The notes below the pieces were generated by a model that ran no database searches, had not been told where the DNA came from, and saw only the letters and a program-made list of their open reading frames with translations. Below, in pieces: positions 1 through 64,000 of a stretch of DNA of 64,000 nucleotides. This DNA is from Spirochaetota bacterium (GTDB taxonomy: Bacteria; Spirochaetota; Brachyspiria; Brachyspirales; JACRPF01). Both the position numbers and the translations under genes were made by a program. The stretch's first letter is position 1. Every line of letters begins with the position of its first letter. The stretch spans positions 186,001 to 250,000 of the forward strand of contig JACRPF010000021.1 in assembly GCA_016214035.1 (NCBI GenBank). Direction: 5' to 3'.

Positions 1-2
1 AC

Positions 3-1109
3 AAAGACCCGTATACCGGAGCGCTCAGTATCCCCATCTATCCGGCATCAACATATCATCAGAAGAATGTCGATGTGCGGCAGGAATTCGATTACTCGCG
101 TTCGGGGAATCCCACACGCGCGGCACTTGAGCGTACGCTCGCCGTGCTTGAGAACGGCAGCCACGGCTATGCATTTTCCTCAGGTGTCGCGGCAATAACC
201 GCGGCGATAACGGCGGTCTGCAGCGCGGGAGACCATATTGTCGCAACGCGCGACTGTTACGGCGGCACGTACCGGCTGCTCACGAAATATCTTTCACGCC
301 TGGGCATTACGCACACCTTCGTCGATACCACGGACATTGCGGCCACCGAACACGCGATCACAAGTGCGACAAAGGTATTGTTCCTGGAAAGTCCGTCAAA
401 CCCGCTGCTTCGCATCATCGATTTCACCGCGATGACAGCACTTGCGAAAAAACATTCGCTCATCACCATGCTCGACAACACATTTTTATCGCCGTACCTG
501 TTCCGCCCGCTCGATATCGGTGTCGATGTGAGCATTCACAGCGCGACGAAATTCCTCGGCGGTCACAGCGACCTTATCGCCGGTGCCGTTGTCACGAAAA
601 ATGGGGAGATAGCGGCACAGATATATGCCGTTCAAAACGGTACCGGCAATATGCTCTCACCGGAAAACTCGTGGCTGCTCCTTCGCGGGATAAAGACACT
701 GCGCGCGCGTATGGAGATGCAGTGCGCGGGCGCTATGGAATTGGCCACCTGGCTTTCAAAACAGTCGTGGGTAACGAAGGTGTATTATCCCGGGCTTGCC
801 GATCATCCGGGACATGAGACGATACGCCGTGAGGCGAAGGGGTTCGGCGCCGTGGTATCGTTCACCGCAGACACCATCGAGCGAACGCGGGCGATATTGC
901 AGCATGTCCGCATCTGGACGGTAGCCGTATCACTCGGCGGCGTAGAATCGATATTGTCATACCCGGCAAAAATGTCGCATGCGGCGATGCCGAAAGACGA
1001 ACGTGATGCACTCGGCATATCGGATACGCTCATCCGATTATCCATCGGACTTGAGCACACGGAAGATCTTATCGATGATTTAAAAAGCAGTGCGGAAATA
1101 AAAAGCTGA
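3..1109 (+). CDS. Trans-sulfuration PLP enzyme (cystathionine gamma-synthase/lyase family), 5' end outside window
   Basis: The reading frame is open from base 3 to the stop at 1109, so the N-terminus lies before the window; the GTG at 75 is internal, because the family motif around YPASTYH is encoded upstream of it. The Cys/Met-metabolism PLP fold is clear: SRSGNPT near the start, the GGTYR region, and SATKFLGGH with the PLP-binding lysine encoded at 549-551. The family makes or breaks cystathionine, or cleaves methionine or cysteine, in the cytoplasm; sequence alone does not separate synthase from lyase here. It converges on an Rrf2 regulator whose relatives often control cysteine or Fe-S metabolism, which fits a sulfur amino acid role. 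Family assignment is secure, exact reaction is not. Confidence 0.9.
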   Translation, partial: KDPYTGALSIPIYPASTYHQKNVDVRQEFDYSRSGNPTRAALERTLAVLENGSHGYAFSSGVAAITAAITAVCSAGDHIVATRDCYGGTYRLLTKYLSRLGITHTFVDTTDIAATEHAITSATKVLFLESPSNPLLRIIDFTAMTALAKKHSLITMLDNTFLSPYLFRPLDIGVDVSIHSATKFLGGHSDLIAGAVVTKNGEIAAQIYAVQNGTGNMLSPENSWLLLRGIKTLRARMEMQCAGAMELATWLSKQSWVTKVYYPGLADHPGHETIRREAKGFGAVVSFTADTIERTRAILQHVRIWTVAVSLGGVESILSYPAKMSHAAMPKDERDALGISDTLIRLSIGLEHTEDLIDDLKSSAEIKS

Positions 1110-1117
1110 ACGGCAGG

Positions 1118-1567
1118 CTACTTCTTCTTTTTCCGCTTCGTTACCTTCACACCGGCGAGTTTTTTCTTATGGCTGGCGAGATCATAGAGCGACACAGAAT
1201 GAAGGCTTTTCATGAGGCTTTCTTTCAGATCATTCCACATATACTTCGCCGGGCAGGTGTCCCGCCGCGGGCAGAGGTCGCTGTTTTCCATGCAGTGTAT
1301 CGGCATCACAATGCCTTCGGCGGAGCAGATGACTTCATCCATGAATATCTTTTTCGGTTCACGCTTGAGCATGAAACCGCCGCTTTTCCCGCGCGTGCTC
1401 GTGACAATGCCGGGTGCGATGAGAATACGCATGATGTTTTCGAGATACTTGAGTGAGATGCTCTGATCGGTTGCGATTGTCTTGAGCGATACGGGGCCTT
1501 TTCCGTACTGCTCGGCAAGACAGATCAAAGCGCAGGTCGCGTATCGGCCGATAGTAGAGATTTTCAT
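1118..1567 (-). CDS. Rrf2-family transcriptional regulator with three-cysteine cluster motif
   Basis: The product is 149 aa with the Rrf2 winged helix (GRYATCALICLAE at the N-terminus, SLKYLENIM in the recognition region, TRGKSGGF in the wing). Three cysteines lie in CMENSDLCPRRDTC, spacing C-x6-C-x5-C, close to the Fe-S ligands of IscR and NsrR, so a redox- or iron-sensing cluster is plausible (inference). The tail is very basic (TKRKKKK). The ATG at 1567 was chosen because AAGGAAC lies just upstream and the promoter at 1599-1627 would exclude the earlier start. It converges on the trans-sulfuration gene, 8 bp away, and may regulate sulfur metabolism. Confidence 0.88.
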   Translation of the reverse strand: MKISTIGRYATCALICLAEQYGKGPVSLKTIATDQSISLKYLENIMRILIAPGIVTSTRGKSGGFMLKREPKKIFMDEVICSAEGIVMPIHCMENSDLCPRRDTCPAKYMWNDLKESLMKSLHSVSLYDLASHKKKLAGVKVTKRKKKK

Positions 1568-1598
1568 TGAACAAGTTCCTTGTACGGCAGATGTTGGA

Positions 1599-1627
1599 AG
1601 TATACCATAGAACCATCTACACGTCAA
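1599..1627 (-). promoter_or_regulatory. Promoter of the Rrf2 gene
   Basis: On the minus strand TTGACG (1622-1627) and TATACT (1599-1604) are separated by 17 bp. The start site would fall near 1592, giving a leader of about 25 nt that includes the AAGGAAC ribosome binding site. Confidence 0.75.
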
Positions 1628-1667
1628 AGTGTTATATAAAGAAAATACGGCAATAAAGCAAGTCTTA

Positions 1668-1695
1668 TTGCAAATCCGGTTATTTCCGGTATAGT
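1668..1695 (+). promoter_or_regulatory. Promoter of creBC
   Basis: TTGCAA (1668-1673), 16 bp, TATAGT (1690-1695). Only 11 nt separate the -10 box from the creB ATG and no Shine-Dalgarno is visible, so the leader should be about 5 nt or less. Confidence 0.65.
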
Positions 1696-1706
1696 GTTTT
1701 TACCAC

Positions 1707-2384
1707 ATGGAAGCATATATCCTCATCATTGAAGATGAACAGGCTATCGCCGATACCGTTGTTTACGCGCTGAAGCAGGAAGGTTTCCGCACAACGGTAT
1801 GTATGACGGCAGCCGCGGGGATAAGCGCCTTTCGTGCAGCCTCCCCTTCCCTCATGATAATCGACGTGGGGCTGCCGGACGTCAGCGGATTCGATGTGGT
1901 CCGCGAACTGCGCAAAGATTCGAACATCCCCGTCATCTTGCTCACGGCGCGTACGTCTGAAATTGACCGCGTGGTGGGGCTTGAACTCGGCGCCGACGAC
2001 TATGTGACGAAACCGTTCAGCCCGCGCGAACTGGCCGCCCGTGTTAAAGCGGTACTCCGCCGTACTGCTGCCGCAATGCCTGCAGCCCATTCTTCCGGCT
2101 TTTCAATTGATGCGGAGAAATGTGTTATCACGTATGCGGGAACGGCAGTACCGCTGTCACGATATGAATATGCGATACTGAAACTCCTCGTTGAACGTCC
2201 CGGCAAGGTTTTTTCACGCGACGAGATCATGGAGGCGGTGTGGGACGACCCCGGCGAAAGCTTCGACCGGACCATCGATACGCATATGAAAACGATACGC
2301 CAGAAACTGCATGCTATCAAATCCGATGCCGACCCCATCATCACGCATCGCGGCATCGGTTATTCATTGACGGAAGAAACGTGA
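1707..2384 (+). CDS. creB: CreB-like response regulator (OmpR family)
   Basis: The 225-aa protein has a receiver domain with acidic pair E9/D10, phospho-acceptor D53 in IIDVGLPD, T80 and K102 in TKPFSPREL, followed by an OmpR-type winged helix (SRYEYAILKLL, DRTIDTHMKTIRQKL, RGIGYSL). The stretches EDEQAIADT, DVGLPDVSGF and GADDYV.KPFSPRE match E. coli CreB far better than generic OmpR regulators. It overlaps the creC start (GTGA at 2381-2384) and is followed by creD, the classical Cre target, so it should activate creD through the repeats at 3817-3843. The trigger in this organism is unknown. Confidence 0.9.
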   Translation: MEAYILIIEDEQAIADTVVYALKQEGFRTTVCMTAAAGISAFRAASPSLMIIDVGLPDVSGFDVVRELRKDSNIPVILLTARTSEIDRVVGLELGADDYVTKPFSPRELAARVKAVLRRTAAAMPAAHSSGFSIDAEKCVITYAGTAVPLSRYEYAILKLLVERPGKVFSRDEIMEAVWDDPGESFDRTIDTHMKTIRQKLHAIKSDADPIITHRGIGYSLTEET

Positions 2385-3805
2385 ACATACAGGCGCGCAT
2401 CATCACCGGCGTCGTCATCGTCAGCGCCGTCATCCTCTACGGATTCCTCGACTGGACGCTGCGTGACATACGCCCGCAGTACCTGAAATCGCTTGAGGAG
2501 CCGCTCGTGGACGCCGCGGCGATATTCGCCTCCATCATCGAGCATACGCCGGGCGAATCGCTTGTGTCCGCCGATGTAAGCAACGCAGTCATGAGCGCAT
2601 CCGCCCGGACGCTCACGGCGAAGATCTATGAACGCGTAAAAACCAACGTCGATATACGCGTGTATGTAACCGACGCGCGGGGCATCGTCGTATTCGATTC
2701 AACCGGCCGCGATACCGGCAAGGACTATTCCCGTTGGAATGATGTTGCACGCACACTCGCCGGCGGCTACGGCGTACGTTCAACGCGTTCGGACAAACGC
2801 GATCCGAACACCAGCGTCATGTATGTCGCCGCGCCGATACGTAAAAACGGAAAAATAGCAGGCGTCGTTTCTATCGGAAAACCGACGGGAACGCTCAAGG
2901 TATTCATCGCGAATACGGAAAAGCGCATCAAGATCGGGGTACTGATAACCGGCGGCGTTATCATTCTTCTGCTCGGGTTGTTCCTGTATGTATCCGTCAC
3001 CCGTCCGCTGAAAAAGCTCACCGCATATGCCCGGTCCATCAAACACGAACGCAGAAATGCATTGCCGAAACTCGGGCATGATGAAATTGGAACGCTCGGA
3101 CGAACACTCGAGGATATGCGCGAAGAACTCGAGGGACGGCATTACATCGAGCAGTATGTGGAGCGCTTCACGCATGAGATAAAATCGCCGATCACCGCCA
3201 TCAGCGGAGCGGCGGAACTCCTTGCCGCGGGAACACCGCCCGAAGACACGGCACGCTTCATAGCGAACATCAGGAATGAATCGGAACGGATACGCGCCAT
3301 CGCCGACCGTCTGCTCACACTCGCATCGCTCGAGAACCGCCGCACGCTTGAACATCCCGCCGATGTTGACCTCGCCGTGATAATCCGCGATGTCGCCGAG
3401 CGATTCACTCCGGCGGCACAGGTAAACGGCATCGCGATAACTGCGGATGCGGTAACGGCCGTCATCAGCGGGGACGCATTTCTGCTCACACAGGCTCTGG
3501 CGAACCTTGTCCAAAACGCCATCGATTTCACACCGAGGGGCGGAAATATCTCGCTTGCCATCACGCAGAGTACCGCAGGCATTGCCGTTACCGTAACCGA
3601 TACCGGCACGGGTATTCCCTCCTATGCCGTTAACCGTGTATTCGAAAAGTTCTATTCACTCCCCCGCCCAGCCACCGGCAGGAAAAGCACCGGTCTCGGT
3701 CTCGCCTTTGTTCGCGAAGTTGCCGAACTGCACGGCGGCAGCGCAGAAATACGAAATGGTACCGCGGGCGGTACGGCAGTAACGCTCCATTTTCCGCCAC
3801 AATAG
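2381..3805 (+). CDS. creC: CreC-like sensor histidine kinase
   Basis: The start is the GTG at 2381, overlapping the creB stop; this gives 474 aa, the length of E. coli CreC. A first membrane helix at residues 6-26 and a second near 186-205 flank a periplasmic sensor with the CreC-specific stretches YVTDARG, DYSRWNDV and TSVMYVAAPI. The cytoplasmic part has a HAMP-like linker, the dimerisation helix RFTHEIKSP with phospho-acceptor His265, and ATPase boxes N (LVQNAIDF), G1 (DTGTGIP) and G2 (GLGLAFV). It phosphorylates CreB. The periplasmic signal cannot be read from sequence; E. coli CreC responds to carbon source and redox conditions. Confidence 0.9.
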   Translation: MNIQARIITGVVIVSAVILYGFLDWTLRDIRPQYLKSLEEPLVDAAAIFASIIEHTPGESLVSADVSNAVMSASARTLTAKIYERVKTNVDIRVYVTDARGIVVFDSTGRDTGKDYSRWNDVARTLAGGYGVRSTRSDKRDPNTSVMYVAAPIRKNGKIAGVVSIGKPTGTLKVFIANTEKRIKIGVLITGGVIILLLGLFLYVSVTRPLKKLTAYARSIKHERRNALPKLGHDEIGTLGRTLEDMREELEGRHYIEQYVERFTHEIKSPITAISGAAELLAAGTPPEDTARFIANIRNESERIRAIADRLLTLASLENRRTLEHPADVDLAVIIRDVAERFTPAAQVNGIAITADAVTAVISGDAFLLTQALANLVQNAIDFTPRGGNISLAITQSTAGIAVTVTDTGTGIPSYAVNRVFEKFYSLPRPATGRKSTGLGLAFVREVAELHGGSAEIRNGTAGGTAVTLHFPPQ

Positions 3806-3816
3806 ACTTCACACAC

Positions 3817-3843
3817 TTCACATTCACTTCATAAAAATTTCAT
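3817..3843 (+). promoter_or_regulatory. CreB-tag-like direct repeats upstream of creD
   Basis: TTCAC (3817), TTCAT (3828) and TTCAT (3839) are spaced exactly 11 bp, that is TTCAC-N6-TTCAT-N6-TTCAT. The known CreB recognition tag is TTCAC-N6-TTCAC. Extra TTCAC copies begin at 3808 and 3823, out of phase. A -10-like TATAAC lies at 3865-3870 with no recognisable -35, as expected for an activated promoter. Confidence 0.65.
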
Positions 3844-3886
3844 ACTCCGGTGTTATCATTACCATATAACATTTCAGGAGGCATTT

Positions 3887-5182
3887 ATGACAGCAAAACG
3901 TATTCTCGCCGTCGGTTTCATCTTCGTGGGACTGTTTGCCGCGTGGATGATACTCGGCGTGACGAACACGATCAGAACCAAGGAAGCGGCAACAACGATA
4001 ACGTCGGAGGTGAAAAACCTGTTCGGCGGGTCGCAGAAGATTCAGGCGCCGCATTTCTTCTATTATGAAAAACGTCTCATGCCGCTGCAGAACGTACGCG
4101 GCGAAGTGGTCACCAATGCGCAGGGTATCGCGATAAAGGAATGGCGCGACGAGATGGTCACCGTGCCTATCGCATCGTCGGATATCACGGCGGATTTCCA
4201 TCTCGATCCGCGGAAGAAAGGATTCCTGTGGTTCCCCACCTATCGTGTCAGCTACAAGGCGCGGTATACTATACGAAACCCGAAGACGGAAACCGCCGTC
4301 ATCAACGCATCGATACCGCTCGGTTCATCCGATGTCGTCTATGACGCAATGGCGGTAACCGTGAACGGCGCCATGCGGGAAAACGACGCATCGCTGCTCG
4401 CGTCGGGCGGTGCAATCGGCGCGTACATACCGCCGGGCGGTGTGATGGATGTCATCGTCTCATATACGACCACAGGCACAGGCGAATGGCATTTTATACT
4501 CACGCCGCAGTCGTCGAATATCGAGGAAGTGAAGAACTTTTCGCTCAGGATGACAACGGACTTCAAGAACATCGATTTTCCGACCGGCGGATATCTTTCG
4601 CCGGTGACGAAAGAAGAGACCAAAAACGGATGGAAACTTGCGTGGACATTCACATCCGCGGTGACCGGGAAGAACATCGGTCTGGTTGTGCCGGAAAAGC
4701 AGGCGCCGGGAGAGATAGCAAGCCGCATCACGTTCTTCGCGCCGGTGCCGATGCTCTTCTATTTTTTCATACTCATCATCATCGCGGTGATAATGAAGGT
4801 GAACCTGCATCCGATGAACTTTTTCTTCCTCGGCGCGTCGTTCTTCGCATTCCACCTCATGCTCTCCTATTTCTCCGACCAGATGCCTATCTGGGCTGCA
4901 TTCAGCATAGCGTCGGTGGTATCCATCATCCTCGCATCTTCATATCTGCGGCTGTTCACCCCCGTGAAGTTCGCCTTCGTGTTCTCGCCGCTTGCACAGA
5001 CAGTGTACCTCATCGCTTTTTCGTATTCATTCTTCTTCAAAGGCATCACCGGATTCGTGCTCACCGTTGTCTCGGTCATCACGCTTTTCGTGCTCATGCA
5101 GCTTACCGGCCGTATCGCATGGGATGATGTGCTCGCTCCGCGCATAAAATCATCTCAGGACAATGACAGCGCGCAAGCATAG
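3887..5182 (+). CDS. creD: CreD-like inner-membrane protein
   Basis: This 431-aa protein is the third member of the Cre set. An N-terminal membrane helix (residues 5-25) precedes a large extracytoplasmic domain (about 30-270) and then a run of hydrophobic helices (about 280-420). The motif KVNLHPMNFFFLG before the helix bundle is typical of CreD. A strong AGGAGG sits 5 nt before the ATG. CreD is induced by CreBC and is linked to envelope integrity and beta-lactam or colicin phenotypes in enterobacteria; its biochemical role is unknown. Its 3' end overlaps the upstream part of the Crp/Fnr frame, but the likely Crp/Fnr start lies 97 bp after the creD stop. Confidence 0.88.
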   Translation: MTAKRILAVGFIFVGLFAAWMILGVTNTIRTKEAATTITSEVKNLFGGSQKIQAPHFFYYEKRLMPLQNVRGEVVTNAQGIAIKEWRDEMVTVPIASSDITADFHLDPRKKGFLWFPTYRVSYKARYTIRNPKTETAVINASIPLGSSDVVYDAMAVTVNGAMRENDASLLASGGAIGAYIPPGGVMDVIVSYTTTGTGEWHFILTPQSSNIEEVKNFSLRMTTDFKNIDFPTGGYLSPVTKEETKNGWKLAWTFTSAVTGKNIGLVVPEKQAPGEIASRITFFAPVPMLFYFFILIIIAVIMKVNLHPMNFFFLGASFFAFHLMLSYFSDQMPIWAAFSIASVVSIILASSYLRLFTPVKFAFVFSPLAQTVYLIAFSYSFFFKGITGFVLTVVSVITLFVLMQLTGRIAWDDVLAPRIKSSQDNDSAQA

Positions 5183-5279
5183 GACTGAAGTCGGACCATC
5201 GCTGCAAGACGTATTGAAGAATGTCGTGTTCTCCGGTATAGTATCGGGGGACCGACATTCTTCCCGTTTGGAGCTTCTC

Positions 5280-5960
5280 ATGGTCGATGATGCCGCACGG
5301 ACAATGGCGCTTGACGTATTCCCGTTCCTGAAGACGATAGGCGCCGCCGAAAGTAAAAAGTTCTTCGCACAGGCGATGTACCGTAAGCTCACCAGAGGAA
5401 CCACGCTTCTTGACTCGGGCGACCGCTGCTCGAATCTGCCGTTCATCCTTGAGGGGTGCATTCGCATCTACAAGATCAGCGAGAACGGACGCGAGATAAC
5501 GCTCTACCGAATTGAAAAAGGAGACAGCTGCATTCTCTCAACGACGTGTCTTTTCAACGAAGAACGTTTTCCCGCAACCGCCGTCGCCGAAGAGGATGTT
5601 GAAGCGCTGTTCGTCCCCACACAGCTTGTGCATGAACTGTTTGAAACCTCTTCTATATGGCGCACATTCGTACTCGGTCTCTATGCGCATCGCCTGTCAC
5701 TCGTCATCGAGCTCGTTGAAGAGGTTGTGTTCCAGCGGCTTGACGTGCGCATCGCACAGTATCTGCTCTCACCCCGCACACCGGGAAAGACCATTGCGAT
5801 AACGCATGAGAAGATCGCGTTCGACCTGGGGAGCGCCCGCGAGGTAGTAACGCGCATTCTCAGGGATTTTGAAAAACGGGGACTGATATCGCAGGAGCGC
5901 GGGTCTATTACAATCGTGGATGCGGAGGAGTTGCGGCGGCAGGGGATGAGCGCGCATTGA
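5280..5960 (+). CDS. Crp/Fnr-family transcriptional regulator
   Basis: The ATG at 5280 has GGAG 6 nt upstream and gives 226 aa, normal for the family; the longer frame from 5163 would overlap creD and adds a tail without family features. The N-terminal cyclic-nucleotide-like beta roll includes GDRCSNLPFILEGCIRIY and ENGREITLY; the C-terminal helix-turn-helix is ITHEKIAFDLGSAREVVTRIL, close to Fnr/NtcA-type recognition helices. There is no N-terminal cysteine cluster of the Fnr kind, so the signal is unclear. It follows creD in the same direction and could be part of the same redox or carbon response. Confidence 0.85.
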   Translation: MVDDAARTMALDVFPFLKTIGAAESKKFFAQAMYRKLTRGTTLLDSGDRCSNLPFILEGCIRIYKISENGREITLYRIEKGDSCILSTTCLFNEERFPATAVAEEDVEALFVPTQLVHELFETSSIWRTFVLGLYAHRLSLVIELVEEVVFQRLDVRIAQYLLSPRTPGKTIAITHEKIAFDLGSAREVVTRILRDFEKRGLISQERGSITIVDAEELRRQGMSAH

Positions 5961-5979
5961 GACTCGTGGCGGGAAGTCT

Positions 5980-7062
5980 TTATCTTGTTTCAAGCAGCCG
6001 GTCGTATTCCTTCAGCCGCTCAATTGAATACTGCTGAAATCCCTGCGGAAGCTCGATGAAATTCGCGCCCATACCGAGCGCAGTGTCTATCGTCTTCCAT
6101 AATCCGGCCTCTCCGCCGAGCCGTTGTGCGGTGCGTGTCTGAAACCCCTTCGGCCCTTTCACCCACGCAAGATAGCAGAAGTGCTGCGATGACGGTGTTC
6201 CGCCGCGACATCCCGCATCAACTCCGGTACCGTTGTTCTGCAGCACCAGCCTCTCGCCCATCAATGCCCGCGCCCACTGCGCGAATTCGTAGGTCGGTGT
6301 AAAACTGTTCGAATGATGCGTCGGAGATCCGTCGATGATATCCCATGGATTCACCGCAAGCGATGTCCGTGTCTTCTTGAAGTATTTGTCATGTATACGT
6401 ATGGCCCGTTCGTGTGCGGCTTTATCCTTTTCAAACGTAAGCCCCGCATCCCAGAGCCGCTTATTGCTGTCCCTGTCCGCGTGCGCACGGTAGAACGGCT
6501 CGGCGTAAAGCGTCATGCAGGCCGTATCGACAACCTCGACTATCTCAGGCGCGTCCTCGTACCGGAGCGCTATCTCCTTCATGAGCATCTCGTAACGGTC
6601 GAGCACATCATCACGCCAGAAAAGCGGAATGAATCCGCCCGTTTTGTCATGCTCATTCCAGACGGCGACACCGCTTGAAACGCAGTTAAGCTTCACCCCG
6701 CGGTTCAGATCCGCCGTCCGCACGTTGCCGATTGCCTTCACAAAATACGGGGCATGCACTCCCGCCATCACCCGCAGGCGTATCTTTTTACCAAGCGTAC
6801 GCGCGTGCTCTATCTCCTGCCAGCCTTTACCCGAGAACTGATTGGCAAAGGATTCAAGATCGTTCCAGTTCACCATGACCACGATGCTGTCGATGAACGG
6901 CATCGACGCCGGGGGAAGACCGTCACGCGTTATCAATCCGCTGCAGAACGGCTTTATCTCCGCCGCAGCCGACGATGCGAAAACCGTAAGCGCAGCAACG
7001 AGCGGAACCAGTTTTTTCAGTAAACCGGCAATCCCCTCACCCGTCGAGACAATAGCAATCAT
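5980..7062 (-). CDS. Secreted protein of unknown function, glycoside-hydrolase-like barrel possible
   Basis: This is a 360-aa protein with an N-terminal hydrophobic segment (residues 15-34, ending ASSAAA) that looks like a signal peptide. The body has strand-helix spacing and motifs reminiscent of TIM-barrel glycosidases (DSIVVMVNWNDLE, KIRLRVMAGVHAPYF, LAVNPWDIIDGS, GANFIELPQGFQ), but I see no diagnostic catalytic pair and do not assign a GH family. Its ATG overlaps the stop of the upstream membrane-protein gene (ATGA at 7059-7062), so the two are translationally coupled. It converges on the Crp/Fnr gene 19 bp away. Confidence 0.6.
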   Translation of the reverse strand: MIAIVSTGEGIAGLLKKLVPLVAALTVFASSAAAEIKPFCSGLITRDGLPPASMPFIDSIVVMVNWNDLESFANQFSGKGWQEIEHARTLGKKIRLRVMAGVHAPYFVKAIGNVRTADLNRGVKLNCVSSGVAVWNEHDKTGGFIPLFWRDDVLDRYEMLMKEIALRYEDAPEIVEVVDTACMTLYAEPFYRAHADRDSNKRLWDAGLTFEKDKAAHERAIRIHDKYFKKTRTSLAVNPWDIIDGSPTHHSNSFTPTYEFAQWARALMGERLVLQNNGTGVDAGCRGGTPSSQHFCYLAWVKGPKGFQTRTAQRLGGEAGLWKTIDTALGMGANFIELPQGFQQYSIERLKEYDRLLETR

Positions 7063-7793
7063 TGCCCCCGTCCATCTTCATGTTCTTTCATACGCTGGAC
7101 AATCCTGTCGATCGATTCTTTCATGCGTACACTGAACCATCGCGACGGTATATGATACATGAACCTAAGGCCGGTTATCCGTTCACGCATATGGCGCATC
7201 TCGTCATTGAAGCGGCGCAAATCGATACGCGGAAGACCAATCCTGACCTCAAGGAGTTCCGGAAGCCGTTTGATGATGGCGTCAAACGCTTTCGCCTTGG
7301 CAAGCGAATAGAACAGATCGATTACCATGACGGCTACAACAGCGGCTGAACCGATGCCGAGATACAGTGACGGCACCAGCGCGGCAACGCGGTTTATCAG
7401 GGGGAAAAAGAGAAACCAGCTGAACAGCGTCAGAAGCACCCAATAAAAGGAAAAGAGCAGACAAACGCGCCCGTCGATATTGAGCGGATAATTCGAATAA
7501 TCCCACCATTTGACATGCAGTACTTTTTCCATGACGAGTGACGTCACATATTCCAACGCGGTGAGCAGCACGGATATTATCGTTATCTCGACGACAGGAT
7601 TATCGAACAGATGCAATGAATAGAAAAGATAGATGATGAGCGACCCGAAACCGTATACGGGAATGAACGGCCCCTGCAGAAAGCCGGAATTGATGAGCTT
7701 TTTCTCGGTGACGGTCCGGTAGGCGCTTTCAACGAACCAGCCGGCAACGGAAGAAATGACGAAACAGAAAAGATACGGAACAATTATCTGCAT
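7059..7793 (-). CDS. CmpB-type multi-pass membrane protein (putative ABC-transporter type IV)
   Basis: The 244-aa product resembles the PF06541 family: FVISSVAGWFVESAYRT, GPFIPVYGFG and WDYSNYPLNIDGRVCL are the typical conserved loops. Five hydrophobic segments span about residues 5-25, 42-62, 68-88, 110-132 and 143-165, followed by a basic cytoplasmic tail of about 75 residues. The annotation 'ABC transporter' for this family is tentative, since no ATPase partner is present here. It lies 25 bp after the CoA-binding gene and overlaps the next gene, so the three are probably co-transcribed. Confidence 0.75.
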   Translation of the reverse strand: MQIIVPYLFCFVISSVAGWFVESAYRTVTEKKLINSGFLQGPFIPVYGFGSLIIYLFYSLHLFDNPVVEITIISVLLTALEYVTSLVMEKVLHVKWWDYSNYPLNIDGRVCLLFSFYWVLLTLFSWFLFFPLINRVAALVPSLYLGIGSAAVVAVMVIDLFYSLAKAKAFDAIIKRLPELLEVRIGLPRIDLRRFNDEMRHMRERITGLRFMYHIPSRWFSVRMKESIDRIVQRMKEHEDGRGQ

Positions 7794-7818
7794 AATGGCT
7801 ATGCGCTCATCGCGCAGA

Positions 7819-8271
7819 TCAATAATGATTGAGCAGTTTCGCTATGCCCGCATGCAGCGAATGCGGAAACTGCCGGTCACGCGCATACATGAATATGCAG
7901 CGGCCGTGTACCGCCGGAAGTCCGTTCTTCGCGCAATAGTCAACCGCTTCATCGCTTTCGGCGCCCTGCTGCATCCAGACATGCGCGATCTTGCGTTTCT
8001 GCGCCTCCTGAATGATGCCGAGCGTCAGCGCCGGGTCGGTGACGATGATGATACCGGTCACTTCCTTCGGCAGCGCGCTTACGGACGGATAACACACATC
8101 GCCCATGACTTCGGCCGCGTTCGGATTCACCGCGTATACGTGGTAGCCGTCCGATTTTAGCTCTTTATAGATGGAATTACTGAATTTTTTACCCGAGCGC
8201 GACACACCTACAATGGCGATGTGCTTCTGCGCCATAAATTCATGTATCGCTTTTTTCACGGCTGCGTCCAT
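7819..8271 (-). CDS. CoA-binding domain protein (YccU-like)
   Basis: The 150-aa protein is a single Rossmann-like CoA-binding domain: HIAIVGVSRSGKKFSNS at the nucleotide-binding loop, YHVYAVNPNA, GIIIVTDP and VWMQQGAESDEAVDYC. This is the family of small stand-alone proteins related to the alpha subunit of succinyl-CoA synthetase; its physiological role is unknown. The ATG at 8271 has GGAG 6 nt upstream and lies about 28 nt after the -10 box at 8299, which excludes the longer frame from 8331. It leads the run 7819-7793-7062. Confidence 0.82.
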   Translation of the reverse strand: MDAAVKKAIHEFMAQKHIAIVGVSRSGKKFSNSIYKELKSDGYHVYAVNPNAAEVMGDVCYPSVSALPKEVTGIIIVTDPALTLGIIQEAQKRKIAHVWMQQGAESDEAVDYCAKNGLPAVHGRCIFMYARDRQFPHSLHAGIAKLLNHY

Positions 8272-8298
8272 ACGGATCTCCTTGAAAATAGTCAGCGT

Positions 8299-8327
8299 AT
8301 CGTATTCGATATCCTTCGCTTTGTCAA
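8299..8327 (-). promoter_or_regulatory. Promoter of the CoA-binding gene
   Basis: Minus-strand TTGACA (8322-8327), 17 bp, TACGAT (8299-8304), just after the FecR-like gene. It suggests that the genes from 8271 down to 5980 form their own transcript. Confidence 0.6.
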
Positions 8328-8337
8328 ACAACCGGCG

Positions 8338-9090
8338 TCACCGGCGCTTGGCCACATCCCCGTAGATGAGCGTAACCTTTTCCTCACCGTTGATGATGTT
8401 CACCGTAAAGCGGTAATTGCCCCGTGCGGTGAGATCAACCGAACGCATCCTGAACCTGAGCGGCACCGATGACTCGGCGGTACTATAGACGGTAAGTCCC
8501 CCGCGCGGCATCTCAACGGTTACCGATACGGCATTTCCGCCGGTGGATATTTTCTGCAGCGTCATCCGCGTGTGCTCGTGCAGATGCAGTACTGCCGCAT
8601 CCCCTATGACAACCGCGGCGCGTCCGTCCGCGGTGACCACCGTCTCGCGGACACCGACACGGTAACCGGTATTGGTTACTATGCTTACCGTACCGATCAA
8701 ATCTTCAACGGCAACCATATCCTCAACAACACCGATGACGGCGCGCGGATATTGTGATGCAATCGTTGTCTCGCCGCGCACATTAAAATGATAGATACTC
8801 GCAATCGTTATCACCGCGACTACGATGATGATGGCACCGAACATGACGAATGACCAGAACGCGTCTTCACGCGCCTTTTTCCGCTGATAGGCATTGCGGA
8901 TGGCGGACAGCGGTATGCGTTTTTTGCGGTACCTGTCGGTGCCGAGTATCGACGATATCGTTGAAAAACTTTTCGCCAGGGCCTCATACTCCTCGCGATG
9001 CTTCGGATCGCGGAGATATTCCTCAACGGCGGCACGATCGGCATTGTCAAGCATGTCCCAGTAGTAATAGTACAATTTCGCCTTATCCAT
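8338..9090 (-). CDS. FecR-domain membrane protein, probable anti-sigma partner
   Basis: This 250-aa protein has a short cytosolic N-terminus (MLDNADRAAVEEYLRDP, like the anti-sigma helix that binds ECF factors), one membrane helix at about residues 81-103, and an extracytoplasmic FecR-like beta domain (GDAAVLHLHEHTRMTLQKI, GGLTVYST, VNIINGEEKVTLIYGD). It begins 6 bp after the ECF sigma gene, the usual order of a sigma factor and its membrane-bound regulator. The signal is unknown; no TonB receptor is visible nearby, so the classic iron-dicitrate arrangement is not supported. Confidence 0.78.
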   Translation of the reverse strand: MDKAKLYYYYWDMLDNADRAAVEEYLRDPKHREEYEALAKSFSTISSILGTDRYRKKRIPLSAIRNAYQRKKAREDAFWSFVMFGAIIIVVAVITIASIYHFNVRGETTIASQYPRAVIGVVEDMVAVEDLIGTVSIVTNTGYRVGVRETVVTADGRAAVVIGDAAVLHLHEHTRMTLQKISTGGNAVSVTVEMPRGGLTVYSTAESSVPLRFRMRSVDLTARGNYRFTVNIINGEEKVTLIYGDVAKRR

Positions 9091-9096
9091 ACGGCA

Positions 9097-9759
9097 CTAC
9101 CCTCCCCCGCCGAGAATATTCCGGTCGATATTCCGTTTCTTGAGCTCATCGGCGAGTATCTGAATGGCCTTCGCCATGCGCGTCTTCACATGACGCGACG
9201 AACAGCCGACGATGGCGGCGATATCCTCGAACGTCAGCTCTTTATTCTGCTTGAGCAGGAACACCTCTTTGAGCTCCCGCGGCATCGCCGCGACAATGCC
9301 CTCCACCGTCCGCATTACGCTCGAGAGATCCATGTTCTCATCGATACGCTCGTCGCGCCCGGCAACCGTCTCGATGATTTCCTTTGCCTTGCCGTCACGG
9401 TTCGTTGACATATTGAGCGTCAGTTTCTCGCGATAGCGGAACGTCTTGATGTAGTTGATGGTGACATTGGTCGCGATGCGGTATATCCAGGCCTTGAACG
9501 ACGTCTTCACGACAAACTTGTGGATATTCGTATACACCTTGATAATCACTTCATGGAAGATGTCGTCGATGACGCTTTTATCGAACACCATCTTGCCGAT
9601 GTAATTGTGTATCGGCGTCTCGTAACGCGCGTAGAGCACCTCGAACAGTTCATTGACCGCGTCGTTGTCCTCGAGCAGGGGATCACGCAGGCTCACGCCC
9701 TTCAATTCGCGCTTGATGAGCGCTATGATGTCCTCGTCGCTTAACGTGCCGTAATCCAC
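9097..9759 (-). CDS. ECF-type RNA polymerase sigma factor
   Basis: The product is 220 aa. Region 2 is seen at DIFHEVIIKVYTNIHKF and FKAWIYRIATNVTINYIK; region 4 at MPRELKEVFLLKQ and LTFEDIAAIVGCSSRHVKTRMAKA. The start is GTG at 9759 with GAGG 5 nt upstream. It lies 33 bp after yicC and 6 bp before the FecR-like gene, with which it probably forms a sigma/anti-sigma pair. The protein ends in a glycine run (ILGGGG). Regulon unknown. Confidence 0.9.
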   Translation of the reverse strand: MDYGTLSDEDIIALIKRELKGVSLRDPLLEDNDAVNELFEVLYARYETPIHNYIGKMVFDKSVIDDIFHEVIIKVYTNIHKFVVKTSFKAWIYRIATNVTINYIKTFRYREKLTLNMSTNRDGKAKEIIETVAGRDERIDENMDLSSVMRTVEGIVAAMPRELKEVFLLKQNKELTFEDIAAIVGCSSRHVKTRMAKAIQILADELKKRNIDRNILGGGG

Positions 9760-9792
9760 TCATGCCTCGCTGTTCATCGTACCGTTACCGTG

Positions 9793-10674
9793 TCACACGA
9801 TATTTCTAAGCTGTTCTTTGAATTCGTCTATCAGGCTTTTAATTGAAAGTGTTGCGCGTATGATGTCGATATGCTGCGCCTTGCTGGCGATGGTGTTCGT
9901 CTCCCGGAGCATCTCCTGCGCGAGGAATTCAAGCTCCTTCGACACACCCTCTTTTTTCACCATCCCGCCCGCCTGCTGGAGATGACTTTCCAGACGCACC
10001 ATCTCTTCGTTGATGTTCACCCGGTTCGCGAGCATTCCCGCCTCTTGCACGATGCGCGACTCGTCGACAGCCGCGCCGTTGGTGAGCGTGTGGATATTTT
10101 CCCTGAGGAGCGCCATCTGCCGTTCCACATTTTCCTTTGCGTGCGTCCGTATCACCGCGACATCGGATGCTATCGTTGTTAGCATGCGCTCGATATCCTT
10201 GCGCGTATTATCGCCCTCGGCGCTCCGCATTTCATCAAGCTTCGCAACCGTTTCCCGGACAAGCGCGAGCACCGCCTCCTTTGAGGCGTCGTCGAACTCC
10301 GGCGGCACGACAGTGAACAGCTGATCGAACGGCACCGCGGCCAGAAGCGTGTCTTCATTTTTGATACCGGCCTTCGCGAGCGCCGAGCGAACGCCCGATA
10401 GCAGTCCCTCATCGAGCATGACGGTAAGCGGCTGTCTGCCGGCCTCGATACGTACAGCGCAATACACCTTGCCGCGCGATATGCCTTCATTCAGAATGCC
10501 GCGAATCCCCGGCTCGTATTGATTCAATATCGCCGGCAGCGAGACCGAGAACTCGGAATATCTGCTGTTCAGCGATTTTATCTCGCAGCGCATGGTCAGT
10601 GTCGATGCTGCCGCTCCGCCCGCAGTAAGCGTTACATCGCGCTTTACCTGCGCATATGCTGTCATACTTTTCAT
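9793..10674 (-). CDS. YicC-family protein (putative endoribonuclease)
   Basis: The 293-aa product has the YicC N-terminal motif KSMTAYAQ, and the C-terminal DUF1732 block ELEFLAQEMLRETNTIASKA and IKSLIDEFKEQLRNIV, at the usual family length. E. coli YicC is an endoribonuclease acting on small RNAs; the same activity here is inferred from family. The ATG at 10674 has AAGGACGGA upstream and sits about 20 nt after the predicted start site, so the longer frame (10701) would begin inside the promoter. It heads a run with the ECF sigma factor. Confidence 0.9.
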   Translation of the reverse strand: MKSMTAYAQVKRDVTLTAGGAAASTLTMRCEIKSLNSRYSEFSVSLPAILNQYEPGIRGILNEGISRGKVYCAVRIEAGRQPLTVMLDEGLLSGVRSALAKAGIKNEDTLLAAVPFDQLFTVVPPEFDDASKEAVLALVRETVAKLDEMRSAEGDNTRKDIERMLTTIASDVAVIRTHAKENVERQMALLRENIHTLTNGAAVDESRIVQEAGMLANRVNINEEMVRLESHLQQAGGMVKKEGVSKELEFLAQEMLRETNTIASKAQHIDIIRATLSIKSLIDEFKEQLRNIV

Positions 10675-10699
10675 ATCGATTCCGTCCTTGATAACTGAC

Positions 10700-10727
10700 A
10701 CTATACCATATTCTGCGTAAAAACCAA
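10700..10727 (-). promoter_or_regulatory. Promoter of yicC-sigma-fecR
   Basis: Minus-strand TTGGTT (10722-10727), 16 bp, TATAGT (10700-10705), with an extended TGG before the -10 box. It fixes the YicC start at 10674. Confidence 0.6.
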
Positions 10728-10742
10728 GTGAATATCAACGCA

Positions 10743-12317
10743 TCAGCGCACAAAGACTACCTGATGATCGAACATGCCGATTGAAACGGCATTCCTTATT
10801 TCCGGCACAATTCCGGCGCCATGCCGATGCACGAATTCAAGTATGTTGAGCGTTCGTTCCTGAAGTCCGTCTCTCGGTGAAATATATTCCCTCAGCCGCG
10901 ACAACCTGCCGACAACGATACCCTTCCGACGCGCCGATGCTTTCTGCGCATGATCTTCGATACGGTCCGCGTCGCTTTTCACCCGCGAGACGAACTGCCG
11001 GATGTTTTTGAGAACGGCGTCGTCACCCGCGCCGAAATATTTTTCCATGTCACACTGAAACGAATCGGCCGCGGCGGTGAATGCGGCGACATACGCCGTC
11101 ACAACAGCATCGCCGGCATCCGGCTCAAACCGCGCGTAATCGCCGAACAGATCGGCGGCAGACATACCGGATTCTTTCATAACTTGCGTATATTTCTGTT
11201 CGACGAGCGTTGCAGACACACGCGGATAGATGACAGGAACCGGCACGTCGAAAATCCGGAAAAGCGGTTCAAGCTGCGCGAGATAATTATACTCGGAAGG
11301 TCCGGCAACATACGCAAGCGTTGGCAGCACGGCCTGCTGCATCATGACACGCGAGACGACATCAGGACCGAACGTCTCGGGATGCGCCGCGATATACGCC
11401 CCGAGTTCAGCCGTTGAAAAACCGCGGTCGTGAGCATGCCACGCACTGTTTCCGCCGCTCACCCGATGACGTACACCATCGCTTTGAGCAAAAAGGTGCA
11501 CACACGCGTCATCGCTGACAGGCGTGCTGAATCCTGATTGCCGCAGCGCATGTGAGCCGGCAGCCAATGCTGCGGCAATATCATCACTGCGCATCACGGC
11601 GTTCGTGTACACACCCGCGGCATGACGATACAAGAGATGCGGCTCAAGAACGATGAGCCCGTCGTCGGCGAAAAGACGTGCGATGATGCGTGAGACATGC
11701 GCGCTGTATCCGTTCCCCGCGGGAGATAACAGATCGGCAAGTTCGCTCTTGAAATCATTATCATGACGGTCGTTCAGATACGCGTCGATGCATGAACGCG
11801 CCGCCTCATAAGAGATACCGTCCGCCATCCGCGCAGAACCGAGATCGGCAGAATATTTCTTCAGCATACCGGCCTGCGTAAAGGCATACGCATGATTGAT
11901 CTCACCCAGGTCGGCATCGTTGGAAGCGTTCCAGAACACCGGCACCACCGGAGCGTGAAGCATGCCGCTCACCTGTGCGGCGAGTTGTATCGCGGTGATT
12001 ATCTTATATACGGTATAGAGCGGCCCGCCGAACATGCCGGCCTGCTGACCTGTCACCACAACGAAGGCGCCGTCGGCGAACTGTCGGATGGACTGAAGCG
12101 CTTTTTCCGACGCACCGATGCTTTGGTTATAATGAATGAGCGCGTCGGCTATTTCACGGCGCGGGTAGTTCCGCGATGCGACAGCCGCGGCCGTATCGGC
12201 AAATGAATCGTCTGACTGAAAATCCCGTGCGAAAAAGCTGCGGCGTATGACCGCGTCCCGCCACTTCGAATCGAACGGAGAATACTGCCCGAGCGGCACG
12301 ACCGATGTACCCGTCAT
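10743..12317 (-). CDS. bshC: Bacillithiol biosynthesis cysteine-adding enzyme BshC
   Basis: The 524-aa product carries the BshC hallmarks FVVVTGQQAGMFGGPLYTVYK and VVPVFWNASNDADLGEINHAY, PTLAYVAGPSEYNYLAQL and FPRVSAT-like PRVSATLVE; BshC is usually about 540 aa. It is thought to join cysteine to GlcN-malate in the last step of bacillithiol synthesis. bshA and bshB are not in this window. The ATG overlaps the stop of the upstream AraC-family gene (TATGA at 12314-12317), so translation is coupled. The longer frame to 12368 runs into the regulator and was rejected. Confidence 0.9.
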   Translation of the reverse strand: MTGTSVVPLGQYSPFDSKWRDAVIRRSFFARDFQSDDSFADTAAAVASRNYPRREIADALIHYNQSIGASEKALQSIRQFADGAFVVVTGQQAGMFGGPLYTVYKIITAIQLAAQVSGMLHAPVVPVFWNASNDADLGEINHAYAFTQAGMLKKYSADLGSARMADGISYEAARSCIDAYLNDRHDNDFKSELADLLSPAGNGYSAHVSRIIARLFADDGLIVLEPHLLYRHAAGVYTNAVMRSDDIAAALAAGSHALRQSGFSTPVSDDACVHLFAQSDGVRHRVSGGNSAWHAHDRGFSTAELGAYIAAHPETFGPDVVSRVMMQQAVLPTLAYVAGPSEYNYLAQLEPLFRIFDVPVPVIYPRVSATLVEQKYTQVMKESGMSAADLFGDYARFEPDAGDAVVTAYVAAFTAAADSFQCDMEKYFGAGDDAVLKNIRQFVSRVKSDADRIEDHAQKASARRKGIVVGRLSRLREYISPRDGLQERTLNILEFVHRHGAGIVPEIRNAVSIGMFDHQVVFVR

Positions 12318-13192
12318 AGCTTCTGCCCCGTCAGCGCTGCAGCGTCGGCATGACGTTCCTTGCGCCAATCCTTCGGCACGGTATCGGTATATTTTTTGAA
12401 CATCTTGCAGAAATAGCTTGCGTCATTATAGCCCACGTCGAACGCGACGTCGGTGATGCCCATGCCGTTGGCGATGAGCGTCTTCGCCCGGTCGATACGC
12501 CGCGCGTTTATCTCCTCATGTATGGTGCGCCCGAACATGCTCTTGAAATTCCTCGCCAATACCGATTTGTGCACGCCGAGATTCGCCGCCAACCGTGTAA
12601 GCGATATGTCAGTGGCGAAATATTCGGCGATGACCGCACGCGCGAGATAGATCCGGCTTTTCTGCGTCTGCTGGCGTTTCGCTATCGTATATGCCGGCAC
12701 ATTGCGCTCAATAACACTTGCGAGGAGTGCCATCGCATGCGGGGACTCGCCGCGATACATGCTGAAGGCCGCATCCATCGGTATCGCACCGGGTTCGATT
12801 ATCGACAACGCATTCTGTTTCGCTTTTCTCGGCAAGAGCCCCGCCGTGCAGGTTACAAACAGCACCGCATACGATGTTTCCCGCGGACAGGCGCTCACAT
12901 AATCGAGCACACCGAACGGGCAGATATCGTAGAACGGTTTCCCGGAGGAGACCGCATATTCCGTTTTCATCTGCTTATACCGGCGGCAGATCTTCACATT
13001 GGCCGCTTTTTCTTTCACGTTCATACAGAGACCGCATGCGTGCGTCTTGCATGCCTGCTCGAACGGCAGCACCGCTTCAATCCCCGCAAGGTCGGTGATG
13101 CTCACTGAAAGGCCGCGCTCACGCAGCGCTGTTGTCGTATATGACAAGAGCGACGACGGCGTACGTTCCGTTTTTACAGCTGATTGTTCCAC
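12314..13192 (-). CDS. AraC-family regulator with cysteine-rich PocR-type sensor domain
   Basis: This 292-aa protein joins an N-terminal PocR-like ligand domain (about residues 25-165) to a C-terminal AraC DNA-binding domain (about 178-280; LTRLAANLGVHKSVLARNFK and ITDVAFDVGYNDASYFCKMF). The sensor has a cluster of cysteines: ACKTHACGLCMNV, KICRRYK and YDICPFG. Such PocR domains bind small ligands; the cysteines could hold a metal or respond to thiol redox state (inference). It starts at GTG 13192 right after its promoter and is translationally coupled to bshC, an unusual partner that suggests redox or thiol control. Confidence 0.85.
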   Translation of the reverse strand: MEQSAVKTERTPSSLLSYTTTALRERGLSVSITDLAGIEAVLPFEQACKTHACGLCMNVKEKAANVKICRRYKQMKTEYAVSSGKPFYDICPFGVLDYVSACPRETSYAVLFVTCTAGLLPRKAKQNALSIIEPGAIPMDAAFSMYRGESPHAMALLASVIERNVPAYTIAKRQQTQKSRIYLARAVIAEYFATDISLTRLAANLGVHKSVLARNFKSMFGRTIHEEINARRIDRAKTLIANGMGITDVAFDVGYNDASYFCKMFKKYTDTVPKDWRKERHADAAALTGQKL

Positions 13193-13198
13193 GTCACC

Positions 13199-13226
13199 AT
13201 AGTACCATTTTCAATGCCGTTGTCAA
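13199..13226 (-). promoter_or_regulatory. Leaderless promoter of the PocR-AraC/bshC operon
   Basis: Minus-strand TTGACA (13221-13226), 16 bp, TACTAT (13199-13204), then 6 nt to the GTG start with no Shine-Dalgarno. The transcript should begin at or within a base of the start codon. Confidence 0.7.
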
Positions 13227-13247
13227 ACCGTCACAATACCCGGCTCA

Positions 13248-14873
13248 TCACGCGCTGGCGACAAGGGATGCACCGCTTTCCTTGAGCGTCTGCGACAGCG
13301 CAAGTATCTTCATCACCGCCTGTTTTATCTCTGCCGCCCCCGTATTGATCTCGCCGATGCCGTTGACCGTCTCCGCGACGGCGGACGATATCGCGGTGAT
13401 GTCCGCACGGAGCGTTTCATGACTCGCGCTCACCGATGCGATGCTCCGGGTGAGCGACTCGGAAATCGTGTTCAGCTCCCTGACCGCACCGAGTATCTCC
13501 CCGCTGCCGCCCGATATGCTGTCGATGCCGCCGGTTATCTCGCGCATGGCGTGTTCAACACCGCTCACCTCGGCGATGATGCCGCCGAACACTTTGCCGG
13601 TGGCGGCTACGCTCGCGTCGGTAGCCTCGATGGAACTGATGACTTCTTTGATTGATGCGGTTATCTGCCCGGAACTTTTTTCGCTCATCAGGGCGAGTTT
13701 CTTCACTTCCCCGGCTACCACGGCGAACCCTTTGCCCCGCTCGCCGGCATGAGCGGCCTCGATAGCCGCATTCATGGCAAGAAGCCCCGTCTGTGCCGCG
13801 ATGTTGCTCGTTACCGACGCGGTTTCACGGATTGCGGTGACATTTCCCATGAGCCGTGTAATCGCCTCCGTGGTGCGCCGGAGCGTTTCCTGCGCGCTTG
13901 TAACCGTGGCAATTAGTCCGGTGACGGTCTCCGCCTTTGCGTGCACTACCGCGTTTACCGACTGTATCGATGCGGTCATCGACTCGATAACAGCCCCCGA
14001 CTCGCGCGCCTGCGTAGATTGATCGAGCATGACACGGTTGAGCTCGCCGATGGCGGAAGCAACCGTCTGCATCGCCGCGCGTGAACTTTCGAACCGCGTG
14101 TCGATGGTGCGCATCTGTGCTGCGATGGACTCGACGGTGCGGGCTATCTCCACGGTATTCGACGACGTCTCCTCTACGATGACGTTAAGCTCAGACACCT
14201 TCGCAAGCTGCTCCGCCGCCGCGAGCATGGCCTTCTGCCGCGCCTCACTCTGCACGCGTATTTCATCGGAGTGCTGCCGCAGTGCCGTATGCTGTTCTTC
14301 AATAGCTTTTGTATGCTTGCGCACATCGGCGGTGATAGCCGCTGTGGTGCGGCGGATGAGGATGATGAGCGCCACGATCAGCGGCAGCACCAGAACCGTC
14401 GTCTGCAGGCTGTTCATATACTCCTTCGCATTCACCCCCATCAAAACGGTGCGGAATACGGCGAAACCGAGCGACGCGAAAACAATAACCACCGCGGCTA
14501 CGACCTGCGCGGTACTGCGGCTGAAATAACCTGCCGAAAGCAGAAGGGCGATATAGATCATACCCCTGTCGGAGAACGTGGTGGGTCCGTTATAGGGAAC
14601 GGCCACATGCCACGTGCAGTAGAGAACAAGTGTGGTCCCGATGAGTGCCAGTACCGAACGGTCATAGCTGCCGCGAATGAGGAGCACAAATGACACGCCG
14701 CTCATTACCGCAAGCGTGATCTCGATCAGATAGTCGGGAAATGTATGCTGCAGCAGGTCGAGGATCGTCGCCGCCGTCATGATGAGAAACAGCACGATGA
14801 CGATGACGAAATACACCTTCGCCTTGATGCGGATTTCAATGTCCGCCGACTCATACCTTTCAAGCAGTCGCAT
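13248..14873 (-). CDS. Methyl-accepting chemotaxis-type protein with six-helix membrane domain
   Basis: The 541-aa product has six hydrophobic segments in its first 185 residues with very short loops, then a cytoplasmic coiled coil and the receptor hairpin tip around [23 protein letters not shown].. (motif split here: [11 protein letters not shown], then [11 protein letters not shown]). It would signal through CheW/CheA to the flagellar motor or a related pathway. There is no large periplasmic ligand domain, so sensing is probably in the membrane or by a partner. The ATG at 14873 has GGAG 8 nt upstream; the upstream extension to 14948 has no support. No other chemotaxis gene lies nearby. Confidence 0.88.
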
Positions 14874-14919
14874 GACGATCACTCCGGAACTGACTTCTTC
14901 ACTGCTGTGCGCAATATAC

Positions 14920-14948
14920 AGTTTACGGCAACACATCCACCGCGTCAA
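14920..14948 (-). promoter_or_regulatory. Promoter of the chemoreceptor gene
   Basis: Minus-strand TTGACG (14943-14948), 17 bp, TAAACT (14920-14925); the -10 box is a fair match only. The leader would be about 40 nt. Confidence 0.5.
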
Positions 14949-14954
14949 GCAGGA

Positions 14955-15413
14955 TTATTTTTTCCGGGAATGTCGCAGCGGTTTAATGGCGAGTAACTGC
15001 ATGCGTCCATTGTTCGCTCTGATGTCCCGGTAATTCCACATCACTTTTTTGGATTCCCTGAGCCACGCCCGCAGAAGCCTGTTGTCGATCGCTTCGACAT
15101 TTTTATAACGGATCTCCGCGGCCTTGAATTTACCCGCGGGGGTAAGGCCGGGCGTCTTGAACGACTGCCCGCTCCAGAAGAGTACCAGCACATGTTTCGA
15201 CGCCGCCCGGTACGCGACAACCGGATTGCCGTCGATAAACCATGCCGGCATGGAATAATATATCCTGCCGGTATCCTTCGGCATACTTTTCATTATTATG
15301 GTGCGCAGCGCCTCGCATACCGCGCTGACGTCACCGCTTTGTCTGCCGGAGTAGGCCCGTATCGCCGTATCCGCCTTGGATTCCGGAACATGCTTCTTCA
15401 GTGTATTTGCCAT
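14955..15413 (-). CDS. DUF1801 (YdhG-like) domain protein
   Basis: The 152-aa protein matches the DUF1801/YdhG fold seen in small cytosolic proteins: VCEALRTIIMKSMP, RIYYSMPAWFIDGNPVVAYRA and VLVLFWSGQSF. No enzymatic role is established for the family. AGGAG lies 5 nt before the ATG. It follows coxB after 34 bp and may have its own start within the coxB 3' region (a TATACT-like box lies near 15438), so it need not belong to the oxidase operon. The basic tail (PLRHSRKK) is unusual but not informative. Confidence 0.75.
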   Translation of the reverse strand: MANTLKKHVPESKADTAIRAYSGRQSGDVSAVCEALRTIIMKSMPKDTGRIYYSMPAWFIDGNPVVAYRAASKHVLVLFWSGQSFKTPGLTPAGKFKAAEIRYKNVEAIDNRLLRAWLRESKKVMWNYRDIRANNGRMQLLAIKPLRHSRKK

Positions 15414-15447
15414 AGCTGTCTCCTGGTCATACGTACAGTATATAAAA

Positions 15448-16365
15448 CTACCGCAGCGTCTTCAAATACGAGATGATATCATTTATCTCGGCATCCGATA
15501 ATACATCCATACCCGGCGGCATCGTATTCGGGAAACCTTCAACGATATCGCTTCCCGGCTCGACGATCGATCTCCGGATATATGTCTCGTCCGCCGTCAC
15601 TGTCTTCCTGACTCCGCCGCTTTTGACGGTCACTGTGGCGCCGAAAACGCCCTTGAGCGTGGGACCGACCATGACAGCGCCGTCCACCGAGTGACAGGAT
15701 ATACACCCGCGTTCGAAAAGAAGCGACTGTCCGCGCGGCATGCGCGAAGCCGCATCCGTTCCCGTGAAACGCACGTTGCTTCCGGCGCGCCACGCATCGA
15801 ACTGAGACGCGGGCACGGCGATGAGTTTTGCCATCATCGCCGAATGCTGCTTCCCGCAATACTGCGAACAGAGAATATACGCGCTCCCGGGCGACGATGC
15901 GTTGAACCACACCTCGGTGCGTATACCGGGCACCGCGTCCTGCTGAATGCGGTATGCGGGGATATAAAAACCGTGTATCACATCCTCCGCGATGAGCTCG
16001 CAGCGCACATTCCTTCCCAGCGGGACGATGAGATCGGGACTTTTTCTGCCGTCGTCATACTCGAATACCCACGACCACTGCCGGGCGTGCACCTTCACCG
16101 TCATCGAACCTTTCGGCGCCATTCTAAGAAACTTGAATCCCGTGAGGCCGTAGACGAACATCGTGAGCGCTATCAGCGTCGGCACGATAATCCACGAAAG
16201 CTCGAGCAGCACGCTTCCGCGTATTTCCGATGGTTCCGGATTTCGCGACCGGCGAAAACGCACGGTAAAATAGATCAGAAAAAAAACGATGAGAAAGAAC
16301 AGGAGCGCGCATATCGCGATGATGTATATCATTGCGCCGTCGACGACGGGTACCGATGCTGCCAT
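15448..16365 (-). CDS. coxB: Cytochrome c oxidase subunit II with fused cytochrome c (caa3 type)
   Basis: The 305-aa protein has two membrane helices (about residues 10-32 and 55-75), a CuA cupredoxin domain (CSQYCGKQHSAMM; the usual Glu between the cysteines is Gln here) and a C-terminal cytochrome c domain with CISCH haem attachment and a distal Met region (NTMPPGMDVLS). It accepts electrons and passes them to CuA, then to subunit I. A good AAGGAG precedes the ATG. It is the last oxidase gene in the operon, whereas subunit II is normally first. Confidence 0.93.
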   Translation of the reverse strand: MAASVPVVDGAMIYIIAICALLFFLIVFFLIYFTVRFRRSRNPEPSEIRGSVLLELSWIIVPTLIALTMFVYGLTGFKFLRMAPKGSMTVKVHARQWSWVFEYDDGRKSPDLIVPLGRNVRCELIAEDVIHGFYIPAYRIQQDAVPGIRTEVWFNASSPGSAYILCSQYCGKQHSAMMAKLIAVPASQFDAWRAGSNVRFTGTDAASRMPRGQSLLFERGCISCHSVDGAVMVGPTLKGVFGATVTVKSGGVRKTVTADETYIRRSIVEPGSDIVEGFPNTMPPGMDVLSDAEINDIISYLKTLR

Positions 16366-16377
16366 TATCGATGCTCC

Positions 16378-16671
16378 TTAACGAAGGATGATATCGGTAT
16401 AGGTGAGCCCGATGAATATCGCGAGAAGCACCACCGATACAGGTACAAGGATGCGTATCACCACGCGCGGCTCATGGCGCAGGTGCATGAAATACAGGAA
16501 CACCACGACAGCCTTCACGCTCGCGATGGCAAGACAGATGACGACGGCAAGATGCTGCGCACGGAACTCTGCCGCGGTCACGGTAAGCGCCGTCAGCGCA
16601 AGAAGCGCCAGCCATGCGATGATGTACGGCTTTACGCCGGACGCTTTTCCGTTGGTTGCATGTTCTTCCAT
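16378..16671 (-). CDS. coxD: Cytochrome c oxidase subunit IV (caa3-type)
   Basis: The 97-aa protein has three membrane helices (about residues 14-33, 41-62 and 71-92) and the pattern VKAVVVFLYFMHLRHE typical of prokaryotic subunit IV. It is a small structural subunit of the haem-copper oxidase. It lies between subunits III and II with gaps of 9 and 12 bp. Confidence 0.88.
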   Translation of the reverse strand: MEEHATNGKASGVKPYIIAWLALLALTALTVTAAEFRAQHLAVVICLAIASVKAVVVFLYFMHLRHEPRVVIRILVPVSVVLLAIFIGLTYTDIILR

Positions 16672-16680
16672 CGATATTCC

Positions 16681-17280
16681 TTACGTTATGAGATAGAACA
16701 ACGGGAACAGAAATATCCAGATCACATCGACAAGATGCCAGTACAACGCCGAATTCCCCACGAGTACGGAACGCGCCGCCGGAAGTCCGCGCCGTATGCG
16801 CACACCCATGACCGTCAGCACGACCACACCGATGATGACGTGCAGCGCATGCAGACCCGTCATCATGAAATACAGACCGTAGTAGAGGATTATACCTTTT
16901 GATCGGGCAAGCAGTTCGGGCGATGACGGATAGGTGCCATGATGGAATTTGATGCTCCACTCGACGGCCTTCACACCGAGAAAAACAAGTCCCATCGCCG
17001 AGGTAAGCCATAAAAAGTACGTCGCGCGATCACGCTTGTTATCATCGAACCAGTGTACCGCGAGCGCCGCGAAAAGACTGCTCGTGATGAGCACACCGGT
17101 ATTGAGCGTACCGAACACACGCGAAAGTTCGAGCGACGCCGCGTGAAAATCACCGGCATGACGATAGCGGTACATCGAATAGAGCAGAAACAATCCGCCG
17201 AACAGGAGTATTTCGGTCGCTATGAAAAGCCACATGCCTATCCTGCCTCCGTCACGGGACTGGATATCGGTATCGTTCAT
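16681..17280 (-). CDS. coxC: Cytochrome c oxidase subunit III
   Basis: The 199-aa protein has five hydrophobic helices and the short form of subunit III seen in caa3 oxidases: GMWLFIATEILLFGGLFLLY at the start, KAVEWSIKFHHG, MTGLHALHVIIGVVVL and ALYWHLVDVIWIFLFPLFYL at the end. Its ATG overlaps the subunit I stop (ATGA at 17277-17280), indicating translational coupling within the operon. Confidence 0.93.
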   Translation of the reverse strand: MNDTDIQSRDGGRIGMWLFIATEILLFGGLFLLYSMYRYRHAGDFHAASLELSRVFGTLNTGVLITSSLFAALAVHWFDDNKRDRATYFLWLTSAMGLVFLGVKAVEWSIKFHHGTYPSSPELLARSKGIILYYGLYFMMTGLHALHVIIGVVVLTVMGVRIRRGLPAARSVLVGNSALYWHLVDVIWIFLFPLFYLIT

Positions 17281-18905
17281 GATTTCATACCCGCATTACG
17301 GAAGTCATACGGTCCTTTCGTAACCGTCGGCGGTGTTTCAAAATTCTCCGTTGCCGGCGGTGACGGCACTGTCCATTCCAATGTTGCGGCTCCCCAGGGG
17401 TTGTTCCCGGCAGCCGTACCCCAAAAAAAACAGCGCACGAGATTCACCGCAACGAGCACGAGCCCCGCAGCCATGATAAACGCCCCGATACTCGCGGCCA
17501 CCTGCAGGTCGGTATACTGCGGAAGATAGCTGTAATAGCGGCGCGGCATGCCGAAGAATCCGAGCATGAGCATGGGCGCATAGAACAGATTGAAACCGAC
17601 AAAAAGCACGAGCCACGCGACAACGGCCATGCGCTTGTCGTACATCCTCCCGGTCATCTTCGGAAGCCAGTAATGCAGCCCGGCGATGAGCCCGAACCCC
17701 ATGCCGCCGAATATGATATAGTGAAAATGACCGACGACAAAATAAGTGTTATGCAGATGCACGTTCGGCGAGAGCGCGCCGAGCAGCATGCCGGAAAGAC
17801 CGCCCACGGTGAAAAGAAAAATGAACGAAAGCGCATAGAGAAACGGCGGCTCAACGCGGATGGATCCTTTGTACATCGTCGCAATCCAGTTGAACACCTT
17901 GATGGCGCTCGGCACGGCGACGAGAAATGTCAGCAGTGAAAAAATGATGCTCGCCGTATCGCTCTGGCCGCTCACGAACATGTGATGCCCCCATACAAGC
18001 GACCCCACGCTCGCTATGGCGAGACTTGAAAACGCAATCATCTTGTAGCCGTAAATATTCTTCCGTGCAAACACGGGGATGATGTCTGATATGACGCCCA
18101 TGGCGGGAAGTATCATGATGTAGACTGCAGGATGCGAGTATATCCAGAAAAGATGCTGATAGAGCACCGGGTCGCCGCCCTTCGCCGGGTCGAACACGCC
18201 GATGCCGAACAACCGCTCCATGACGATGAGCAGCATCGTGATGCCGATGACGGGTGTCGCGAGTATCTGCACCCATGCGGTGGAATAAAAGCCCCAGACG
18301 GAAAGCGGCATCTTGAAGAATCCCATGCCCGGTGCGCGCATCTGATGCACGGTGGTGACGATGTTGATACCCGTAAGTATCGACGACATCCCGAGTACGA
18401 ACACCGCGAACGTCGCGAGCGGAACATTTACTGTGGTCTTCAAACTAAAAGGGACATAGAACGTCCAGCCGGTATCAACAGCGCCGCCACCGGCGAACAC
18501 CGATATGAACGCGATGACGGCACCGGCGAGATACAGATACCATGAGGCGAGATTGAGCCGCGGAAACGCCATGTCCTTACCGCCGATAAGGAGCGGCAGG
18601 AAAAAGTTTCCGAATATCGCGGGTACCGCGGGGATGACGACGAGGAATATCTGTATGATGCCGTGAAGCGTGAACATCGCGTTATACTGCTGCGCGCTCA
18701 TGAGTTTGAGCCCGGGCAGCATGTTCAGACGCATCAGCACGCCGAGGATCATCGCCGCGGTGAAAAAAAAGAAAATGGAAACGCCGTAGAGCACTCCGAT
18801 GCGTTTATGATCGGTTGAAAAAATCCAGCCGAAGATGCCGGAAAACCTGCCGCGATGCGCGAAATACGGCACATGCTGGCCGGATACTGCTGTATCACCG
18901 CCCAT
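17277..18905 (-). CDS. coxA: Cytochrome c oxidase subunit I, A2-type haem-copper oxidase
   Basis: The 542-aa protein has 12 or more membrane helices and the haem and CuB ligands (FTLHGIIQ, WGHHMFVSG, HLHNTYFVVGHFHY). The helix VI motif reads WIYSHPAVYIMILP, the YSHP signature of A2-type oxidases, in place of the Glu-containing GHPEVY of the A1 type. It reduces O2 to water and pumps protons. The ATG at 18905 has AAAGGAG 6 nt upstream and overlaps the end of the SCO gene by 11 bp. Confidence 0.95.
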   Translation of the reverse strand: MGGDTAVSGQHVPYFAHRGRFSGIFGWIFSTDHKRIGVLYGVSIFFFFTAAMILGVLMRLNMLPGLKLMSAQQYNAMFTLHGIIQIFLVVIPAVPAIFGNFFLPLLIGGKDMAFPRLNLASWYLYLAGAVIAFISVFAGGGAVDTGWTFYVPFSLKTTVNVPLATFAVFVLGMSSILTGINIVTTVHQMRAPGMGFFKMPLSVWGFYSTAWVQILATPVIGITMLLIVMERLFGIGVFDPAKGGDPVLYQHLFWIYSHPAVYIMILPAMGVISDIIPVFARKNIYGYKMIAFSSLAIASVGSLVWGHHMFVSGQSDTASIIFSLLTFLVAVPSAIKVFNWIATMYKGSIRVEPPFLYALSFIFLFTVGGLSGMLLGALSPNVHLHNTYFVVGHFHYIIFGGMGFGLIAGLHYWLPKMTGRMYDKRMAVVAWLVLFVGFNLFYAPMLMLGFFGMPRRYYSYLPQYTDLQVAASIGAFIMAAGLVLVAVNLVRCFFWGTAAGNNPWGAATLEWTVPSPPATENFETPPTVTKGPYDFRNAGMKS

Positions 18906-19734
18906 GAGCAACTCCTTTACGGCGTTTTGTGCCGGTGACGATGAGAAATATGACGAACAAACCGATCAGCGAAAATATCACCACCGCGCTCACACGGAGC
19001 ATGTTGAACACAAACCGTTTGCCGTGCGGATCGTACGTGAAACAGAGTCTGAGCATCCGGGCTATGGTCGGCTGTATCGTACCGGTGGACGCCTCCATGA
19101 GCGACATCTTCAGTTCCATCGGCAGAAAATCGGTGCCGATGAGATACCGCATGACTTTACCTTCCGGCGAAAGGATGATGAGCCCGAGCGGATGATCGAA
19201 ATCATCGCCCTGACGGATATATCTGAAACCGGCTGCGGATGTCACCGCATGAATATTCGACGCCGTTCCGGTGAGAAAACGCCACTTCCCGGGAGGATAG
19301 GGTTTCTCAATCGCCGCGAGCGCGATCGCCTTCGCTTTCCGCGCATCAGCCGGCGTTTCATCATCATCAATGGTCATGGTAATAAGCATCGGTTCCTCGC
19401 CGGACTTCGCGCCGTAATTACGGATCGTTCCGGCGATACCGGTCAGAAGCGTGCCGCATGCGTTCGGGCACCGGTAATACAGTATTGAAAGTATAACCGG
19501 TCCTTTGACGATTTCCCTGAGCCGTACCGGTTTCGCGTCTTCATCGATAAAAGACGCGTCAAGCGGAATACTGCTGCCGGGCTTTTCCTGAAAGCCGATG
19601 GTACCGCTGAGCTTATATTCTTTTCCTGCGGCATGAGCATCGCCATGAGCCGCGAGCGGTAAAACAAAAAATGCGGCGACGATCGTGACATACGGAAGTG
19701 CGCATCGCTTCACCGCAGCCGTCCTATCGCTCAT
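18895..19734 (-). CDS. SCO1/SenC-type copper chaperone for cytochrome oxidase
   Basis: The 279-aa product has a signal peptide (residues 12-32), a thioredoxin-like SCO domain with the copper motif CPNAC and the distal His in DFDHPLGL, and an extra C-terminal membrane helix (about 240-264) with a basic end, an arrangement also seen in some caa3 operons. It delivers copper to the CuA site of subunit II. Its ATG at 19734 overlaps the stop of the upstream DUF2231 gene, and its 3' end overlaps coxA. Confidence 0.9.
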   Translation of the reverse strand: MSDRTAAVKRCALPYVTIVAAFFVLPLAAHGDAHAAGKEYKLSGTIGFQEKPGSSIPLDASFIDEDAKPVRLREIVKGPVILSILYYRCPNACGTLLTGIAGTIRNYGAKSGEEPMLITMTIDDDETPADARKAKAIALAAIEKPYPPGKWRFLTGTASNIHAVTSAAGFRYIRQGDDFDHPLGLIILSPEGKVMRYLIGTDFLPMELKMSLMEASTGTIQPTIARMLRLCFTYDPHGKRFVFNMLRVSAVVIFSLIGLFVIFLIVTGTKRRKGVAHGR

Positions 19735-20260
19735 TCGTCCGCGGTAAAACAACGGACGGCGCATTCATCAGCCGCGTGTCTGCAGCGTTTGTCCGGATTT
19801 CCATCACGGGAGACGGCGGCTTAATCGTCAATCCGCGGCCGTAGATGATGCTCGCCCCGAAATAACCGAGACCGATCATGGCGATGAACGCGACGGCATA
19901 GAGCACAGCCATGGACACCGAATGCAGTTTCACTTCGCTGCCGAGAATAATGCCGATGCCGAGCACCATAAGCGCCACGGACGCAAGCGCGATCTTTATC
20001 TTTATGGGCGTGAACGGAGCCGCACGATAGAAATGTATCCAATCCATAACACCGAGCAGTATCGTGGGAAAGACGAAGATGAAGGCGAGGATCGACGCAT
20101 GCCGCGCGGACATGACGAGGTTTTTCCGTCCGAACACGATAGCTACCGCGAAAAACGTAACCGCGCCGACGGTAAGCCCGATGGGCATGTGCGTGATCGG
20201 CGGATGCAGCGGCTCGTTGAATCCGTGTGCCGCAAGGAACGCATAGAGCGCATCGAGCAT
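19724..20260 (-). CDS. DUF2231 membrane protein
   Basis: The 178-aa protein shows the DUF2231 signature HPPITHMPIGLTVGA and about four membrane helices (residues 24-44, 57-75, 84-104, 114-138), then a polar tail. Family members often sit beside respiratory genes but have no defined function; the conserved histidines could bind haem or metal (inference). GGAG lies 7 nt before the ATG. It overlaps the SCO gene and so belongs to the oxidase operon. Confidence 0.8.
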   Translation of the reverse strand: MLDALYAFLAAHGFNEPLHPPITHMPIGLTVGAVTFFAVAIVFGRKNLVMSARHASILAFIFVFPTILLGVMDWIHFYRAAPFTPIKIKIALASVALMVLGIGIILGSEVKLHSVSMAVLYAVAFIAMIGLGYFGASIIYGRGLTIKPPSPVMEIRTNAADTRLMNAPSVVLPRTNER

Positions 20261-20290
20261 GGCATTACTCCGTTATCTACGATTGAAAAC

Positions 20291-20839
20291 TCAGCCGGGT
20301 AGTTTCGAACAGGTGAGCGACGCGCCGATGAGGCCGAGCCCAACGCTGCACGACACTGTCCCCGCGCTCAAACCGATGAGGACGGGCGTGGCGGCGAAAC
20401 CCTGCGCGAGGAACACGGCGACCATAGCCGCAGACAACGCCGCTGTCGCGATGCCGATGAATAGCTTCTTCGTAAGCGCCGGCGTTGTCACTTTTCTGAA
20501 ACGCACCTTGCCGTCAACCAGGCCGCTCACTATCGCAAGCACCACAAGCGCGGGAAGCACGACGATCATGACGCGTGCGCAGGCAAGCACCGCGCCGAGA
20601 ACCGGTTCACCGAAAAAGCGCGAGGAAACCAGCAGCAGAAACAGACTTATGATGAACGCCTGCGGAAAGTGCACGAGAATGGGATGCACATCGAGACGAA
20701 GCCACCCCTCGCGCCGTTCGGATACGCGGCTCTCGTACGGCTCGAACGCCGTGCTGTTCACGCCGCAAGCAGGGCATTTCCCATGCACGGCCTTTTCATC
20801 GGTCACAAACCCGCACGCATTACACCGTACATACTTCAT
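20291..20839 (-). CDS. Rubredoxin-like zinc ribbon fused to DUF2231 membrane domain
   Basis: The 182-aa product begins with a rubredoxin-type knuckle pair (CNACG and CPACG, about residues 6-27) followed by a DUF2231 membrane domain (LDVHPILVHFPQAFIISLFLL and about four helices). The metal site suggests an electron-transfer or assembly role linked to the oxidase (inference). The ATG at 20839 is preferred over 20848 because AAGGA is then 8 nt away rather than touching the codon. It is the first gene of the seven-gene oxidase operon. Confidence 0.78.
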   Translation of the reverse strand: MKYVRCNACGFVTDEKAVHGKCPACGVNSTAFEPYESRVSERREGWLRLDVHPILVHFPQAFIISLFLLLVSSRFFGEPVLGAVLACARVMIVVLPALVVLAIVSGLVDGKVRFRKVTTPALTKKLFIGIATAALSAAMVAVFLAQGFAATPVLIGLSAGTVSCSVGLGLIGASLTCSKLPG

Positions 20840-20902
20840 AAGCTTCATCCTTAATTAACATAGATAACGAACATATGCGACGGCCGACAGCAGTATGGAT
20901 AT

Positions 20903-20931
20903 AATATACGGTGTGCATACGGCAGTGTCAA
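20903..20931 (-). promoter_or_regulatory. Promoter of the cytochrome oxidase operon
   Basis: Minus-strand TTGACA (20926-20931), 17 bp, TATATT (20903-20908), a near-consensus promoter. The leader to the first gene at 20839 is about 57 nt. The -35 box lies just 10 bp from the end of the neighbouring AraC gene. Confidence 0.75.
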
Positions 20932-20940
20932 CCCCTGAAA

Positions 20941-21801
20941 CTATCTCCCCTCGTCATCATTCTGCCCGGCGCATTCATTACGATAGTATGCAGGAGACAT
21001 GTTTTCATGCTGTTTAAACAACCGTGAGAAGTAATACTGATCGGTAAACCCTACCGCGCGCGCGATCGACTTGATCGAATGATCCGTCGAGAGAAGCTGT
21101 TCCTTCGCCGCGGCAAGCTTCATCCGTAAAAAATACTGCTGCGGCGGATACCCGGTACGCTGCTTAAATATCTTCCGCATGTTCTCAAATCCGACATTAT
21201 TCGCAGTGCAGTACGTGCGAAAATCAAAATATAATTCCCCAATCTGTTTACGCATCATGCGCACGATGTGCGTAATCTCGCGATCCTCAGTCCGGGAGAG
21301 AACAGGACCGTGCTGGATAAGCAATTCCTGAAGTATCTGCAAAATACCCTGGGATGCATATTCCATATACCGGTCATTCGGGCGTCCGAGAGCATGCCAC
21401 ACGTCATTACATAGTGTTTCAATCCTGGCTGCATTACGGATAACGATTACCGGCTGCGAAGGATTCAGCAGATGGTCATCGTAATAGCGGCGGGGTATGT
21501 TACCGTCAAATCTAAAATAGAACGTGCGTGCTGATTTCCCTTTATAGGTTCCGTATCGATGCCATATGCCCGGGAATGTAAAAAACGCCGCCGGAGCCGC
21601 AAGAACACGCTCCCGGGTAAGCGATGTCTCATAAAAGTTTTCACCGCGCAGCAAAATGACCATTTGATAAAAGGGCAATGTCCGTCGCCAATGAACGCCT
21701 TCCATGCCGTGCATGGTCTGGCGGCCGATTGATACGGGACGTATTCCCATCTTTTCACATAGCGTATTCGTGCCGGGAAATGCATAGCGCCGTAAACTCA
21801 T
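20941..21801 (-). CDS. AraC-family regulator, divergent from MFS transporter
   Basis: The 286-aa protein has a cupin-like N-terminal ligand domain (MHGMEGVHWRRTLPFYQMVILLRG, then AAPAAFFTFPGIWHRYGTY; listed in parts) and a C-terminal double helix-turn-helix (FENMRKIFKQRTGYPPQQYF and IKSIARAVGFTDQYYFSRLF). AGGA is 8 nt before the ATG and an extended -10 (TGGTATAGT, 21830-21835) lies about 30 nt upstream, so unlike most AraC genes here it has a normal leader. It probably controls the divergent MFS-BNR pair. Confidence 0.88.
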   Translation of the reverse strand: MSLRRYAFPGTNTLCEKMGIRPVSIGRQTMHGMEGVHWRRTLPFYQMVILLRGENFYETSLTRERVLAAPAAFFTFPGIWHRYGTYKGKSARTFYFRFDGNIPRRYYDDHLLNPSQPVIVIRNAARIETLCNDVWHALGRPNDRYMEYASQGILQILQELLIQHGPVLSRTEDREITHIVRMMRKQIGELYFDFRTYCTANNVGFENMRKIFKQRTGYPPQQYFLRMKLAAAKEQLLSTDHSIKSIARAVGFTDQYYFSRLFKQHENMSPAYYRNECAGQNDDEGR

Positions 21802-21831
21802 GTGTTATGTCCTGCGGGATTCCTTTTGTAC

Positions 21832-21868
21832 TATACCACGGAATCCATCATTTTACCATCGACTCCAT
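21832..21868. repeat. 20-bp-spaced direct repeats between AraC and MFS genes, candidate operator
   Basis: The segment TATACCACGGAATCCAT (21832-21848) recurs as TTTACCATCGACTCCAT (21852-21868), 13 of 17 bases equal. A weaker third copy may start near 21873. The first copy overlaps the -10 box of the AraC gene, so the protein could repress itself and activate the transporter gene. Confidence 0.5.
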
Positions 21869-21968
21869 TGTCTTCCATACTATTCCCGTTATCTTTGATA
21901 TGACAAACAGCACAAGGAGATGGCCCTGTGACAAAGACATCGCACAAACGAAACGGGAATTCCGGCAA

Positions 21969-23264
21969 ATGACTATGTACGCCGATACACTTTCCGATGC
22001 AATCAGAAAGAAATTCCGCACGTATGCATACGCGTCAACCTGGGTAGGCTGCTTCTCCGATGTCATGCTGGAAAACTCCGCCATCATCATCCTCTATCTC
22101 GCCATGCTTAGGGCAAGCAATACGCTCATCATGCTTTCGACATGCCTTGTCGGTATTATTTCCATGTTTCTGATGATTCCAGCCTCAGGTATCGTGGACA
22201 GACTGGGTTCAAAACGGGTTGTATTGCTATCCTCCGCCATAGGGTGTCTATCGTATCTAATAATGGCATCGGCGCCATTTCTGGGAAAGGATATCGCGCC
22301 ATACATTGTCTGCCTCGGCTGTCTGACATTCGGAATTTCGCAGCCGCTCGCCACTGCCGCATGGTATCCGATAGTAGGACACGTTTTCAAGCCGTCCGAG
22401 CGCGCGGATTTTTTCGGTTTCCTGCGATTCAGCTACTTTGTTCTTACCGGAAGCGTGTTCTTTTTACTTGGCATATTCATGGGAGAAAAACCGCAACTCT
22501 GGTTCCTCCAGCTTGTCATCGGCATTACCGGCATTATAGCACTGGGAAGATATTTTTTCATTGCACGCATAGTCCTGCCGGCGCACGAGAGCAGAAGGTT
22601 TGATATAAAGAAGGCATTGGGAATATCCACACGCAACGGACTTCTGGCAGGATTTGCGGTCTATGTGTGCTTTCTCAGTCTCGCGTTCGCCGCTATTCAG
22701 CCGTTGACATTGATCTATCTAAAAAACGGATTGCATTACAGCGACAATATCATTCAGATGATATCGTCCGCAGCTATCGGGGGCAGTGTGTGCGGTTTCT
22801 TTTTTTATGGAAGAATAGTCCGCCGGGTGGGCATACGGAATCTGCAGCTGATGGTACACGGCGCCTACATCCTGATTCCGCTCGGTTTATTCTTCTGCGG
22901 CGGGAACAATCCGTATCTTCCCGTGCTTATCGGCATACTCCTTGTCGCGGGAAACATCGCCTATGCATGTTTTGTCTGCGCATTATCGCAGGAAAGTTTT
23001 GCGCTGGCGCGTCCCGTAAATATCACCACGGATAACGCATTCACCCAGACGTATCAGATGGTAGGCACCGCATCCGGACGAGCGATGGCATCGCTGCTTC
23101 TGGGAAACGGAGTTCTTGCCGCGACATGGAAATTCTGGAATGGTACGTTTTCCAATTACCAGACGATTTTCCTGTTGTGTTCCGGCATTGCGCTTTTCTG
23201 CCTGATACTGATCATCTGTATCCCCAGTGTGGCGCCGGTACGAGAATATCATTACAACCCATGA
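21969..23264 (+). CDS. MFS transporter
   Basis: The 431-aa protein has about 12 membrane helices and the MFS loop 2-3 motif (GIVDRLGSKRVVLLSSA), with a helix VI-VII break near residue 200 (HESRRFDIKKAL). Substrate cannot be read from sequence; the adjoining BNR-repeat gene and divergent AraC regulator suggest a sugar or glycoside. The start is uncertain: ATG 21969 or 21975 gives a normal short N-terminus but only a weak GGGA upstream, and the frame is open further upstream to an ATG at 21900. Confidence 0.83.
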   Translation: MTMYADTLSDAIRKKFRTYAYASTWVGCFSDVMLENSAIIILYLAMLRASNTLIMLSTCLVGIISMFLMIPASGIVDRLGSKRVVLLSSAIGCLSYLIMASAPFLGKDIAPYIVCLGCLTFGISQPLATAAWYPIVGHVFKPSERADFFGFLRFSYFVLTGSVFFLLGIFMGEKPQLWFLQLVIGITGIIALGRYFFIARIVLPAHESRRFDIKKALGISTRNGLLAGFAVYVCFLSLAFAAIQPLTLIYLKNGLHYSDNIIQMISSAAIGGSVCGFFFYGRIVRRVGIRNLQLMVHGAYILIPLGLFFCGGNNPYLPVLIGILLVAGNIAYACFVCALSQESFALARPVNITTDNAFTQTYQMVGTASGRAMASLLLGNGVLAATWKFWNGTFSNYQTIFLLCSGIALFCLILIICIPSVAPVREYHYNP

Positions 23265-23279
23265 TTAGTATGATATACT
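23252..23279 (+). promoter_or_regulatory. Candidate promoter of the BNR-repeat gene
   Basis: TTACAA (23252-23257), 16 bp, TATACT (23274-23279). It overlaps the MFS stop codon, so the BNR gene may be transcribed both from here and by read-through from the transporter gene. Confidence 0.5.
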
Positions 23280-23313
23280 TACTACAGTAATCCCAAAAGA
23301 GGTATAGCCGCTT

Positions 23314-24612
23314 ATGAAACTGACCATTGGTGAAGAACGTGTCATTGTTCGGGGAATCCGTCCGGAGGAGCAGCTCTGGGGACCGTATCAGTTTCCGAGG
23401 CCGTATAATCTTGGAGACCGTCTCGTTGTGGCGGTGCACGTCAACGATGATGACATCAAATCTTTCGGCGAAGCAAACCGCTGGTTTGAAAGCCGCGATG
23501 AAGGAATCACATGGAAGGAGATAGACGCGTCGGTATCAACAAAATGCGGCCTGCTGCTGCAGAACGGAGACCGGATCTATTTTCCCATGGAATCCGGAAT
23601 ATCGCTGAGCACGTATACGGGTACGCCGCAATCCCAATATACACCCGGATATGATTTCACCCGAAAAGCACCTGAAGGGACACTGCCGATTCCGGACGGC
23701 ATGACGCATTGGCTGGGAGGGCTCTGTATTAAAGCCTACAAAGCTGAACGTCTGCCGGACAATCTCTCGAAAAAGGAATGGCTGGCAAAAAGAATTCCTG
23801 CGGGAAAGACAGAACCTGTTACTGAATATGTACCTGTAGACTGGCCGTTTCTGACACGGGTGGTGTACTCCGGAGGCGGATACAATAATGTGCTGAAGCC
23901 GATATTCCCGCGCGGAAATCTGAAACTCGGCCCCGACGGTGCAATCTGGGTGAGCGCCTTTTCAGGGGAAGGACATATCAATCCCGCAAACGGACAGTAC
24001 AGCCCCTATTACTCGGCAGAACTCTTCCGCTCAGAGGACTTCGGACATAGTTTCAAACAGCACGCGCACATGGAGTATGAAGCGGACGGGCATGAGTATC
24101 CGTATCAAAGCGGCGGATACAGTGACAGCGACTTTGAGTTCATGCCTGACGGTTCGATGGTCTGGTTCTTCAGAACAACATGGTATGCATACACCGGCAG
24201 AGAATGGGATCCGATGTATATGTCCCGCTCAACAGACAACGGCCGCACGTGGAGCAAGCCGGTAAAATTCGCCGATGTCGGTATTTTGCCGCGCCTGTGC
24301 AGACTTGCATGCGGTACGACACTGCTGTGCTACGCGAGGCCGGGGATGTTTGTCTCTGCAAGTAAGAACGACAGCGGAACAGAATGGACAGAACCGGTCA
24401 CGCTCATGGATCCGGGAGACAGAAGCCATCTCGCCAATAATAAGATCGACACGCCGACGTTTCACGAATGGGTTGGCGCCTGCAACAACCCCGAAATGGT
24501 CCCGCTTACCGCAAACAGCGCGTTATTTTTCTACAGCGACTTTTATTATCCTGATGATACCGGCGTGAAGCGGAAGACTATTTTATGCAGGAAGATTACC
24601 GTGGAATCCTGA
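23314..24612 (+). CDS. BNR/Asp-box repeat protein, sialidase-like fold
   Basis: The 432-aa protein carries Asp-box motifs of the six-bladed sialidase-type propeller (ESRDEGITW, RSEDFGHSF, SRSTDNGRTWS). There is no signal peptide, so it should act in the cytoplasm on an imported substrate. The sialidase arginine triad is not obvious to me, so I call only the fold, not the activity. GAGG is 11 nt before the ATG. It follows the MFS transporter by 49 bp and forms with it a likely uptake-and-hydrolysis pair under the AraC regulator at 20941. Confidence 0.75.
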   Translation: MKLTIGEERVIVRGIRPEEQLWGPYQFPRPYNLGDRLVVAVHVNDDDIKSFGEANRWFESRDEGITWKEIDASVSTKCGLLLQNGDRIYFPMESGISLSTYTGTPQSQYTPGYDFTRKAPEGTLPIPDGMTHWLGGLCIKAYKAERLPDNLSKKEWLAKRIPAGKTEPVTEYVPVDWPFLTRVVYSGGGYNNVLKPIFPRGNLKLGPDGAIWVSAFSGEGHINPANGQYSPYYSAELFRSEDFGHSFKQHAHMEYEADGHEYPYQSGGYSDSDFEFMPDGSMVWFFRTTWYAYTGREWDPMYMSRSTDNGRTWSKPVKFADVGILPRLCRLACGTTLLCYARPGMFVSASKNDSGTEWTEPVTLMDPGDRSHLANNKIDTPTFHEWVGACNNPEMVPLTANSALFFYSDFYYPDDTGVKRKTILCRKITVES

Positions 24613-24648
24613 ACACTATTGTTATGAACACAGAGACTGCGAATAGCT

Positions 24649-25491
24649 TCATATCCGTTCCAATCCCCGTTTCCCGTTGCCACGGCGCATACGATATACC
24701 GAAGGTGTGACCCCGGCTTGACGGCGGAACATCCGTTCGAACGACGCGTAGTCGCGGTAGCCCACCATGTGCGCAATCTCGGCGAGCGTGAGTTCCCCCT
24801 CAGCGATAAGGCGTTTGGCCACGGCAACGCGCCGGCTGATGAGGCAGGCGTGCAGACCCATACCCTTCTCGCGGACAAACATCTTCGAAAAATAGGTGCG
24901 CTCCAGCCCCACATGAGATGCGATGTCAGCCGTCGTCAGATCGTCATAATAATGCTCGTCGATGTATGCCGATGCATCGGCAACGCGCCGGTTCACCGAT
25001 GGTTCGGGGATGCCGCCGCCCGCCGACAGAGCCGCGGTGATGCGCGCGCGTATGAGATGAAAATAACCGAGCGCTGTCTGCGATGCGCCCGGCGCATGAC
25101 GCCGGAATGCAGTGCTGACGTCTGCAATCCAGCGGGACAACTCTGACGCGGCAATTCCGTGAACAACCTGCCGGCCGGGAACGATGCCGCATTCGGAGAG
25201 AAGCGTCCTCGCCTGCGGGCCGTCAAAACCAAGCCAGACATATTCCCATGGCGTTGTACGTGATGCGCGGTACCAGTGCCGCTGAAACGGAAATACCACA
25301 AAAATACTGCCTGCGGCAAGTTCATGTTCTGCGTCCCCGGGCGCAAAGGTGCCGCTGCCTTTCATGACCACGTGCATGAGATAATGATTGCGAAGCGTAT
25401 CATAGCGATGCGACGGACGGCATTTCATATGGCCGCTGAAAAGAATACGCAATTCGCCTGATGATGTGTCGTGGCTGTAGAATTCGCTCAT
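24649..25491 (-). CDS. AraC-family regulator, divergent from beta-helix protein
   Basis: The 280-aa protein has a cupin-like sensor domain (GSGTFAPGDAEHELAAGSIF) and an AraC DNA-binding domain (TTADIASHVGLERTYFSKMF and LAEIAHMVGYRDYASFERMF; PSVYRMRR at the end). The ATG at 25491 is only 6 nt from a TATACT box, with no Shine-Dalgarno, so the mRNA should be leaderless. Exact 21-bp-spaced repeats lie in the shared upstream region. It probably senses a glycan breakdown product and controls the divergent secreted beta-helix gene. Confidence 0.88.
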   Translation of the reverse strand: MSEFYSHDTSSGELRILFSGHMKCRPSHRYDTLRNHYLMHVVMKGSGTFAPGDAEHELAAGSIFVVFPFQRHWYRASRTTPWEYVWLGFDGPQARTLLSECGIVPGRQVVHGIAASELSRWIADVSTAFRRHAPGASQTALGYFHLIRARITAALSAGGGIPEPSVNRRVADASAYIDEHYYDDLTTADIASHVGLERTYFSKMFVREKGMGLHACLISRRVAVAKRLIAEGELTLAEIAHMVGYRDYASFERMFRRQAGVTPSVYRMRRGNGKRGLERI

Positions 25492-25497
25492 GCGCCG

Positions 25498-25503
25498 AGT
25501 ATA
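25498..25503 (-). promoter_or_regulatory. -10 box of leaderless AraC gene
   Basis: TATACT on the minus strand, 6 nt before the ATG at 25491. No good -35 is present at the right distance; instead the first AAAACAACAG repeat covers that position, consistent with autoregulation. Confidence 0.6.
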
Positions 25504-25516
25504 CCGTTATTTTTAA

Positions 25517-25547
25517 AAAACAACAGAATGCAATGTCAAAACAACAG
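25517..25547. repeat. Exact 21-bp-spaced direct repeats, candidate AraC-type operator
   Basis: AAAACAACAG occurs at 25517-25526 and again at 25538-25547, ten of ten bases identical and exactly two helical turns apart. The second copy ends 7 bp before the -35 box of the divergent beta-helix gene; the first covers the -35 position of the AraC gene. Confidence 0.65.
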
Positions 25548-25554
25548 CCGGCTA

Positions 25555-25583
25555 TTGACAATTGCCGTTGAAACGCCTATGGT
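25555..25583 (+). promoter_or_regulatory. Promoter of the beta-helix gene at 25618
   Basis: TTGACA (25555-25560), 17 bp, TATGGT (25578-25583). Leader of about 28 nt with AGGAG 5 nt before the ATG. Confidence 0.65.
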
Positions 25584-25617
25584 ATCGGAAGATGATAATT
25601 GACTGACAGGAGTCCCG

Positions 25618-27924
25618 ATGACCATGCGAACACTGTTTGTAGCACTATTGCTGAACACATTGATGATATTTGGAGCATCCATGACAGACACAATAATATC
25701 CGTTGCCGCATACGGCGCAAAGGGCGACGGCATTACCGATGACGGCCCCGCGATACAGCGGGCACTCGCCGCGGTATCGAGCAACGGCGGCAATGCGCGT
25801 ATCGTCTTCGAAAAAAAGACCTATCGTATCGGGAAACTTTCAAACGGCACGCTGCTCGATCTGCGCAGTCTGCATGATGTGCGGATCGACGGTAACGGCG
25901 CCGTATTCCTCAACGACCCGAACAACAATCTCGTGGCGCTGTCCCGCTGCACGAATGTATCGGTCGGCGGGTTTACGCTCGAATGCGATCCGCTCTCGTT
26001 CTCGCAGGGCACCATCATCGCGGTGAACGCGGATGAAGGCACGTTCGATGTGGAGCTGCATCGCGGCTATCTCAATTGGGCCGAGGCGCTCCGCGAAAAA
26101 CGGATCGCGGGTGTGAGCATCGGCATGATAATGCAGTCGGATGCGCCGCTCAGAAAAAAGACGCCCAACGCGGGCGACTTCGTGCGCCTCGAGTCTTCGG
26201 TCACGACAGCGGCCGGCATGGTGCGCGTGACGCTCCCCGAAACTCAGCGTAAACAGCTCATCGACACCGCCCCCGGCGACCGTTTCGTGGTGACGTTCTA
26301 CTACGGCGGGCAGGGCGCCAATTTTTCGATGATTTCATGTCTTTCGTGCGAGTTTCACGACATCACGGTCTATTCCGCGAAATTCGGGATGACCTTCGCG
26401 GTATCGAAAAGCCTCGACCGGGCGGTACTCAGACGCATCGTCATCAAACGCAAGCCCGGCACCGACCGTCTTCTCGCGACGCCCAAGGACGGCATGCACT
26501 GCAAGGAGAATCGCGTGGGGCCGCTCATCGAGGACTGCTGGTTCGAGGGACTCCTCGACGACAGCATCAACGTGAGCGTCTGCCCGTACTGGGTGAAGGA
26601 GATCATCGACGAACGCACCGTTATGGCGAATGCAGGCCCGCCGCTCGTCGGTGACCGTATCATGGCCTATAATCCGGGTCGCGAGGATCTGGGATACTAC
26701 CGCGTGGTTGCGGTGGAGCCGTACCAGAAACCGGGCAAGCGATCGCTCTGGCAGAAGATAACGTTCGACAAACCCGTCGTCGATTTCGACATACAGCCGT
26801 CCGACAACGATTTTCCCGGCGGCCCTGAAAAACTGAAATGCACGGGGCTGTATAATCTTGACGCCTGCGGGAGCGGTTACATCGTGCGCAACTGCACGTT
26901 CAAAGAGCAGCGGCGCTTCGCCATACTCGGACGGCCCTCGGGAACCATCGAGAACAATCTGATGGAATCCACCGGCGGCTCAGCGATGCACCTGGGCAAC
27001 GAGATAGGCAGCTTCTATGAGGGGCCGATGCCGCAGAACCTCGTGATTCGCGGAAACACCGTACGGAACGTTCTTTCGCATGCCATTGTGGTCTTCAGCA
27101 GCACCATGCTCCGCGAGCCGCTTGCGCACACGATACTTATCGAAAGCAACAGTATCGAGTCGCTCTACGGCAACGCACTACGCGTAAGCTGCGCGAGCAA
27201 TGTGCGCATCACCGGCAACCGCATTACCGTGAACGAAAAAACGCCGCTGGACGCCGCCGCGGTGCATCTTGATAATTGCCGCGCGGTGTCAATGGACGCG
27301 AACGGCATCACCGATCCGCGCACCGTCGGCGCAGCCGTTACGGGAAGTGATACGCGCGAACAGGATATGCGGAAGGGCGAGAATAAGTTCACACTCGCCG
27401 GCGGCACATCGGCTTTTGCACTTGAGCCGGATCCGCCCGCGGGGCTCATCATGCCGAAGAAGCCGCGCTATCTCGCCGTGCAGGGCTCCGGGCTGGAGGA
27501 AATTCCGTTCGCCAAAAGTCCCTACCGGCAGGTATTCACCTTCAGAGGCAGTGTCACGCGCGGTAGCGAATCGGTGGCCGCATACGAGGTGCATCCGCCG
27601 TTCGCAAAGGAGATAACCTCCGGCTCGCTCTTTTTCGGTGATCGATTCGATGTCGCGGACGAGACGGCTCTCAGATTCTATGCCGCGAAGATGAACGCAC
27701 AGGGCGACGGCGTTATCGTTAAACTTGCGTTCCGCGCCTCCGAGTCCGAGCGCTGGAAGGAAGTGTTTTCGCAGAAAATCACCGAAGAGACATGGCGGCA
27801 GTTCGAAGTTGATATTACGCCATGGCAGGAAAAGACCGTGTTCTACCGATTCGAGGTGAACAGCGGAGCGAACACTGCGTTCGACAATGCAGTTGTCGGC
27901 GGTGTTCAAAAGCTCAGGAAATAA
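25618..27924 (+). CDS. Secreted right-handed beta-helix protein (pectate-lyase-3-like) with C-terminal jelly-roll
   Basis: The 768-aa product has a signal peptide (residues 1-22) and the N-terminal motif AYGAKGDGITDDGPAIQRAL common to GH28-like and pectate-lyase-3 beta-helix proteins. The helix coils run to about residue 620 (ENNLMESTGGSAMHLGNEIG, RITGNRITVN), followed by a probable carbohydrate-binding jelly-roll (about 640-765). It is likely exported to act on a polysaccharide; no catalytic residues of a defined family could be assigned. It is the natural target of the divergent AraC regulator. Confidence 0.8.
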   Translation: MTMRTLFVALLLNTLMIFGASMTDTIISVAAYGAKGDGITDDGPAIQRALAAVSSNGGNARIVFEKKTYRIGKLSNGTLLDLRSLHDVRIDGNGAVFLNDPNNNLVALSRCTNVSVGGFTLECDPLSFSQGTIIAVNADEGTFDVELHRGYLNWAEALREKRIAGVSIGMIMQSDAPLRKKTPNAGDFVRLESSVTTAAGMVRVTLPETQRKQLIDTAPGDRFVVTFYYGGQGANFSMISCLSCEFHDITVYSAKFGMTFAVSKSLDRAVLRRIVIKRKPGTDRLLATPKDGMHCKENRVGPLIEDCWFEGLLDDSINVSVCPYWVKEIIDERTVMANAGPPLVGDRIMAYNPGREDLGYYRVVAVEPYQKPGKRSLWQKITFDKPVVDFDIQPSDNDFPGGPEKLKCTGLYNLDACGSGYIVRNCTFKEQRRFAILGRPSGTIENNLMESTGGSAMHLGNEIGSFYEGPMPQNLVIRGNTVRNVLSHAIVVFSSTMLREPLAHTILIESNSIESLYGNALRVSCASNVRITGNRITVNEKTPLDAAAVHLDNCRAVSMDANGITDPRTVGAAVTGSDTREQDMRKGENKFTLAGGTSAFALEPDPPAGLIMPKKPRYLAVQGSGLEEIPFAKSPYRQVFTFRGSVTRGSESVAAYEVHPPFAKEITSGSLFFGDRFDVADETALRFYAAKMNAQGDGVIVKLAFRASESERWKEVFSQKITEETWRQFEVDITPWQEKTVFYRFEVNSGANTAFDNAVVGGVQKLRK

Positions 27925-27930
27925 GCGGCC

Positions 27931-28145
27931 TCACTGAGCGCGCTTTACCTTAGCCCACGCCTCAAAATCATCGGCAAGCATGGTGAGAATACTGGCATGT
28001 GACTCGGTAATACCGCCGCCTCTATGCGGGGTCAGATAGGTATTGGGCAGCGTCCGGAATATCGAATCATCTTCGAGCGGTTCCTTGTTGAAACGTCAAG
28101 CATGGCGATAAGGTCTCCGCGCTTGAGCCGCCCGGCAAGAGCATT
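27931..28145 (-). pseudogene. Remnant of a D-2-hydroxyacid dehydrogenase gene (3' end)
   Basis: The minus strand encodes NALAGRLKRGDLIAMLDV, then, after a one-base deletion near 28094, KEPLEDDSIFRTLPNTYLTPHRGGGI and FEAWAK. This parallels the C-terminus of the intact enzyme at 30292-31287 and is about 80% identical in DNA over roughly 190 bp by eye. The N-terminal two-thirds is absent, and homology stops near 28145, where a different gene fragment begins. It is a frameshifted, truncated paralogue and should not make a functional protein. Confidence 0.8.
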
Positions 28146-28150
28146 TATAA

Positions 28151-28585
28151 TATCGTGAATGGCGCGACGCGCGATGGAAGTCGCAGAACCGCGGTGAACA
28201 CGACAGCTTCGGGGGACCGTGGGGCATGGGGGTCTATGAGAACGAACTGTGGATAAATTCGGTGCGGCAGTATACCGATGCAACCGATGCAGTTGCGATG
28301 GGATGCCGGCCTATTGACGTTCATCCGGATCCAAACAACACCTATACGAATCAGAACCTCGCCGGTGTAGGATATACGCCGAAGCCGTATCAGATACCGT
28401 ACGGATGTCTTGTGCCGAAATCGGTGGACGGTCTGCTTACGACCGGCCGGTGCATATCAGCAACGCGTGAAGGTATGGGCTCGTCACGGGTTATGGCAAC
28501 CTGCATGGCGCTGGGAGAAGCCGCCGGAACCGCAGCAGCAATGGCAGCCCGTCAGAATCTGGAGCCGCGTCATGTGCGGCAGTGA
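28151..28585 (+). pseudogene. Remnant of an FAD-dependent oxidoreductase gene (C-terminal part)
   Basis: The frame is open from 28151 to the TGA at 28585 (about 144 codons; first ATG at 28226). It contains only the C-terminal part of the FAD_oxidored family: MGCRPIDVHPDPNN, IPYGCLVPKSVDGLLTTGRC and GSSRVMATCMALGEAAGTAA. The FAD-binding GxGxxG part is missing, so the fold cannot form. It abuts the dehydrogenase remnant on the other strand, implying a deletion or rearrangement joined two decaying genes. Intact relatives are at 39526-41727 and 60834 onward. Confidence 0.78.
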
Positions 28586-28606
28586 CTGATAGTACCGATG
28601 TACGAC

Positions 28607-29221
28607 TCAGTCATTCGGCTCGGGTTTAACATCAGTTGTTCCGGTAATCACGGTGCCGGTTGCTCCCGGTTTCAGATCCGCGGCATTCGCTTCATCGGTG
28701 TCGATGTGCATATCAAGCCGGAAATCTTTGTGCACTCGTACCAGTACATCGTCATAAATGATCCCTCGTTCACCGCCGACGCGCACCAGCACACAGTCGC
28801 CGTCCTTCACGCCGAAACGCGCCGCATCATCGGGGCTCATGTGTATATGCCGCGCCGCTTCAATGACGCCGTGTTCAAGAACTACACTCCCCGAAGTCCC
28901 GCGCAGTTCCAACCCCGGAGTGCCGTCGGTCTTTCCCGAAGCACGCACCGGCGCATCGATGCCGAGTTTTATCTCATCCGTACGGGATATCTCCACCTGG
29001 GATTCCGGCCGTTCAGGACCGAGCACGCGCACGCGTTCTATCATCCCTTTGGGACCGACGAGTGTTACGGTTTCCTCGCAGGCGAACTGACCAGGCTGGC
29101 TGAGATCCGACCGGCGTGTGAGCTGATGCCCGGCGCCGAAAAGTGCGCCGACATGCGCACGGGACAGATGCACATGACGGGCGCTTGCGCTGATAGGGAT
29201 GATGAATCGATTATCGGACAT
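28607..29221 (-). CDS. pduL: PduL-type phosphate propanoyltransferase (phosphotransacylase)
   Basis: The 204-aa product matches PduL: IPISASARHVHLSRAHV with zinc-binding histidines, GPERPESQVEISRTD, and the second-barrel motif EAARHIHMSPDDAARFGV. PduL interconverts acyl-CoA and acyl phosphate, in microcompartments for propanediol or fucose/rhamnose breakdown or as a housekeeping Pta. There is no encapsulation peptide at the N-terminus and no shell gene nearby, so a general acetyl/propionyl-CoA role is more likely. The ATG at 29221 has GAGG 6 nt upstream; the long extension to 29395 crosses the promoter region. Confidence 0.9.
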   Translation of the reverse strand: MSDNRFIIPISASARHVHLSRAHVGALFGAGHQLTRRSDLSQPGQFACEETVTLVGPKGMIERVRVLGPERPESQVEISRTDEIKLGIDAPVRASGKTDGTPGLELRGTSGSVVLEHGVIEAARHIHMSPDDAARFGVKDGDCVLVRVGGERGIIYDDVLVRVHKDFRLDMHIDTDEANAADLKPGATGTVITGTTDVKPEPND

Positions 29222-29256
29222 AATATGCCTCACGATGATGTATTTGCCTATGTGAC

Positions 29257-29270
29257 TACAGTATACTGTA
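29257..29270. promoter_or_regulatory. 14-bp perfect palindrome upstream of pduL, possible operator
   Basis: TACAGTATACTGTA reads the same on both strands and contains a TATACT -10-like box for pduL on the minus strand about 36 nt before its ATG. A repressor bound here would block that promoter. The -35 region is AT-rich without a clear hexamer. Confidence 0.4.
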
Positions 29271-29357
29271 TTATTCGATTTTTTACCTACGCAAATGCAT
29301 GCGGACGGTATCATCGATACGACACACGTACATTCCGATTTTCCGGGACCGTCCGAC

Positions 29358-29386
29358 TTGACTCCATATGCAAATAGCATTATACT
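29358..29386 (+). promoter_or_regulatory. Promoter of the barrel-like protein gene at 29445
   Basis: TTGACT (29358-29363), 17 bp, TATACT (29381-29386), a strong match. The leader is about 52 nt and AT-rich. Confidence 0.75.
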
Positions 29387-29444
29387 ACACAGCAATGCTA
29401 GTATTAATTAAAAATAACCACGCAAAAATATGCAGGAGATGCAC

Positions 29445-30185
29445 ATGCGCAACACCTTAGTGCTGATCGCATTGAGTATGAGTACGGTATTCGCCGCGAA
29501 ATTCGAAACCGGTGCCGCCATTGTCGGTCTCGGCATGTCGCGTTCGAGCTATGAGATCACGCAGATCTTCGGAACGAATGCGGCGACGGTTGAACGTAAT
29601 ACCATGAACTATCTGCCCGAAGTATTCGGTTATTTTGTCTCCCCGAGAGTTTTCGGCCGCATGGACTCTTCTCTTTACGGGATCTGCTGGAAATCGTATG
29701 ACGACACCAATACCCCTACCGTCACAAATAACAGATACTACTATACGCACGACAATCTGTTCATCCTTCTGCCTAACATTCAGGGCGGAATTATGTTTCC
29801 GATTTTTGATTACTTCTCCGTCGGCGCGGGTGTATATTTCGCCGATGTGCTGATAAATCCTGAAATAGGCAACCAGCTGCTCGATCGCTTCACGCCGGCA
29901 CTGCAGGCGCGGGCCGCATTATTTCTCCCGCTGCCGGACTGGTTTACCGTCTGTATTACCGGCGGGGCATACATCGGCGCGTCCATGATCAATCTCGATA
30001 AGATCGGCAGTTTCTACATGTTCGAAGGCGCGGTACTGGTGAATCTCGGCTGGTTCGGTTTTTTCGTATCCGTTGAATCGGAGCATTTGGAAAACATCAT
30101 TCAAAGTTCGTCGGGCAGTGAAACGAAACGGCTTGACGCCATGTCAATAAAATTCGCCATCGGAATGCATCCGCTGGCAAAATAG
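29445..30185 (+). CDS. Exported protein of unknown function, probable outer-membrane beta-barrel
   Basis: The 246-aa product has a short signal peptide (residues 1-18, ending TVFAA) and alternating amphipathic strands rich in aromatic residues and glycine (GGIMFPIFDYFSVGAGVYF, LFLPLPDWFTVCITGGAYIG, LVNLGWFGFFVSVES). It lacks a recognisable catalytic motif. The ATG at 29445 was chosen because AGGAG is 6 nt upstream; the frame also has an ATG at 29430. Spirochaetes and other Gram-negatives make many such small barrel-like proteins, but I do not recognise a family. Confidence 0.6.
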   Translation: MRNTLVLIALSMSTVFAAKFETGAAIVGLGMSRSSYEITQIFGTNAATVERNTMNYLPEVFGYFVSPRVFGRMDSSLYGICWKSYDDTNTPTVTNNRYYYTHDNLFILLPNIQGGIMFPIFDYFSVGAGVYFADVLINPEIGNQLLDRFTPALQARAALFLPLPDWFTVCITGGAYIGASMINLDKIGSFYMFEGAVLVNLGWFGFFVSVESEHLENIIQSSSGSETKRLDAMSIKFAIGMHPLAK

Positions 30186-30291
30186 AATCTGATGATTCTG
30201 GAATATGCCAGTATCGCCGTCAGCCCCTTCGATATGGAACAAAGTACTCCGCGTGATTATCAGCCCCGGCGTACGCGCTGATTACATAATG

Positions 30292-31287
30292 CTATCCCGC
30301 TATGGACGTCAGATCATTTTCCGTCAGCGCGTATTTGCGCGCTTTGCCGTTTGCCCAGGCCTCACAATCATCGGCGAGCATGGTGAGTATCCTCGCATAT
30401 GATTCGGGAATGCCGCCGGCACGATGCGGGGTCAGATAGGTATTGGGAAGCGTGCGGAATAGCGAATCCTCTTCCAGCGGCTCTTTGTCGAACACATCCA
30501 GCATGGCGATAAGATCATCGTGTTTCAGACGTTCGGCAAGTGCGGGCATATCGATGAGCATCGACCGCCCGACATTGACAAGAACGGCATGCTTCTGCAG
30601 TGCGGCTATCTGCTTCCTGCCCATCAGGTGTGCGGCCTCTCTCGAGTTGGCGGCGCAGAGCACTACAACCTCTGATTTTTTTATAAGCTCCATCAGCGGC
30701 ACCATACGGGCGCCGAATTTCGCTGCGACCGGTTCCGGCAGGAACGGGTCGAAGGTGCGTACCGTGCACTGAAACGGAGCCAGCAGTTCGGAAAGACGCT
30801 GACCGATGCCGCCGAAACCCACAATACCGACGGACCGTCCCGCAAGCTGACGCTCATGCGGATATTGGCACCAGCTCTCAGGACCCTGACGCATGGCGAT
30901 ATGATGCCTGCTTACCTGACGAAGTCCGTCGAGCATAAGTGCAAGAGCCATTTCAGCCACCGCAGGAGAATATCCCCGGCGGGCTTCCGATACTGCCAGC
31001 CCCCGGCGCAGTTCGGCTTCGGCCATCGTGCGTATATTATTGATATGCCCGATAAATTGAAGCCGCTTGGCTTTCGCGAGCAATTCGTCATGCAATGTCG
31101 GATACCACCACATGATGACGGCGTCAGACCATATAAGGTCGTCCTCGATCTCCTCCGGCGTTTTCCACGATCGTCTGCGGATTACCGCCAGGCGCGCGAG
31201 CCGCTGAAAATGACTTTTGAAAAGCGGATCCGTGTAAAAGCTTTCCGGTAAATTGAACAGCAACCGTATCTTTTTCTTTGTTGGCAT
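30292..31287 (-). CDS. D-2-hydroxyacid dehydrogenase family protein
   Basis: The 331-aa product has the NAD-binding Rossmann motif GRSVGIVGFGGIGQRLSEL, the signature VVVLCAANSREAAHLMG, VNVGRSMLIDMPAL, and the C-terminal LTPHRAGG (the catalytic His lies here). It reduces or oxidises a 2-hydroxy acid with NAD(P). GGAG lies 6 nt before the ATG. It follows the GH5 gene by 49 bp on the same strand, so it is probably the third gene of the GH27-GH5 operon and may process a sugar-acid product (inference). A decayed paralogue lies at 27931-28145. Confidence 0.88.
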   Translation of the reverse strand: MPTKKKIRLLFNLPESFYTDPLFKSHFQRLARLAVIRRRSWKTPEEIEDDLIWSDAVIMWWYPTLHDELLAKAKRLQFIGHINNIRTMAEAELRRGLAVSEARRGYSPAVAEMALALMLDGLRQVSRHHIAMRQGPESWCQYPHERQLAGRSVGIVGFGGIGQRLSELLAPFQCTVRTFDPFLPEPVAAKFGARMVPLMELIKKSEVVVLCAANSREAAHLMGRKQIAALQKHAVLVNVGRSMLIDMPALAERLKHDDLIAMLDVFDKEPLEEDSLFRTLPNTYLTPHRAGGIPESYARILTMLADDCEAWANGKARKYALTENDLTSIAG

Positions 31288-31336
31288 GTGCTTCTCCGTT
31301 GATTATCAATAATAATGTACGTTGTCCATCCGGTTT

Positions 31337-32932
31337 CTATCTCGTATTCTTTTTCCATCCGTCGATGAGCACCTGAAGGCGATCCGTCGTCTTTCCGCCG
31401 TCAGTGTCCGAGTTCTGTTCATCCGCGGCGTCATATGTCGGGTTCCATCCGTTCCATGAACCGTAACCGTGAAAGCTCCAGCTCATGCCGTGTTTTTCAA
31501 AAAGATCGATGGAATCCTTAAGCCATTGCGCACCGCCCGGCGCCCAGCGGAGCACACTGAATTCGCCGACGTATATCGGCACATTATGAGCTTTTTTGTA
31601 ATCAACGGCAGCCTGTATGCTTTTTTCAAGTTCATTTTTATCCCACGGTATGTCCGGCGTATCGCCGAATCTGCTCAGCATTCCCGGATACGGTTTGTTC
31701 TCGAAATTCGTGCCCTTGTAATTATACAATCCCTGATGCGTATAACTGTGCGGCATATAATGATGGAACGAGTACACCACCTTCGGGTCATCGACCGGTT
31801 CAAAGTTCTCAAAACCCCACGGCAGCCCCCATGGCCCCGGCTCAATGACCAGATAGGTGTTCGTATCGAGTGCACGCACCGCTTTGCACAGTTCAGGAAG
31901 CGTATTGTTGCGCCAGCGGCCCATTTCCTCTTTTCCATTGGGCTCGTTCAGAAGATCATAGCCGATGACGTTCGGATGCTGTCCGAATTCCCGTGCAATA
32001 TATTTCCATAGTTTTATATGCTCCTTTTCCCAGCCGCCGCTGTCACCCTCCTGATACATGACATCGATACGTCTTCCAACCGGTTCGCACTGTATGATGA
32101 CCGACATACCGTACTTCTCGGCCAGATGAAGCACTACGCGCAGCGCATCGATCTTATTTTTATACGGCGCCATGGGATCATCCATCGGTATGGGCGGTAT
32201 CTTCTCACCGCGTTTCACATCCCATATGCCGCCCGTATCATATCTGACCTCAGCGCGGACGGAGTTAACGCCCCACCGTGAAAATTTTTTGAACGTCTCT
32301 TCCGAGATGAACTCACCGGGATTCTGCATATTCCCGCCCACCGGAGCCACCGAGATTATGCCGAGTCCGCGAAGCGGAGCATCAGGCCAGCGCTTCACCC
32401 TGTCGCTTCGTGTGAGCGGTTTTGCGATAAGCATGAGAGCCTCCTTTGAGGGGCCGTCGTCAGCGACAGCGAAATCACTTATTGTTGCGAATGACGGGAT
32501 GAATTTACCGTCCTTTGGTCCCTGCGGCTGGAATTTGACCAGCATTTTTGCCGCCCCCGCCGGCACGGCGGTGCTGAAAAGCATACGTTTCCCGTTGACT
32601 GCTGCGGGAAGTCTGTTGTAGCTGCTGTTCTGCGCCAGTGCCGCACCGTCACCATCGAAGAACGACCATGAGAACGCGAATGATGCGTTTGCCGGCATAT
32701 CAGCCCGTGTCCAATAACGATAACTGATCCGTACTTTTTTCGGGAATGCGGGGGACACGGTCAACAGCTGACGATATTCTCCATACGCCTCCGATTCAGT
32801 GCGAATCGTCATTGCGCCGTCCTTCAATTCAACGATGAGTTCCGGAATAGTCTTCCACTCGTCCGGCTTGATAAGATTATCGGCGGAGCATAACAATAGA
32901 GCGGCTGAAAAAAAGCAGATAATAGTCCGCAT
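31337..32932 (-). CDS. Secreted GH5-type glycoside hydrolase with N-terminal beta-sandwich
   Basis: The 531-aa protein begins with a signal peptide (MRTIICFFSAALLLCSA), then a carbohydrate-binding-like beta-sandwich (about residues 20-165) and a (beta/alpha)8 catalytic domain. The acid/base is E330 in LLNEPNG and the nucleophile E457 in IYVGEFSVLRW; FHHYMP carries the family His. Endo-glucanase or mannanase activity are both possible. The ATG at 32932 has GGAGG 6 nt upstream; the earlier ATG at 32977 overlaps the GH27 stop but would extend the N-terminus before the signal peptide. Confidence 0.87.
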   Translation of the reverse strand: MRTIICFFSAALLLCSADNLIKPDEWKTIPELIVELKDGAMTIRTESEAYGEYRQLLTVSPAFPKKVRISYRYWTRADMPANASFAFSWSFFDGDGAALAQNSSYNRLPAAVNGKRMLFSTAVPAGAAKMLVKFQPQGPKDGKFIPSFATISDFAVADDGPSKEALMLIAKPLTRSDRVKRWPDAPLRGLGIISVAPVGGNMQNPGEFISEETFKKFSRWGVNSVRAEVRYDTGGIWDVKRGEKIPPIPMDDPMAPYKNKIDALRVVLHLAEKYGMSVIIQCEPVGRRIDVMYQEGDSGGWEKEHIKLWKYIAREFGQHPNVIGYDLLNEPNGKEEMGRWRNNTLPELCKAVRALDTNTYLVIEPGPWGLPWGFENFEPVDDPKVVYSFHHYMPHSYTHQGLYNYKGTNFENKPYPGMLSRFGDTPDIPWDKNELEKSIQAAVDYKKAHNVPIYVGEFSVLRWAPGGAQWLKDSIDLFEKHGMSWSFHGYGSWNGWNPTYDAADEQNSDTDGGKTTDRLQVLIDGWKKNTR

Positions 32933-32973
32933 CACTGACCTCCAGCTTCCAACCATCAATGCAGTCTTCATGT

Positions 32974-34440
32974 TCATACCATGTACACCTTATACACTTT
33001 TGCGCAATGGGCATCAACACCCACCGGGAAATCAAAAACACCGAGGTCTTCTTTCCGCCAGAGATCACGCACCGGCGATGTTCTGTGTATGCCCAGTTTT
33101 GCAGCCGATTCAAGTTCCGGTGCAATGGCCGGCTGTGTACCGAGGTTGAAATAGGCTAGCGCATAATTACCGTCAGACAGCGGCTTGATCTGAATATCCC
33201 ATGAATCGTCACGGTAAATACTTGCGGCGGGTTTTCCCCATCTGTCCTGATTCACCGCTATTATCTCCTCATTGCAGAGAAGGCTCAAAACGAAATTGTC
33301 CCGCATCAACGCGGTATCGCAGTCGATCATGATGGGGCTCGGCCGCATCATCCAGCATGAGATATGTGCGATGAGCTCATTCCGTGTGAAACTTTTCCCG
33401 TCACGCGGCATGAAAGCGGTAAGACAGAGATCGAACCAGTGCCCGGGACCTATCACCGGGTTCCACTGCCCGGTGTTGTTGATGCCGTTGTGCAGGAACA
33501 ATTCCCAGAGCGGCCCCATATCCTTATTTGAGCGCCAGAGATTGGCAAGTTCTTTCACCCTGAATGCATCGCTGAATTCAACATCGGTAGTGATGCTGAA
33601 AACCATATCGCGCGGTGCATCCCTCAGTGCACGCGACATGCGTTCCGCGTTGACCATATCGGTGTAATTCCAGTCGTATTTGCAGTAATCAAATCCCCAT
33701 GCCGCCCATTGGCACACATCATCGTCCTCATGTTTTTCAATCCCGATGAACTTGTTCTGATTGAACATCCTGAAACGGGTATCCATCAGACCGGATGTCG
33801 TTCCGCATCCATCCGTGCCCCAGGGTACCGTATACGGTGCGGAATAAATACCCACTTTCAGGCCGAGTGCGTGGATGTGACTGCATAATGCGGCCATGTC
33901 CGGGAAACCGTCTTTCGGCACAATCGAGTTATAGGGCCCTCCGCGCTGTTTCGACTGCCATCCCGAATCCATGTTCACATACGAATAGCCTCTCGCCGCA
34001 AGACCGGTACTCACCATGCTTTCGGCGACAGCCCGTATCCTTGCGTCATCGATATCGCTCCGGAAACAGTTCCAGCTGTTCCATCCCATGGGCGGCGTCA
34101 GCGCGAGTTTATGCTCACCGATGATGATGGTAAATATTTTTGCGGATGTCCCGAGACTGTTCTCTGCATGGAGTGTTACCGCATATTCGCCCGGAACCAC
34201 CGCCCTGCCCTGTATCTGTCCGCGTACCGAATCAACGGCAAGTCCCGCGGGAAGGTTTTCCGCGGTAAAGCGCATCGGCCGTTCCCCGATTGCGGGTATG
34301 AGATACAGGAATTCTTTGCCGGGAGACGCTCCGTACACATCCGGGCCGTTGATCACCGGACGTCCCTGGTCCCACGGAAGTGCGGGCGCGGGTGCGGTTG
34401 CAAAATCAACGGTGCCGTTCTTTGCCGATGCAGTGCCCAC
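32974..34440 (-). CDS. GH27-family alpha-galactosidase-like enzyme
   Basis: The 488-aa protein has an N-terminal Ig-like module (about residues 25-108) and a GH27 barrel: TPPMGWNSWN, YVNMDSGWQ, nucleophile D256 in CKYDWNY and acid/base D307 in RSNKDMG. It should cleave alpha-galactosides or beta-L-arabinopyranosides. There is no signal peptide, so it appears cytoplasmic, whereas its operon partner GH5 is secreted. The GTG at 34440 was chosen for its GGGAG 6 nt upstream and position after the promoter. It is divergent from an AraC regulator. Confidence 0.9.
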   Translation of the reverse strand: MGTASAKNGTVDFATAPAPALPWDQGRPVINGPDVYGASPGKEFLYLIPAIGERPMRFTAENLPAGLAVDSVRGQIQGRAVVPGEYAVTLHAENSLGTSAKIFTIIIGEHKLALTPPMGWNSWNCFRSDIDDARIRAVAESMVSTGLAARGYSYVNMDSGWQSKQRGGPYNSIVPKDGFPDMAALCSHIHALGLKVGIYSAPYTVPWGTDGCGTTSGLMDTRFRMFNQNKFIGIEKHEDDDVCQWAAWGFDYCKYDWNYTDMVNAERMSRALRDAPRDMVFSITTDVEFSDAFRVKELANLWRSNKDMGPLWELFLHNGINNTGQWNPVIGPGHWFDLCLTAFMPRDGKSFTRNELIAHISCWMMRPSPIMIDCDTALMRDNFVLSLLCNEEIIAVNQDRWGKPAASIYRDDSWDIQIKPLSDGNYALAYFNLGTQPAIAPELESAAKLGIHRTSPVRDLWRKEDLGVFDFPVGVDAHCAKVYKVYMV

Positions 34441-34469
34441 GATCAACTCCCGAAGTGAATGATGATGAC

Positions 34470-34498
34470 AATATAGAAACACCGTCACCGCCGGTCAA
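34470..34498 (-). promoter_or_regulatory. Promoter of the GH27-GH5-dehydrogenase operon
   Basis: Minus-strand TTGACC (34493-34498), 17 bp, TATATT (34470-34475). Leader of about 24 nt. The nearest TATTGAT repeat (34507-34513) lies 8 bp upstream of its -35 box. Confidence 0.7.
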
Positions 34499-34501
34499 GG
34501 G

Positions 34502-34530
34502 TTGAATATTGATATTCTATGGTATATTAT
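34502..34530 (+). promoter_or_regulatory. Promoter of the AraC gene at 34540
   Basis: TTGAAT (34502-34507), 17 bp, TATTAT (34525-34530), then 9 nt to a GTG start with no Shine-Dalgarno, so the mRNA should have a leader of 0-3 nt. An alternative -10 TATATT (34523) would give a 15-bp spacer. Confidence 0.55.
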
Positions 34531-34534
34531 TGAT
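34507..34534. repeat. 21-bp-spaced TATTGAT direct repeats, candidate operator
   Basis: TATTGAT at 34507-34513 recurs at 34528-34534, exactly 21 bp apart. The repeats span the AraC gene's own promoter and lie just upstream of the divergent GH27 -35 box. The sequence is AT-rich, so chance is harder to exclude than at 25517. Confidence 0.45.
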
Positions 34535-34539
34535 GTATC

Positions 34540-35400
34540 GTGAAAACAATCAAATGGGTTCAATTCCCGCCGGCAAGCGGATGCACGCGGATTCCGCAGA
34601 TCATCTATGCCGGAATGGAAACGGTGAACACCCCCTCATACCGGTGGGACGGCATGAAACGAAAAAGCCGCCCGCGCTGCGTATTCCAATACACCATAGA
34701 AGGCTCGGGCCGTCTGGACTACCATGGAAAGACGTATGATATCCCCCGCGGCAGTGCGTTCATCTACGATCTGAGCACCCCCGACAGCTGCTACTATTAC
34801 CCTCCCGGTGCAGTAAAGGGCTGGACATTCATCTACTGCGCATTTTCCAATTTCGAAGATGCGGTTGAACAGCTGAATGCCCGGCATGGTCCGGTGTACG
34901 ATTTCGGAGAGCAGAGCATCGTCGTAGAACGGCTGTACGCCATGATGGAAGCGCAGGAAAAACCCGGAGCACCGGCTGGCCGCAACAGTTTTAACGTCTG
35001 TGCCGCAATCGTCGGCGAGATGTGCCGGCTTGCAGACGCACCGAAGAACGGCGGTCTCGGCGCACTCGCCGTGAAAGCCCTCGCGTATATACATGAAAAA
35101 AGGCGGGAACACTTCTCGCTCGAGGATTTGTCGCATACCCTCGGTGTAAGTCCCGAGCATCTGTGCCGCGAGTTTAAAAAACAACTGCACTGCAGCCCGA
35201 AGCAGTATCACGAGAAACTGCGGATAACGGCCGTCTGCGAACGGCTTTTCAGCGGCGGCACGATACGCGAAGTGACTAAGGAGTTCGGCTTCACGGACAG
35301 CTCCTATTTCACCAAATATTTCAAGAAGAAGTGTTCCATTACTCCGGCTCAGTTCCGGAAGAACCGCATACTGCCGATGCACGACATAGTACCGGATTAG
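34540..35400 (+). CDS. AraC-family regulator, divergent from GH27 operon
   Basis: The 286-aa protein has a cupin-type sensor (CVFQYTIEGSGRLDYHGKTY, PRGSAFIYDLSTPDSCYYYP) and an AraC DNA-binding domain (SLEDLSHTLGVSPEHLCREF, IREVTKEFGFTDSSYFTKYF, PAQFRKN). It starts at GTG 34540 without a Shine-Dalgarno, close behind its promoter. It is the obvious candidate activator of the divergent alpha-galactosidase operon, with a galactoside or its breakdown product as inducer (inference). Confidence 0.88.
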   Translation: MKTIKWVQFPPASGCTRIPQIIYAGMETVNTPSYRWDGMKRKSRPRCVFQYTIEGSGRLDYHGKTYDIPRGSAFIYDLSTPDSCYYYPPGAVKGWTFIYCAFSNFEDAVEQLNARHGPVYDFGEQSIVVERLYAMMEAQEKPGAPAGRNSFNVCAAIVGEMCRLADAPKNGGLGALAVKALAYIHEKRREHFSLEDLSHTLGVSPEHLCREFKKQLHCSPKQYHEKLRITAVCERLFSGGTIREVTKEFGFTDSSYFTKYFKKKCSITPAQFRKNRILPMHDIVPD

Positions 35401-35615
35401 ACTGCGCATACCCGCGCATGCTCAGCAAAGGCGCTGCGGTCAACGGCATCGAACTTTACAAAGAACGCGACGGGGCCCTCATTGTTATCTCCAATGCCAT
35501 CGCCGGCTTGAGCGATCCATCTCCCTCTCAGGCGCAGAACGGTTATGTCCAGGGGCTGCCGGTTCTAAGCGCCACGAAGATTGCGTGGATGCTGCTCGTG
35601 GACCGCCGATGTCCA
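35401..35615. other. Convergent intergenic stretch with a short unassigned reading frame
   Basis: Between two converging AraC genes one plus-strand frame from about 35418 reads NGIELYKERDGALIVISNAI, which looks protein-like, but it has no start signals, promoter or recognised family and runs into the neighbouring gene. It may be a fragment of a lost gene. I see no terminator hairpin with a T-run here. Confidence 0.35.
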
Positions 35616-36464
35616 TCATGGCGCTCCCGGCGATTGACGTTTCGCGCCGGATGATCGATGCGTCTGCAGGTATTCGCTCGGTGATACGCCGAATATCTTC
35701 TTGAACCGTTTCGAGAACGTGAACTGGTCCGGGAAATTGAGAATCGATGCCACCTCGCGCACGGTTTTGAAATCACCGAGCATCTCGCGGGCGCGCTCCA
35801 TCGTCATCCGATCGATGTAGCGTTTCGGGGTGACGCCCATGGTGCTGCGGAAATACCGAATAAAATAGCTTCCGGTCATGCACGCAATCTCCGCGAGCGC
35901 GTTATTCGAAAGCCGCTCGTTCGCATGCCAGGCGATATGATCGAGCACCGGCCGCAGACGGTCGTAATCGCGGCCTTCCGGTTCATCGCCGCCTCGATGC
36001 AGCCTGAGCGCCATCATGCGGCTTATCAGCATGGTGAGCGCGCCGCGGAGCGCAAGACCGGCCATAGCCCCCCCCTCGCGATTGCGCATGAACGCATTGG
36101 AATAGACGGTGCGTTCCGCGCGTACGGTTGCCGCGGCATAACGGCCGGCGAGCGCTGCGGGGGTTACCAGCGAGCGGTTCCCACCGAGCACGATATCGAA
36201 ATGCATGTACTGGAACGCCGCTTCGTCCGATACGTTACCGGCGGCATACGGTGTGTTCGGCGGTATCAGAAATATGTCACCCTCGCGGACCGTTTCCGCG
36301 CGCCTATTCATGACGATGCGCACCGACCCATGCGTTATAACCCAGAGATCGAACGCCGCATGAGCGCGCTCTTCACGCCACCCCTTGGGATGATGCGGAT
36401 ACCCGCAATAGAGGGGCCGCACATCGACGGCTATGGAAATCTGGCTGATTGTATGCGGTCTCAT
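35616..36464 (-). CDS. AraC-family regulator, divergent from beta-helix gene
   Basis: The 282-aa protein has an N-terminal cupin sensor (HAAFDLWVITHGSVRIVMN, GDIFLIPPNTPYAAG) and a C-terminal AraC domain (LSNNALAEIACMTGSYFIRYF, VREVASILNFPDQFTFSKRF, SPSEYLQTHR). The ATG at 36464 begins 6 nt after a TATACT box with no Shine-Dalgarno; the ATG at 36482 would lie inside the promoter. It probably regulates the divergent beta-helix gene through the TTCTGACAT repeats at 36541. Confidence 0.88.
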   Translation of the reverse strand: MRPHTISQISIAVDVRPLYCGYPHHPKGWREERAHAAFDLWVITHGSVRIVMNRRAETVREGDIFLIPPNTPYAAGNVSDEAAFQYMHFDIVLGGNRSLVTPAALAGRYAAATVRAERTVYSNAFMRNREGGAMAGLALRGALTMLISRMMALRLHRGGDEPEGRDYDRLRPVLDHIAWHANERLSNNALAEIACMTGSYFIRYFRSTMGVTPKRYIDRMTMERAREMLGDFKTVREVASILNFPDQFTFSKRFKKIFGVSPSEYLQTHRSSGAKRQSPGAP

Positions 36465-36470
36465 GACAGC

Positions 36471-36499
36471 AGTATAGTACAATGCGCTGATACCGTCAA
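36471..36499 (-). promoter_or_regulatory. Leaderless promoter of the AraC gene at 36464
   Basis: Minus-strand TTGACG (36494-36499), 17 bp, TATACT (36471-36476), then exactly 6 nt to the ATG. Confidence 0.75.
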
Positions 36500-36540
36500 A
36501 CTGGATACATGCATGCGTGCGCTCTGTGACGGCAAACCAT

Positions 36541-36570
36541 TTCTGACATCACAATTGCTCATTCTGACAT
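36541..36570. repeat. Exact 21-bp-spaced TTCTGACAT direct repeats, candidate AraC-type operator
   Basis: TTCTGACAT at 36541-36549 recurs at 36562-36570 (the flanking base and ACA also match: TTCTGACATNACA). The downstream copy covers the -35 position relative to a -10-like TATACA at 36591-36596 for the beta-helix gene, which has no -35 hexamer of its own. This is the geometry of an AraC-activated promoter. Confidence 0.65.
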
Positions 36571-36677
36571 AACACTTCGCGGCTGAACGGTATACACTAT
36601 ATCTATGATGCGCAGCGCAGATTGATTTCTCAAATACCTGCGGCCTGTGCAAGGGCCATAGAGCTGCGGAGGTTACC

Positions 36678-38426
36678 ATGACAGTTCACGCGAAGGTGCT
36701 CTTTGTGCTGCTGCTCATACTTCCTGCGGCGTACTCCGCGACGTATTATGTCAGCAGTACGGGAAACGATGCGGCCCCCGGCACTATGGCTGCGCCGTTC
36801 AGAAGCATAGCAAAAGTGAACACACTGACCCTGCGAAGCGGCGATGCCGTTTATTTCCGGGGCGGCGACACGTTCAACGGCAGCATCAGCATCGACAGCA
36901 GCGATATCGGGAGCGCGGCAACACCCATCATCATCGGATCATTTGCATCGGGCAGAGCCGCAATAAACGGCGGGAACGGCAAAGGCATCACAGTGTTCGA
37001 TACGGTCGGCGTCAGGATAACCAATATCACGGTCATCGGGAACGGCAGAAAGACGGGGAACACCGAGGACGGCATCATCGTCAATAATTCCCGCGCAGTC
37101 GATGTTGTGCACTGCGAAGTGTACGGCTTTCAGCACTCGGGGGTGCGCCTCTACGACAGCGATGCTATTCGCCTGTACGGCGTCTATTCGCACGACAACG
37201 GATTTGCAGGCATCTATTCCATCAACCCATCGATGACGGTGCCGAGCGGATGGAACAGCGGACTCTACATTGGATACTGCATCACCGCGAACAATCCCGG
37301 CGACCCGACCGTGCTTAATAATCACAGCGGGAACGGCATCGTGATATCATGCTTCAGGGATGTTCTCATCGAATACTGCGAGTCATATACGAACGGATGG
37401 GATATGCCGTGGACGGGCAACGGCCCCGTGGGGATATGGACGTTCTGTGTGGACCGCGCGACGATACAGTACTGCATATCGCATGACAACCGCACCGGAC
37501 CATACTCGACGAAGGACGGCGGCGGTTTTGATCTTGACGGCGGTACGAGGAATTCCGTCATCCAATACTGCCTGTCGTACAACAATGACGGGACCGGATA
37601 CGGCATCTTCCAGTATTCGGGCGCACCGGATTTCTTCAGCAACACGATACGGTATTGCGTGGGGTATAACGACGGGAAAAAGGTCGGCGCGGGCGGGATA
37701 CGCGTATGGAACGGCCCGAACACCGTCAGCACCTTTCATGATGTCACGGTGCACAACAATACGATATACAACACGAAAAGCGCCGCGGTCTATTTCATCA
37801 ATCCTATCGGCAACGGAAGATTCATCAATAACATCTTCATAACGAAAGGCGCGCCGTTCATCGGCACATCAGCGACCGCTGCTTCGCATACGCTGCGGTA
37901 CAACAATTACTGGGACCTCGACGGACGGTTCGAGCAGGACGGCTATTCGAATTTCAGTGAATGGGCGCTCGCAAAGAACGTGGAGCAGCATGCCGGCAGT
38001 ATAGTTGGAAGGTTCGGCGATCCGAAACTGCAGTGCATCGCGGTTCCGCCCACGGTCACCGATCCAGCGCTGCTTTCGGCCTATACGAACGCCATTCCGC
38101 TTTCAGTCTCGCCGGTCATCGATGCCGGATGCGACCTCCTGTCGATGTTCGGTCTGCCGATGGGGTCACGAGACCTCCTCGGCAATGCTGTACCCAGAAA
38201 CCGCGTTTTCGATATCGGCGCGTGTGAGTATATATCATCGTTGCCTCCCGCGGCGCCCGTTGTATCCGGAGTGCCTGCAAGCTTCACTACGAACGCTCCA
38301 TTCACCGTCATGCTCGATGTGGACAGGAATTTCGGCTACTGGTCGACGAACGGCAGCGCATTCACGCAGTTCACCGCTGCCGGCACATCGATTACTATCG
38401 ATCGAACAACGACACTCCGCTGCTAA
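36678..38426 (+). CDS. Secreted right-handed beta-helix protein, frame interrupted by in-frame TAA
   Basis: The 582-codon frame has a signal peptide (MTVHAKVLFVLLLILPAAYS), YYVSSTGNDAAPGTMAAPFRS as in many secreted beta-helix proteins, and helix coils to about residue 510 (SGVRLYDSDAIRLYGVYSHD, DDVTVHNNTIYN-like turns). It then enters an Ig-like repeat (VPASFTTNAPFTVMLDVD) and stops at TAA 38424-38426 within that repeat. GGAGG is 5 nt before the ATG. The same frame continues without another stop to 39002. It is likely regulated by the divergent AraC gene. Substrate unknown. Confidence 0.8.
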   Translation: MTVHAKVLFVLLLILPAAYSATYYVSSTGNDAAPGTMAAPFRSIAKVNTLTLRSGDAVYFRGGDTFNGSISIDSSDIGSAATPIIIGSFASGRAAINGGNGKGITVFDTVGVRITNITVIGNGRKTGNTEDGIIVNNSRAVDVVHCEVYGFQHSGVRLYDSDAIRLYGVYSHDNGFAGIYSINPSMTVPSGWNSGLYIGYCITANNPGDPTVLNNHSGNGIVISCFRDVLIEYCESYTNGWDMPWTGNGPVGIWTFCVDRATIQYCISHDNRTGPYSTKDGGGFDLDGGTRNSVIQYCLSYNNDGTGYGIFQYSGAPDFFSNTIRYCVGYNDGKKVGAGGIRVWNGPNTVSTFHDVTVHNNTIYNTKSAAVYFINPIGNGRFINNIFITKGAPFIGTSATAASHTLRYNNYWDLDGRFEQDGYSNFSEWALAKNVEQHAGSIVGRFGDPKLQCIAVPPTVTDPALLSAYTNAIPLSVSPVIDAGCDLLSMFGLPMGSRDLLGNAVPRNRVFDIGACEYISSLPPAAPVVSGVPASFTTNAPFTVMLDVDRNFGYWSTNGSAFTQFTAAGTSITIDRTTTLRC

Positions 38427-39002
38427 GGCGCAACCAACGGCGTCTCGGGTCCGACGAATAATGTACTATACACGTTCGATACGACAGCTCCCGCGGTAAG
38501 CGGCGCCCCGGCGAGCATGACAACGAACGCCCCGTTCACCGTTTCGCTCGACGTTGACGAGAACAACGGCTACTTCTCAACCAACGGCAGCACATACGCG
38601 CCGTTTTCGACGAACGGGGTGAGCATTCTCATCGATCGCACGACCACGCTTGCGTACTTCGGCCGCGATGCGCTGCGAAACACGAGCGCAACAAATATAA
38701 GGACGTACACGCTTATAATCCCGCGCATCGTTGCGCCCGTCATCACGCTTGAAGGTGCTTGCGTACGCAGCAATCCCTGCCGCAGCGGAACCGCGGCGGT
38801 AATCGACAATCTGCCCGACGGCACGGTCGCGACGGTTTATAGCGTATCGGGAAGGCGCATCATCGATATCCCGTCGTCACGCGGCGTGATCTCCTGGAAC
38901 CTTGTGACGGCGAACGGTAAACAGGCCGCACCGGGTGTCTACCTGTGTCATCTCAGGTCGGCGTCGGGTACCGCCGTGCTTTCGATCATGGTGCATCCGT
39001 AG
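38427..39002 (+). pseudogene. Continuation of the beta-helix gene after the in-frame TAA (Ig-like repeat and sorting-type tail)
   Basis: The frame downstream of the stop finishes the first Ig-like repeat, gives a second (GAPASMTTNAPFTVSLDVDE) and ends with a FlgD/secretion-tail-like domain (SNPCRSGTAAVI, VATVYSVSGRRI, GVYLCHLRSASGTAVLSIMV). In the second repeat the aligned codons read TAC TTC GGC where the first has TGC TAA GGC, so the stop arose by substitution in the first repeat. Either the gene has lost its C-terminus or the TAA is read through. A start at ATG 38517 is possible but has no good ribosome site. Confidence 0.7.
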
Positions 39003-39489
39003 GCTGCAGTATGTTACGCTCTGGTGCGATTGCGTGCGGCTTTGTGCCGCGTGAGCTATACCGCTCGTGCATCTCAAAAAATGACATTCCCTTACACGCA
39101 GTACGCGCGGTGATACTGGCGGAAGGGGTCAGGTTCGCATTGTTCACTGCAGATTTGCTGATTTCTACGTCCTCCGAGATAGTATTCTCATTTGAAGAGG
39201 CTGCATTCGATGCCGCGGGACTGGTATTCATGCTCGAAGATACACTATTCACGGCGGAACAGGTACGTGCGTCAGGCGAAGATAACTAATTCCCGCGGGA
39301 AGAAATGATATTCACATGAGAAGATGAATGCTCCGCCGTCGCCCGGAGTTTTTCCGCGGCAGAAGATGATTTCTTCGAGCTCGAAGATGTTGTTTCGCAT
39401 GGCGCCGGACATGTTCACACGTTCCGAAGCTGTCTTCGAGTGCGCCGAAAGTCAGTTCTGCAGGGAATATATATTTTCCGCCGGCGCCC
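39003..39489. other. Gene-poor stretch with possible decayed coding fragments
   Basis: No intact gene was found. A plus-strand frame from ATG 39011 to 39289 (93 codons) reads DIPLHAVRAVILAEG and FALFTADLLIST, loosely like the start of neutral-ceramidase-type proteins, but it is short and has no promoter or ribosome site. Minus-strand frames at 39312-39557 and around 39300-39410 are also incomplete. I judge the region to be decayed remnants. Confidence 0.35.
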
Positions 39490-39518
39490 TTGACGGTGTA
39501 ATTGCGGAAGCGTATACT
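39490..39518 (+). promoter_or_regulatory. Leaderless promoter of the FAD oxidoreductase gene at 39526
   Basis: TTGACG (39490-39495), 17 bp, TATACT (39513-39518), then 7 nt to the ATG. No Shine-Dalgarno lies between, so the transcript should begin at or just before the start codon. Confidence 0.72.
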
Positions 39519-39525
39519 GAAATGT

Positions 39526-41727
39526 ATGAAACATCCATTATTGCAACTCGGTCTCACACTTCTCCTGCTGCAATCCGTTTTCTCCGCCGAAATACTCGTG
39601 GAAGCGGAATCATTCCGTGAGAAAGGCGGCTGGGCGGTTGATCAGCAGTTTATGGACGTGATGGGTTCGCCGTTCCTGCTCGCGCACGGGCTCGGAATAC
39701 CGGTGGCCGATGCGGTGACGTCGATGACGGTTCCGGCGGACGGTGTGTATCATGTCCGGGTACGGACGAGGAACTGGGTGCCCGGTCCATGGACGGCGCC
39801 GGGACGTTTCCGCGTGTCGGTGAACGGAACGTCTTTGCATCCGGAGTTCGGCACCGTGGACGGCTGGTCGTGGCAGGATGGCGGTACGGTGAGCCTCAAG
39901 GCGGGGCAGGCGCGGATAGCACTTCACGACAGCACCGGATTCGACGGACGCTGCGATGCCCTCTATTTCACCACCGAAAACACAGCACCGCCGGACGATA
40001 CTGCCGCAATGCGCCGCTGGCGGAACTCGCTCCGCGGACTTTCCGGTAAACCTGCGTCGGGCGGATCGTTCGACCTTGTCATCGTGGGCGGCGGTATAGC
40101 CGGCTGCGCTGCGGCGCTGGCCGCCGGTGAGGCGGGGCTTCGCACGGCACTCATCCATGACCGTCCGGTACTCGGCGGGAACGCGAGCGGCGAGGTGCGC
40201 GTGCATACGATAGGCATCACGGCGAACGCGGACGCCATACTCAGGAAAATAAATACGAAGCACTGGCCCAACGGATCATCCGAGGCGCTGCTCGACGACA
40301 AGAAACGCCACGCGTCAATGGCTGCGGCGAAAGGCGTGTCGCTGCTCCTGAACTGGCGCGCCTACGACGTTGCGATGAACGGAAAACGGATCGCCGCCGT
40401 GTACGCGGAACACATCGAGACGGGCGAAACGCGCGCGTTCACCGCCCCCGTGTTCGTCGACAGCACCGGCGACGGCTGGATAGGTTTCTGGGCGGGCGCG
40501 GAATTCCGCACCGGGCGCGAGGCTGCGGGCGAATTCGGCGAGGCATGGGATGAACGCGGTGAACTCTGGTCTCCCGAAAAACCGGATAACCGCGTGATGG
40601 GCGCATCGCTCCTGTGGAATGCGAAGCCGTTGAAGGAGGCATCATCATTCCCCGATGTGCCGTGGGCGCTCCCCGTCGCCAAAGGAAAGACTGCAGTGTC
40701 GGGCGACTGGCAGTACGAGTACAGCGCGAACGACCTCGACCAGATCACCGACGCCGAAGCGATACGCGATCATATCCTCAGGGCGATATACGGTTCGTTC
40801 GCCAACGCGAAGGCACAGCCGAAGTATGCGCAGCACCGGCTCGAGTTCGTCGGCTACGTACTCGGCAAGCGCGAATCGCGGCGCCTCATGGGCGACTATA
40901 TCTATACGTTCAACGACGCGAAAGAGGGACGCGATTTTCCGGACACGGTTGCCGAGGAAAAACGCGAGATCGATGTACACTATCAGCGGCAGTACAAGGA
41001 TGCGGCATTTCCCTACGACTTCATCTCCGAGGCGATGTTCATGAAAGTGCCGCGGTACCGCATCCCGTTCCGCACGCTCTATTCCCGCAACATCGGGAAT
41101 CTCATGATGGCCGGGCGATGCTTCAGCTGCTCGCACATCGGGCTCGGCGGTCCGCGCGTGATGAACACCACCGGACAGATGGGTGTCGCCGTAGGATATG
41201 CCGCGGGCATTTGCAAAAAATACTCCGTCCTGCCGCGCGGTGTGTACGAACAGCATCTGGACGAACTGCTGAGACTCACGCGACGGTCTGCCGATACCGC
41301 GGAGACGAATGTATCAGCGGCGGTACAGGCACCGGACGATCCCACAGCCCGTACGGTTGACCAGTTCACGGTGAAGGAATTACCCGATGCATTGCGCACT
41401 GCGATACGTGTAGCCGCCGTTCGCGGCGATTACGGACATCCCGCCGCGGGCTTCAGCGTGAAAACGCGCGTACCGGTGACGGCATATCTTGCGGTGCACG
41501 ACCGCGGAGGGTATACGCCCCCGGCACCCTGGAAAATAACCGATATGACGCTTGACTGGAGCAAGGGAAAAGACCGGGTGTACCGCGCGTCATTCCCGGC
41601 GGGCAGTATCGATGTGCCGCCGCACTCCGGCAGGAACGATGCAAAACAGTACGGCATACCGCATCTGCTGTTCCTGATGTCCGACAGGGAAGAACCCGTC
41701 ACCGTGGATATTGTCGGCGTGAAATAA
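39526..41727 (+). CDS. Exported FAD-dependent oxidoreductase with N-terminal carbohydrate-binding-like domain
   Basis: The 733-aa product has a signal peptide (residues 1-20), a beta-sandwich resembling a carbohydrate-binding module (about 22-145), then an FAD_oxidored domain: FDLVIVGGGIAGCAAALAAG as dinucleotide-binding motif and GGNASGEVRVHTIG after it, with the C-terminal family block LMMAGRCFSCSHIGLGG..VMNTTGQMG (gap as shown). The family probably oxidises or reduces a sugar or related compound; the substrate is unknown. The ATG at 39526 was fixed by the promoter. The export of an FAD protein without a twin-arginine motif is a point to note. Confidence 0.82.
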   Translation: MKHPLLQLGLTLLLLQSVFSAEILVEAESFREKGGWAVDQQFMDVMGSPFLLAHGLGIPVADAVTSMTVPADGVYHVRVRTRNWVPGPWTAPGRFRVSVNGTSLHPEFGTVDGWSWQDGGTVSLKAGQARIALHDSTGFDGRCDALYFTTENTAPPDDTAAMRRWRNSLRGLSGKPASGGSFDLVIVGGGIAGCAAALAAGEAGLRTALIHDRPVLGGNASGEVRVHTIGITANADAILRKINTKHWPNGSSEALLDDKKRHASMAAAKGVSLLLNWRAYDVAMNGKRIAAVYAEHIETGETRAFTAPVFVDSTGDGWIGFWAGAEFRTGREAAGEFGEAWDERGELWSPEKPDNRVMGASLLWNAKPLKEASSFPDVPWALPVAKGKTAVSGDWQYEYSANDLDQITDAEAIRDHILRAIYGSFANAKAQPKYAQHRLEFVGYVLGKRESRRLMGDYIYTFNDAKEGRDFPDTVAEEKREIDVHYQRQYKDAAFPYDFISEAMFMKVPRYRIPFRTLYSRNIGNLMMAGRCFSCSHIGLGGPRVMNTTGQMGVAVGYAAGICKKYSVLPRGVYEQHLDELLRLTRRSADTAETNVSAAVQAPDDPTARTVDQFTVKELPDALRTAIRVAAVRGDYGHPAAGFSVKTRVPVTAYLAVHDRGGYTPPAPWKITDMTLDWSKGKDRVYRASFPAGSIDVPPHSGRNDAKQYGIPHLLFLMSDREEPVTVDIVGVK

Positions 41728-41836
41728 ATATCGATCGGCAGCGGGAACGGAGCATATCACCGCGGCAATCGCCGCATGATTATCGTTGTCAACAGAAATC
41801 ATGTCGGATTAGCACAAATCCATGTCGCTTTTTTCC

Positions 41837-41865
41837 AAGACAGTATCGATGATATGATCTATACT
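41837..41865 (+). promoter_or_regulatory. Candidate promoter of the CBM-beta-helix gene
   Basis: AAGACA (41837-41842), 17 bp, TATACT (41860-41865); the -35 box matches in four of six positions. GGGAG lies 8 nt before the ATG at 41896. Confidence 0.55.
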
Positions 41866-41895
41866 GAATAGACAACAACAGCGGGAGACACCAAC

Positions 41896-44802
41896 ATGCT
41901 TCGCATCATCATCCTTATCATCGCTATGGCAATGTCCGGATTCATACTCTTCGGCAATATCTCGCTTACCCTGGTAAATCCCGGTTTCGAAAACGGTCTC
42001 ACCGGCTGGGATGCCTCTAAGGATAACAGCATGAGCACGGCGGCAGCTGAAGCCGCACAGACGGGAAAGCTCGGCCTCCGCGTCACCGACAGTTCCGAGA
42101 CGGCTGGCTCCGATCTTGCCGGACAGCGTTTCGCCTGCCAGCCAGGAAAAGAGTACCGTGTCTCATGCAAATCCCGCATCGTCAGCGGCAAGGGCATCGG
42201 CATCTATATCAAGTTCGCCGATGCCTCGGGAAAAGGTATCGACGAAAGTAAATATATGCGCGAAGTCCCCGCATCGGCTGAATGGCAGACATTCTCCTAT
42301 ACGGCAACGGCACCCGCGGGAACCGCAACCGCATGCATCTATATCCATTCCTATATGAAGGCTGTGGTGACGGCGGACTTCGACGAGTTCATCTTCGAGG
42401 AGATCGGCGGTGACGGCGCACGGGCTTCACTCGATACACCGGCTCCGGCCCCTGCCGCGCAGACGGTGAAGGCAAAGACACTTGACCTGCCGAACGCCGG
42501 ATTCGAAAGCGCTTCCGAAGGATGGAGCAACGATGGCGATAACGGCATGAGCTCGATAATCCCCGCCGCGGCGCGCACGGGAAAACTCGGGCTTCGAATC
42601 ACCGACGAATCAAAGACCGCGGGATCGTCGCTCTACTCGCAGCGCATTCCCGTTACCGCCGGAAAGGAATACAAGGTCTCGTTTTTCACACGCATGATCT
42701 ACGGCGGGGGCTGCGGCCTTTACATACAGTTCTTTGATGCCGACGGCACGCAGATAAAGGTCGACCCGCAGGATATGATCGGCCTTGCATCTTCGCCGCA
42801 ATGGAAGAAATGCGAGGGCGTTGTATCCGTACCGTCGAACGCGAAAACGATGGGACTCTGGTTTCACTCGTACGGACATGCTATCATCACGCAGGACGTT
42901 GATGATATCACCATCGAGGAATATATTCAGAAAACGACACGCCCCTGGGAACCGCTCTACAAGGTGAAACCCTCAGAAAAGTCGCGTCTCACCGCGGCCG
43001 ACATCATCGGTCCCGACGGTATCGTGTATCCTGACTTCCGCTGGGCGGGCGTACCGGGCGGCATTCCCGCAGTACCGGTAATTGTGGACCTGACGGGAAA
43101 AGTATCACCTGAGACCGATATCTCCGAAACGCTCGAACGCGAGGCGACCGCACTCGGTAAACGCGGCGGCGGCGCACTCCTCATCCCCGAGGGCACCTTT
43201 TATCTCGACAATATCGTCATCATCACCGCCAACAATGTCGTCATACGCGGCGCGGGACAGGATAAAACGAGGCTCATCTTCCGCTACGCGCTTCCCTACG
43301 GCAGCGTGATATTCTCGCGGGTGAAGGCGGGCGAACCGTTCGGCGTGGTCGATATACACGCGCAGCCCAAGGATCTCAAGGCGCTCGTCATAGAATGCGA
43401 AGGCAAGGTGATACGCCGCGCGGCATATCACGCGCACTGGGGCAACACCTTCAGTACGCGTGCCGGCAGAAGCGAATTCCTTTCCAAAGTGGGCGCGGGA
43501 CTTCACAAGGTGATCGGCCGCGCGGAATATGCCAACGGCGAAAAATTCGAGAACAGTATCGAGCTCATGGTATCCGCGGATCCGGTGGAACAGGTGCTCC
43601 CCTCGCAGAGCGGTGCGATAGCATTTGCCGGCAAGCGCATTGAGACAAGATACAAGCTTGTAAAGGACGGAAAACGCGGCGATACGAATCTCACGCTCGA
43701 GGATGCATCGGCGTTCAAACCCGGCGACCGGCTCTATCTCAACGCGCCCACGTCACCGCGCTGGAATGAAATACTCCACAACGCCAACACCTGGTTCGGC
43801 AGCCGCATGAACCAGTACGAGATAACCGCCGTCACCGGAAATATCGTCCATTTCCGGCAGGCCCTCCGCATCGAATTCCCCATCATCGACGGCGCGTATG
43901 TGCAGAAAATAGAACCGATAATCAGCTGCGGGATCGAGGACTTCTATCTCGAACAGAAGGAGAACATCTGGATCAACGGCGTCACCTTCTCGGGGAGCTG
44001 GGGATGCTGGGCAAAGGGCGTGACCATGCGTATGGCCGGCAAGCATCCGATATACTTTGACAGTTCGAAATTCGGCGAGCTGCGCGACTGCGTGTTCGAC
44101 GACGCCTGGTTCAAGGGCGGCGGCGGCACCGCGTACGGCGGCGTTGAATTCTCATTCGACTGCCTCATCGAAAACCTCTCCACGACCAATCTCCGTCACG
44201 CACCCGACTTTAACTGGGCATGCTCGGGAAACGTGGTGCGCAACAGCACCTTCATCAACAGCGACGGACAATGGCACTCGGGCTGGTGCAACGAGAATCT
44301 CCTTGAAAACCTCGTGATAAAGTCAGCCATCGGCAACGGCGGCTACGGCTTCGGGCTTTTCTCCACCGCACCCGAGGACGACGCACACGGCCCAATCGGA
44401 CCGCGCAATGTGATCTACAACTGCGATGTTGCGTCGCCCAAGGACGGCCTTATACTCAACGGCATGAACGAGAACTGGCTTGTGCTTCACAACCGCTTCG
44501 TCGTGGAAAAAGGACGCGGTATTCTTGCACGTATGGCGAGCTTCGACCACATCATCCGGGGCAATATCTTCTGCCTCAAAAACGCGCAGAACCCGGCGAT
44601 ATTTCTCAAGGATGCAGACTGTATCGGCGTTGAGGTCATCGATAATACCTGTTACGGCGGCGAGGGACCCATCGTCGGCGGCAAGGCGAAACCGGAACGC
44701 GATGAGGGGAACTCGGTACTCCCGTTCGAGGATGCCCCGCGACCGAAGCCCGCGGTGCCGTCGATTTATGAATGGCAGATAAAAAACTATCCGCTGAAAT
44801 AG
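41896..44802 (+). CDS. Secreted protein with two CBM-like domains and a right-handed beta-helix
   Basis: The 968-aa protein has a signal peptide (residues 1-20), two tandem carbohydrate-binding-like sandwiches (about 25-168 and 198-345) that are clear internal duplicates (PGFENGLTGW.., TGKLGLRVTDSSETAGS against AGFESASEGW, TGKLGLRITDESKTAGS), then a beta-helix domain (about 375-930; GGGALLIPEGTFYLDNIVII, CDVASPKDGLILNGMN). Such proteins are usually polysaccharide lyases or epimerases, but no catalytic residues could be assigned. It follows the FAD oxidoreductase and may act on the same polymer. Confidence 0.8.
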   Translation: MLRIIILIIAMAMSGFILFGNISLTLVNPGFENGLTGWDASKDNSMSTAAAEAAQTGKLGLRVTDSSETAGSDLAGQRFACQPGKEYRVSCKSRIVSGKGIGIYIKFADASGKGIDESKYMREVPASAEWQTFSYTATAPAGTATACIYIHSYMKAVVTADFDEFIFEEIGGDGARASLDTPAPAPAAQTVKAKTLDLPNAGFESASEGWSNDGDNGMSSIIPAAARTGKLGLRITDESKTAGSSLYSQRIPVTAGKEYKVSFFTRMIYGGGCGLYIQFFDADGTQIKVDPQDMIGLASSPQWKKCEGVVSVPSNAKTMGLWFHSYGHAIITQDVDDITIEEYIQKTTRPWEPLYKVKPSEKSRLTAADIIGPDGIVYPDFRWAGVPGGIPAVPVIVDLTGKVSPETDISETLEREATALGKRGGGALLIPEGTFYLDNIVIITANNVVIRGAGQDKTRLIFRYALPYGSVIFSRVKAGEPFGVVDIHAQPKDLKALVIECEGKVIRRAAYHAHWGNTFSTRAGRSEFLSKVGAGLHKVIGRAEYANGEKFENSIELMVSADPVEQVLPSQSGAIAFAGKRIETRYKLVKDGKRGDTNLTLEDASAFKPGDRLYLNAPTSPRWNEILHNANTWFGSRMNQYEITAVTGNIVHFRQALRIEFPIIDGAYVQKIEPIISCGIEDFYLEQKENIWINGVTFSGSWGCWAKGVTMRMAGKHPIYFDSSKFGELRDCVFDDAWFKGGGGTAYGGVEFSFDCLIENLSTTNLRHAPDFNWACSGNVVRNSTFINSDGQWHSGWCNENLLENLVIKSAIGNGGYGFGLFSTAPEDDAHGPIGPRNVIYNCDVASPKDGLILNGMNENWLVLHNRFVVEKGRGILARMASFDHIIRGNIFCLKNAQNPAIFLKDADCIGVEVIDNTCYGGEGPIVGGKAKPERDEGNSVLPFEDAPRPKPAVPSIYEWQIKNYPLK

Positions 44803-44868
44803 CGGGTATCGAATCGACGAATTGATTTACATCTTCCTTAACCTGTCCCTGGAATGAGTACAATCGGC

Positions 44869-44897
44869 TTGACGCGTTGCACATACGGCAATATACT
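44869..44897 (+). promoter_or_regulatory. Promoter of the tldD-tldE pair
   Basis: TTGACG (44869-44874), 17 bp, TATACT (44892-44897). The leader is about 55 nt with GAGGA before the ATG. Confidence 0.7.
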
Positions 44898-44955
44898 GCT
44901 GTTCATCATACGTCGTGAAAGCGGCAAGGCACTGTAAGCCATGAGGAATTGAGAT

Positions 44956-46410
44956 ATGCATGAACAGATCAAACAGCAGATCAAACGCATTCACGGTGCA
45001 GGCGCTTCATATGCGGATGCGCGGTGGTACCCGTATGAGGAATCGAACACGCTTATGATGTGGAACGGCAATCTCAAACACACCGGCGCCTCCAGGGAAA
45101 GCGGCATCGGCATCCGCGTACTCTATAAGGGAGCCTGGGGCTTCTCGGCGTCTTCGGATATGAGCTGCCTGACCGGCTTGTTCGACAAGGCCTTCGAGAA
45201 CGCACGGGCGGCGGCTGAACGGGTTGCTTTTCCCGTTCGCCTCGCCGGGAAGGCTGTCGTCGAAGCCGAGTTCACCAGTCCATGCCGGATCGATCCATTT
45301 GATATCCCGCTGGCGGACAAGGTCGCATTTCTGAAGAAGATGGATGCGAAGCTTGATAAGCCGGGGGTATCCCAGCGCATCAGCAACCAGATATTTGTCC
45401 GCAAGCATATCATCTTCATGGACTCGGAAGGAAGCCATATCGAAAAACGCATCACCGATGTCTTCGCCGGTCTCACGGTCATCGGCAATGACGCTCATGG
45501 CGACATGCATGAACGTAATTTCGACCAGGGCCGCACCGGTGACAGCCGCGGGTGGGAATCAATCGACGAACAGTCCTTCAGTGAACATGCCGAACGTCTT
45601 GTCAGAGAATTGAATCAGATACTGGCGGCGGAAAACTGCCCCAGGGAAGACCGCTCGGTCATTCTCATGCCGGGGATCATGGCACTGCAGACACACGAGA
45701 CCATCGGCCATGCGCTGGAATTGGACCGCATCCTCGGCTACGAACTCGCCTACGCCGGCGGCTCATTCGTAACGCTCAAGGATTTCGGAACACTGCGCTA
45801 CGGTTCCGAAAAGCTTACGGTCCGCGCCGATGCCACACTGCAGAACAGCCCCGGCAGCTTCGGTTTTGACGATGACGGTGTCGCCGCCCAAAACAACGTT
45901 CTCATCGACAAGGGCATACTGGCGGGGGCCATCACCGGACGCCAGATGGTCGAAGAAGCGAATGACCGTGCCGGACGAATCATCTTTTCCGGCAGCGGCG
46001 GAGCCAACCGGGGAAGCTCTTTCTACCGCGTCCCCATCGAGCGCATGACCAACATCAATGTCGATCCGGGAAATGACGGCACCGCGAACGATATCATCAA
46101 GAGAACAGAAAAAGGCATATTGATGGACGGCACCCGCAGCTGGTCGATAGGTTCGAACCGCGAGCAGTTCCACTTCGGCACCGAGATAGGCTGGATAGTC
46201 GATGACGGCGATATAACCGCCGTGGTCAAGAACGCGACATACAAAGGCGACACGATCAAATTCTGGAACTCCCTTTCCGCGGTCGGCGACAGATCCACAT
46301 GGGAAGTGACATTCGTGGGTAACTGCGGCAAGGGGCAGCCCAATCAAATCATGGAACTTGGCCACGGCATTCCGGTCTGTCGTTTTGACAATGTACGGAT
46401 CGGAGAATAG
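44956..46410 (+). CDS. tldD: TldD-family metalloprotease
   Basis: The 484-aa protein shows the TldD zinc motif HETIGHALELD (residues 247-257, HExxxH), the N-terminal ADARWYPYEE and GIGIRV stretches, and the C-terminal NATYKGDTIKFWNSLSAVG and FVGNCGKGQP with the conserved cysteine. TldD/TldE complexes cleave unfolded peptides, for example in maturing microcins and in CcdA turnover. It is 2 bp upstream of its partner at 46413, so the two are translated together. No small precursor peptide gene was recognised next to it. Confidence 0.92.
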   Translation: MHEQIKQQIKRIHGAGASYADARWYPYEESNTLMMWNGNLKHTGASRESGIGIRVLYKGAWGFSASSDMSCLTGLFDKAFENARAAAERVAFPVRLAGKAVVEAEFTSPCRIDPFDIPLADKVAFLKKMDAKLDKPGVSQRISNQIFVRKHIIFMDSEGSHIEKRITDVFAGLTVIGNDAHGDMHERNFDQGRTGDSRGWESIDEQSFSEHAERLVRELNQILAAENCPREDRSVILMPGIMALQTHETIGHALELDRILGYELAYAGGSFVTLKDFGTLRYGSEKLTVRADATLQNSPGSFGFDDDGVAAQNNVLIDKGILAGAITGRQMVEEANDRAGRIIFSGSGGANRGSSFYRVPIERMTNINVDPGNDGTANDIIKRTEKGILMDGTRSWSIGSNREQFHFGTEIGWIVDDGDITAVVKNATYKGDTIKFWNSLSAVGDRSTWEVTFVGNCGKGQPNQIMELGHGIPVCRFDNVRIGE

Positions 46411-46412
46411 TC

Positions 46413-47798
46413 ATGGAAGAAAAGATTTATACACTGCTCACCGGTCTGCGCCGCTATGCCCTCGATAAAGGTTATGAGGTCAGCCTTTTCTATCAGGAGG
46501 AAGACAGCTGCCTCATGCGCTTTGCTAATTCAGCCATATCATTGAACACCAATGAACATTTGATCCGATTGCGCGTCACCGCCTATGCCGGCAGAAAACG
46601 CGCCAGTGTCGGGCTCATCACCGATCTTGCCAAGATTGATGAAATGAATGCCGGTATCGATACCGCCGCAGCCATGGCGGAGCATGCCATGCCGCTCACG
46701 TATACGCCGACCATCCCCGTGTTCAGCACATCATTCTCCGACGCATCCGTCTTTGATCCTGCACTTGCGGGGGTGCGCAATGATGAAAAGCTCGCGTATA
46801 TCAACGAAGCGGTGCAAGGCATGGAGACCGATGACATACGGCTGTCGGGAATATTTTCCAGCGGAACGAACACGACTGCACTTATCAACACGAGATCGGA
46901 ACACACCCTGTATTTCAAGACATCGGATGCGCAGATATCGGCCGTGCTTTCACATACAGCACTCAAATGGGAAATTTCCGCCGAACAGTCTGCCCGGGCA
47001 CGGTCGGACCTGCATGCATCTTCGCTAAAACATGATCTCGCTTTCCTGCTGAAGCATTACCGGAACGACTCCCCGCAGCAGCTCCCGATCGGCAGCTACG
47101 ACATCGTTTTCGGTTCGGCTGCTGTCGCCGATTTGCTCACGTGTCTGGGTTGGATAGCATACAGCGGCGGCGCGTTCAAACGCGGTTTTTCCTGCATGAC
47201 AGAAGAAATGATCGGTAAGAAAATATTTTCGGACAAGATCGATATCATCGATGACCCGGATCAATGTGACACATTTCCATGCAGGGTGGATATGACCGGC
47301 ATATCCCGAAAGCCTTTCCCGCTGTTCACGCAAGGCGTGTTCCGGGGTTTCCTATGGAGCCAGGATGATGCAGATGAGTTCGGCGCCAAGCCGACCGGAC
47401 ATACCGTTCCCCGCACCAGTATCATTCTGCATGGCGGAGAAAAGGATGTTGATTCTTTAGCCGCATTGGCAGCACTGCCGCGCGATAAGGATATTCTCTA
47501 TATCCCGTGCCTCCATTATATGAATGTGGTAAATCCTTCAAAAGCGATAATCACCGGCAGCTCGCGTTTCGGCGCGCTGCTCCTGAAACAGGACGGATCC
47601 GTGGCGATTCCGTACAATGTCCGCCTCACGCAAAGTCTGCTCGATATCTTCGGTGATAATGTGGCGTGGCTTTCCGCGACTACCGCTGTCCGCAACACGT
47701 CCAACAGCTACGGCCCGCGTAACCCGACCGCCATCATCGTTCCGCAGTTCATGTGCGTGAACAATCTGGGGATATCACACTCCAATCCGTCGTATTGA
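46413..47798 (+). CDS. TldE/PmbA-type partner of TldD
   Basis: The 461-aa protein has the TldE/PmbA fold: FANSAISLNTNEHLIRLRV near the N-terminus, GSYDIVFGSAAVADLL in the middle and VNPSKAIITGSSRFGALLL near the C-terminus. The HExxxH metal motif of TldD is absent, as is usual for the structural subunit. It begins 2 bp after tldD and should form a heterodimer with it. Its family is confident; the gene symbol is left open because the match to PmbA is only by recognisable blocks. Confidence 0.85.
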   Translation: MEEKIYTLLTGLRRYALDKGYEVSLFYQEEDSCLMRFANSAISLNTNEHLIRLRVTAYAGRKRASVGLITDLAKIDEMNAGIDTAAAMAEHAMPLTYTPTIPVFSTSFSDASVFDPALAGVRNDEKLAYINEAVQGMETDDIRLSGIFSSGTNTTALINTRSEHTLYFKTSDAQISAVLSHTALKWEISAEQSARARSDLHASSLKHDLAFLLKHYRNDSPQQLPIGSYDIVFGSAAVADLLTCLGWIAYSGGAFKRGFSCMTEEMIGKKIFSDKIDIIDDPDQCDTFPCRVDMTGISRKPFPLFTQGVFRGFLWSQDDADEFGAKPTGHTVPRTSIILHGGEKDVDSLAALAALPRDKDILYIPCLHYMNVVNPSKAIITGSSRFGALLLKQDGSVAIPYNVRLTQSLLDIFGDNVAWLSATTAVRNTSNSYGPRNPTAIIVPQFMCVNNLGISHSNPSY

Positions 47799-47846
47799 CG
47801 GACACAAGATACATCATCCGCGCGAATACACGAGCGTATGATTTAT

Positions 47847-47875
47847 TTGACAAACAGCGTCTTGAAGGATATAAC
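47847..47875 (+). promoter_or_regulatory. Promoter of the lipoprotein-like gene at 47911
   Basis: TTGACA (47847-47852), 17 bp, TATAAC (47870-47875), a near-consensus match. Leader of about 29 nt with GGAG 6 nt before the ATG. Confidence 0.75.
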
Positions 47876-47910
47876 AGAAACGTCCTGAAACTTTGCATTC
47901 GGAGCGCATA

Positions 47911-48633
47911 ATGAAACGCGTCATCTTTGCCGTCCTCTCCGCGGTCATCCTTGTCTGCACATCCTGCCTCATCAATAAGCTGAACGACGCTGCGACAACG
48001 ATTGATTTGAAACAGGACATTCAGGGCAAGCCGGTCACAATAACAGTATCACGAGGTACGCACTGGGTCGACCGGCTCGGCATGGGCCCCTTCATGGTGA
48101 ATGTGATACCGCAGATGACATTTTGGATCGAATCGCCGGACGGAAGATTCATCGAGACGGTGTATATCACCGGCGCCGCGAAGAAATACGACAGGAACGC
48201 GACACGTAAAAAGATGGGTGAACAGTTCTACCGGGAATGCTTTCCGGTATGGTCGCGCCGCATGCTTGCCGGCGGAGGGCAATTACCGTCGGAGACGAAC
48301 GCATATCCGGACGCCATCACGTCGGCAACACCTGAGAGCAGTTATACCGTAAAGACGAAAGTGCCGCCGGGCAAAGCGCGGTTCATACTCTTTGCTGAAA
48401 TCAATAAATCATCCGACACCAATGCGGCTTTCACACTGTCCAATAATAGCTGGGTCGGTCAGCCGTCAGTCATCTATGCGGCTGCAATTGGAGATACGGG
48501 TACGTATACGCTGCGCCCGGTTGGCCACAGCGGTTATGTAACCGATTACCGCGGCGTCGTCAGTAACTTCACCGGGATAGACACCGCACTGCACATGGTG
48601 AGTACTATAACCGTGACGCTTTCTGAACGCTGA
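47911..48633 (+). CDS. Probable lipoprotein, DUF2271-like
   Basis: The 240-aa product has a hydrophobic N-terminus with a cysteine in CTSCL, which may be a relaxed lipobox (residues 16-20). The body resembles DUF2271-type periplasmic proteins: TFWIESPDGRFIETVYI, FPVWSRRML and YPDAITSATPESSY, a pattern near the FMN-transfer or oxidoreductase-associated motifs of that group. Function is not established. GGAG precedes the ATG at 47911, and the frame's earlier ATG at 47893 has none. Confidence 0.6.
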   Translation: MKRVIFAVLSAVILVCTSCLINKLNDAATTIDLKQDIQGKPVTITVSRGTHWVDRLGMGPFMVNVIPQMTFWIESPDGRFIETVYITGAAKKYDRNATRKKMGEQFYRECFPVWSRRMLAGGGQLPSETNAYPDAITSATPESSYTVKTKVPPGKARFILFAEINKSSDTNAAFTLSNNSWVGQPSVIYAAAIGDTGTYTLRPVGHSGYVTDYRGVVSNFTGIDTALHMVSTITVTLSER

Positions 48634-48649
48634 AATCATCCGCGTATCC

Positions 48650-48689
48650 GCGCACATTCGTCGATGATGGGGCGGTACTGCGGACCGGT
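48650..48689 (+). repeat. 40-bp exact copy of a segment of the esterase gene
   Basis: The 40 bases at 48650-48689 are identical and in the same orientation to 50135-50174, inside the esterase coding region. On the minus strand both can encode GPQYRPIIDECA. The copy lies between the lipoprotein stop and the TerC promoter and encodes nothing there. Confidence 0.8.
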
Positions 48690-48697
48690 GAATATGC

Positions 48698-48726
48698 TTG
48701 ACGCGGCGGATATGCTGCGATACACT
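48698..48726 (+). promoter_or_regulatory. Promoter of the TerC gene
   Basis: TTGACG (48698-48703), 17 bp, TACACT (48721-48726). GGAG lies 5 nt before the ATG at 48753. The leader is only about 20 nt, too short to hold a manganese riboswitch. Confidence 0.65.
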
Positions 48727-48752
48727 GCCGGTATTGTTTTTTCGGAGTTTCT

Positions 48753-49832
48753 ATGCCCATCATCTGGACAGCTTTCATCAGTTTCGTCATCATAATGCTC
48801 GCCCTCGACCTGGGTGTATTCCACCGCAAATCCAAAGAGGTGAGCACCGGGGAGGCCCTCGCCTGGTCCGGCGTATGGATTTCGCTCGGTCTTTTGTTTT
48901 CAATTTTCATCTATCACGGATATGAAAACCATTGGTTCGGCCTGGGCGCGGGAATCGACCCCGTGGATGGACTCATCCGTGACGGCCGTTCGGCAACCCT
49001 CAAATATCTCACCGGTTATGTGGTTGAAAAATCGCTCAGCGTCGACAACGTTTTCGTGATCGCCATGATCTTCGGGTTCTTCGCGGTGCCGGGTATCTAT
49101 CAGCATCGTGTCCTTTTCTGGGGCGTGCTCGGCGCACTCCTCCTGCGCGGCCTCATGATAGGTTTCGGCTCCCTGCTCATCGCCAAATTTCACTGGGTGC
49201 TTTATCTCTTCGGAGTCTTTCTGATAATCACCGCGGTGCGCATGTTCTTCATGAAAGAAACAGGCGGGGATCTCGGCCGCAATCCCGTTCTGCGCTGGGT
49301 GAGGCGCATTTTTCCCGTCACTGAAAAATATCACGGCGAACATTTCATCGTCCGGGCGGGCACCGATGCGTCCCGTGAAAGCGAGGTCCCCGGAGCGCCT
49401 CAGACGGCTGATTCGGTTGTCGCGGCAGCGAAGAAAGGCTCACTTCTGCTCACCCCGCTCGCACTCGCCCTAATCATGGTGGAGACGACCGATATGATAT
49501 TCGCGGTAGATTCAATTCCGGCCATCTTCGCAATCACAACCGATCCCTTCCTGGTATTTACCAGCAATGTGTTCGCCATTCTCGGACTCAGGTCACTCTA
49601 TTTCGCCCTGGCAGGCATGCTCGCCAAGTTCCGGTATCTCAAACCCGCTCTTGCGCTGGTGCTCCTGGTTGTCGGCGTGAAAATGCTCACTGCCGTCTGG
49701 CTGAAACAGATCTTCGGCCAGGCCTTCAATTTTTATCTGCTTGGTTTAATCCTTGCGATATTGGCCGGCGGAGTTGTCATTTCTCTCGCGACGGGAAGCG
49801 CCGCTCCGGAACATAACCGGCACCGCGAATAA
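48753..49832 (+). CDS. TerC-family membrane protein (Alx/TerC)
   Basis: The 359-aa protein has about nine membrane helices and the TerC signature LTGYVVEKSLSVDNVFVIAM and MVETTDMIFAVDSIPAIFAI, with acidic residues in helices that are thought to bind metal. A cytoplasmic loop (about residues 185-230) separates the two halves. Relatives export manganese or calcium or give tellurite resistance. Its neighbours give no hint of which, and no other ter gene is present. Confidence 0.92.
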   Translation: MPIIWTAFISFVIIMLALDLGVFHRKSKEVSTGEALAWSGVWISLGLLFSIFIYHGYENHWFGLGAGIDPVDGLIRDGRSATLKYLTGYVVEKSLSVDNVFVIAMIFGFFAVPGIYQHRVLFWGVLGALLLRGLMIGFGSLLIAKFHWVLYLFGVFLIITAVRMFFMKETGGDLGRNPVLRWVRRIFPVTEKYHGEHFIVRAGTDASRESEVPGAPQTADSVVAAAKKGSLLLTPLALALIMVETTDMIFAVDSIPAIFAITTDPFLVFTSNVFAILGLRSLYFALAGMLAKFRYLKPALALVLLVVGVKMLTAVWLKQIFGQAFNFYLLGLILAILAGGVVISLATGSAAPEHNRHRE

Positions 49833-49844
49833 CGGCAGTATGCC

Positions 49845-50738
49845 CTATTCGTTCTGAGTATTATCCGGTGCGGTACTTCCTGCGGGATTGGCGACCGTCT
49901 TCCGAGGCTGCGTCTCCATAGCCTCAACGAACGCCCGCACCGAAGGCAGTCCGCCGGTGGCGATGGTACTGTGATTAAAACCTTTCATCTCGTGGAATTC
50001 CACGGCCGGATGCCCGAGCGCTTTGAGGCTTGCATACATAAGTTCGTTCTCTTCCACACGGCATTTGAATTCAATGGCGCGGTCACCGGTGATGATGCAG
50101 ACGGGCGGCAGATCCTTCGCGCAGTAATAGAGCGGCGCACATTCGTCGATGATGGGGCGGTACTGCGGACCGGTATCGCCGCGCTGTTTCTTGACGAGGA
50201 AATGTGTGGTGACCTGCGCGCTCACCGGGATGAGACCCGCGATCTGTGTATTCGAAATCGCATGTACGGCAAGCCATTTCGGGTCCATGCCCGTCATGAG
50301 TATCAGATAGCCTCCCGCGGAATGCCCCGACAGATAGACACGGCCCGGGTCACCGCCGTACGAGCCGATATTTTTGATGACCCACGCGATTGCCGCTGCA
50401 GCATCCTCGATGAACGCGGGATATGACACCTTGGGTGAAAGCCGGTACCCGACGCCGACCACGGCAATATCGGGCGTTTTCAGATCGATGACACTCCGCT
50501 TACCGGTGGTAAGTCCGCCGCCGTGAAACCACACGACCGTGGCAAAACGGCTTTTGTTCGTAGGATAACGCAGATCGAGCCGGCATTGTGACCGCTGATA
50601 ATCGTCGGCATCACGCAGCGCCGCCGCATCATAGTATGAGATGTTCGTCACCCGAGCACACGACGCATATATAGTGCTCTGCGCATAGCAGTAGCCGGCG
50701 GCAAGAACCGCTACAAGTATTTTCGCGAGGATATTCAT
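49845..50738 (-). CDS. Secreted alpha/beta-hydrolase (esterase/lipase, HSL-like)
   Basis: The 297-aa protein has a signal peptide (residues 1-20), the oxyanion motif WFHGGG and the nucleophile elbow GHSAGG (about residue 140), then a candidate Asp near DRAIEFK and a His in KGFNHSTIA, which together complete a Ser-Asp-His triad. It likely removes acyl groups from a polysaccharide or other ester. GGAG precedes the tandem ATG codons; the second (50738) is best spaced. It converges on terC. Confidence 0.85.
   Translation of the reverse strand: MNILAKILVAVLAAGYCYAQSTIYASCARVTNISYYDAAALRDADDYQRSQCRLDLRYPTNKSRFATVVWFHGGGLTTGKRSVIDLKTPDIAVVGVGYRLSPKVSYPAFIEDAAAAIAWVIKNIGSYGGDPGRVYLSGHSAGGYLILMTGMDPKWLAVHAISNTQIAGLIPVSAQVTTHFLVKKQRGDTGPQYRPIIDECAPLYYCAKDLPPVCIITGDRAIEFKCRVEENELMYASLKALGHPAVEFHEMKGFNHSTIATGGLPSVRAFVEAMETQPRKTVANPAGSTAPDNTQNE
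50135..50174 (+). repeat. Source copy of the 40-bp exact repeat inside the esterase gene
   Basis: Identical to 48650-48689. Here it is part of the coding sequence (minus strand), so this is the original and the copy near terC is the derivative. Confidence 0.75.
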
Positions 50739-50802
50739 CATTACGCTCCGCCTATTATAATGCGAATATCATACCGGCAATCCGGAGGAAATCAATATCC
50801 GT

Positions 50803-52053
50803 TCACTCCATCTGACGGACAACCTGCGACGCGATCTTTTCCCACGCATCAAGACGATCAGCCTCACCGCGAATGGTGGTGATGTCTTTCAGGATGACTT
50901 CCACCGCACATTTTTTTGTCTTTGTCAGTTTTTCTGAAAGATCCATACGCACCGCTTCCGCATCGAACACATCAGTTGCCAGAAGTGCCGGTGACGGCTT
51001 CATCGAATAGACATAATCGCGGCCTACCCTTTCGGCGGCTTCATCGACGTTCACCCACGGGCTCATCGATATTTTTCTGAGATTCGATATCTTTTTCAGG
51101 ATATCTATTTTCCGGTGCAGCGGTTCGCAGCATCCGTAATACGTAAGCCCGAAGCGGCTCATCAACGGTATTTCATACTGAAGCGCGAACTCTTCGTGCA
51201 TTGCGGGTGAGACTTCTGAGAATATCTGCGCGGTTGAACATCCCCACTGCGATTTGGCTGTCACCTTTCCGGCGCATGACGAATCGGGAAGTTCATTGCT
51301 CAACCCTAGACCGCCGGAACCGATGCGGTAATTCCCGTTGCCGGTATCGAGCATACCGAGCGCCTCCTGCCGATCGAGTACTTCCGTAAGCGCTGCGGTG
51401 AAATTGCCGAGCAGACGATGCACGAGCGCCGGGCGTTCGTACATATCCGTATACAGCTGCTCGATGCCGTACCAGTGTATGATCTGGTCCCACGGCGAAT
51501 GCCACTGATGGACGATGCCGCGTTTCCGCACCGGCAGAATGCCGTCAAAGACTTCGGCGAGCATCCGGTGATTCGTTCCGGTGGCATCTTCATCGAACCA
51601 CACCTTCGGCGTCCGTATCGCATCGGCGTCCGCTTCGGTATGTATGACCGGCTCGTAACCCACATCGTGACCGCCGTCATGCCGGATGAGCTTTTCCTTC
51701 ACCCCGTAATCCGCGTAACTCGATGACGGCCCGCCGACGATGCCCGAATAGACCACCGGCTCCACGATCATATCGCCGCGGAAATGCTCCCACTGATACA
51801 GTTCACGGCGCATGGAACGCTCCACGCCCACGGCAAGCGGATGTGTGCACATGAGCCGGAGTTCGGGATGTGATTGCTCTATTTCATGCCATGGTATTTC
51901 ATTGATCCAGACAAGCGGCCGCACCGGTTCACAGGCGTTGAGCTTCCGCCAGAGCGCGGCAGTCTCGCGCTGCACCGGCAGATGTCCGATGTCGGCTTTC
52001 CTTCCGCCGAGTTCGCGAAGAATGATGCGGTCAGTTTCGGGTATCGTTTGCAT
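50803..52053 (-). CDS. Uroporphyrinogen decarboxylase-like protein (MtaA/CmuA superfamily)
   Basis: The 416-aa protein has no signal peptide and a URO-D-like barrel organisation: YADYGVKEKLIRHDGGHDVG, FDEDATGTNHRM, FALQYEIPLMSRFGLTYYGC and CCEPLHRKIDIL, where the Cys-Cys-Glu and His may bind zinc as in methyltransferases of the MtaA group. The family is frequent next to AraC regulators in Lentisphaerota-like genomes, but its reaction is unknown; it could move methyl groups rather than act in haem synthesis. GGAG is 6 nt before the ATG at 52053. Confidence 0.65.
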   Translation of the reverse strand: MQTIPETDRIILRELGGRKADIGHLPVQRETAALWRKLNACEPVRPLVWINEIPWHEIEQSHPELRLMCTHPLAVGVERSMRRELYQWEHFRGDMIVEPVVYSGIVGGPSSSYADYGVKEKLIRHDGGHDVGYEPVIHTEADADAIRTPKVWFDEDATGTNHRMLAEVFDGILPVRKRGIVHQWHSPWDQIIHWYGIEQLYTDMYERPALVHRLLGNFTAALTEVLDRQEALGMLDTGNGNYRIGSGGLGLSNELPDSSCAGKVTAKSQWGCSTAQIFSEVSPAMHEEFALQYEIPLMSRFGLTYYGCCEPLHRKIDILKKISNLRKISMSPWVNVDEAAERVGRDYVYSMKPSPALLATDVFDAEAVRMDLSEKLTKTKKCAVEVILKDITTIRGEADRLDAWEKIASQVVRQME

Positions 52054-52131
52054 ATGCGGCTCCGGTATCATTGTTCATGCTGCGTATATACTACGCCGAT
52101 GAATGCCGGAAGTGAACGGCTGTGAATGTCT

Positions 52132-52860
52132 TTATGGTTGCCGGGAATGACCGCGGTATGATGCCGGCGGAACACCGTTACGCGCCTTGAAAAAACGGGA
52201 GAACGCTTTATCGTCTGAAAAGCCTACAGCAGCGGCTGCCGCCGACACCTTTGCGCCGCCGAGTATCGCTTTTTTCGCACGTTCGATACGGCAGCGGGCG
52301 ATGTATTCCTGCGGCGTCATCGACATCGCTTTTTCAAACAGGCGGATGAAATATTCACGGTTCAGACCGGCAATGGACGCAAGCTTTTCGTTTGAGCAGT
52401 CAACCACGTCAGCGTCGATATGCCCGAAAACACGCGCGAGCCGCTCATCCGCAATACCGTCGATCATCCTGTCAGCGCGAAGCACCGCGACAAGCGCGTC
52501 GATGAGCGGCGCAACAGCATCATCCGCCTTGTGCTTCATGACAAGCGGCAGCGCATTGACTATCGAAGCAACCGCGCCGGTTACCGGAATGCGCACCAGA
52601 CCGCTCATGACCGGCGGAAAAGCGGTGAAATGAAACCATCGGCATGTCAGCGGTTCTTTCAGGTCATGTGAAAGCCGGTACGGACGCCATGCGGGCAGCA
52701 GATAAAGACCGCGTGACAGTTTTACCGCTGCAGCATCGTCGGAGCGCATCGTACATGCGCCGTCATAGATATGATAGAGCCGATGAAAGCCGCTGCCTGG
52801 TTCGTCTACCGACCATGACCGTCCGCATCGCGTATCGCCGAACAAGGTGACGGAAACCAT
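52132..52860 (-). CDS. AraC-family regulator co-transcribed with DUF512 gene
   Basis: The 242-aa protein has a cupin-like N-terminal sensor (YDGACTMRSDDAAAVKLSRG, LLPAWRPYRLSH) and an AraC domain (KLASIAGLNREYFIRLFEKA, KVSAAAAAVGFSDDKAFSRF, PPASYRGHSR). The ATG at 52860 starts 1 nt after the DUF512 stop (TGAC ATG), so translation is likely coupled; the longer frame to 52950 would overlap that gene. It may control the URO-D-like gene just downstream. No leaderless promoter is seen for it. Confidence 0.85.
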   Translation of the reverse strand: MVSVTLFGDTRCGRSWSVDEPGSGFHRLYHIYDGACTMRSDDAAAVKLSRGLYLLPAWRPYRLSHDLKEPLTCRWFHFTAFPPVMSGLVRIPVTGAVASIVNALPLVMKHKADDAVAPLIDALVAVLRADRMIDGIADERLARVFGHIDADVVDCSNEKLASIAGLNREYFIRLFEKAMSMTPQEYIARCRIERAKKAILGGAKVSAAAAAVGFSDDKAFSRFFKARNGVPPASYRGHSRQP

Positions 52861-52861
52861 G

Positions 52862-54163
52862 TCAGTGATTTTCCCGTACAATGCCGTCGACAAGGCCCTG
52901 AGCGCCTGCCGCGACAACTCGCACCGGAATACCGATACGCCGCGACACATCGCGGAGCGACATATGATCGAGAAACCGGTTCGTCTCGAACTTCAGCGAT
53001 ACGTCGGGCACAAGTATGACATCGGCATTCGTTTTTCCTGCAACAGCGTTTATCACATCCGACCCGGTCAGCAATCCCGCGACCGTTACTGAGTTGCCGA
53101 AAAAGGTATTCTGCGCCGTGATGACCTCAAGTGAAAGGCCTTTCACCGCCGTAAGCCGCCGAGCAAACCGTCTGAGGAACGGCGCGAACGACACACCGGT
53201 GATTATCGCGATCTTCCGCGGCTTTATTTTTTTCGGAAGTGTCACCCGCTTTGCGTCACGAAGGAATGATGCTATCATCCCCACACCGTTTTCTATCTGC
53301 GGAAAATCGGCATACGAAGCGGCTCCGGGGATCGGAAGTCCGGCTTTGATATACAGTTCATCGGCGATATAGATAACACTTTCGCCGTATCGTTCCGCAC
53401 ACCGCTCCTGCAGCGGCTTCATCGCCGCTATTACCGCGCGGGCCTCCGCTTTCGTATGAAGCCGGAGCTCATGCTTCGCGTCCACAGCACGGTGCATATA
53501 CCGCGTGAGTCCCACAGGCACCACCGCTATCGACGCGACCGATGGATATAATCGTAGAAGATCGTTCACGGTCTTCCGGAGGACTGCGCCGTCATTCATG
53601 CCGGGACAAAGGACTATCTGCGTGTGCATGACAATACCGCGCCGGGCATAATATTTCAGCGCGGCCGATACCGACGGTGCGCCGGGTGTACCGAGCATGA
53701 AGTTCCGCACCGTCCGGTCTGTTGCATGTACCGAGACATAGAGCGGACTTAACCGCTGCTCGACGATGCGCGCTCTGTCCGCATCGGAAAGATTGGTGAG
53801 CGTTATGTAATTGCCGTACAGAAACGACATGCGGTAATCGTCGTCCTTGAGATACAGCGTTTTCCGCATACCGTCGGGCATCTGATCGACAAAGCAGAAC
53901 ACGCACTTATTGCGGCACGACCGCGTTCTGAACGGTTCAATCTCTATTCCGATGCGTTCACCGGGTTTTACATCAGCGCTGCGTTCTATCGTTCTGCCGC
54001 CGCGCATCACGGAGATATCGAAACTGTCATCGGCGGAATAATACATAAAGTCGATGCTGTCGCGTATGGCGTGCCCGTTCATCTGTACGATAGTGTCGCC
54101 GCTTTTAAGGCCTAACCGGTACGCTACGGAATTTAGCCGGATCTTGTGTATTCGTGCCTGCAT
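52862..54163 (-). CDS. DUF512-family radical SAM protein with N-terminal PDZ-like domain
   Basis: The 433-aa protein begins with a PDZ-like fold (LKSGDTIVQMNGHAIRD, residues 15-60), then the radical-SAM cluster motif CRNKCVFCFVDQMP (C-x3-C-x2-C) and a DUF512 C-terminal domain (KIAIITGVSFAPFL, NTFFGNSVTVAGLLTGSD). The family is widespread in anaerobic and spirochaete-like bacteria; no reaction is established. The ATG at 54163 has GGAG 5 nt upstream; the GTG two codons earlier lies in that ribosome site. It starts 8 bp after the unknown gene and is followed by an AraC gene. Confidence 0.88.
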   Translation of the reverse strand: MQARIHKIRLNSVAYRLGLKSGDTIVQMNGHAIRDSIDFMYYSADDSFDISVMRGGRTIERSADVKPGERIGIEIEPFRTRSCRNKCVFCFVDQMPDGMRKTLYLKDDDYRMSFLYGNYITLTNLSDADRARIVEQRLSPLYVSVHATDRTVRNFMLGTPGAPSVSAALKYYARRGIVMHTQIVLCPGMNDGAVLRKTVNDLLRLYPSVASIAVVPVGLTRYMHRAVDAKHELRLHTKAEARAVIAAMKPLQERCAERYGESVIYIADELYIKAGLPIPGAASYADFPQIENGVGMIASFLRDAKRVTLPKKIKPRKIAIITGVSFAPFLRRFARRLTAVKGLSLEVITAQNTFFGNSVTVAGLLTGSDVINAVAGKTNADVILVPDVSLKFETNRFLDHMSLRDVSRRIGIPVRVVAAGAQGLVDGIVRENH

Positions 54164-54171
54164 GCGCACTC

Positions 54172-55446
54172 CTACACCAGCTTCTTAAAATCATCGAATT
54201 GCTTGCGGAATTCGTTGCTCGCTTTTTTGTAATAATCGTTGCAGAGACGAAGCGCCTCGCCCGTCAGCGTTGACAGAAGCGCAAGGATTCGCGCCAGATA
54301 AAAGACCTCGTGCGCTGACAGCGGCGCTGCCGTATCCTTCACAGGCGCAGCACCGTCCTTTGCCGGGGGCTGTTCGGGAAAGCATTTGCGGCGGATGCAG
54401 CGCGCGAACTGGCTTGCATGCGTGAGAAAATCATCGTCGGTGAGCTCATACCGCGCGAAAACCCAGAGCTTCAGCGCTTCTTTCAGGAACTGCGGATAGC
54501 GGGCTTCCATATCGGCGGAAGCGGTATCGGTAAGCTGCCGGTTGAACGCTATCATGAACTGCCGCCGCTTATATTCGACGACAAGCTTCTTCGCCGTTTC
54601 CGGGACATCCGTTATGCGGCGAATGTAATTTTCCTCATCGGCGGAAAACCCTTTAAGCAGGTTCCGGTCCGTCAGCATCTTCCGCGCGGGGATGATGAAA
54701 TCCCTGTCCAGACGCGCGTAAATCGTATCGATGAACCGCGACTCCTGTTCAGCCGTCCACCATTTCGGCCGCATCCCGTATTTTTCCTGATCGATGAAAC
54801 GGATTGAGTTCAGCAGTACCCGAAGTTTCCCTTCCTGTTTCTGGGCTTCTTTCACCAGAAACCACTTACCCAGACCGTCGGTAAGGAAAAAATCGTTATA
54901 ATAAAGTTCAAAGAAATATCTGAAGTAGCTGTTCACCACCGACCCGCTGCGTTTATCACCGAAGTTCCTCGGGAAATAATGCTTCAATACCGCGATGCCG
55001 TATTCCGCTTCCCGTTCCGTAAAGAGTCTGCGCTGAAAGAGCGTGCGGATGTTCTCCTCGCGGACGGCAACTTTGCCGTCGTCACATTCGAACATCTGAA
55101 GCGCTTTCAGCGCCACTTTGACGGTATCCTGCTTGCGTTCGGCGAGTGTATCGATGACGTCTTTGTATATCGTCTTCAGCGCGGTGTTATTGGGAAACGG
55201 CGATAAAAGCTGAATGGGGAACAGGTGCTTGCAGACGACGATAGTATATGCAATTTCCTCTTCGGTGAATCCGAGATCGAACAGTTTCCGGTAGAGCTGA
55301 TCCTCGTGAAGGCGTATATCCTTCTCGCGATTCTGGTTCTGCTGCCGGGCGATGTCCTGCATCACCGCGACGATCTCCCGTTTTTTCTCCGGCGAGAGCT
55401 GCGTGCGCAGACTGTTCGTGGCTAGATCTATGGTTCGTTCATCCAT
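54172..55446 (-). CDS. Unknown protein with an internal duplication
   Basis: I do not recognise this 424-aa, largely helical, cytosolic protein. It carries a repeated unit: KLFDLGFTEEEIAYTIVVCK (residues 54-73) and LFQRRLFTEREAEYGIAVLK (about 136-155), both followed by a short hydrophobic-FP end (LFP, YFP). The middle has WWTAEQESRFID; the C-terminal part is rich in lysine and aspartate. It is leaderless: TATACT lies 6 nt before the ATG. It is the first gene of an operon with DUF512 and AraC genes, which suggests a shared, uncharacterised function. Confidence 0.75.
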   Translation of the reverse strand: MDERTIDLATNSLRTQLSPEKKREIVAVMQDIARQQNQNREKDIRLHEDQLYRKLFDLGFTEEEIAYTIVVCKHLFPIQLLSPFPNNTALKTIYKDVIDTLAERKQDTVKVALKALQMFECDDGKVAVREENIRTLFQRRLFTEREAEYGIAVLKHYFPRNFGDKRSGSVVNSYFRYFFELYYNDFFLTDGLGKWFLVKEAQKQEGKLRVLLNSIRFIDQEKYGMRPKWWTAEQESRFIDTIYARLDRDFIIPARKMLTDRNLLKGFSADEENYIRRITDVPETAKKLVVEYKRRQFMIAFNRQLTDTASADMEARYPQFLKEALKLWVFARYELTDDDFLTHASQFARCIRRKCFPEQPPAKDGAAPVKDTAAPLSAHEVFYLARILALLSTLTGEALRLCNDYYKKASNEFRKQFDDFKKLV

Positions 55447-55452
55447 TCCGGC

Positions 55453-55481
55453 AGTATATCAGTTACGGACTGCCCCGTCAA
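55453..55481 (-). promoter_or_regulatory. Leaderless promoter of the unknown-DUF512-AraC operon
   Basis: Minus-strand TTGACG (55476-55481), 17 bp, TATACT (55453-55458), then exactly 6 nt to the ATG at 55446. It overlaps the last codons of the GH38 gene. Confidence 0.78.
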
Positions 55482-58400
55482 TGAATCTTTTCCGTAATCT
55501 TTTCCGTAACAACCCTGAATGTCTTGATCTCATACGGTGTAAAGACTGCCGTAATCGCACCGTTACGATACGCCGCATCACCGGTGTTCTGCTCAAGCAT
55601 ATCGCACGCATACACGGCCCGTGCGTTCAGCCCCGGAATATCGATAGTTGCCGCTGTCCGTGAACCGTGATTTTCATAGGAGCGAAGAATGATGTCGTCC
55701 CCGTCTTCGGCGAATTTTATCACCTCGACATACACACCTTCACCAGAAATCCCGACAAACCGCTTTTCTGCGGCAATGGCGGACACTTTCTTTTCCGAAC
55801 ACAGAACCGGCACGTTCAGGCGATAGCCTTCTTTATCGACACCGGCGATACGCCAGTCACCGCGATGGGGAAATATCGAATACACGAAATGATGTTTTCC
55901 CATATCGCACTCGCTGTCAGGAAATTTCGGCGATTTGAGCAGCGTGAGCGTCAATCTCCCGTCCGATGCCGAATATCCGTACTTGCAGTCATTGAGAAGC
56001 GCAACACCGTAATCACGTTCCGATATGTCCGCCCATTTATGCGCGGCCACCTCGTATTGCGCCTGCTCCCATGACGTGTTCCGTCTGGTCGACCGTTCAA
56101 AATTACCGTACGCGATATCATACGTTGCCCGCGTTGAAAATACCGATGTGTTCACCGCGGCCTTGAGCATCATCCCCGTTTCATGCCAGTCGATATCATT
56201 GACGATATCGATGCGCCGGCTTGATTTCGTCATACAGATGATTTGCGATATGCTCGACTTCCCTACTGCACGTGTAACGCGTATCTTTCCCAGAAGCGCG
56301 GTGTTTTCAATTATAGAAATCTCTGCCGCGTTTTCTATGACCTTCGCGTTGGCAAGCGTATCTTTCCAGATGTCCCATGCATCGTAATAATCGAATATCT
56401 CGGCATATATCTCGAGACATGCGCCGCGGCTGTCGAGCGCTTCCCGTTGACATTCTTTGTCAAATATTCCGGTGATATTCCCCGAATGCCGGTCGATTCG
56501 TACTGACAGATATTGATTTTCCAGGATGTACACGCCGGATGCGTCGGTGCGGACTGTCTTTTCTGCAGTATCATCCGCAATGTCGCCGGTCGCCTGCAGA
56601 CGATACATCGTATACCCGAACGCGGGGATATGTTCCGCATAAAATGTGATATGGCTTTTGTCCGGCCTGCTACTTGGAATCGTCTTCCCCGTCGATATGT
56701 CTATTACCGATACCGGCCATGACGCGATTTCAAGCGATATCATCTCGGAGCGTTCGAACGACAGTGTATTGAACACGGTAATCGTCCGTTCGGCATCGTT
56801 CACCTGCGCCGCCTCACCCGCCCCCAGAAGTGCATCGAGATATTTCTGCCGCAGGCGATATCCTGTATCGAATATCACCTTGTATTCTTCATTTGTATTG
56901 CGATACGTCTCAGCTATCGACGACCCGGGGATTATGTCGTGAAACTGATTCACGAGAATAAGTTCCCAACCGTCATGAAGCGCCTTCCTGTCATCCTTTG
57001 TGCCGCCCGCAAGCACTGAGAGCAGCTCTACATCGCGATATAATATCTCGCTTTTCCTGTTCTGCTGCTTCATCGCCGCCTGCGAGGTATAGGTACCCTG
57101 ATGATTCTCTAGATAAAGGTCGCCGTACCACACCGGCAGATCACGCGCGGATGCCTCGGCGTGTTTGAAAAAATCCGAAGCCCGCGTCATGGCAATAGCA
57201 GGCGCCTCCGGGATAGCGTTCATGCGTTCGATATTTTCTATCATGCCGCCGGTCACACCGCCGCCGCCGTCGCCGTGCCCGTATGCGTACAGCAGTTCAT
57301 CGTGGTTCTTCCTGTTGTGATACCGCTTGACACCCGCGGCGACTTCCCGATACGATGCATTGCCGCCATATGTCATGAAACTCCCGACAACCGAGAGTAC
57401 GCTCGTGCCGTCGATGCCTTCCCATTGAAAGATATTGTGCGGAAATGTGTTGGTCTGGTTTGCATTGAGCTTTGTCGCATAAAAATACCTGCAGCCGCAC
57501 TTTTTCATTATCTGCGGGAGCGAGGCGCAGAACCCGAACGTATCGGGATGCCAGCACACCTCGGTTGAAACGCCGAACTCGTCCTTGATAAATCGCATAC
57601 CGTACAGGAACTGCCGCACCAGCGACTCGCCCGATGGAAGATTGCAGTCCGCCTCCACCCACATACCGCCCATAACCTCCCATCGCCCCTCTTTCACATA
57701 TGCCTTGATGCGGTCATATATCGACGGATAATGTTCTTTGGTCATTTTGTATAAGAGCGGCTGGCTCTGTGAAAAAAAGAAATTGCTGTGGCTGTCGAGA
57801 AGCCCCAGCATATTGGAAAATGTTCTCGCGCATTTTCGTACCGTTTCCTTCACCGGCCACAGATACGCCACATCGATATGCGAATGGCCCACGGCGGCAA
57901 CCGAAAGCCCGCGTTTGGCAGCCGCGCCTTTTACGATGATGTTACTGATGAGTTCCCGCACCGACGGAATTGCCGCGATTATATCCGCCCGCGGCGCGTT
58001 CGGGTTCACCACCGTGCTTATCTCGGTGAGAACAGCCTTTGCCGCATCCTGCTTCGTGGCCAGATAATAATCAACAAGGGTTGCCATATCGTTCACAAAA
58101 TCATACATGACCCGGTTAACGGATACCAGCGACGCTTTTTTAAAAACATGCGGCGGATATTCAGCGCATTGATACTGCGCATGCGCTTTTGTCTGCCATC
58201 GCGGACATGACTCAACGATAATCTCATATCGTGTCCCGGTTTTTCCTTCTTCCGCGAGCACTGCAAGCTGTCTGTTCTGATCGAATCCGTGACGCGGCTC
58301 GCCGTTCAGATACAGGAGACATTCTCCCATATTATCGAAACTGAGCGAGATGTTCCTGCCGTGGAACGCATCGCCCACCACGACATCGGTTTTAAAAAAT

Positions 58401-58609
58401 AATGTGTCGCCGTCCCACACCTCGCCGATGCGAATATCCTTCCATGGAGACAGGAATTCTATTTTGCCGGGCGAATGATATTTTGCTTCCCGGAACTGCC
58501 AGGTGGCCAGAGGCACTTCAACGTCGTAAAGCTTCGATCTCAGTTTCTGGATATAGGTGTTGTACACCTGTTTCTCATAGTTGTTCATCATTTCCAGATT
58601 TTCATCCAT
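55478..58609 (-). CDS. GH38-family alpha-mannosidase-like enzyme
   Basis: The 1043-aa protein has the GH38 zinc site GHSHIDVAYLWP (His242, Asp246 region), the nucleophile Asp321 in GGMWVEADCNLPSGE, WHPDTFGF and the second His region (ENHQGTYTSQAAMK), then the central three-helix bundle and a beta-rich C-terminus (about 700-1040). It has no signal peptide and should act in the cytoplasm on mannosides imported from outside. GGGAG is 9 nt before the ATG. It ends in the promoter of the downstream operon and follows an AraC gene on the same strand. Confidence 0.92.
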   Translation of the reverse strand: MDENLEMMNNYEKQVYNTYIQKLRSKLYDVEVPLATWQFREAKYHSPGKIEFLSPWKDIRIGEVWDGDTLFFKTDVVVGDAFHGRNISLSFDNMGECLLYLNGEPRHGFDQNRQLAVLAEEGKTGTRYEIIVESCPRWQTKAHAQYQCAEYPPHVFKKASLVSVNRVMYDFVNDMATLVDYYLATKQDAAKAVLTEISTVVNPNAPRADIIAAIPSVRELISNIIVKGAAAKRGLSVAAVGHSHIDVAYLWPVKETVRKCARTFSNMLGLLDSHSNFFFSQSQPLLYKMTKEHYPSIYDRIKAYVKEGRWEVMGGMWVEADCNLPSGESLVRQFLYGMRFIKDEFGVSTEVCWHPDTFGFCASLPQIMKKCGCRYFYATKLNANQTNTFPHNIFQWEGIDGTSVLSVVGSFMTYGGNASYREVAAGVKRYHNRKNHDELLYAYGHGDGGGGVTGGMIENIERMNAIPEAPAIAMTRASDFFKHAEASARDLPVWYGDLYLENHQGTYTSQAAMKQQNRKSEILYRDVELLSVLAGGTKDDRKALHDGWELILVNQFHDIIPGSSIAETYRNTNEEYKVIFDTGYRLRQKYLDALLGAGEAAQVNDAERTITVFNTLSFERSEMISLEIASWPVSVIDISTGKTIPSSRPDKSHITFYAEHIPAFGYTMYRLQATGDIADDTAEKTVRTDASGVYILENQYLSVRIDRHSGNITGIFDKECQREALDSRGACLEIYAEIFDYYDAWDIWKDTLANAKVIENAAEISIIENTALLGKIRVTRAVGKSSISQIICMTKSSRRIDIVNDIDWHETGMMLKAAVNTSVFSTRATYDIAYGNFERSTRRNTSWEQAQYEVAAHKWADISERDYGVALLNDCKYGYSASDGRLTLTLLKSPKFPDSECDMGKHHFVYSIFPHRGDWRIAGVDKEGYRLNVPVLCSEKKVSAIAAEKRFVGISGEGVYVEVIKFAEDGDDIILRSYENHGSRTAATIDIPGLNARAVYACDMLEQNTGDAAYRNGAITAVFTPYEIKTFRVVTEKITEKIH

Positions 58610-58715
58610 AACAGCACGCTCCCGGAACGGATTTCTAATTCATCGTCTGATAAGGTATATCGCCGTAATCGAATGGACAATGACCGGCGTTAACGAACAT
58701 TATCATTCATTGATG

Positions 58716-59543
58716 CTATAATGCGAACGCGTTCGAACGCCGCTTTCGATATACCGCCGGGGTGACGTGATATCTGTTTGAAAACAGCGTATAGAAATGA
58801 TGCACATTCTCAAAGCCCGCACCGGAGCATATTTCGGTTATCGTATCCGTCGTGCTCGCGAGCAGATGCGCGGCCTGTTCGATGCGGCGTATGTTGATAT
58901 ATGCGGTGGGCGTCATGTGAAAACAGCTTTTAAACGTCCGCGCGAAATGTTCCTGTGTCTTTCCGCACACGCGCGCCATGGCAGCCGCTTTCGGCACCCG
59001 CCCCGCGAGTATCTCATCACGAACATACGACGTCGCCGCCGCAATCCAGTCGGGCTGCTCCGGCTGCTCCACCGACGGAAGTGCCAGAAGCGACAGACAG
59101 TCGATGAGTAACGTTTTTATCGCGGCACCGGCGCGCTCATCATTACCCGCGGCAAGCGATAGCGATGCCTCAAGATACGCGGCCTCATCGGGCCGGAGTT
59201 CCCTCGTCGGCGGCTCGGAGGCCGTCATCAGGGCTTTATACTTTTCTGGCGCGATGAATGACCCGGCACGGAGAACATCTCCGGTGCGGTAACGCATGTT
59301 GGCGATGCGGTATGATGCGCCGTCGGTGCGGTGCCGGTCTTTCTCACGGATGAAGATGAGCGAATGCGCAGGACACAGACGCGTACTGTCGTCGAACACA
59401 TGACGGAACGATCCGCGAATCACATAGACGAATTCAACGTATCCGCGATGCGTGTGAAACAATGATTTGTGCGGCGATGCCAGAAAGAGTATGGGCCTGC
59501 CGTCAACGTCGTTCTTCCCGGCATCGTAAATTGAACAGTCCAT
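58716..59543 (-). CDS. AraC-family regulator upstream of GH38
   Basis: The 275-aa protein has a cupin-like sensor domain (YVEFVYVIRGSFRHVFDDST, CPAHSLIFIREKDRHRTDGA) and an AraC DNA-binding domain (PKAAAMARVCGKTQEHFART, TEICSGAGFENVHHFYTLFS). The ATG at 59543 lies 7 nt from TATTAT and has no Shine-Dalgarno. It sits between GH16 (upstream) and GH38 (downstream), all on the minus strand, so it may control either or both. It is 106 bp upstream of the GH38 start. Confidence 0.86.
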   Translation of the reverse strand: MDCSIYDAGKNDVDGRPILFLASPHKSLFHTHRGYVEFVYVIRGSFRHVFDDSTRLCPAHSLIFIREKDRHRTDGASYRIANMRYRTGDVLRAGSFIAPEKYKALMTASEPPTRELRPDEAAYLEASLSLAAGNDERAGAAIKTLLIDCLSLLALPSVEQPEQPDWIAAATSYVRDEILAGRVPKAAAMARVCGKTQEHFARTFKSCFHMTPTAYINIRRIEQAAHLLASTTDTITEICSGAGFENVHHFYTLFSNRYHVTPAVYRKRRSNAFAL

Positions 59544-59550
59544 GCATTGA

Positions 59551-59578
59551 ATAATACAGCATGCCGAAACTGCGTCAA
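59551..59578 (-). promoter_or_regulatory. Leaderless promoter of the AraC gene at 59543
   Basis: Minus-strand TTGACG (59573-59578), 16 bp, TATTAT (59551-59556), then 7 nt to the ATG. An inverted repeat (ACTGCG, 5-nt loop, CGCAGT; 59569-59585) surrounds the -35 box and could be an operator or a weak hairpin after the GH16 gene. Confidence 0.65.
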
Positions 59579-59608
59579 GCGCAGTCAGTATTCGTTCGCG
59601 TACCCCGG

Positions 59609-60628
59609 TTACTTTATCTGATAGATACGGTAATAATCGACGACGAATTTCGCCTCGGTCTCATCGCGTCCGCCGAATCCGCGCTCGCTGTCAGCCACAT
59701 GGTTTTTATAGTCGTACAATCTCGGCCAGAGTATCATGTACCCGGGCGACTGGGATACGCCGACGTCTATGGTGCCGATGGATTCGCCGTCGTAAAAAAA
59801 CTGATATGAAACCGGCGTCCAGAGAACCGCCACCGTATGAAAATTACCGTCGCGGAAGCCGGGACGGTCAGTGTAATACACGCGCTTTTCATTGATGAGG
59901 TTCGTTCCGGCGGCGGGTGCGGTACGCTGAAGATTCAGCTCGGCATCCTGCGTGCTCTGATCGGCGGGCTTGGCGCTTTTCGGCTTTACGTCAATTGACA
60001 CCCACTGATGGGTGGCGCCGTATCCGCCCCAGTGTATGGTCGAATGCCTGAAATCGGTTGCCGCCCCGTACTTATCGAAAAAGGTCTGCTCGACGAGGTC
60101 AATCTCGGCACCCACCTTCGGATCGGGCGACGGCGTGGGCGATGTCTGCCCGCGCGACTGCATCCATACCGACATCCCCGCCCCTTTGACTATCGGCATC
60201 TTGAGCCGTACTTCGTGATAGCCGTAGGTGAACTCTTTTATTGTTTTAAGCATCGCCGTATAGGGTATCCACCTGCCGGGGAATATCGACGCCTTCTCTG
60301 CGGGTATCGCCGCATCGGCGCGGTCTTTCGTATAGAGGAGCATCACCAGATTCCCCTGCCCGTCGAAGGTGACGGCGTCTTCGGTCAATACCACCTTGTG
60401 CGGCGCACTGGGACCGATAATACGATGCTGCCATTTGCTTTTATCCAATATCTGTCCGTCAAACTCGTCGTGAAAGGTCAGGTCATAGCGTTTGCCGTCA
60501 ATCATCCTGAAATCGGAAACATCAGCGGCAATGACCGCGGCTGCTGAGCAGAGGATATACAGACACGAACAGCAAAGCATCATCTGTCGGGCAGAATGGG
60601 ATTGCATTTTCGGCATTCTTCGTTTCAT
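59609..60628 (-). CDS. Secreted GH16-type beta-glucanase (laminarinase-like)
   Basis: The 339-aa protein has a signal peptide (about residues 12-36, ending SAAAVIAA), FHDEFDG at the start of the GH16 fold, and the catalytic motif EIDLVEQ (E175, D177, E180 in the mature numbering from this start). It should cut beta-1,3- or mixed-linkage glucans or a related marine polysaccharide. AAGGAG is 9 nt before the ATG at 60628, which excludes the longer frame to 60685. A strong operator-like palindrome overlaps its promoter. Confidence 0.9.
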   Translation of the reverse strand: MKRRMPKMQSHSARQMMLCCSCLYILCSAAAVIAADVSDFRMIDGKRYDLTFHDEFDGQILDKSKWQHRIIGPSAPHKVVLTEDAVTFDGQGNLVMLLYTKDRADAAIPAEKASIFPGRWIPYTAMLKTIKEFTYGYHEVRLKMPIVKGAGMSVWMQSRGQTSPTPSPDPKVGAEIDLVEQTFFDKYGAATDFRHSTIHWGGYGATHQWVSIDVKPKSAKPADQSTQDAELNLQRTAPAAGTNLINEKRVYYTDRPGFRDGNFHTVAVLWTPVSYQFFYDGESIGTIDVGVSQSPGYMILWPRLYDYKNHVADSERGFGGRDETEAKFVVDYYRIYQIK

Positions 60629-60660
60629 ATGCTCGAGCTCCTTACCGTCATGGCAGTATG

Positions 60661-60689
60661 ATAATACCGGTAATCGGAAATACAATCAA
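60661..60689 (-). promoter_or_regulatory. Promoter of the GH16 gene
   Basis: Minus-strand TTGATT (60684-60689), 17 bp, TATTAT (60661-60666). The leader to 60628 is about 25 nt and carries AAGGAG. The -35 box lies within the palindrome at 60683-60701. Confidence 0.55.
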
Positions 60690-60701
60690 TGACATTGATT
60701 G
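60683..60701. promoter_or_regulatory. 19-bp perfect palindrome over the GH16 -35 box, candidate repressor operator
   Basis: CAATCAATG and CATTGATTG are exact reverse complements around a central A. The left arm covers the GH16 -35 box, so a dimeric repressor bound here would block transcription. The centre is not CG, so it does not look like a LacI operator; the binding protein cannot be named. Confidence 0.55.
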
Positions 60702-60776
60702 ATATCATATATCACCGGTTGATAACCACGTACTTCAACTGCGCACTTCACTGCGGATATTGGCCCCGCGCCGTCA

Positions 60777-60804
60777 TTGCGTTGAACATACGGCATTGTA
60801 TAAT
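60777..60804 (+). promoter_or_regulatory. Candidate promoter of the tandem FAD oxidoreductase gene
   Basis: TTGCGT (60777-60782), 16 bp, TATAAT (60799-60804), a perfect -10 with a fair -35. The leader to 60834 is about 23 nt. Confidence 0.6.
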
Positions 60805-60833
60805 AGCGGCATCATCCCAAACGGCGGTATCAT

Positions 60834-63800
60834 ATGAAAACGATCACCCGTACCGTTCTTGCCATCATCATCTCTGCATACATGCTCCCGGCCCAGTCAG
60901 TCCGTGCGGTCAATGAATCCGCCCGCGATATCCCGTTGATCGACACGGTCGACGTCGTCGTCGCCGGAGGTTCAAGCGCAGCGGTAGCGGCAGCGGTTGC
61001 CGCGGCGAAAAGCGGCGCGCGTGTGTTCCTTGTCTGTCCCGAGCAGTACCCGGGTAACGATCTTGTCTCCACACTCCGCATCTGGCCCGACGTACAGCCG
61101 TCCGCTGATGACGGCCTCGCCTACGACGTATGGTCTCATCTCATTGCCGGCGGCGAAGAAGGATATGGATACACCTACACCACCGACAAACGCTCGGATA
61201 ATCCGCATAAAGACACGTACCCGTACTCGGTGCTCAACAATGGCGTCATCGGAACCGCGGTGCATGACAGCGTACAATATCCGGATACGGTCACCGTCAC
61301 CGCCGATCTCTCCGCTGAAAAGAATGTCGCATCGGTCTCGGTAGCGATATTCAACCGCCCGGGTGAATACGCCGCGGAAAGCGTGCGCCTTGAAACGGGC
61401 GACGGTAAAACGTTCACCGAAGCCGCCGTCGTACCCGCGGGCGGCAGCGTTTCACAGGAATGCGTCATCGTGAATATTCCGGTGAATAAGCCGTTCCGCT
61501 TTGCGCGTGTCACGGTAAAAAAAGCGGCGGACGCAAAACGCCTCCTCATCGCCGAGATCACCTTTGTTCCGCACGACGTGACCGGCGCCAAACCGCTTTC
61601 CGAAGCAACACCGCTTGCGGTGAAAACGGCGCTCATGAAAGCGCTTATCAGCGCGAACGTACGGTTTCTCTACACCTGTTACCCCGCCGACGCGCTCATC
61701 GACGGCACGGGCGCACTCGCCGGCATCACCGTGGCGAACCGTTTCGGCAGACAGGCTATCGCGGCAAAAACAGTCATCGACGCCACCGAACACGCGGTAA
61801 TCGCGCGAAGTGCGGGAGCAGAGACCGCTCCGTTTTCAAGCGGTAACCATACTGCTGAGTGGATCACGCTTTCCATGAATACCCCGAAATCACTCAATCA
61901 TCCGATATCAAAAATCGATCTGCCGTTACGGCTTCATGAGCGCCGCGGCAGAAAGCTCACCAATGAAGCGTTCTGGTTCCGGCACTCCGTATCCGCGCCG
62001 CTTACCGACGATTCATGGGCTTCTTTCTCGCAATTCGAACAGACGCTCCGCGACATGACCTATTACCCCGATCAGTTATACACGTCAGAAATCCCGTACA
62101 CCGCAAGTCCCTATGCCGTGAAATGCGAAACCGCAGTTCCCGGTGCGCTTACGTCCGCGAAGGATATACCGCTTGCGGCATTCAAACCGAGCGGGCTTAA
62201 ACGTTTATGGATACTCAGCGCATGCGGTGCCGGCATCAACGGCAAACTGTTCGACGCCTTCATGCGCCCGATCAACTTCATGACGATTGGAACGCGCGTG
62301 GGAACGGCCGCGGCGGCTGAAGCGAAAAACGCCGTCATAAACGGCGCAACGGTCATCGCCGGAACAACCGCACCGGTACAGCCGACCGGAACGATACATG
62401 AATTTCTCGCCGGACTGCGCCCGACAGCAAAACCTGTCTTTGTGCATCAGAACGAACGCGCACTTCCGGTATTCGGCACGTATGATGTCGTCGTCATCGG
62501 CGGGGGAACGGCCGGCGCGCCCGCGGCCATCGGCGCCGCACGCAGGGGAGCGAAAACACTCGTCATCGAATATCTCTGGGGACTGGGCGGCGTGGGTACG
62601 CTCGGCATGATAGGCACGTACTGGTACGGCAACCGCGTGGGCTTTACCGCCGGCATTCCCGAACATCCCACCGAGGTACGCATGGAGTGGTACCGCAAAG
62701 AGATCAGAAAAGCGGGCGGCGATATCTGGTTTCATTCCATCGGCTGCGGAACACTCGTCGACAGCCGTTCGAACGTCATCGGCGCCGTAGTTGCCACACC
62801 CTTCGGACGCGGCGTGGTGCTCGCGAAAACCGTCATCGACGCCACCGGCAATGCCGAGATAGCCAAATCCGCCGGAGCGCAGTGCGTGTTCGCCGAGGAG
62901 AATTACGGCATGCAGAACTCGCATCTGCAGCCCCGTCTCGTGGGAGCATCATACCTAAACGGCGACATCAAACCCGTCGATGTGGCGGACCCCGTCAATG
63001 TCACCACGGTGCTCACCAACGCGCTTTCAAAGAACAAAGGGCGCTCATTCGACACCGGACCGCTCATTAACAGCCGTGAACGCGAACGCATTGTGGGTGA
63101 TTACACACTCGACTGGATTGACATCGCGGCCTCGCGCACGTTTCCCGACAGCATCGTCTACGCGAAAAGCGACTACGACAGCCACGGCTGGCAGATACAC
63201 CCGTACTTTGCGCTCCGCCCCATGCGCGACCCCACCAATCAGCGCCGGAACTTCTTCGCCTATGTGCCCTACCGGTGCATACTGCCCAGCGGTATCGACG
63301 GCATGCTTGTCGTCGGTCTTGCCACAAGCGCACACCGCGACGCACTCCCCATCATCCGCATGCAGCCGGACCTCCATAATCAGGGATATGCCGCAGGTGT
63401 CGCCGCCGCCATGGCGTCACAGCAGAACATATCGCCGAGAAAAATTGATGTCAAAGCGCTTCAGAAACACCTGGTTGATATCGGTAATCTCAAATCAGAC
63501 GTACTCAACGCCGGCGACTCGTTCCCGCTATTGGACGATATCATCCGGCCTGCGATAGAAAGCGTACGTCACGAATTCGACAATCTGCATCTTGTGCTCG
63601 CGTCTCCCGAGAAATCCCTGCCGATGCTGCGGACGGTGTATCAGAACGCGAACGGTCTTGACCGGCTCATGTACGCCGAGGTACTCGCCATCATGGGCGA
63701 CGCATCCGGCTTTGACACGCTTACCGAAGAGGCGAACCGCATTCTCAAAGGCGAGGCTCCGAACAAAACCGGCGCGTCCGACGAGACCGCATCGCTCATC

Positions 63801-64000
63801 TGGTCGCTCGGATACTCGCGCGACAGACGCGCCGTACCCTTTATCGTCGCGCTCGCGAAGAAAAACGGCCGCACCGTGTTCCAGCGCGCCCGCGCGGCGG
63901 CGGTAACGCTCGGCACATTCGCCGACCCGTCCGCGGCTGATGCACTTGCGTCTCTGATTGATGAAAAAGCGTATGACACGCGCGATCTGATAACCGCCTG
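60834..64000 (+). CDS. Exported protein with two tandem FAD-oxidoreductase modules and HEAT-like tail, 3' end outside window
   Basis: From ATG 60834 the frame stays open to the window end, at least 1,055 codons. A signal-like segment (residues 1-26) is followed by a first FAD-binding motif (VDVVVAGGSSAAVAAAVAA, near 41-59), an inserted beta-sandwich (about 145-240), a linker to the end of module one, and a second motif (YDVVVIGGGTAGAPAAIGAA, near 548-567) with FAD_oxidored features (EYLWGLGGVGTLGMIG, TVIDATGNAEIAKSAGA). From about 900 the chain turns into helical HEAT-like repeats. GGCGGT is the only weak ribosome site. Substrate unknown; it may process sugars from the GH16/GH38 substrates. 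Confidence 0.83.
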   Translation, partial: MKTITRTVLAIIISAYMLPAQSVRAVNESARDIPLIDTVDVVVAGGSSAAVAAAVAAAKSGARVFLVCPEQYPGNDLVSTLRIWPDVQPSADDGLAYDVWSHLIAGGEEGYGYTYTTDKRSDNPHKDTYPYSVLNNGVIGTAVHDSVQYPDTVTVTADLSAEKNVASVSVAIFNRPGEYAAESVRLETGDGKTFTEAAVVPAGGSVSQECVIVNIPVNKPFRFARVTVKKAADAKRLLIAEITFVPHDVTGAKPLSEATPLAVKTALMKALISANVRFLYTCYPADALIDGTGALAGITVANRFGRQAIAAKTVIDATEHAVIARSAGAETAPFSSGNHTAEWITLSMNTPKSLNHPISKIDLPLRLHERRGRKLTNEAFWFRHSVSAPLTDDSWASFSQFEQTLRDMTYYPDQLYTSEIPYTASPYAVKCETAVPGALTSAKDIPLAAFKPSGLKRLWILSACGAGINGKLFDAFMRPINFMTIGTRVGTAAAAEAKNAVINGATVIAGTTAPVQPTGTIHEFLAGLRPTAKPVFVHQNERALPVFGTYDVVVIGGGTAGAPAAIGAARRGAKTLVIEYLWGLGGVGTLGMIGTYWYGNRVGFTAGIPEHPTEVRMEWYRKEIRKAGGDIWFHSIGCGTLVDSRSNVIGAVVATPFGRGVVLAKTVIDATGNAEIAKSAGAQCVFAEENYGMQNSHLQPRLVGASYLNGDIKPVDVADPVNVTTVLTNALSKNKGRSFDTGPLINSRERERIVGDYTLDWIDIAASRTFPDSIVYAKSDYDSHGWQIHPYFALRPMRDPTNQRRNFFAYVPYRCILPSGIDGMLVVGLATSAHRDALPIIRMQPDLHNQGYAAGVAAAMASQQNISPRKIDVKALQKHLVDIGNLKSDVLNAGDSFPLLDDIIRPAIESVRHEFDNLHLVLASPEKSLPMLRTVYQNANGLDRLMYAEVLAIMGDASGFDTLTEEANRILKGEAPNKTGASDETASLIWSLGYSRDRRAVPFIVALAKKNGRTVFQRARAAAVTLGTFADPSAADALASLIDEKAYDTRDLITA

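Follow-up and report, generated by a model that had tools for sequence, protein, structure and literature searches.

The window, by which we mean the whole stretch of 64,000 nucleotides that was analysed, contains a gap of 126 bp between two divergent genes, and the repeat studied here sits in this gap. On the minus strand (24649..25491) lies the gene of a regulator of 280 amino acids, in which Pfam recognises a C-terminal double helix-turn-helix (HTH_18, 2.7e-19, 69.7 bits for a cut-off of 33.6; HTH_AraC, 47.9 bits for a cut-off of 26.6) and, over residues 23-140, the cupin-like sensing and dimerisation domain AraC_binding (1.9e-15, 57.2 bits for a cut-off of 21.1). Among solved structures, the regulator matches 2k9s (the DNA-binding domain of E. 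coli AraC) and, over its sensing part, 6nwh (BgaR). Judged by its domains it is a member of the AraC/XylS family, as it has both the double helix-turn-helix and the N-terminal sensing domain. On the plus strand (25618..27924) lies the target gene, preceded by a likely ribosome-binding site AGGAG (25608..25612, 5 nt ahead of the ATG at 25618), which encodes a beta-helix protein of 768 amino acids. This protein matches Beta_helix (7e-12) and Pect-lyase_RHGA_epim (5.8e-08) in Pfam, and in the PDB 8pvs, "Alpha-1,3-galactosidase B" (E 1.5e-13, residues 20-568) and 9beh (E 3.9e-09). An Asp-Asp pair, which serves in GH110 catalysis, aligns between it and a solved GH110 structure. Hence the description "secreted GH110-like alpha-galactosidase" fits the protein better than that of a generic beta-helix, the activity being putative and the secretion predicted from the look of the N-terminus, which is hydrophobic and signal-like. 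Just downstream, between 27931 and 28585, one finds gene remnants, among them the C-terminus of an FAD-dependent oxidoreductase (28151-28585, plus strand) and broken pieces which, compared by eye, resemble the C-terminus of the 2-hydroxyacid dehydrogenase encoded at 30292-31287.

Two identical copies of the 10-mer AAAACAACAG occupy 25517-25526 and 25538-25547, at an offset of exactly 21 bp, just as an earlier sequence-only reading had claimed. The identity extends beyond this core: 25517-25534 and 25538-25555 agree at 14 of 18 bases, with the consensus AAAACAACAG-N3-GC-N-AT, and the two half-sites so defined, the distal AAAACAACAGAATGCAAT (25517..25534, plus strand, holding the first copy) and the promoter-proximal AAAACAACAGCCGGCTAT (25538..25555, plus strand, holding the second), are 3 bp apart. 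We compared the repeat with 20,000 shuffles of the 126-bp intergenic region preserving its dinucleotides. With the spacing fixed at 21, an identity of at least 14/18 was reached with a frequency of 0.0003 and a run of 10 bases with a frequency of 0.00015; with the spacing left free, in 3000 shuffles, the frequencies were 0.008 for at least 14/18 (spacings 12-70) and 0.0013 for the 10-base run (spacings 11-70). The twin repeat is a real feature, ordinary in kind: 14/18 at 21 bp is the layout of a tandem operator, that is, a direct repeat of half-sites of about 17 bp with a period of about 21 bp.

A consensus scan predicts for the target gene a sigma70-type promoter scoring 10/12 (25555..25583, plus strand), made of TTGACA (25555-25560), a 17-bp spacer and TATGGT (25578-25583). 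Its -35 begins at 25555, where the proximal half-site ends (position -1 relative to the end of the repeat). The second copy had been described as lying 7 bp upstream of this -35, which holds for the 10-base core, while the full half-site reaches the -35 itself; with respect to this consensus-predicted promoter, the proximal half-site thus has the class II placement, adjoining or overlapping the -35 of the target. On the other strand, the best promoter candidate for the AraC gene (25510..25539, minus strand) consists of TTGACA (25539-25534), 18 bp and TAAAAA (25515-25510). It is weak, being absent from the standard scan and found only in a relaxed listing. The first copy had been said to sit at that gene's -35, which is not the case, as the minus-strand TTGACA (25539-25534) falls essentially between the copies and the first copy fills the spacer of this putative promoter.

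We then considered whether a spacing of 21 bp is special near AraC genes. The genomes G000, G001 and G040 each have at least 150 HTH_18 matches (from 225-257 candidates) in about 5.1-5.4 Mb, while for this AraC protein most of the other genomes searched among the relatives give 0-3 matches; a literature search on AraC expansion in this lineage found no paper. We used 150 genes of the home genome (225 candidates, giving at least 150 HTH_18 matches), 90 of G001 (at least 150 from 257) and 30 of G040 (at least 150 from 225). The gaps were delimited by a codon-usage model, and direct repeats were counted in them for all spacings between 8 and 70. A minimum length of 60 bases after a padding of 20 bases was required of each gap, which kept 129/150, 74/90 and 27/30 respectively; the home set includes one gene, L182, whose HTH region contains a stop. 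Settings were varied from 11 to 14 matches over 16-18 bases, with several definitions of the region. Over one series of 18 settings, spacing 21 always came first, alone or tied; it shared this place with 42 in some of them and, at a single match apiece, with 23 and 30 in one case.

In the pooled AraC-divergent gaps of the three genomes, at a threshold of at least 12/18, spacing 21 is the commonest (18 of 138 gaps, for a mean of 3.22 at the other spacings and a maximum among these of 11, at spacing 20). When the repeat under study is left out, 17 of 137 gaps remain, for a mean of 3.18. The bias is strongest in the divergent gaps of the home genome (12/76, where the other spacings average 1.60 and reach at most 5), whose codirectional gaps have none at this threshold and spacing (0/34). 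Taken alone, the divergent gaps of G001 have a smaller excess (4/42 for a mean of 1.00), and those of G040 have no peak at 21 (2/20, with 3 at each of the spacings 10 and 20). AraC coding sequence, taken in the same size and number, has no excess at 21 (5/150 for a mean of 4.32). The regions 300-560 bp upstream of AraC genes do have a lesser excess at 21 (14/150), equalled at spacing 48 (14), which suggests that coding periodicity is at work there. Most AraC-divergent gaps do not have any 21-bp repeat at 12/18 or better. Identical 5-mers lying 21 bp apart in AraC-divergent gaps number 110, for a mean of 36.75, and the commonest is TCCAT, which occurs in the second box of the half-site of E. 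coli AraC (PMC4514859). This box is absent from the repeat under study and recurs at other sites.

The position of the repeats relative to promoters is biased as well. The -35 of a sigma70-like promoter of the target gene starts between -5 and +2 of the repeat end for 9 of the 18 pooled repeats at spacing 21, against 8 of 131 repeats at control spacings, and the repeat under study, at -1, is one of these nine. On the strand of the AraC gene, the same phasing is found for 1 of 18 only. As for overlap with a promoter on the AraC strand, it concerns 10/18 of the 21-bp repeats and 75/131 of the control repeats, so that there is no excess. The earlier reading had proposed that one operator serves both activation and autorepression. 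Its first half gains from the spacing, from the phasing and from the other sites of the window, which all speak for a placement suited to activation; its second half gains nothing from the overlap counts. Autorepression would be compatible with the position of the repeat and is possible, the pooled data being neutral on this point.

How often does the motif occur elsewhere? The lone 10-mer has 16 occurrences in the 5.2-Mb genome, two of them at the repeat, for 8 occurrences of a reversed-pattern control, whereas only one pair of 10-mers separated by 9-13 bases is found, and the double half-site, with its 24 specified bases, also has a single occurrence even when up to 3 mismatches are allowed. 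It had been suggested that a random distribution of the motif over the genome, with no link to this regulator, would speak against the operator. This is what we observe for the lone 10-mer, found at 14 other places and hence no marker of a regulon, and it is not what we observe for the pair, which is unique. A multi-gene regulon with a shared operator gains no support, since double sites, whether exact or degenerate (up to 3 mismatches), are found at the repeat only. With no second such double site in the genome, the repeat would be that of a private local switch.

A scan of the called gaps of the window yielded four repeats that reach 12/18 or more at 21 bp, all upstream of genes for carbohydrate-active or beta-helix proteins. 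Besides the repeat under study, these are a site of 13/18 at 34495..34533 (minus strand), between an AraC gene (34540-35400, plus strand) and an alpha-galactosidase (Melibiase_2) gene (32974-34440, minus strand), where the -35, TTGACC, begins 4 bases before the repeat ends; a site of 14/18 at 36539..36577 (plus strand), between an AraC gene (35616-36464, minus strand) and a beta-helix gene (36678-38426, plus strand); and a site of 12/18 at 41800..41838 (plus strand), upstream of a CBM_4_9/beta-helix gene (41896-44802, plus strand). The last has a CATGTCG core and a -35, AAGACA, which begins 2 bases before the repeat ends and lies 17 bp from TATACT, and no AraC gene adjoins it. Three of the four sites have a promoter of 9-10/12 whose -35 starts at -1 to -4. 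The exception is the site at 36539, with a weak promoter at offset -2 (7/12) and an alternative at +5 which scores 8; its core, TTCTGACAT, is a different sequence, and its AraC gene, missing from the 150 listed, was identified as such after the scan. Repeats are found in 2 of the 5 AraC-linked gaps of the window and in 2 of the 24 others, or in 3/6 and 1/23 if the gene at 35616 is counted as AraC. This count does not include the gap of the AraC gene at 20941-21801, which the gene caller did not separate. Between that gene and a divergent MFS transporter gene, at 21850-21903, we noticed several imperfect copies spaced by 20-21 bp (13/18 at spacing 20, 12/18 at spacing 21).

The arrangement resembles that of well-known systems. 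In E. coli, araC is divergent from its target gene. The araI1-araI2 operator of that species is a direct repeat of the half-sites TAGC-N7-TCCATA and TAGC-N7-ACCTGA (PMC4514859), and the proximal half-site of pBAD lies at -35 to -51, overlapping the -35 (PMC11434276). Our locus shares with it the divergent AraC gene and target, the direct repeat and the overlap of the proximal half-site with the -35; it differs by its core, AAAACAACAG-N3-GCNAT and not TAGC-N7-TCCATA, and the -35 overlap is here of 1 bp by the chosen boundary of the half-site. Some other sites in these genomes do have a half-site like TAGC-N7-TCCAT. The two-box half-sites of XylS at Pm (TGCA-N6-GGNTA-N6) and MekR (CACC-N5-CTTCAA-N6) have spacings which sum to 21 bp (PMC4514859); they and those of MtlR at PmtlE are directly repeated as ours are, in other hosts and with other sequences. 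Direct-repeat operators with 21 bp are reported for the rhamnose regulators of several groups (Bacillales, Bacteroides, Enterococcus; PMC3870299), and the motifs predicted for the hybrid two-component systems (HTCS) of Bacteroides are tandem sites 21 bp apart on average (PMC3878776), but these were inferred from regulons across genomes, while ours is a local site with a single target. At PrhaBAD the site of RhaS shares 4 bp with the -35, and at PrhaT it stops 1 bp short of it on the upstream side (PMC9429829), the same range as the -4 to +2 found here; RhaS, however, binds an inverted repeat (PMC3870299), and ours is a direct one. Tandem sites of AraC type upstream of Caldicellulosiruptor promoters were read as activator sites (PMC8579813). 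By its sequence layout, our repeat belongs to a documented form of AraC-family operator, with two-box half-sites at 21 bp, and a repeat of this period whose end falls at the target -35 has the geometry seen in the activator sites araI1-I2 and XylS.

From the repeat itself, the spacing statistics, the -35 phasing, the uniqueness of the pair and the protein families, we infer with good confidence that the repeat is the operator of the dimer of the divergent, adjacent AraC-family regulator, most likely activating the GH110-like beta-helix gene. As 21 bp make two helical turns, the two half-sites would lie on the same face of the DNA, and the two DNA-binding domains of the dimer, flexibly linked, would sit on it side by side; AraC proteins are described as fitting direct repeats by means of the flexible linker which joins their dimerisation and DNA-binding domains (PMC9723621). 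With the proximal half-site at the -35, the bound regulator could touch sigma region 4 and the alpha C-terminal domain of RNA polymerase, and binding of a sugar to the sensing domain would lead to activation of the beta-helix gene. The inducing sugar would probably be released by the GH110-like enzyme from its substrate, or be related to this substrate.

Alternatively, the same dimer might act as a repressor at the promoter of the beta-helix gene, and perhaps of its own gene too, until the sugar relieves the repression. A perfect TTGACA is a stronger -35 than is usual for activator-dependent promoters, and with its 17-bp spacer the target promoter could fire unaided; moreover, the repeat also lies within the putative promoter of the AraC gene. 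MtlR, whose operator has a period of 22 and a weak proximal half-site, offers a further argument, as strengthening that half-site made the promoter constitutive (PMC4514859). Two strong identical half-sites being constitutive in that case, a near-perfect repeat may not act as a classic inducible site, and the identical cores of our half-sites, unlike the weak proximal half-site of MtlR, leave room for repression. Against this, half of the pooled repeats (9/18) end at the -35, upstream of the core promoter, as an activator site would, and the -10 of the target is poor (TATGGT, 4/6). We consider repression unlikely. Slightly less likely still is the binding of another regulator to the repeat, either one of the paralogues in a genome whose 225 candidates give 150 or more HTH_18 matches, or an unrelated factor. 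The repeat at 41800, which has no AraC neighbour, is in keeping with such a regulator acting from elsewhere, but the enrichment of 21-bp repeats in AraC-divergent gaps, and their absence from the 34 codirectional gaps of the home genome, point to local control. Finally, a chance similarity within an A-rich intergenic stretch, which 0.8% of the shuffles produce as 14/18 at any spacing in a genome of many gaps, and whose 10-mer is present 16 times, is very improbable, since three separate expectations (a spacing of 21, an AraC-divergent gap, an end at the -35) are met jointly.

Beyond activation of the one beta-helix gene, we would give about even chances to a more general statement: that AraC regulators have multiplied in this lineage, to 150 or more in 5.2 Mb, and that many of them would have a private class II operator, 21 bp in period and touching the -35, with half-sites differing from one regulator to the next. 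If this is true, the pairs of regulators and operators form a natural map of the specificity of the AraC DNA-binding domain, the repeat under study and its regulator being one pair (AAAACAACAG-N3-GCNAT), and a set from which the rules of AraC recognition could be learned. The direct repeat of 21 bp ending at the target -35 is statistically visible from sequence alone in pooled AraC-rich genomes of one phylum. From this geometry, operators can be predicted for many of the switches of glycan utilisation in lineages without genetics, and this readability across an AraC-expanded lineage is of more use than the site itself.

Conservation can be followed at some of these sites. For the regulator under study, the nearest AraC relatives (33% identical, on C12 of its own genome; 36%, on C142 of G001) are not divergent from a neighbour and are without a similar repeat, and a scan of genome contigs, which gave 20 loci of 24-35% identity, mostly over the HTH only, yielded no footprint of the repeat. 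In a sister pair of orthologous AraC genes from two genera (L118 of the own genome and L306 of G001, 83% identical), both half-sites are nearly unchanged while the leader has diverged. In a more distant pair, L203 and L269, whose AraC genes are 44% identical, one half-site is kept exactly. The half-site found at these last two loci (G000 C6:13565 and G001 C35:12151), ATAGCAATATCGTCCAT, is near the E. coli AraC half-site TAGC-N7-TCCATA.
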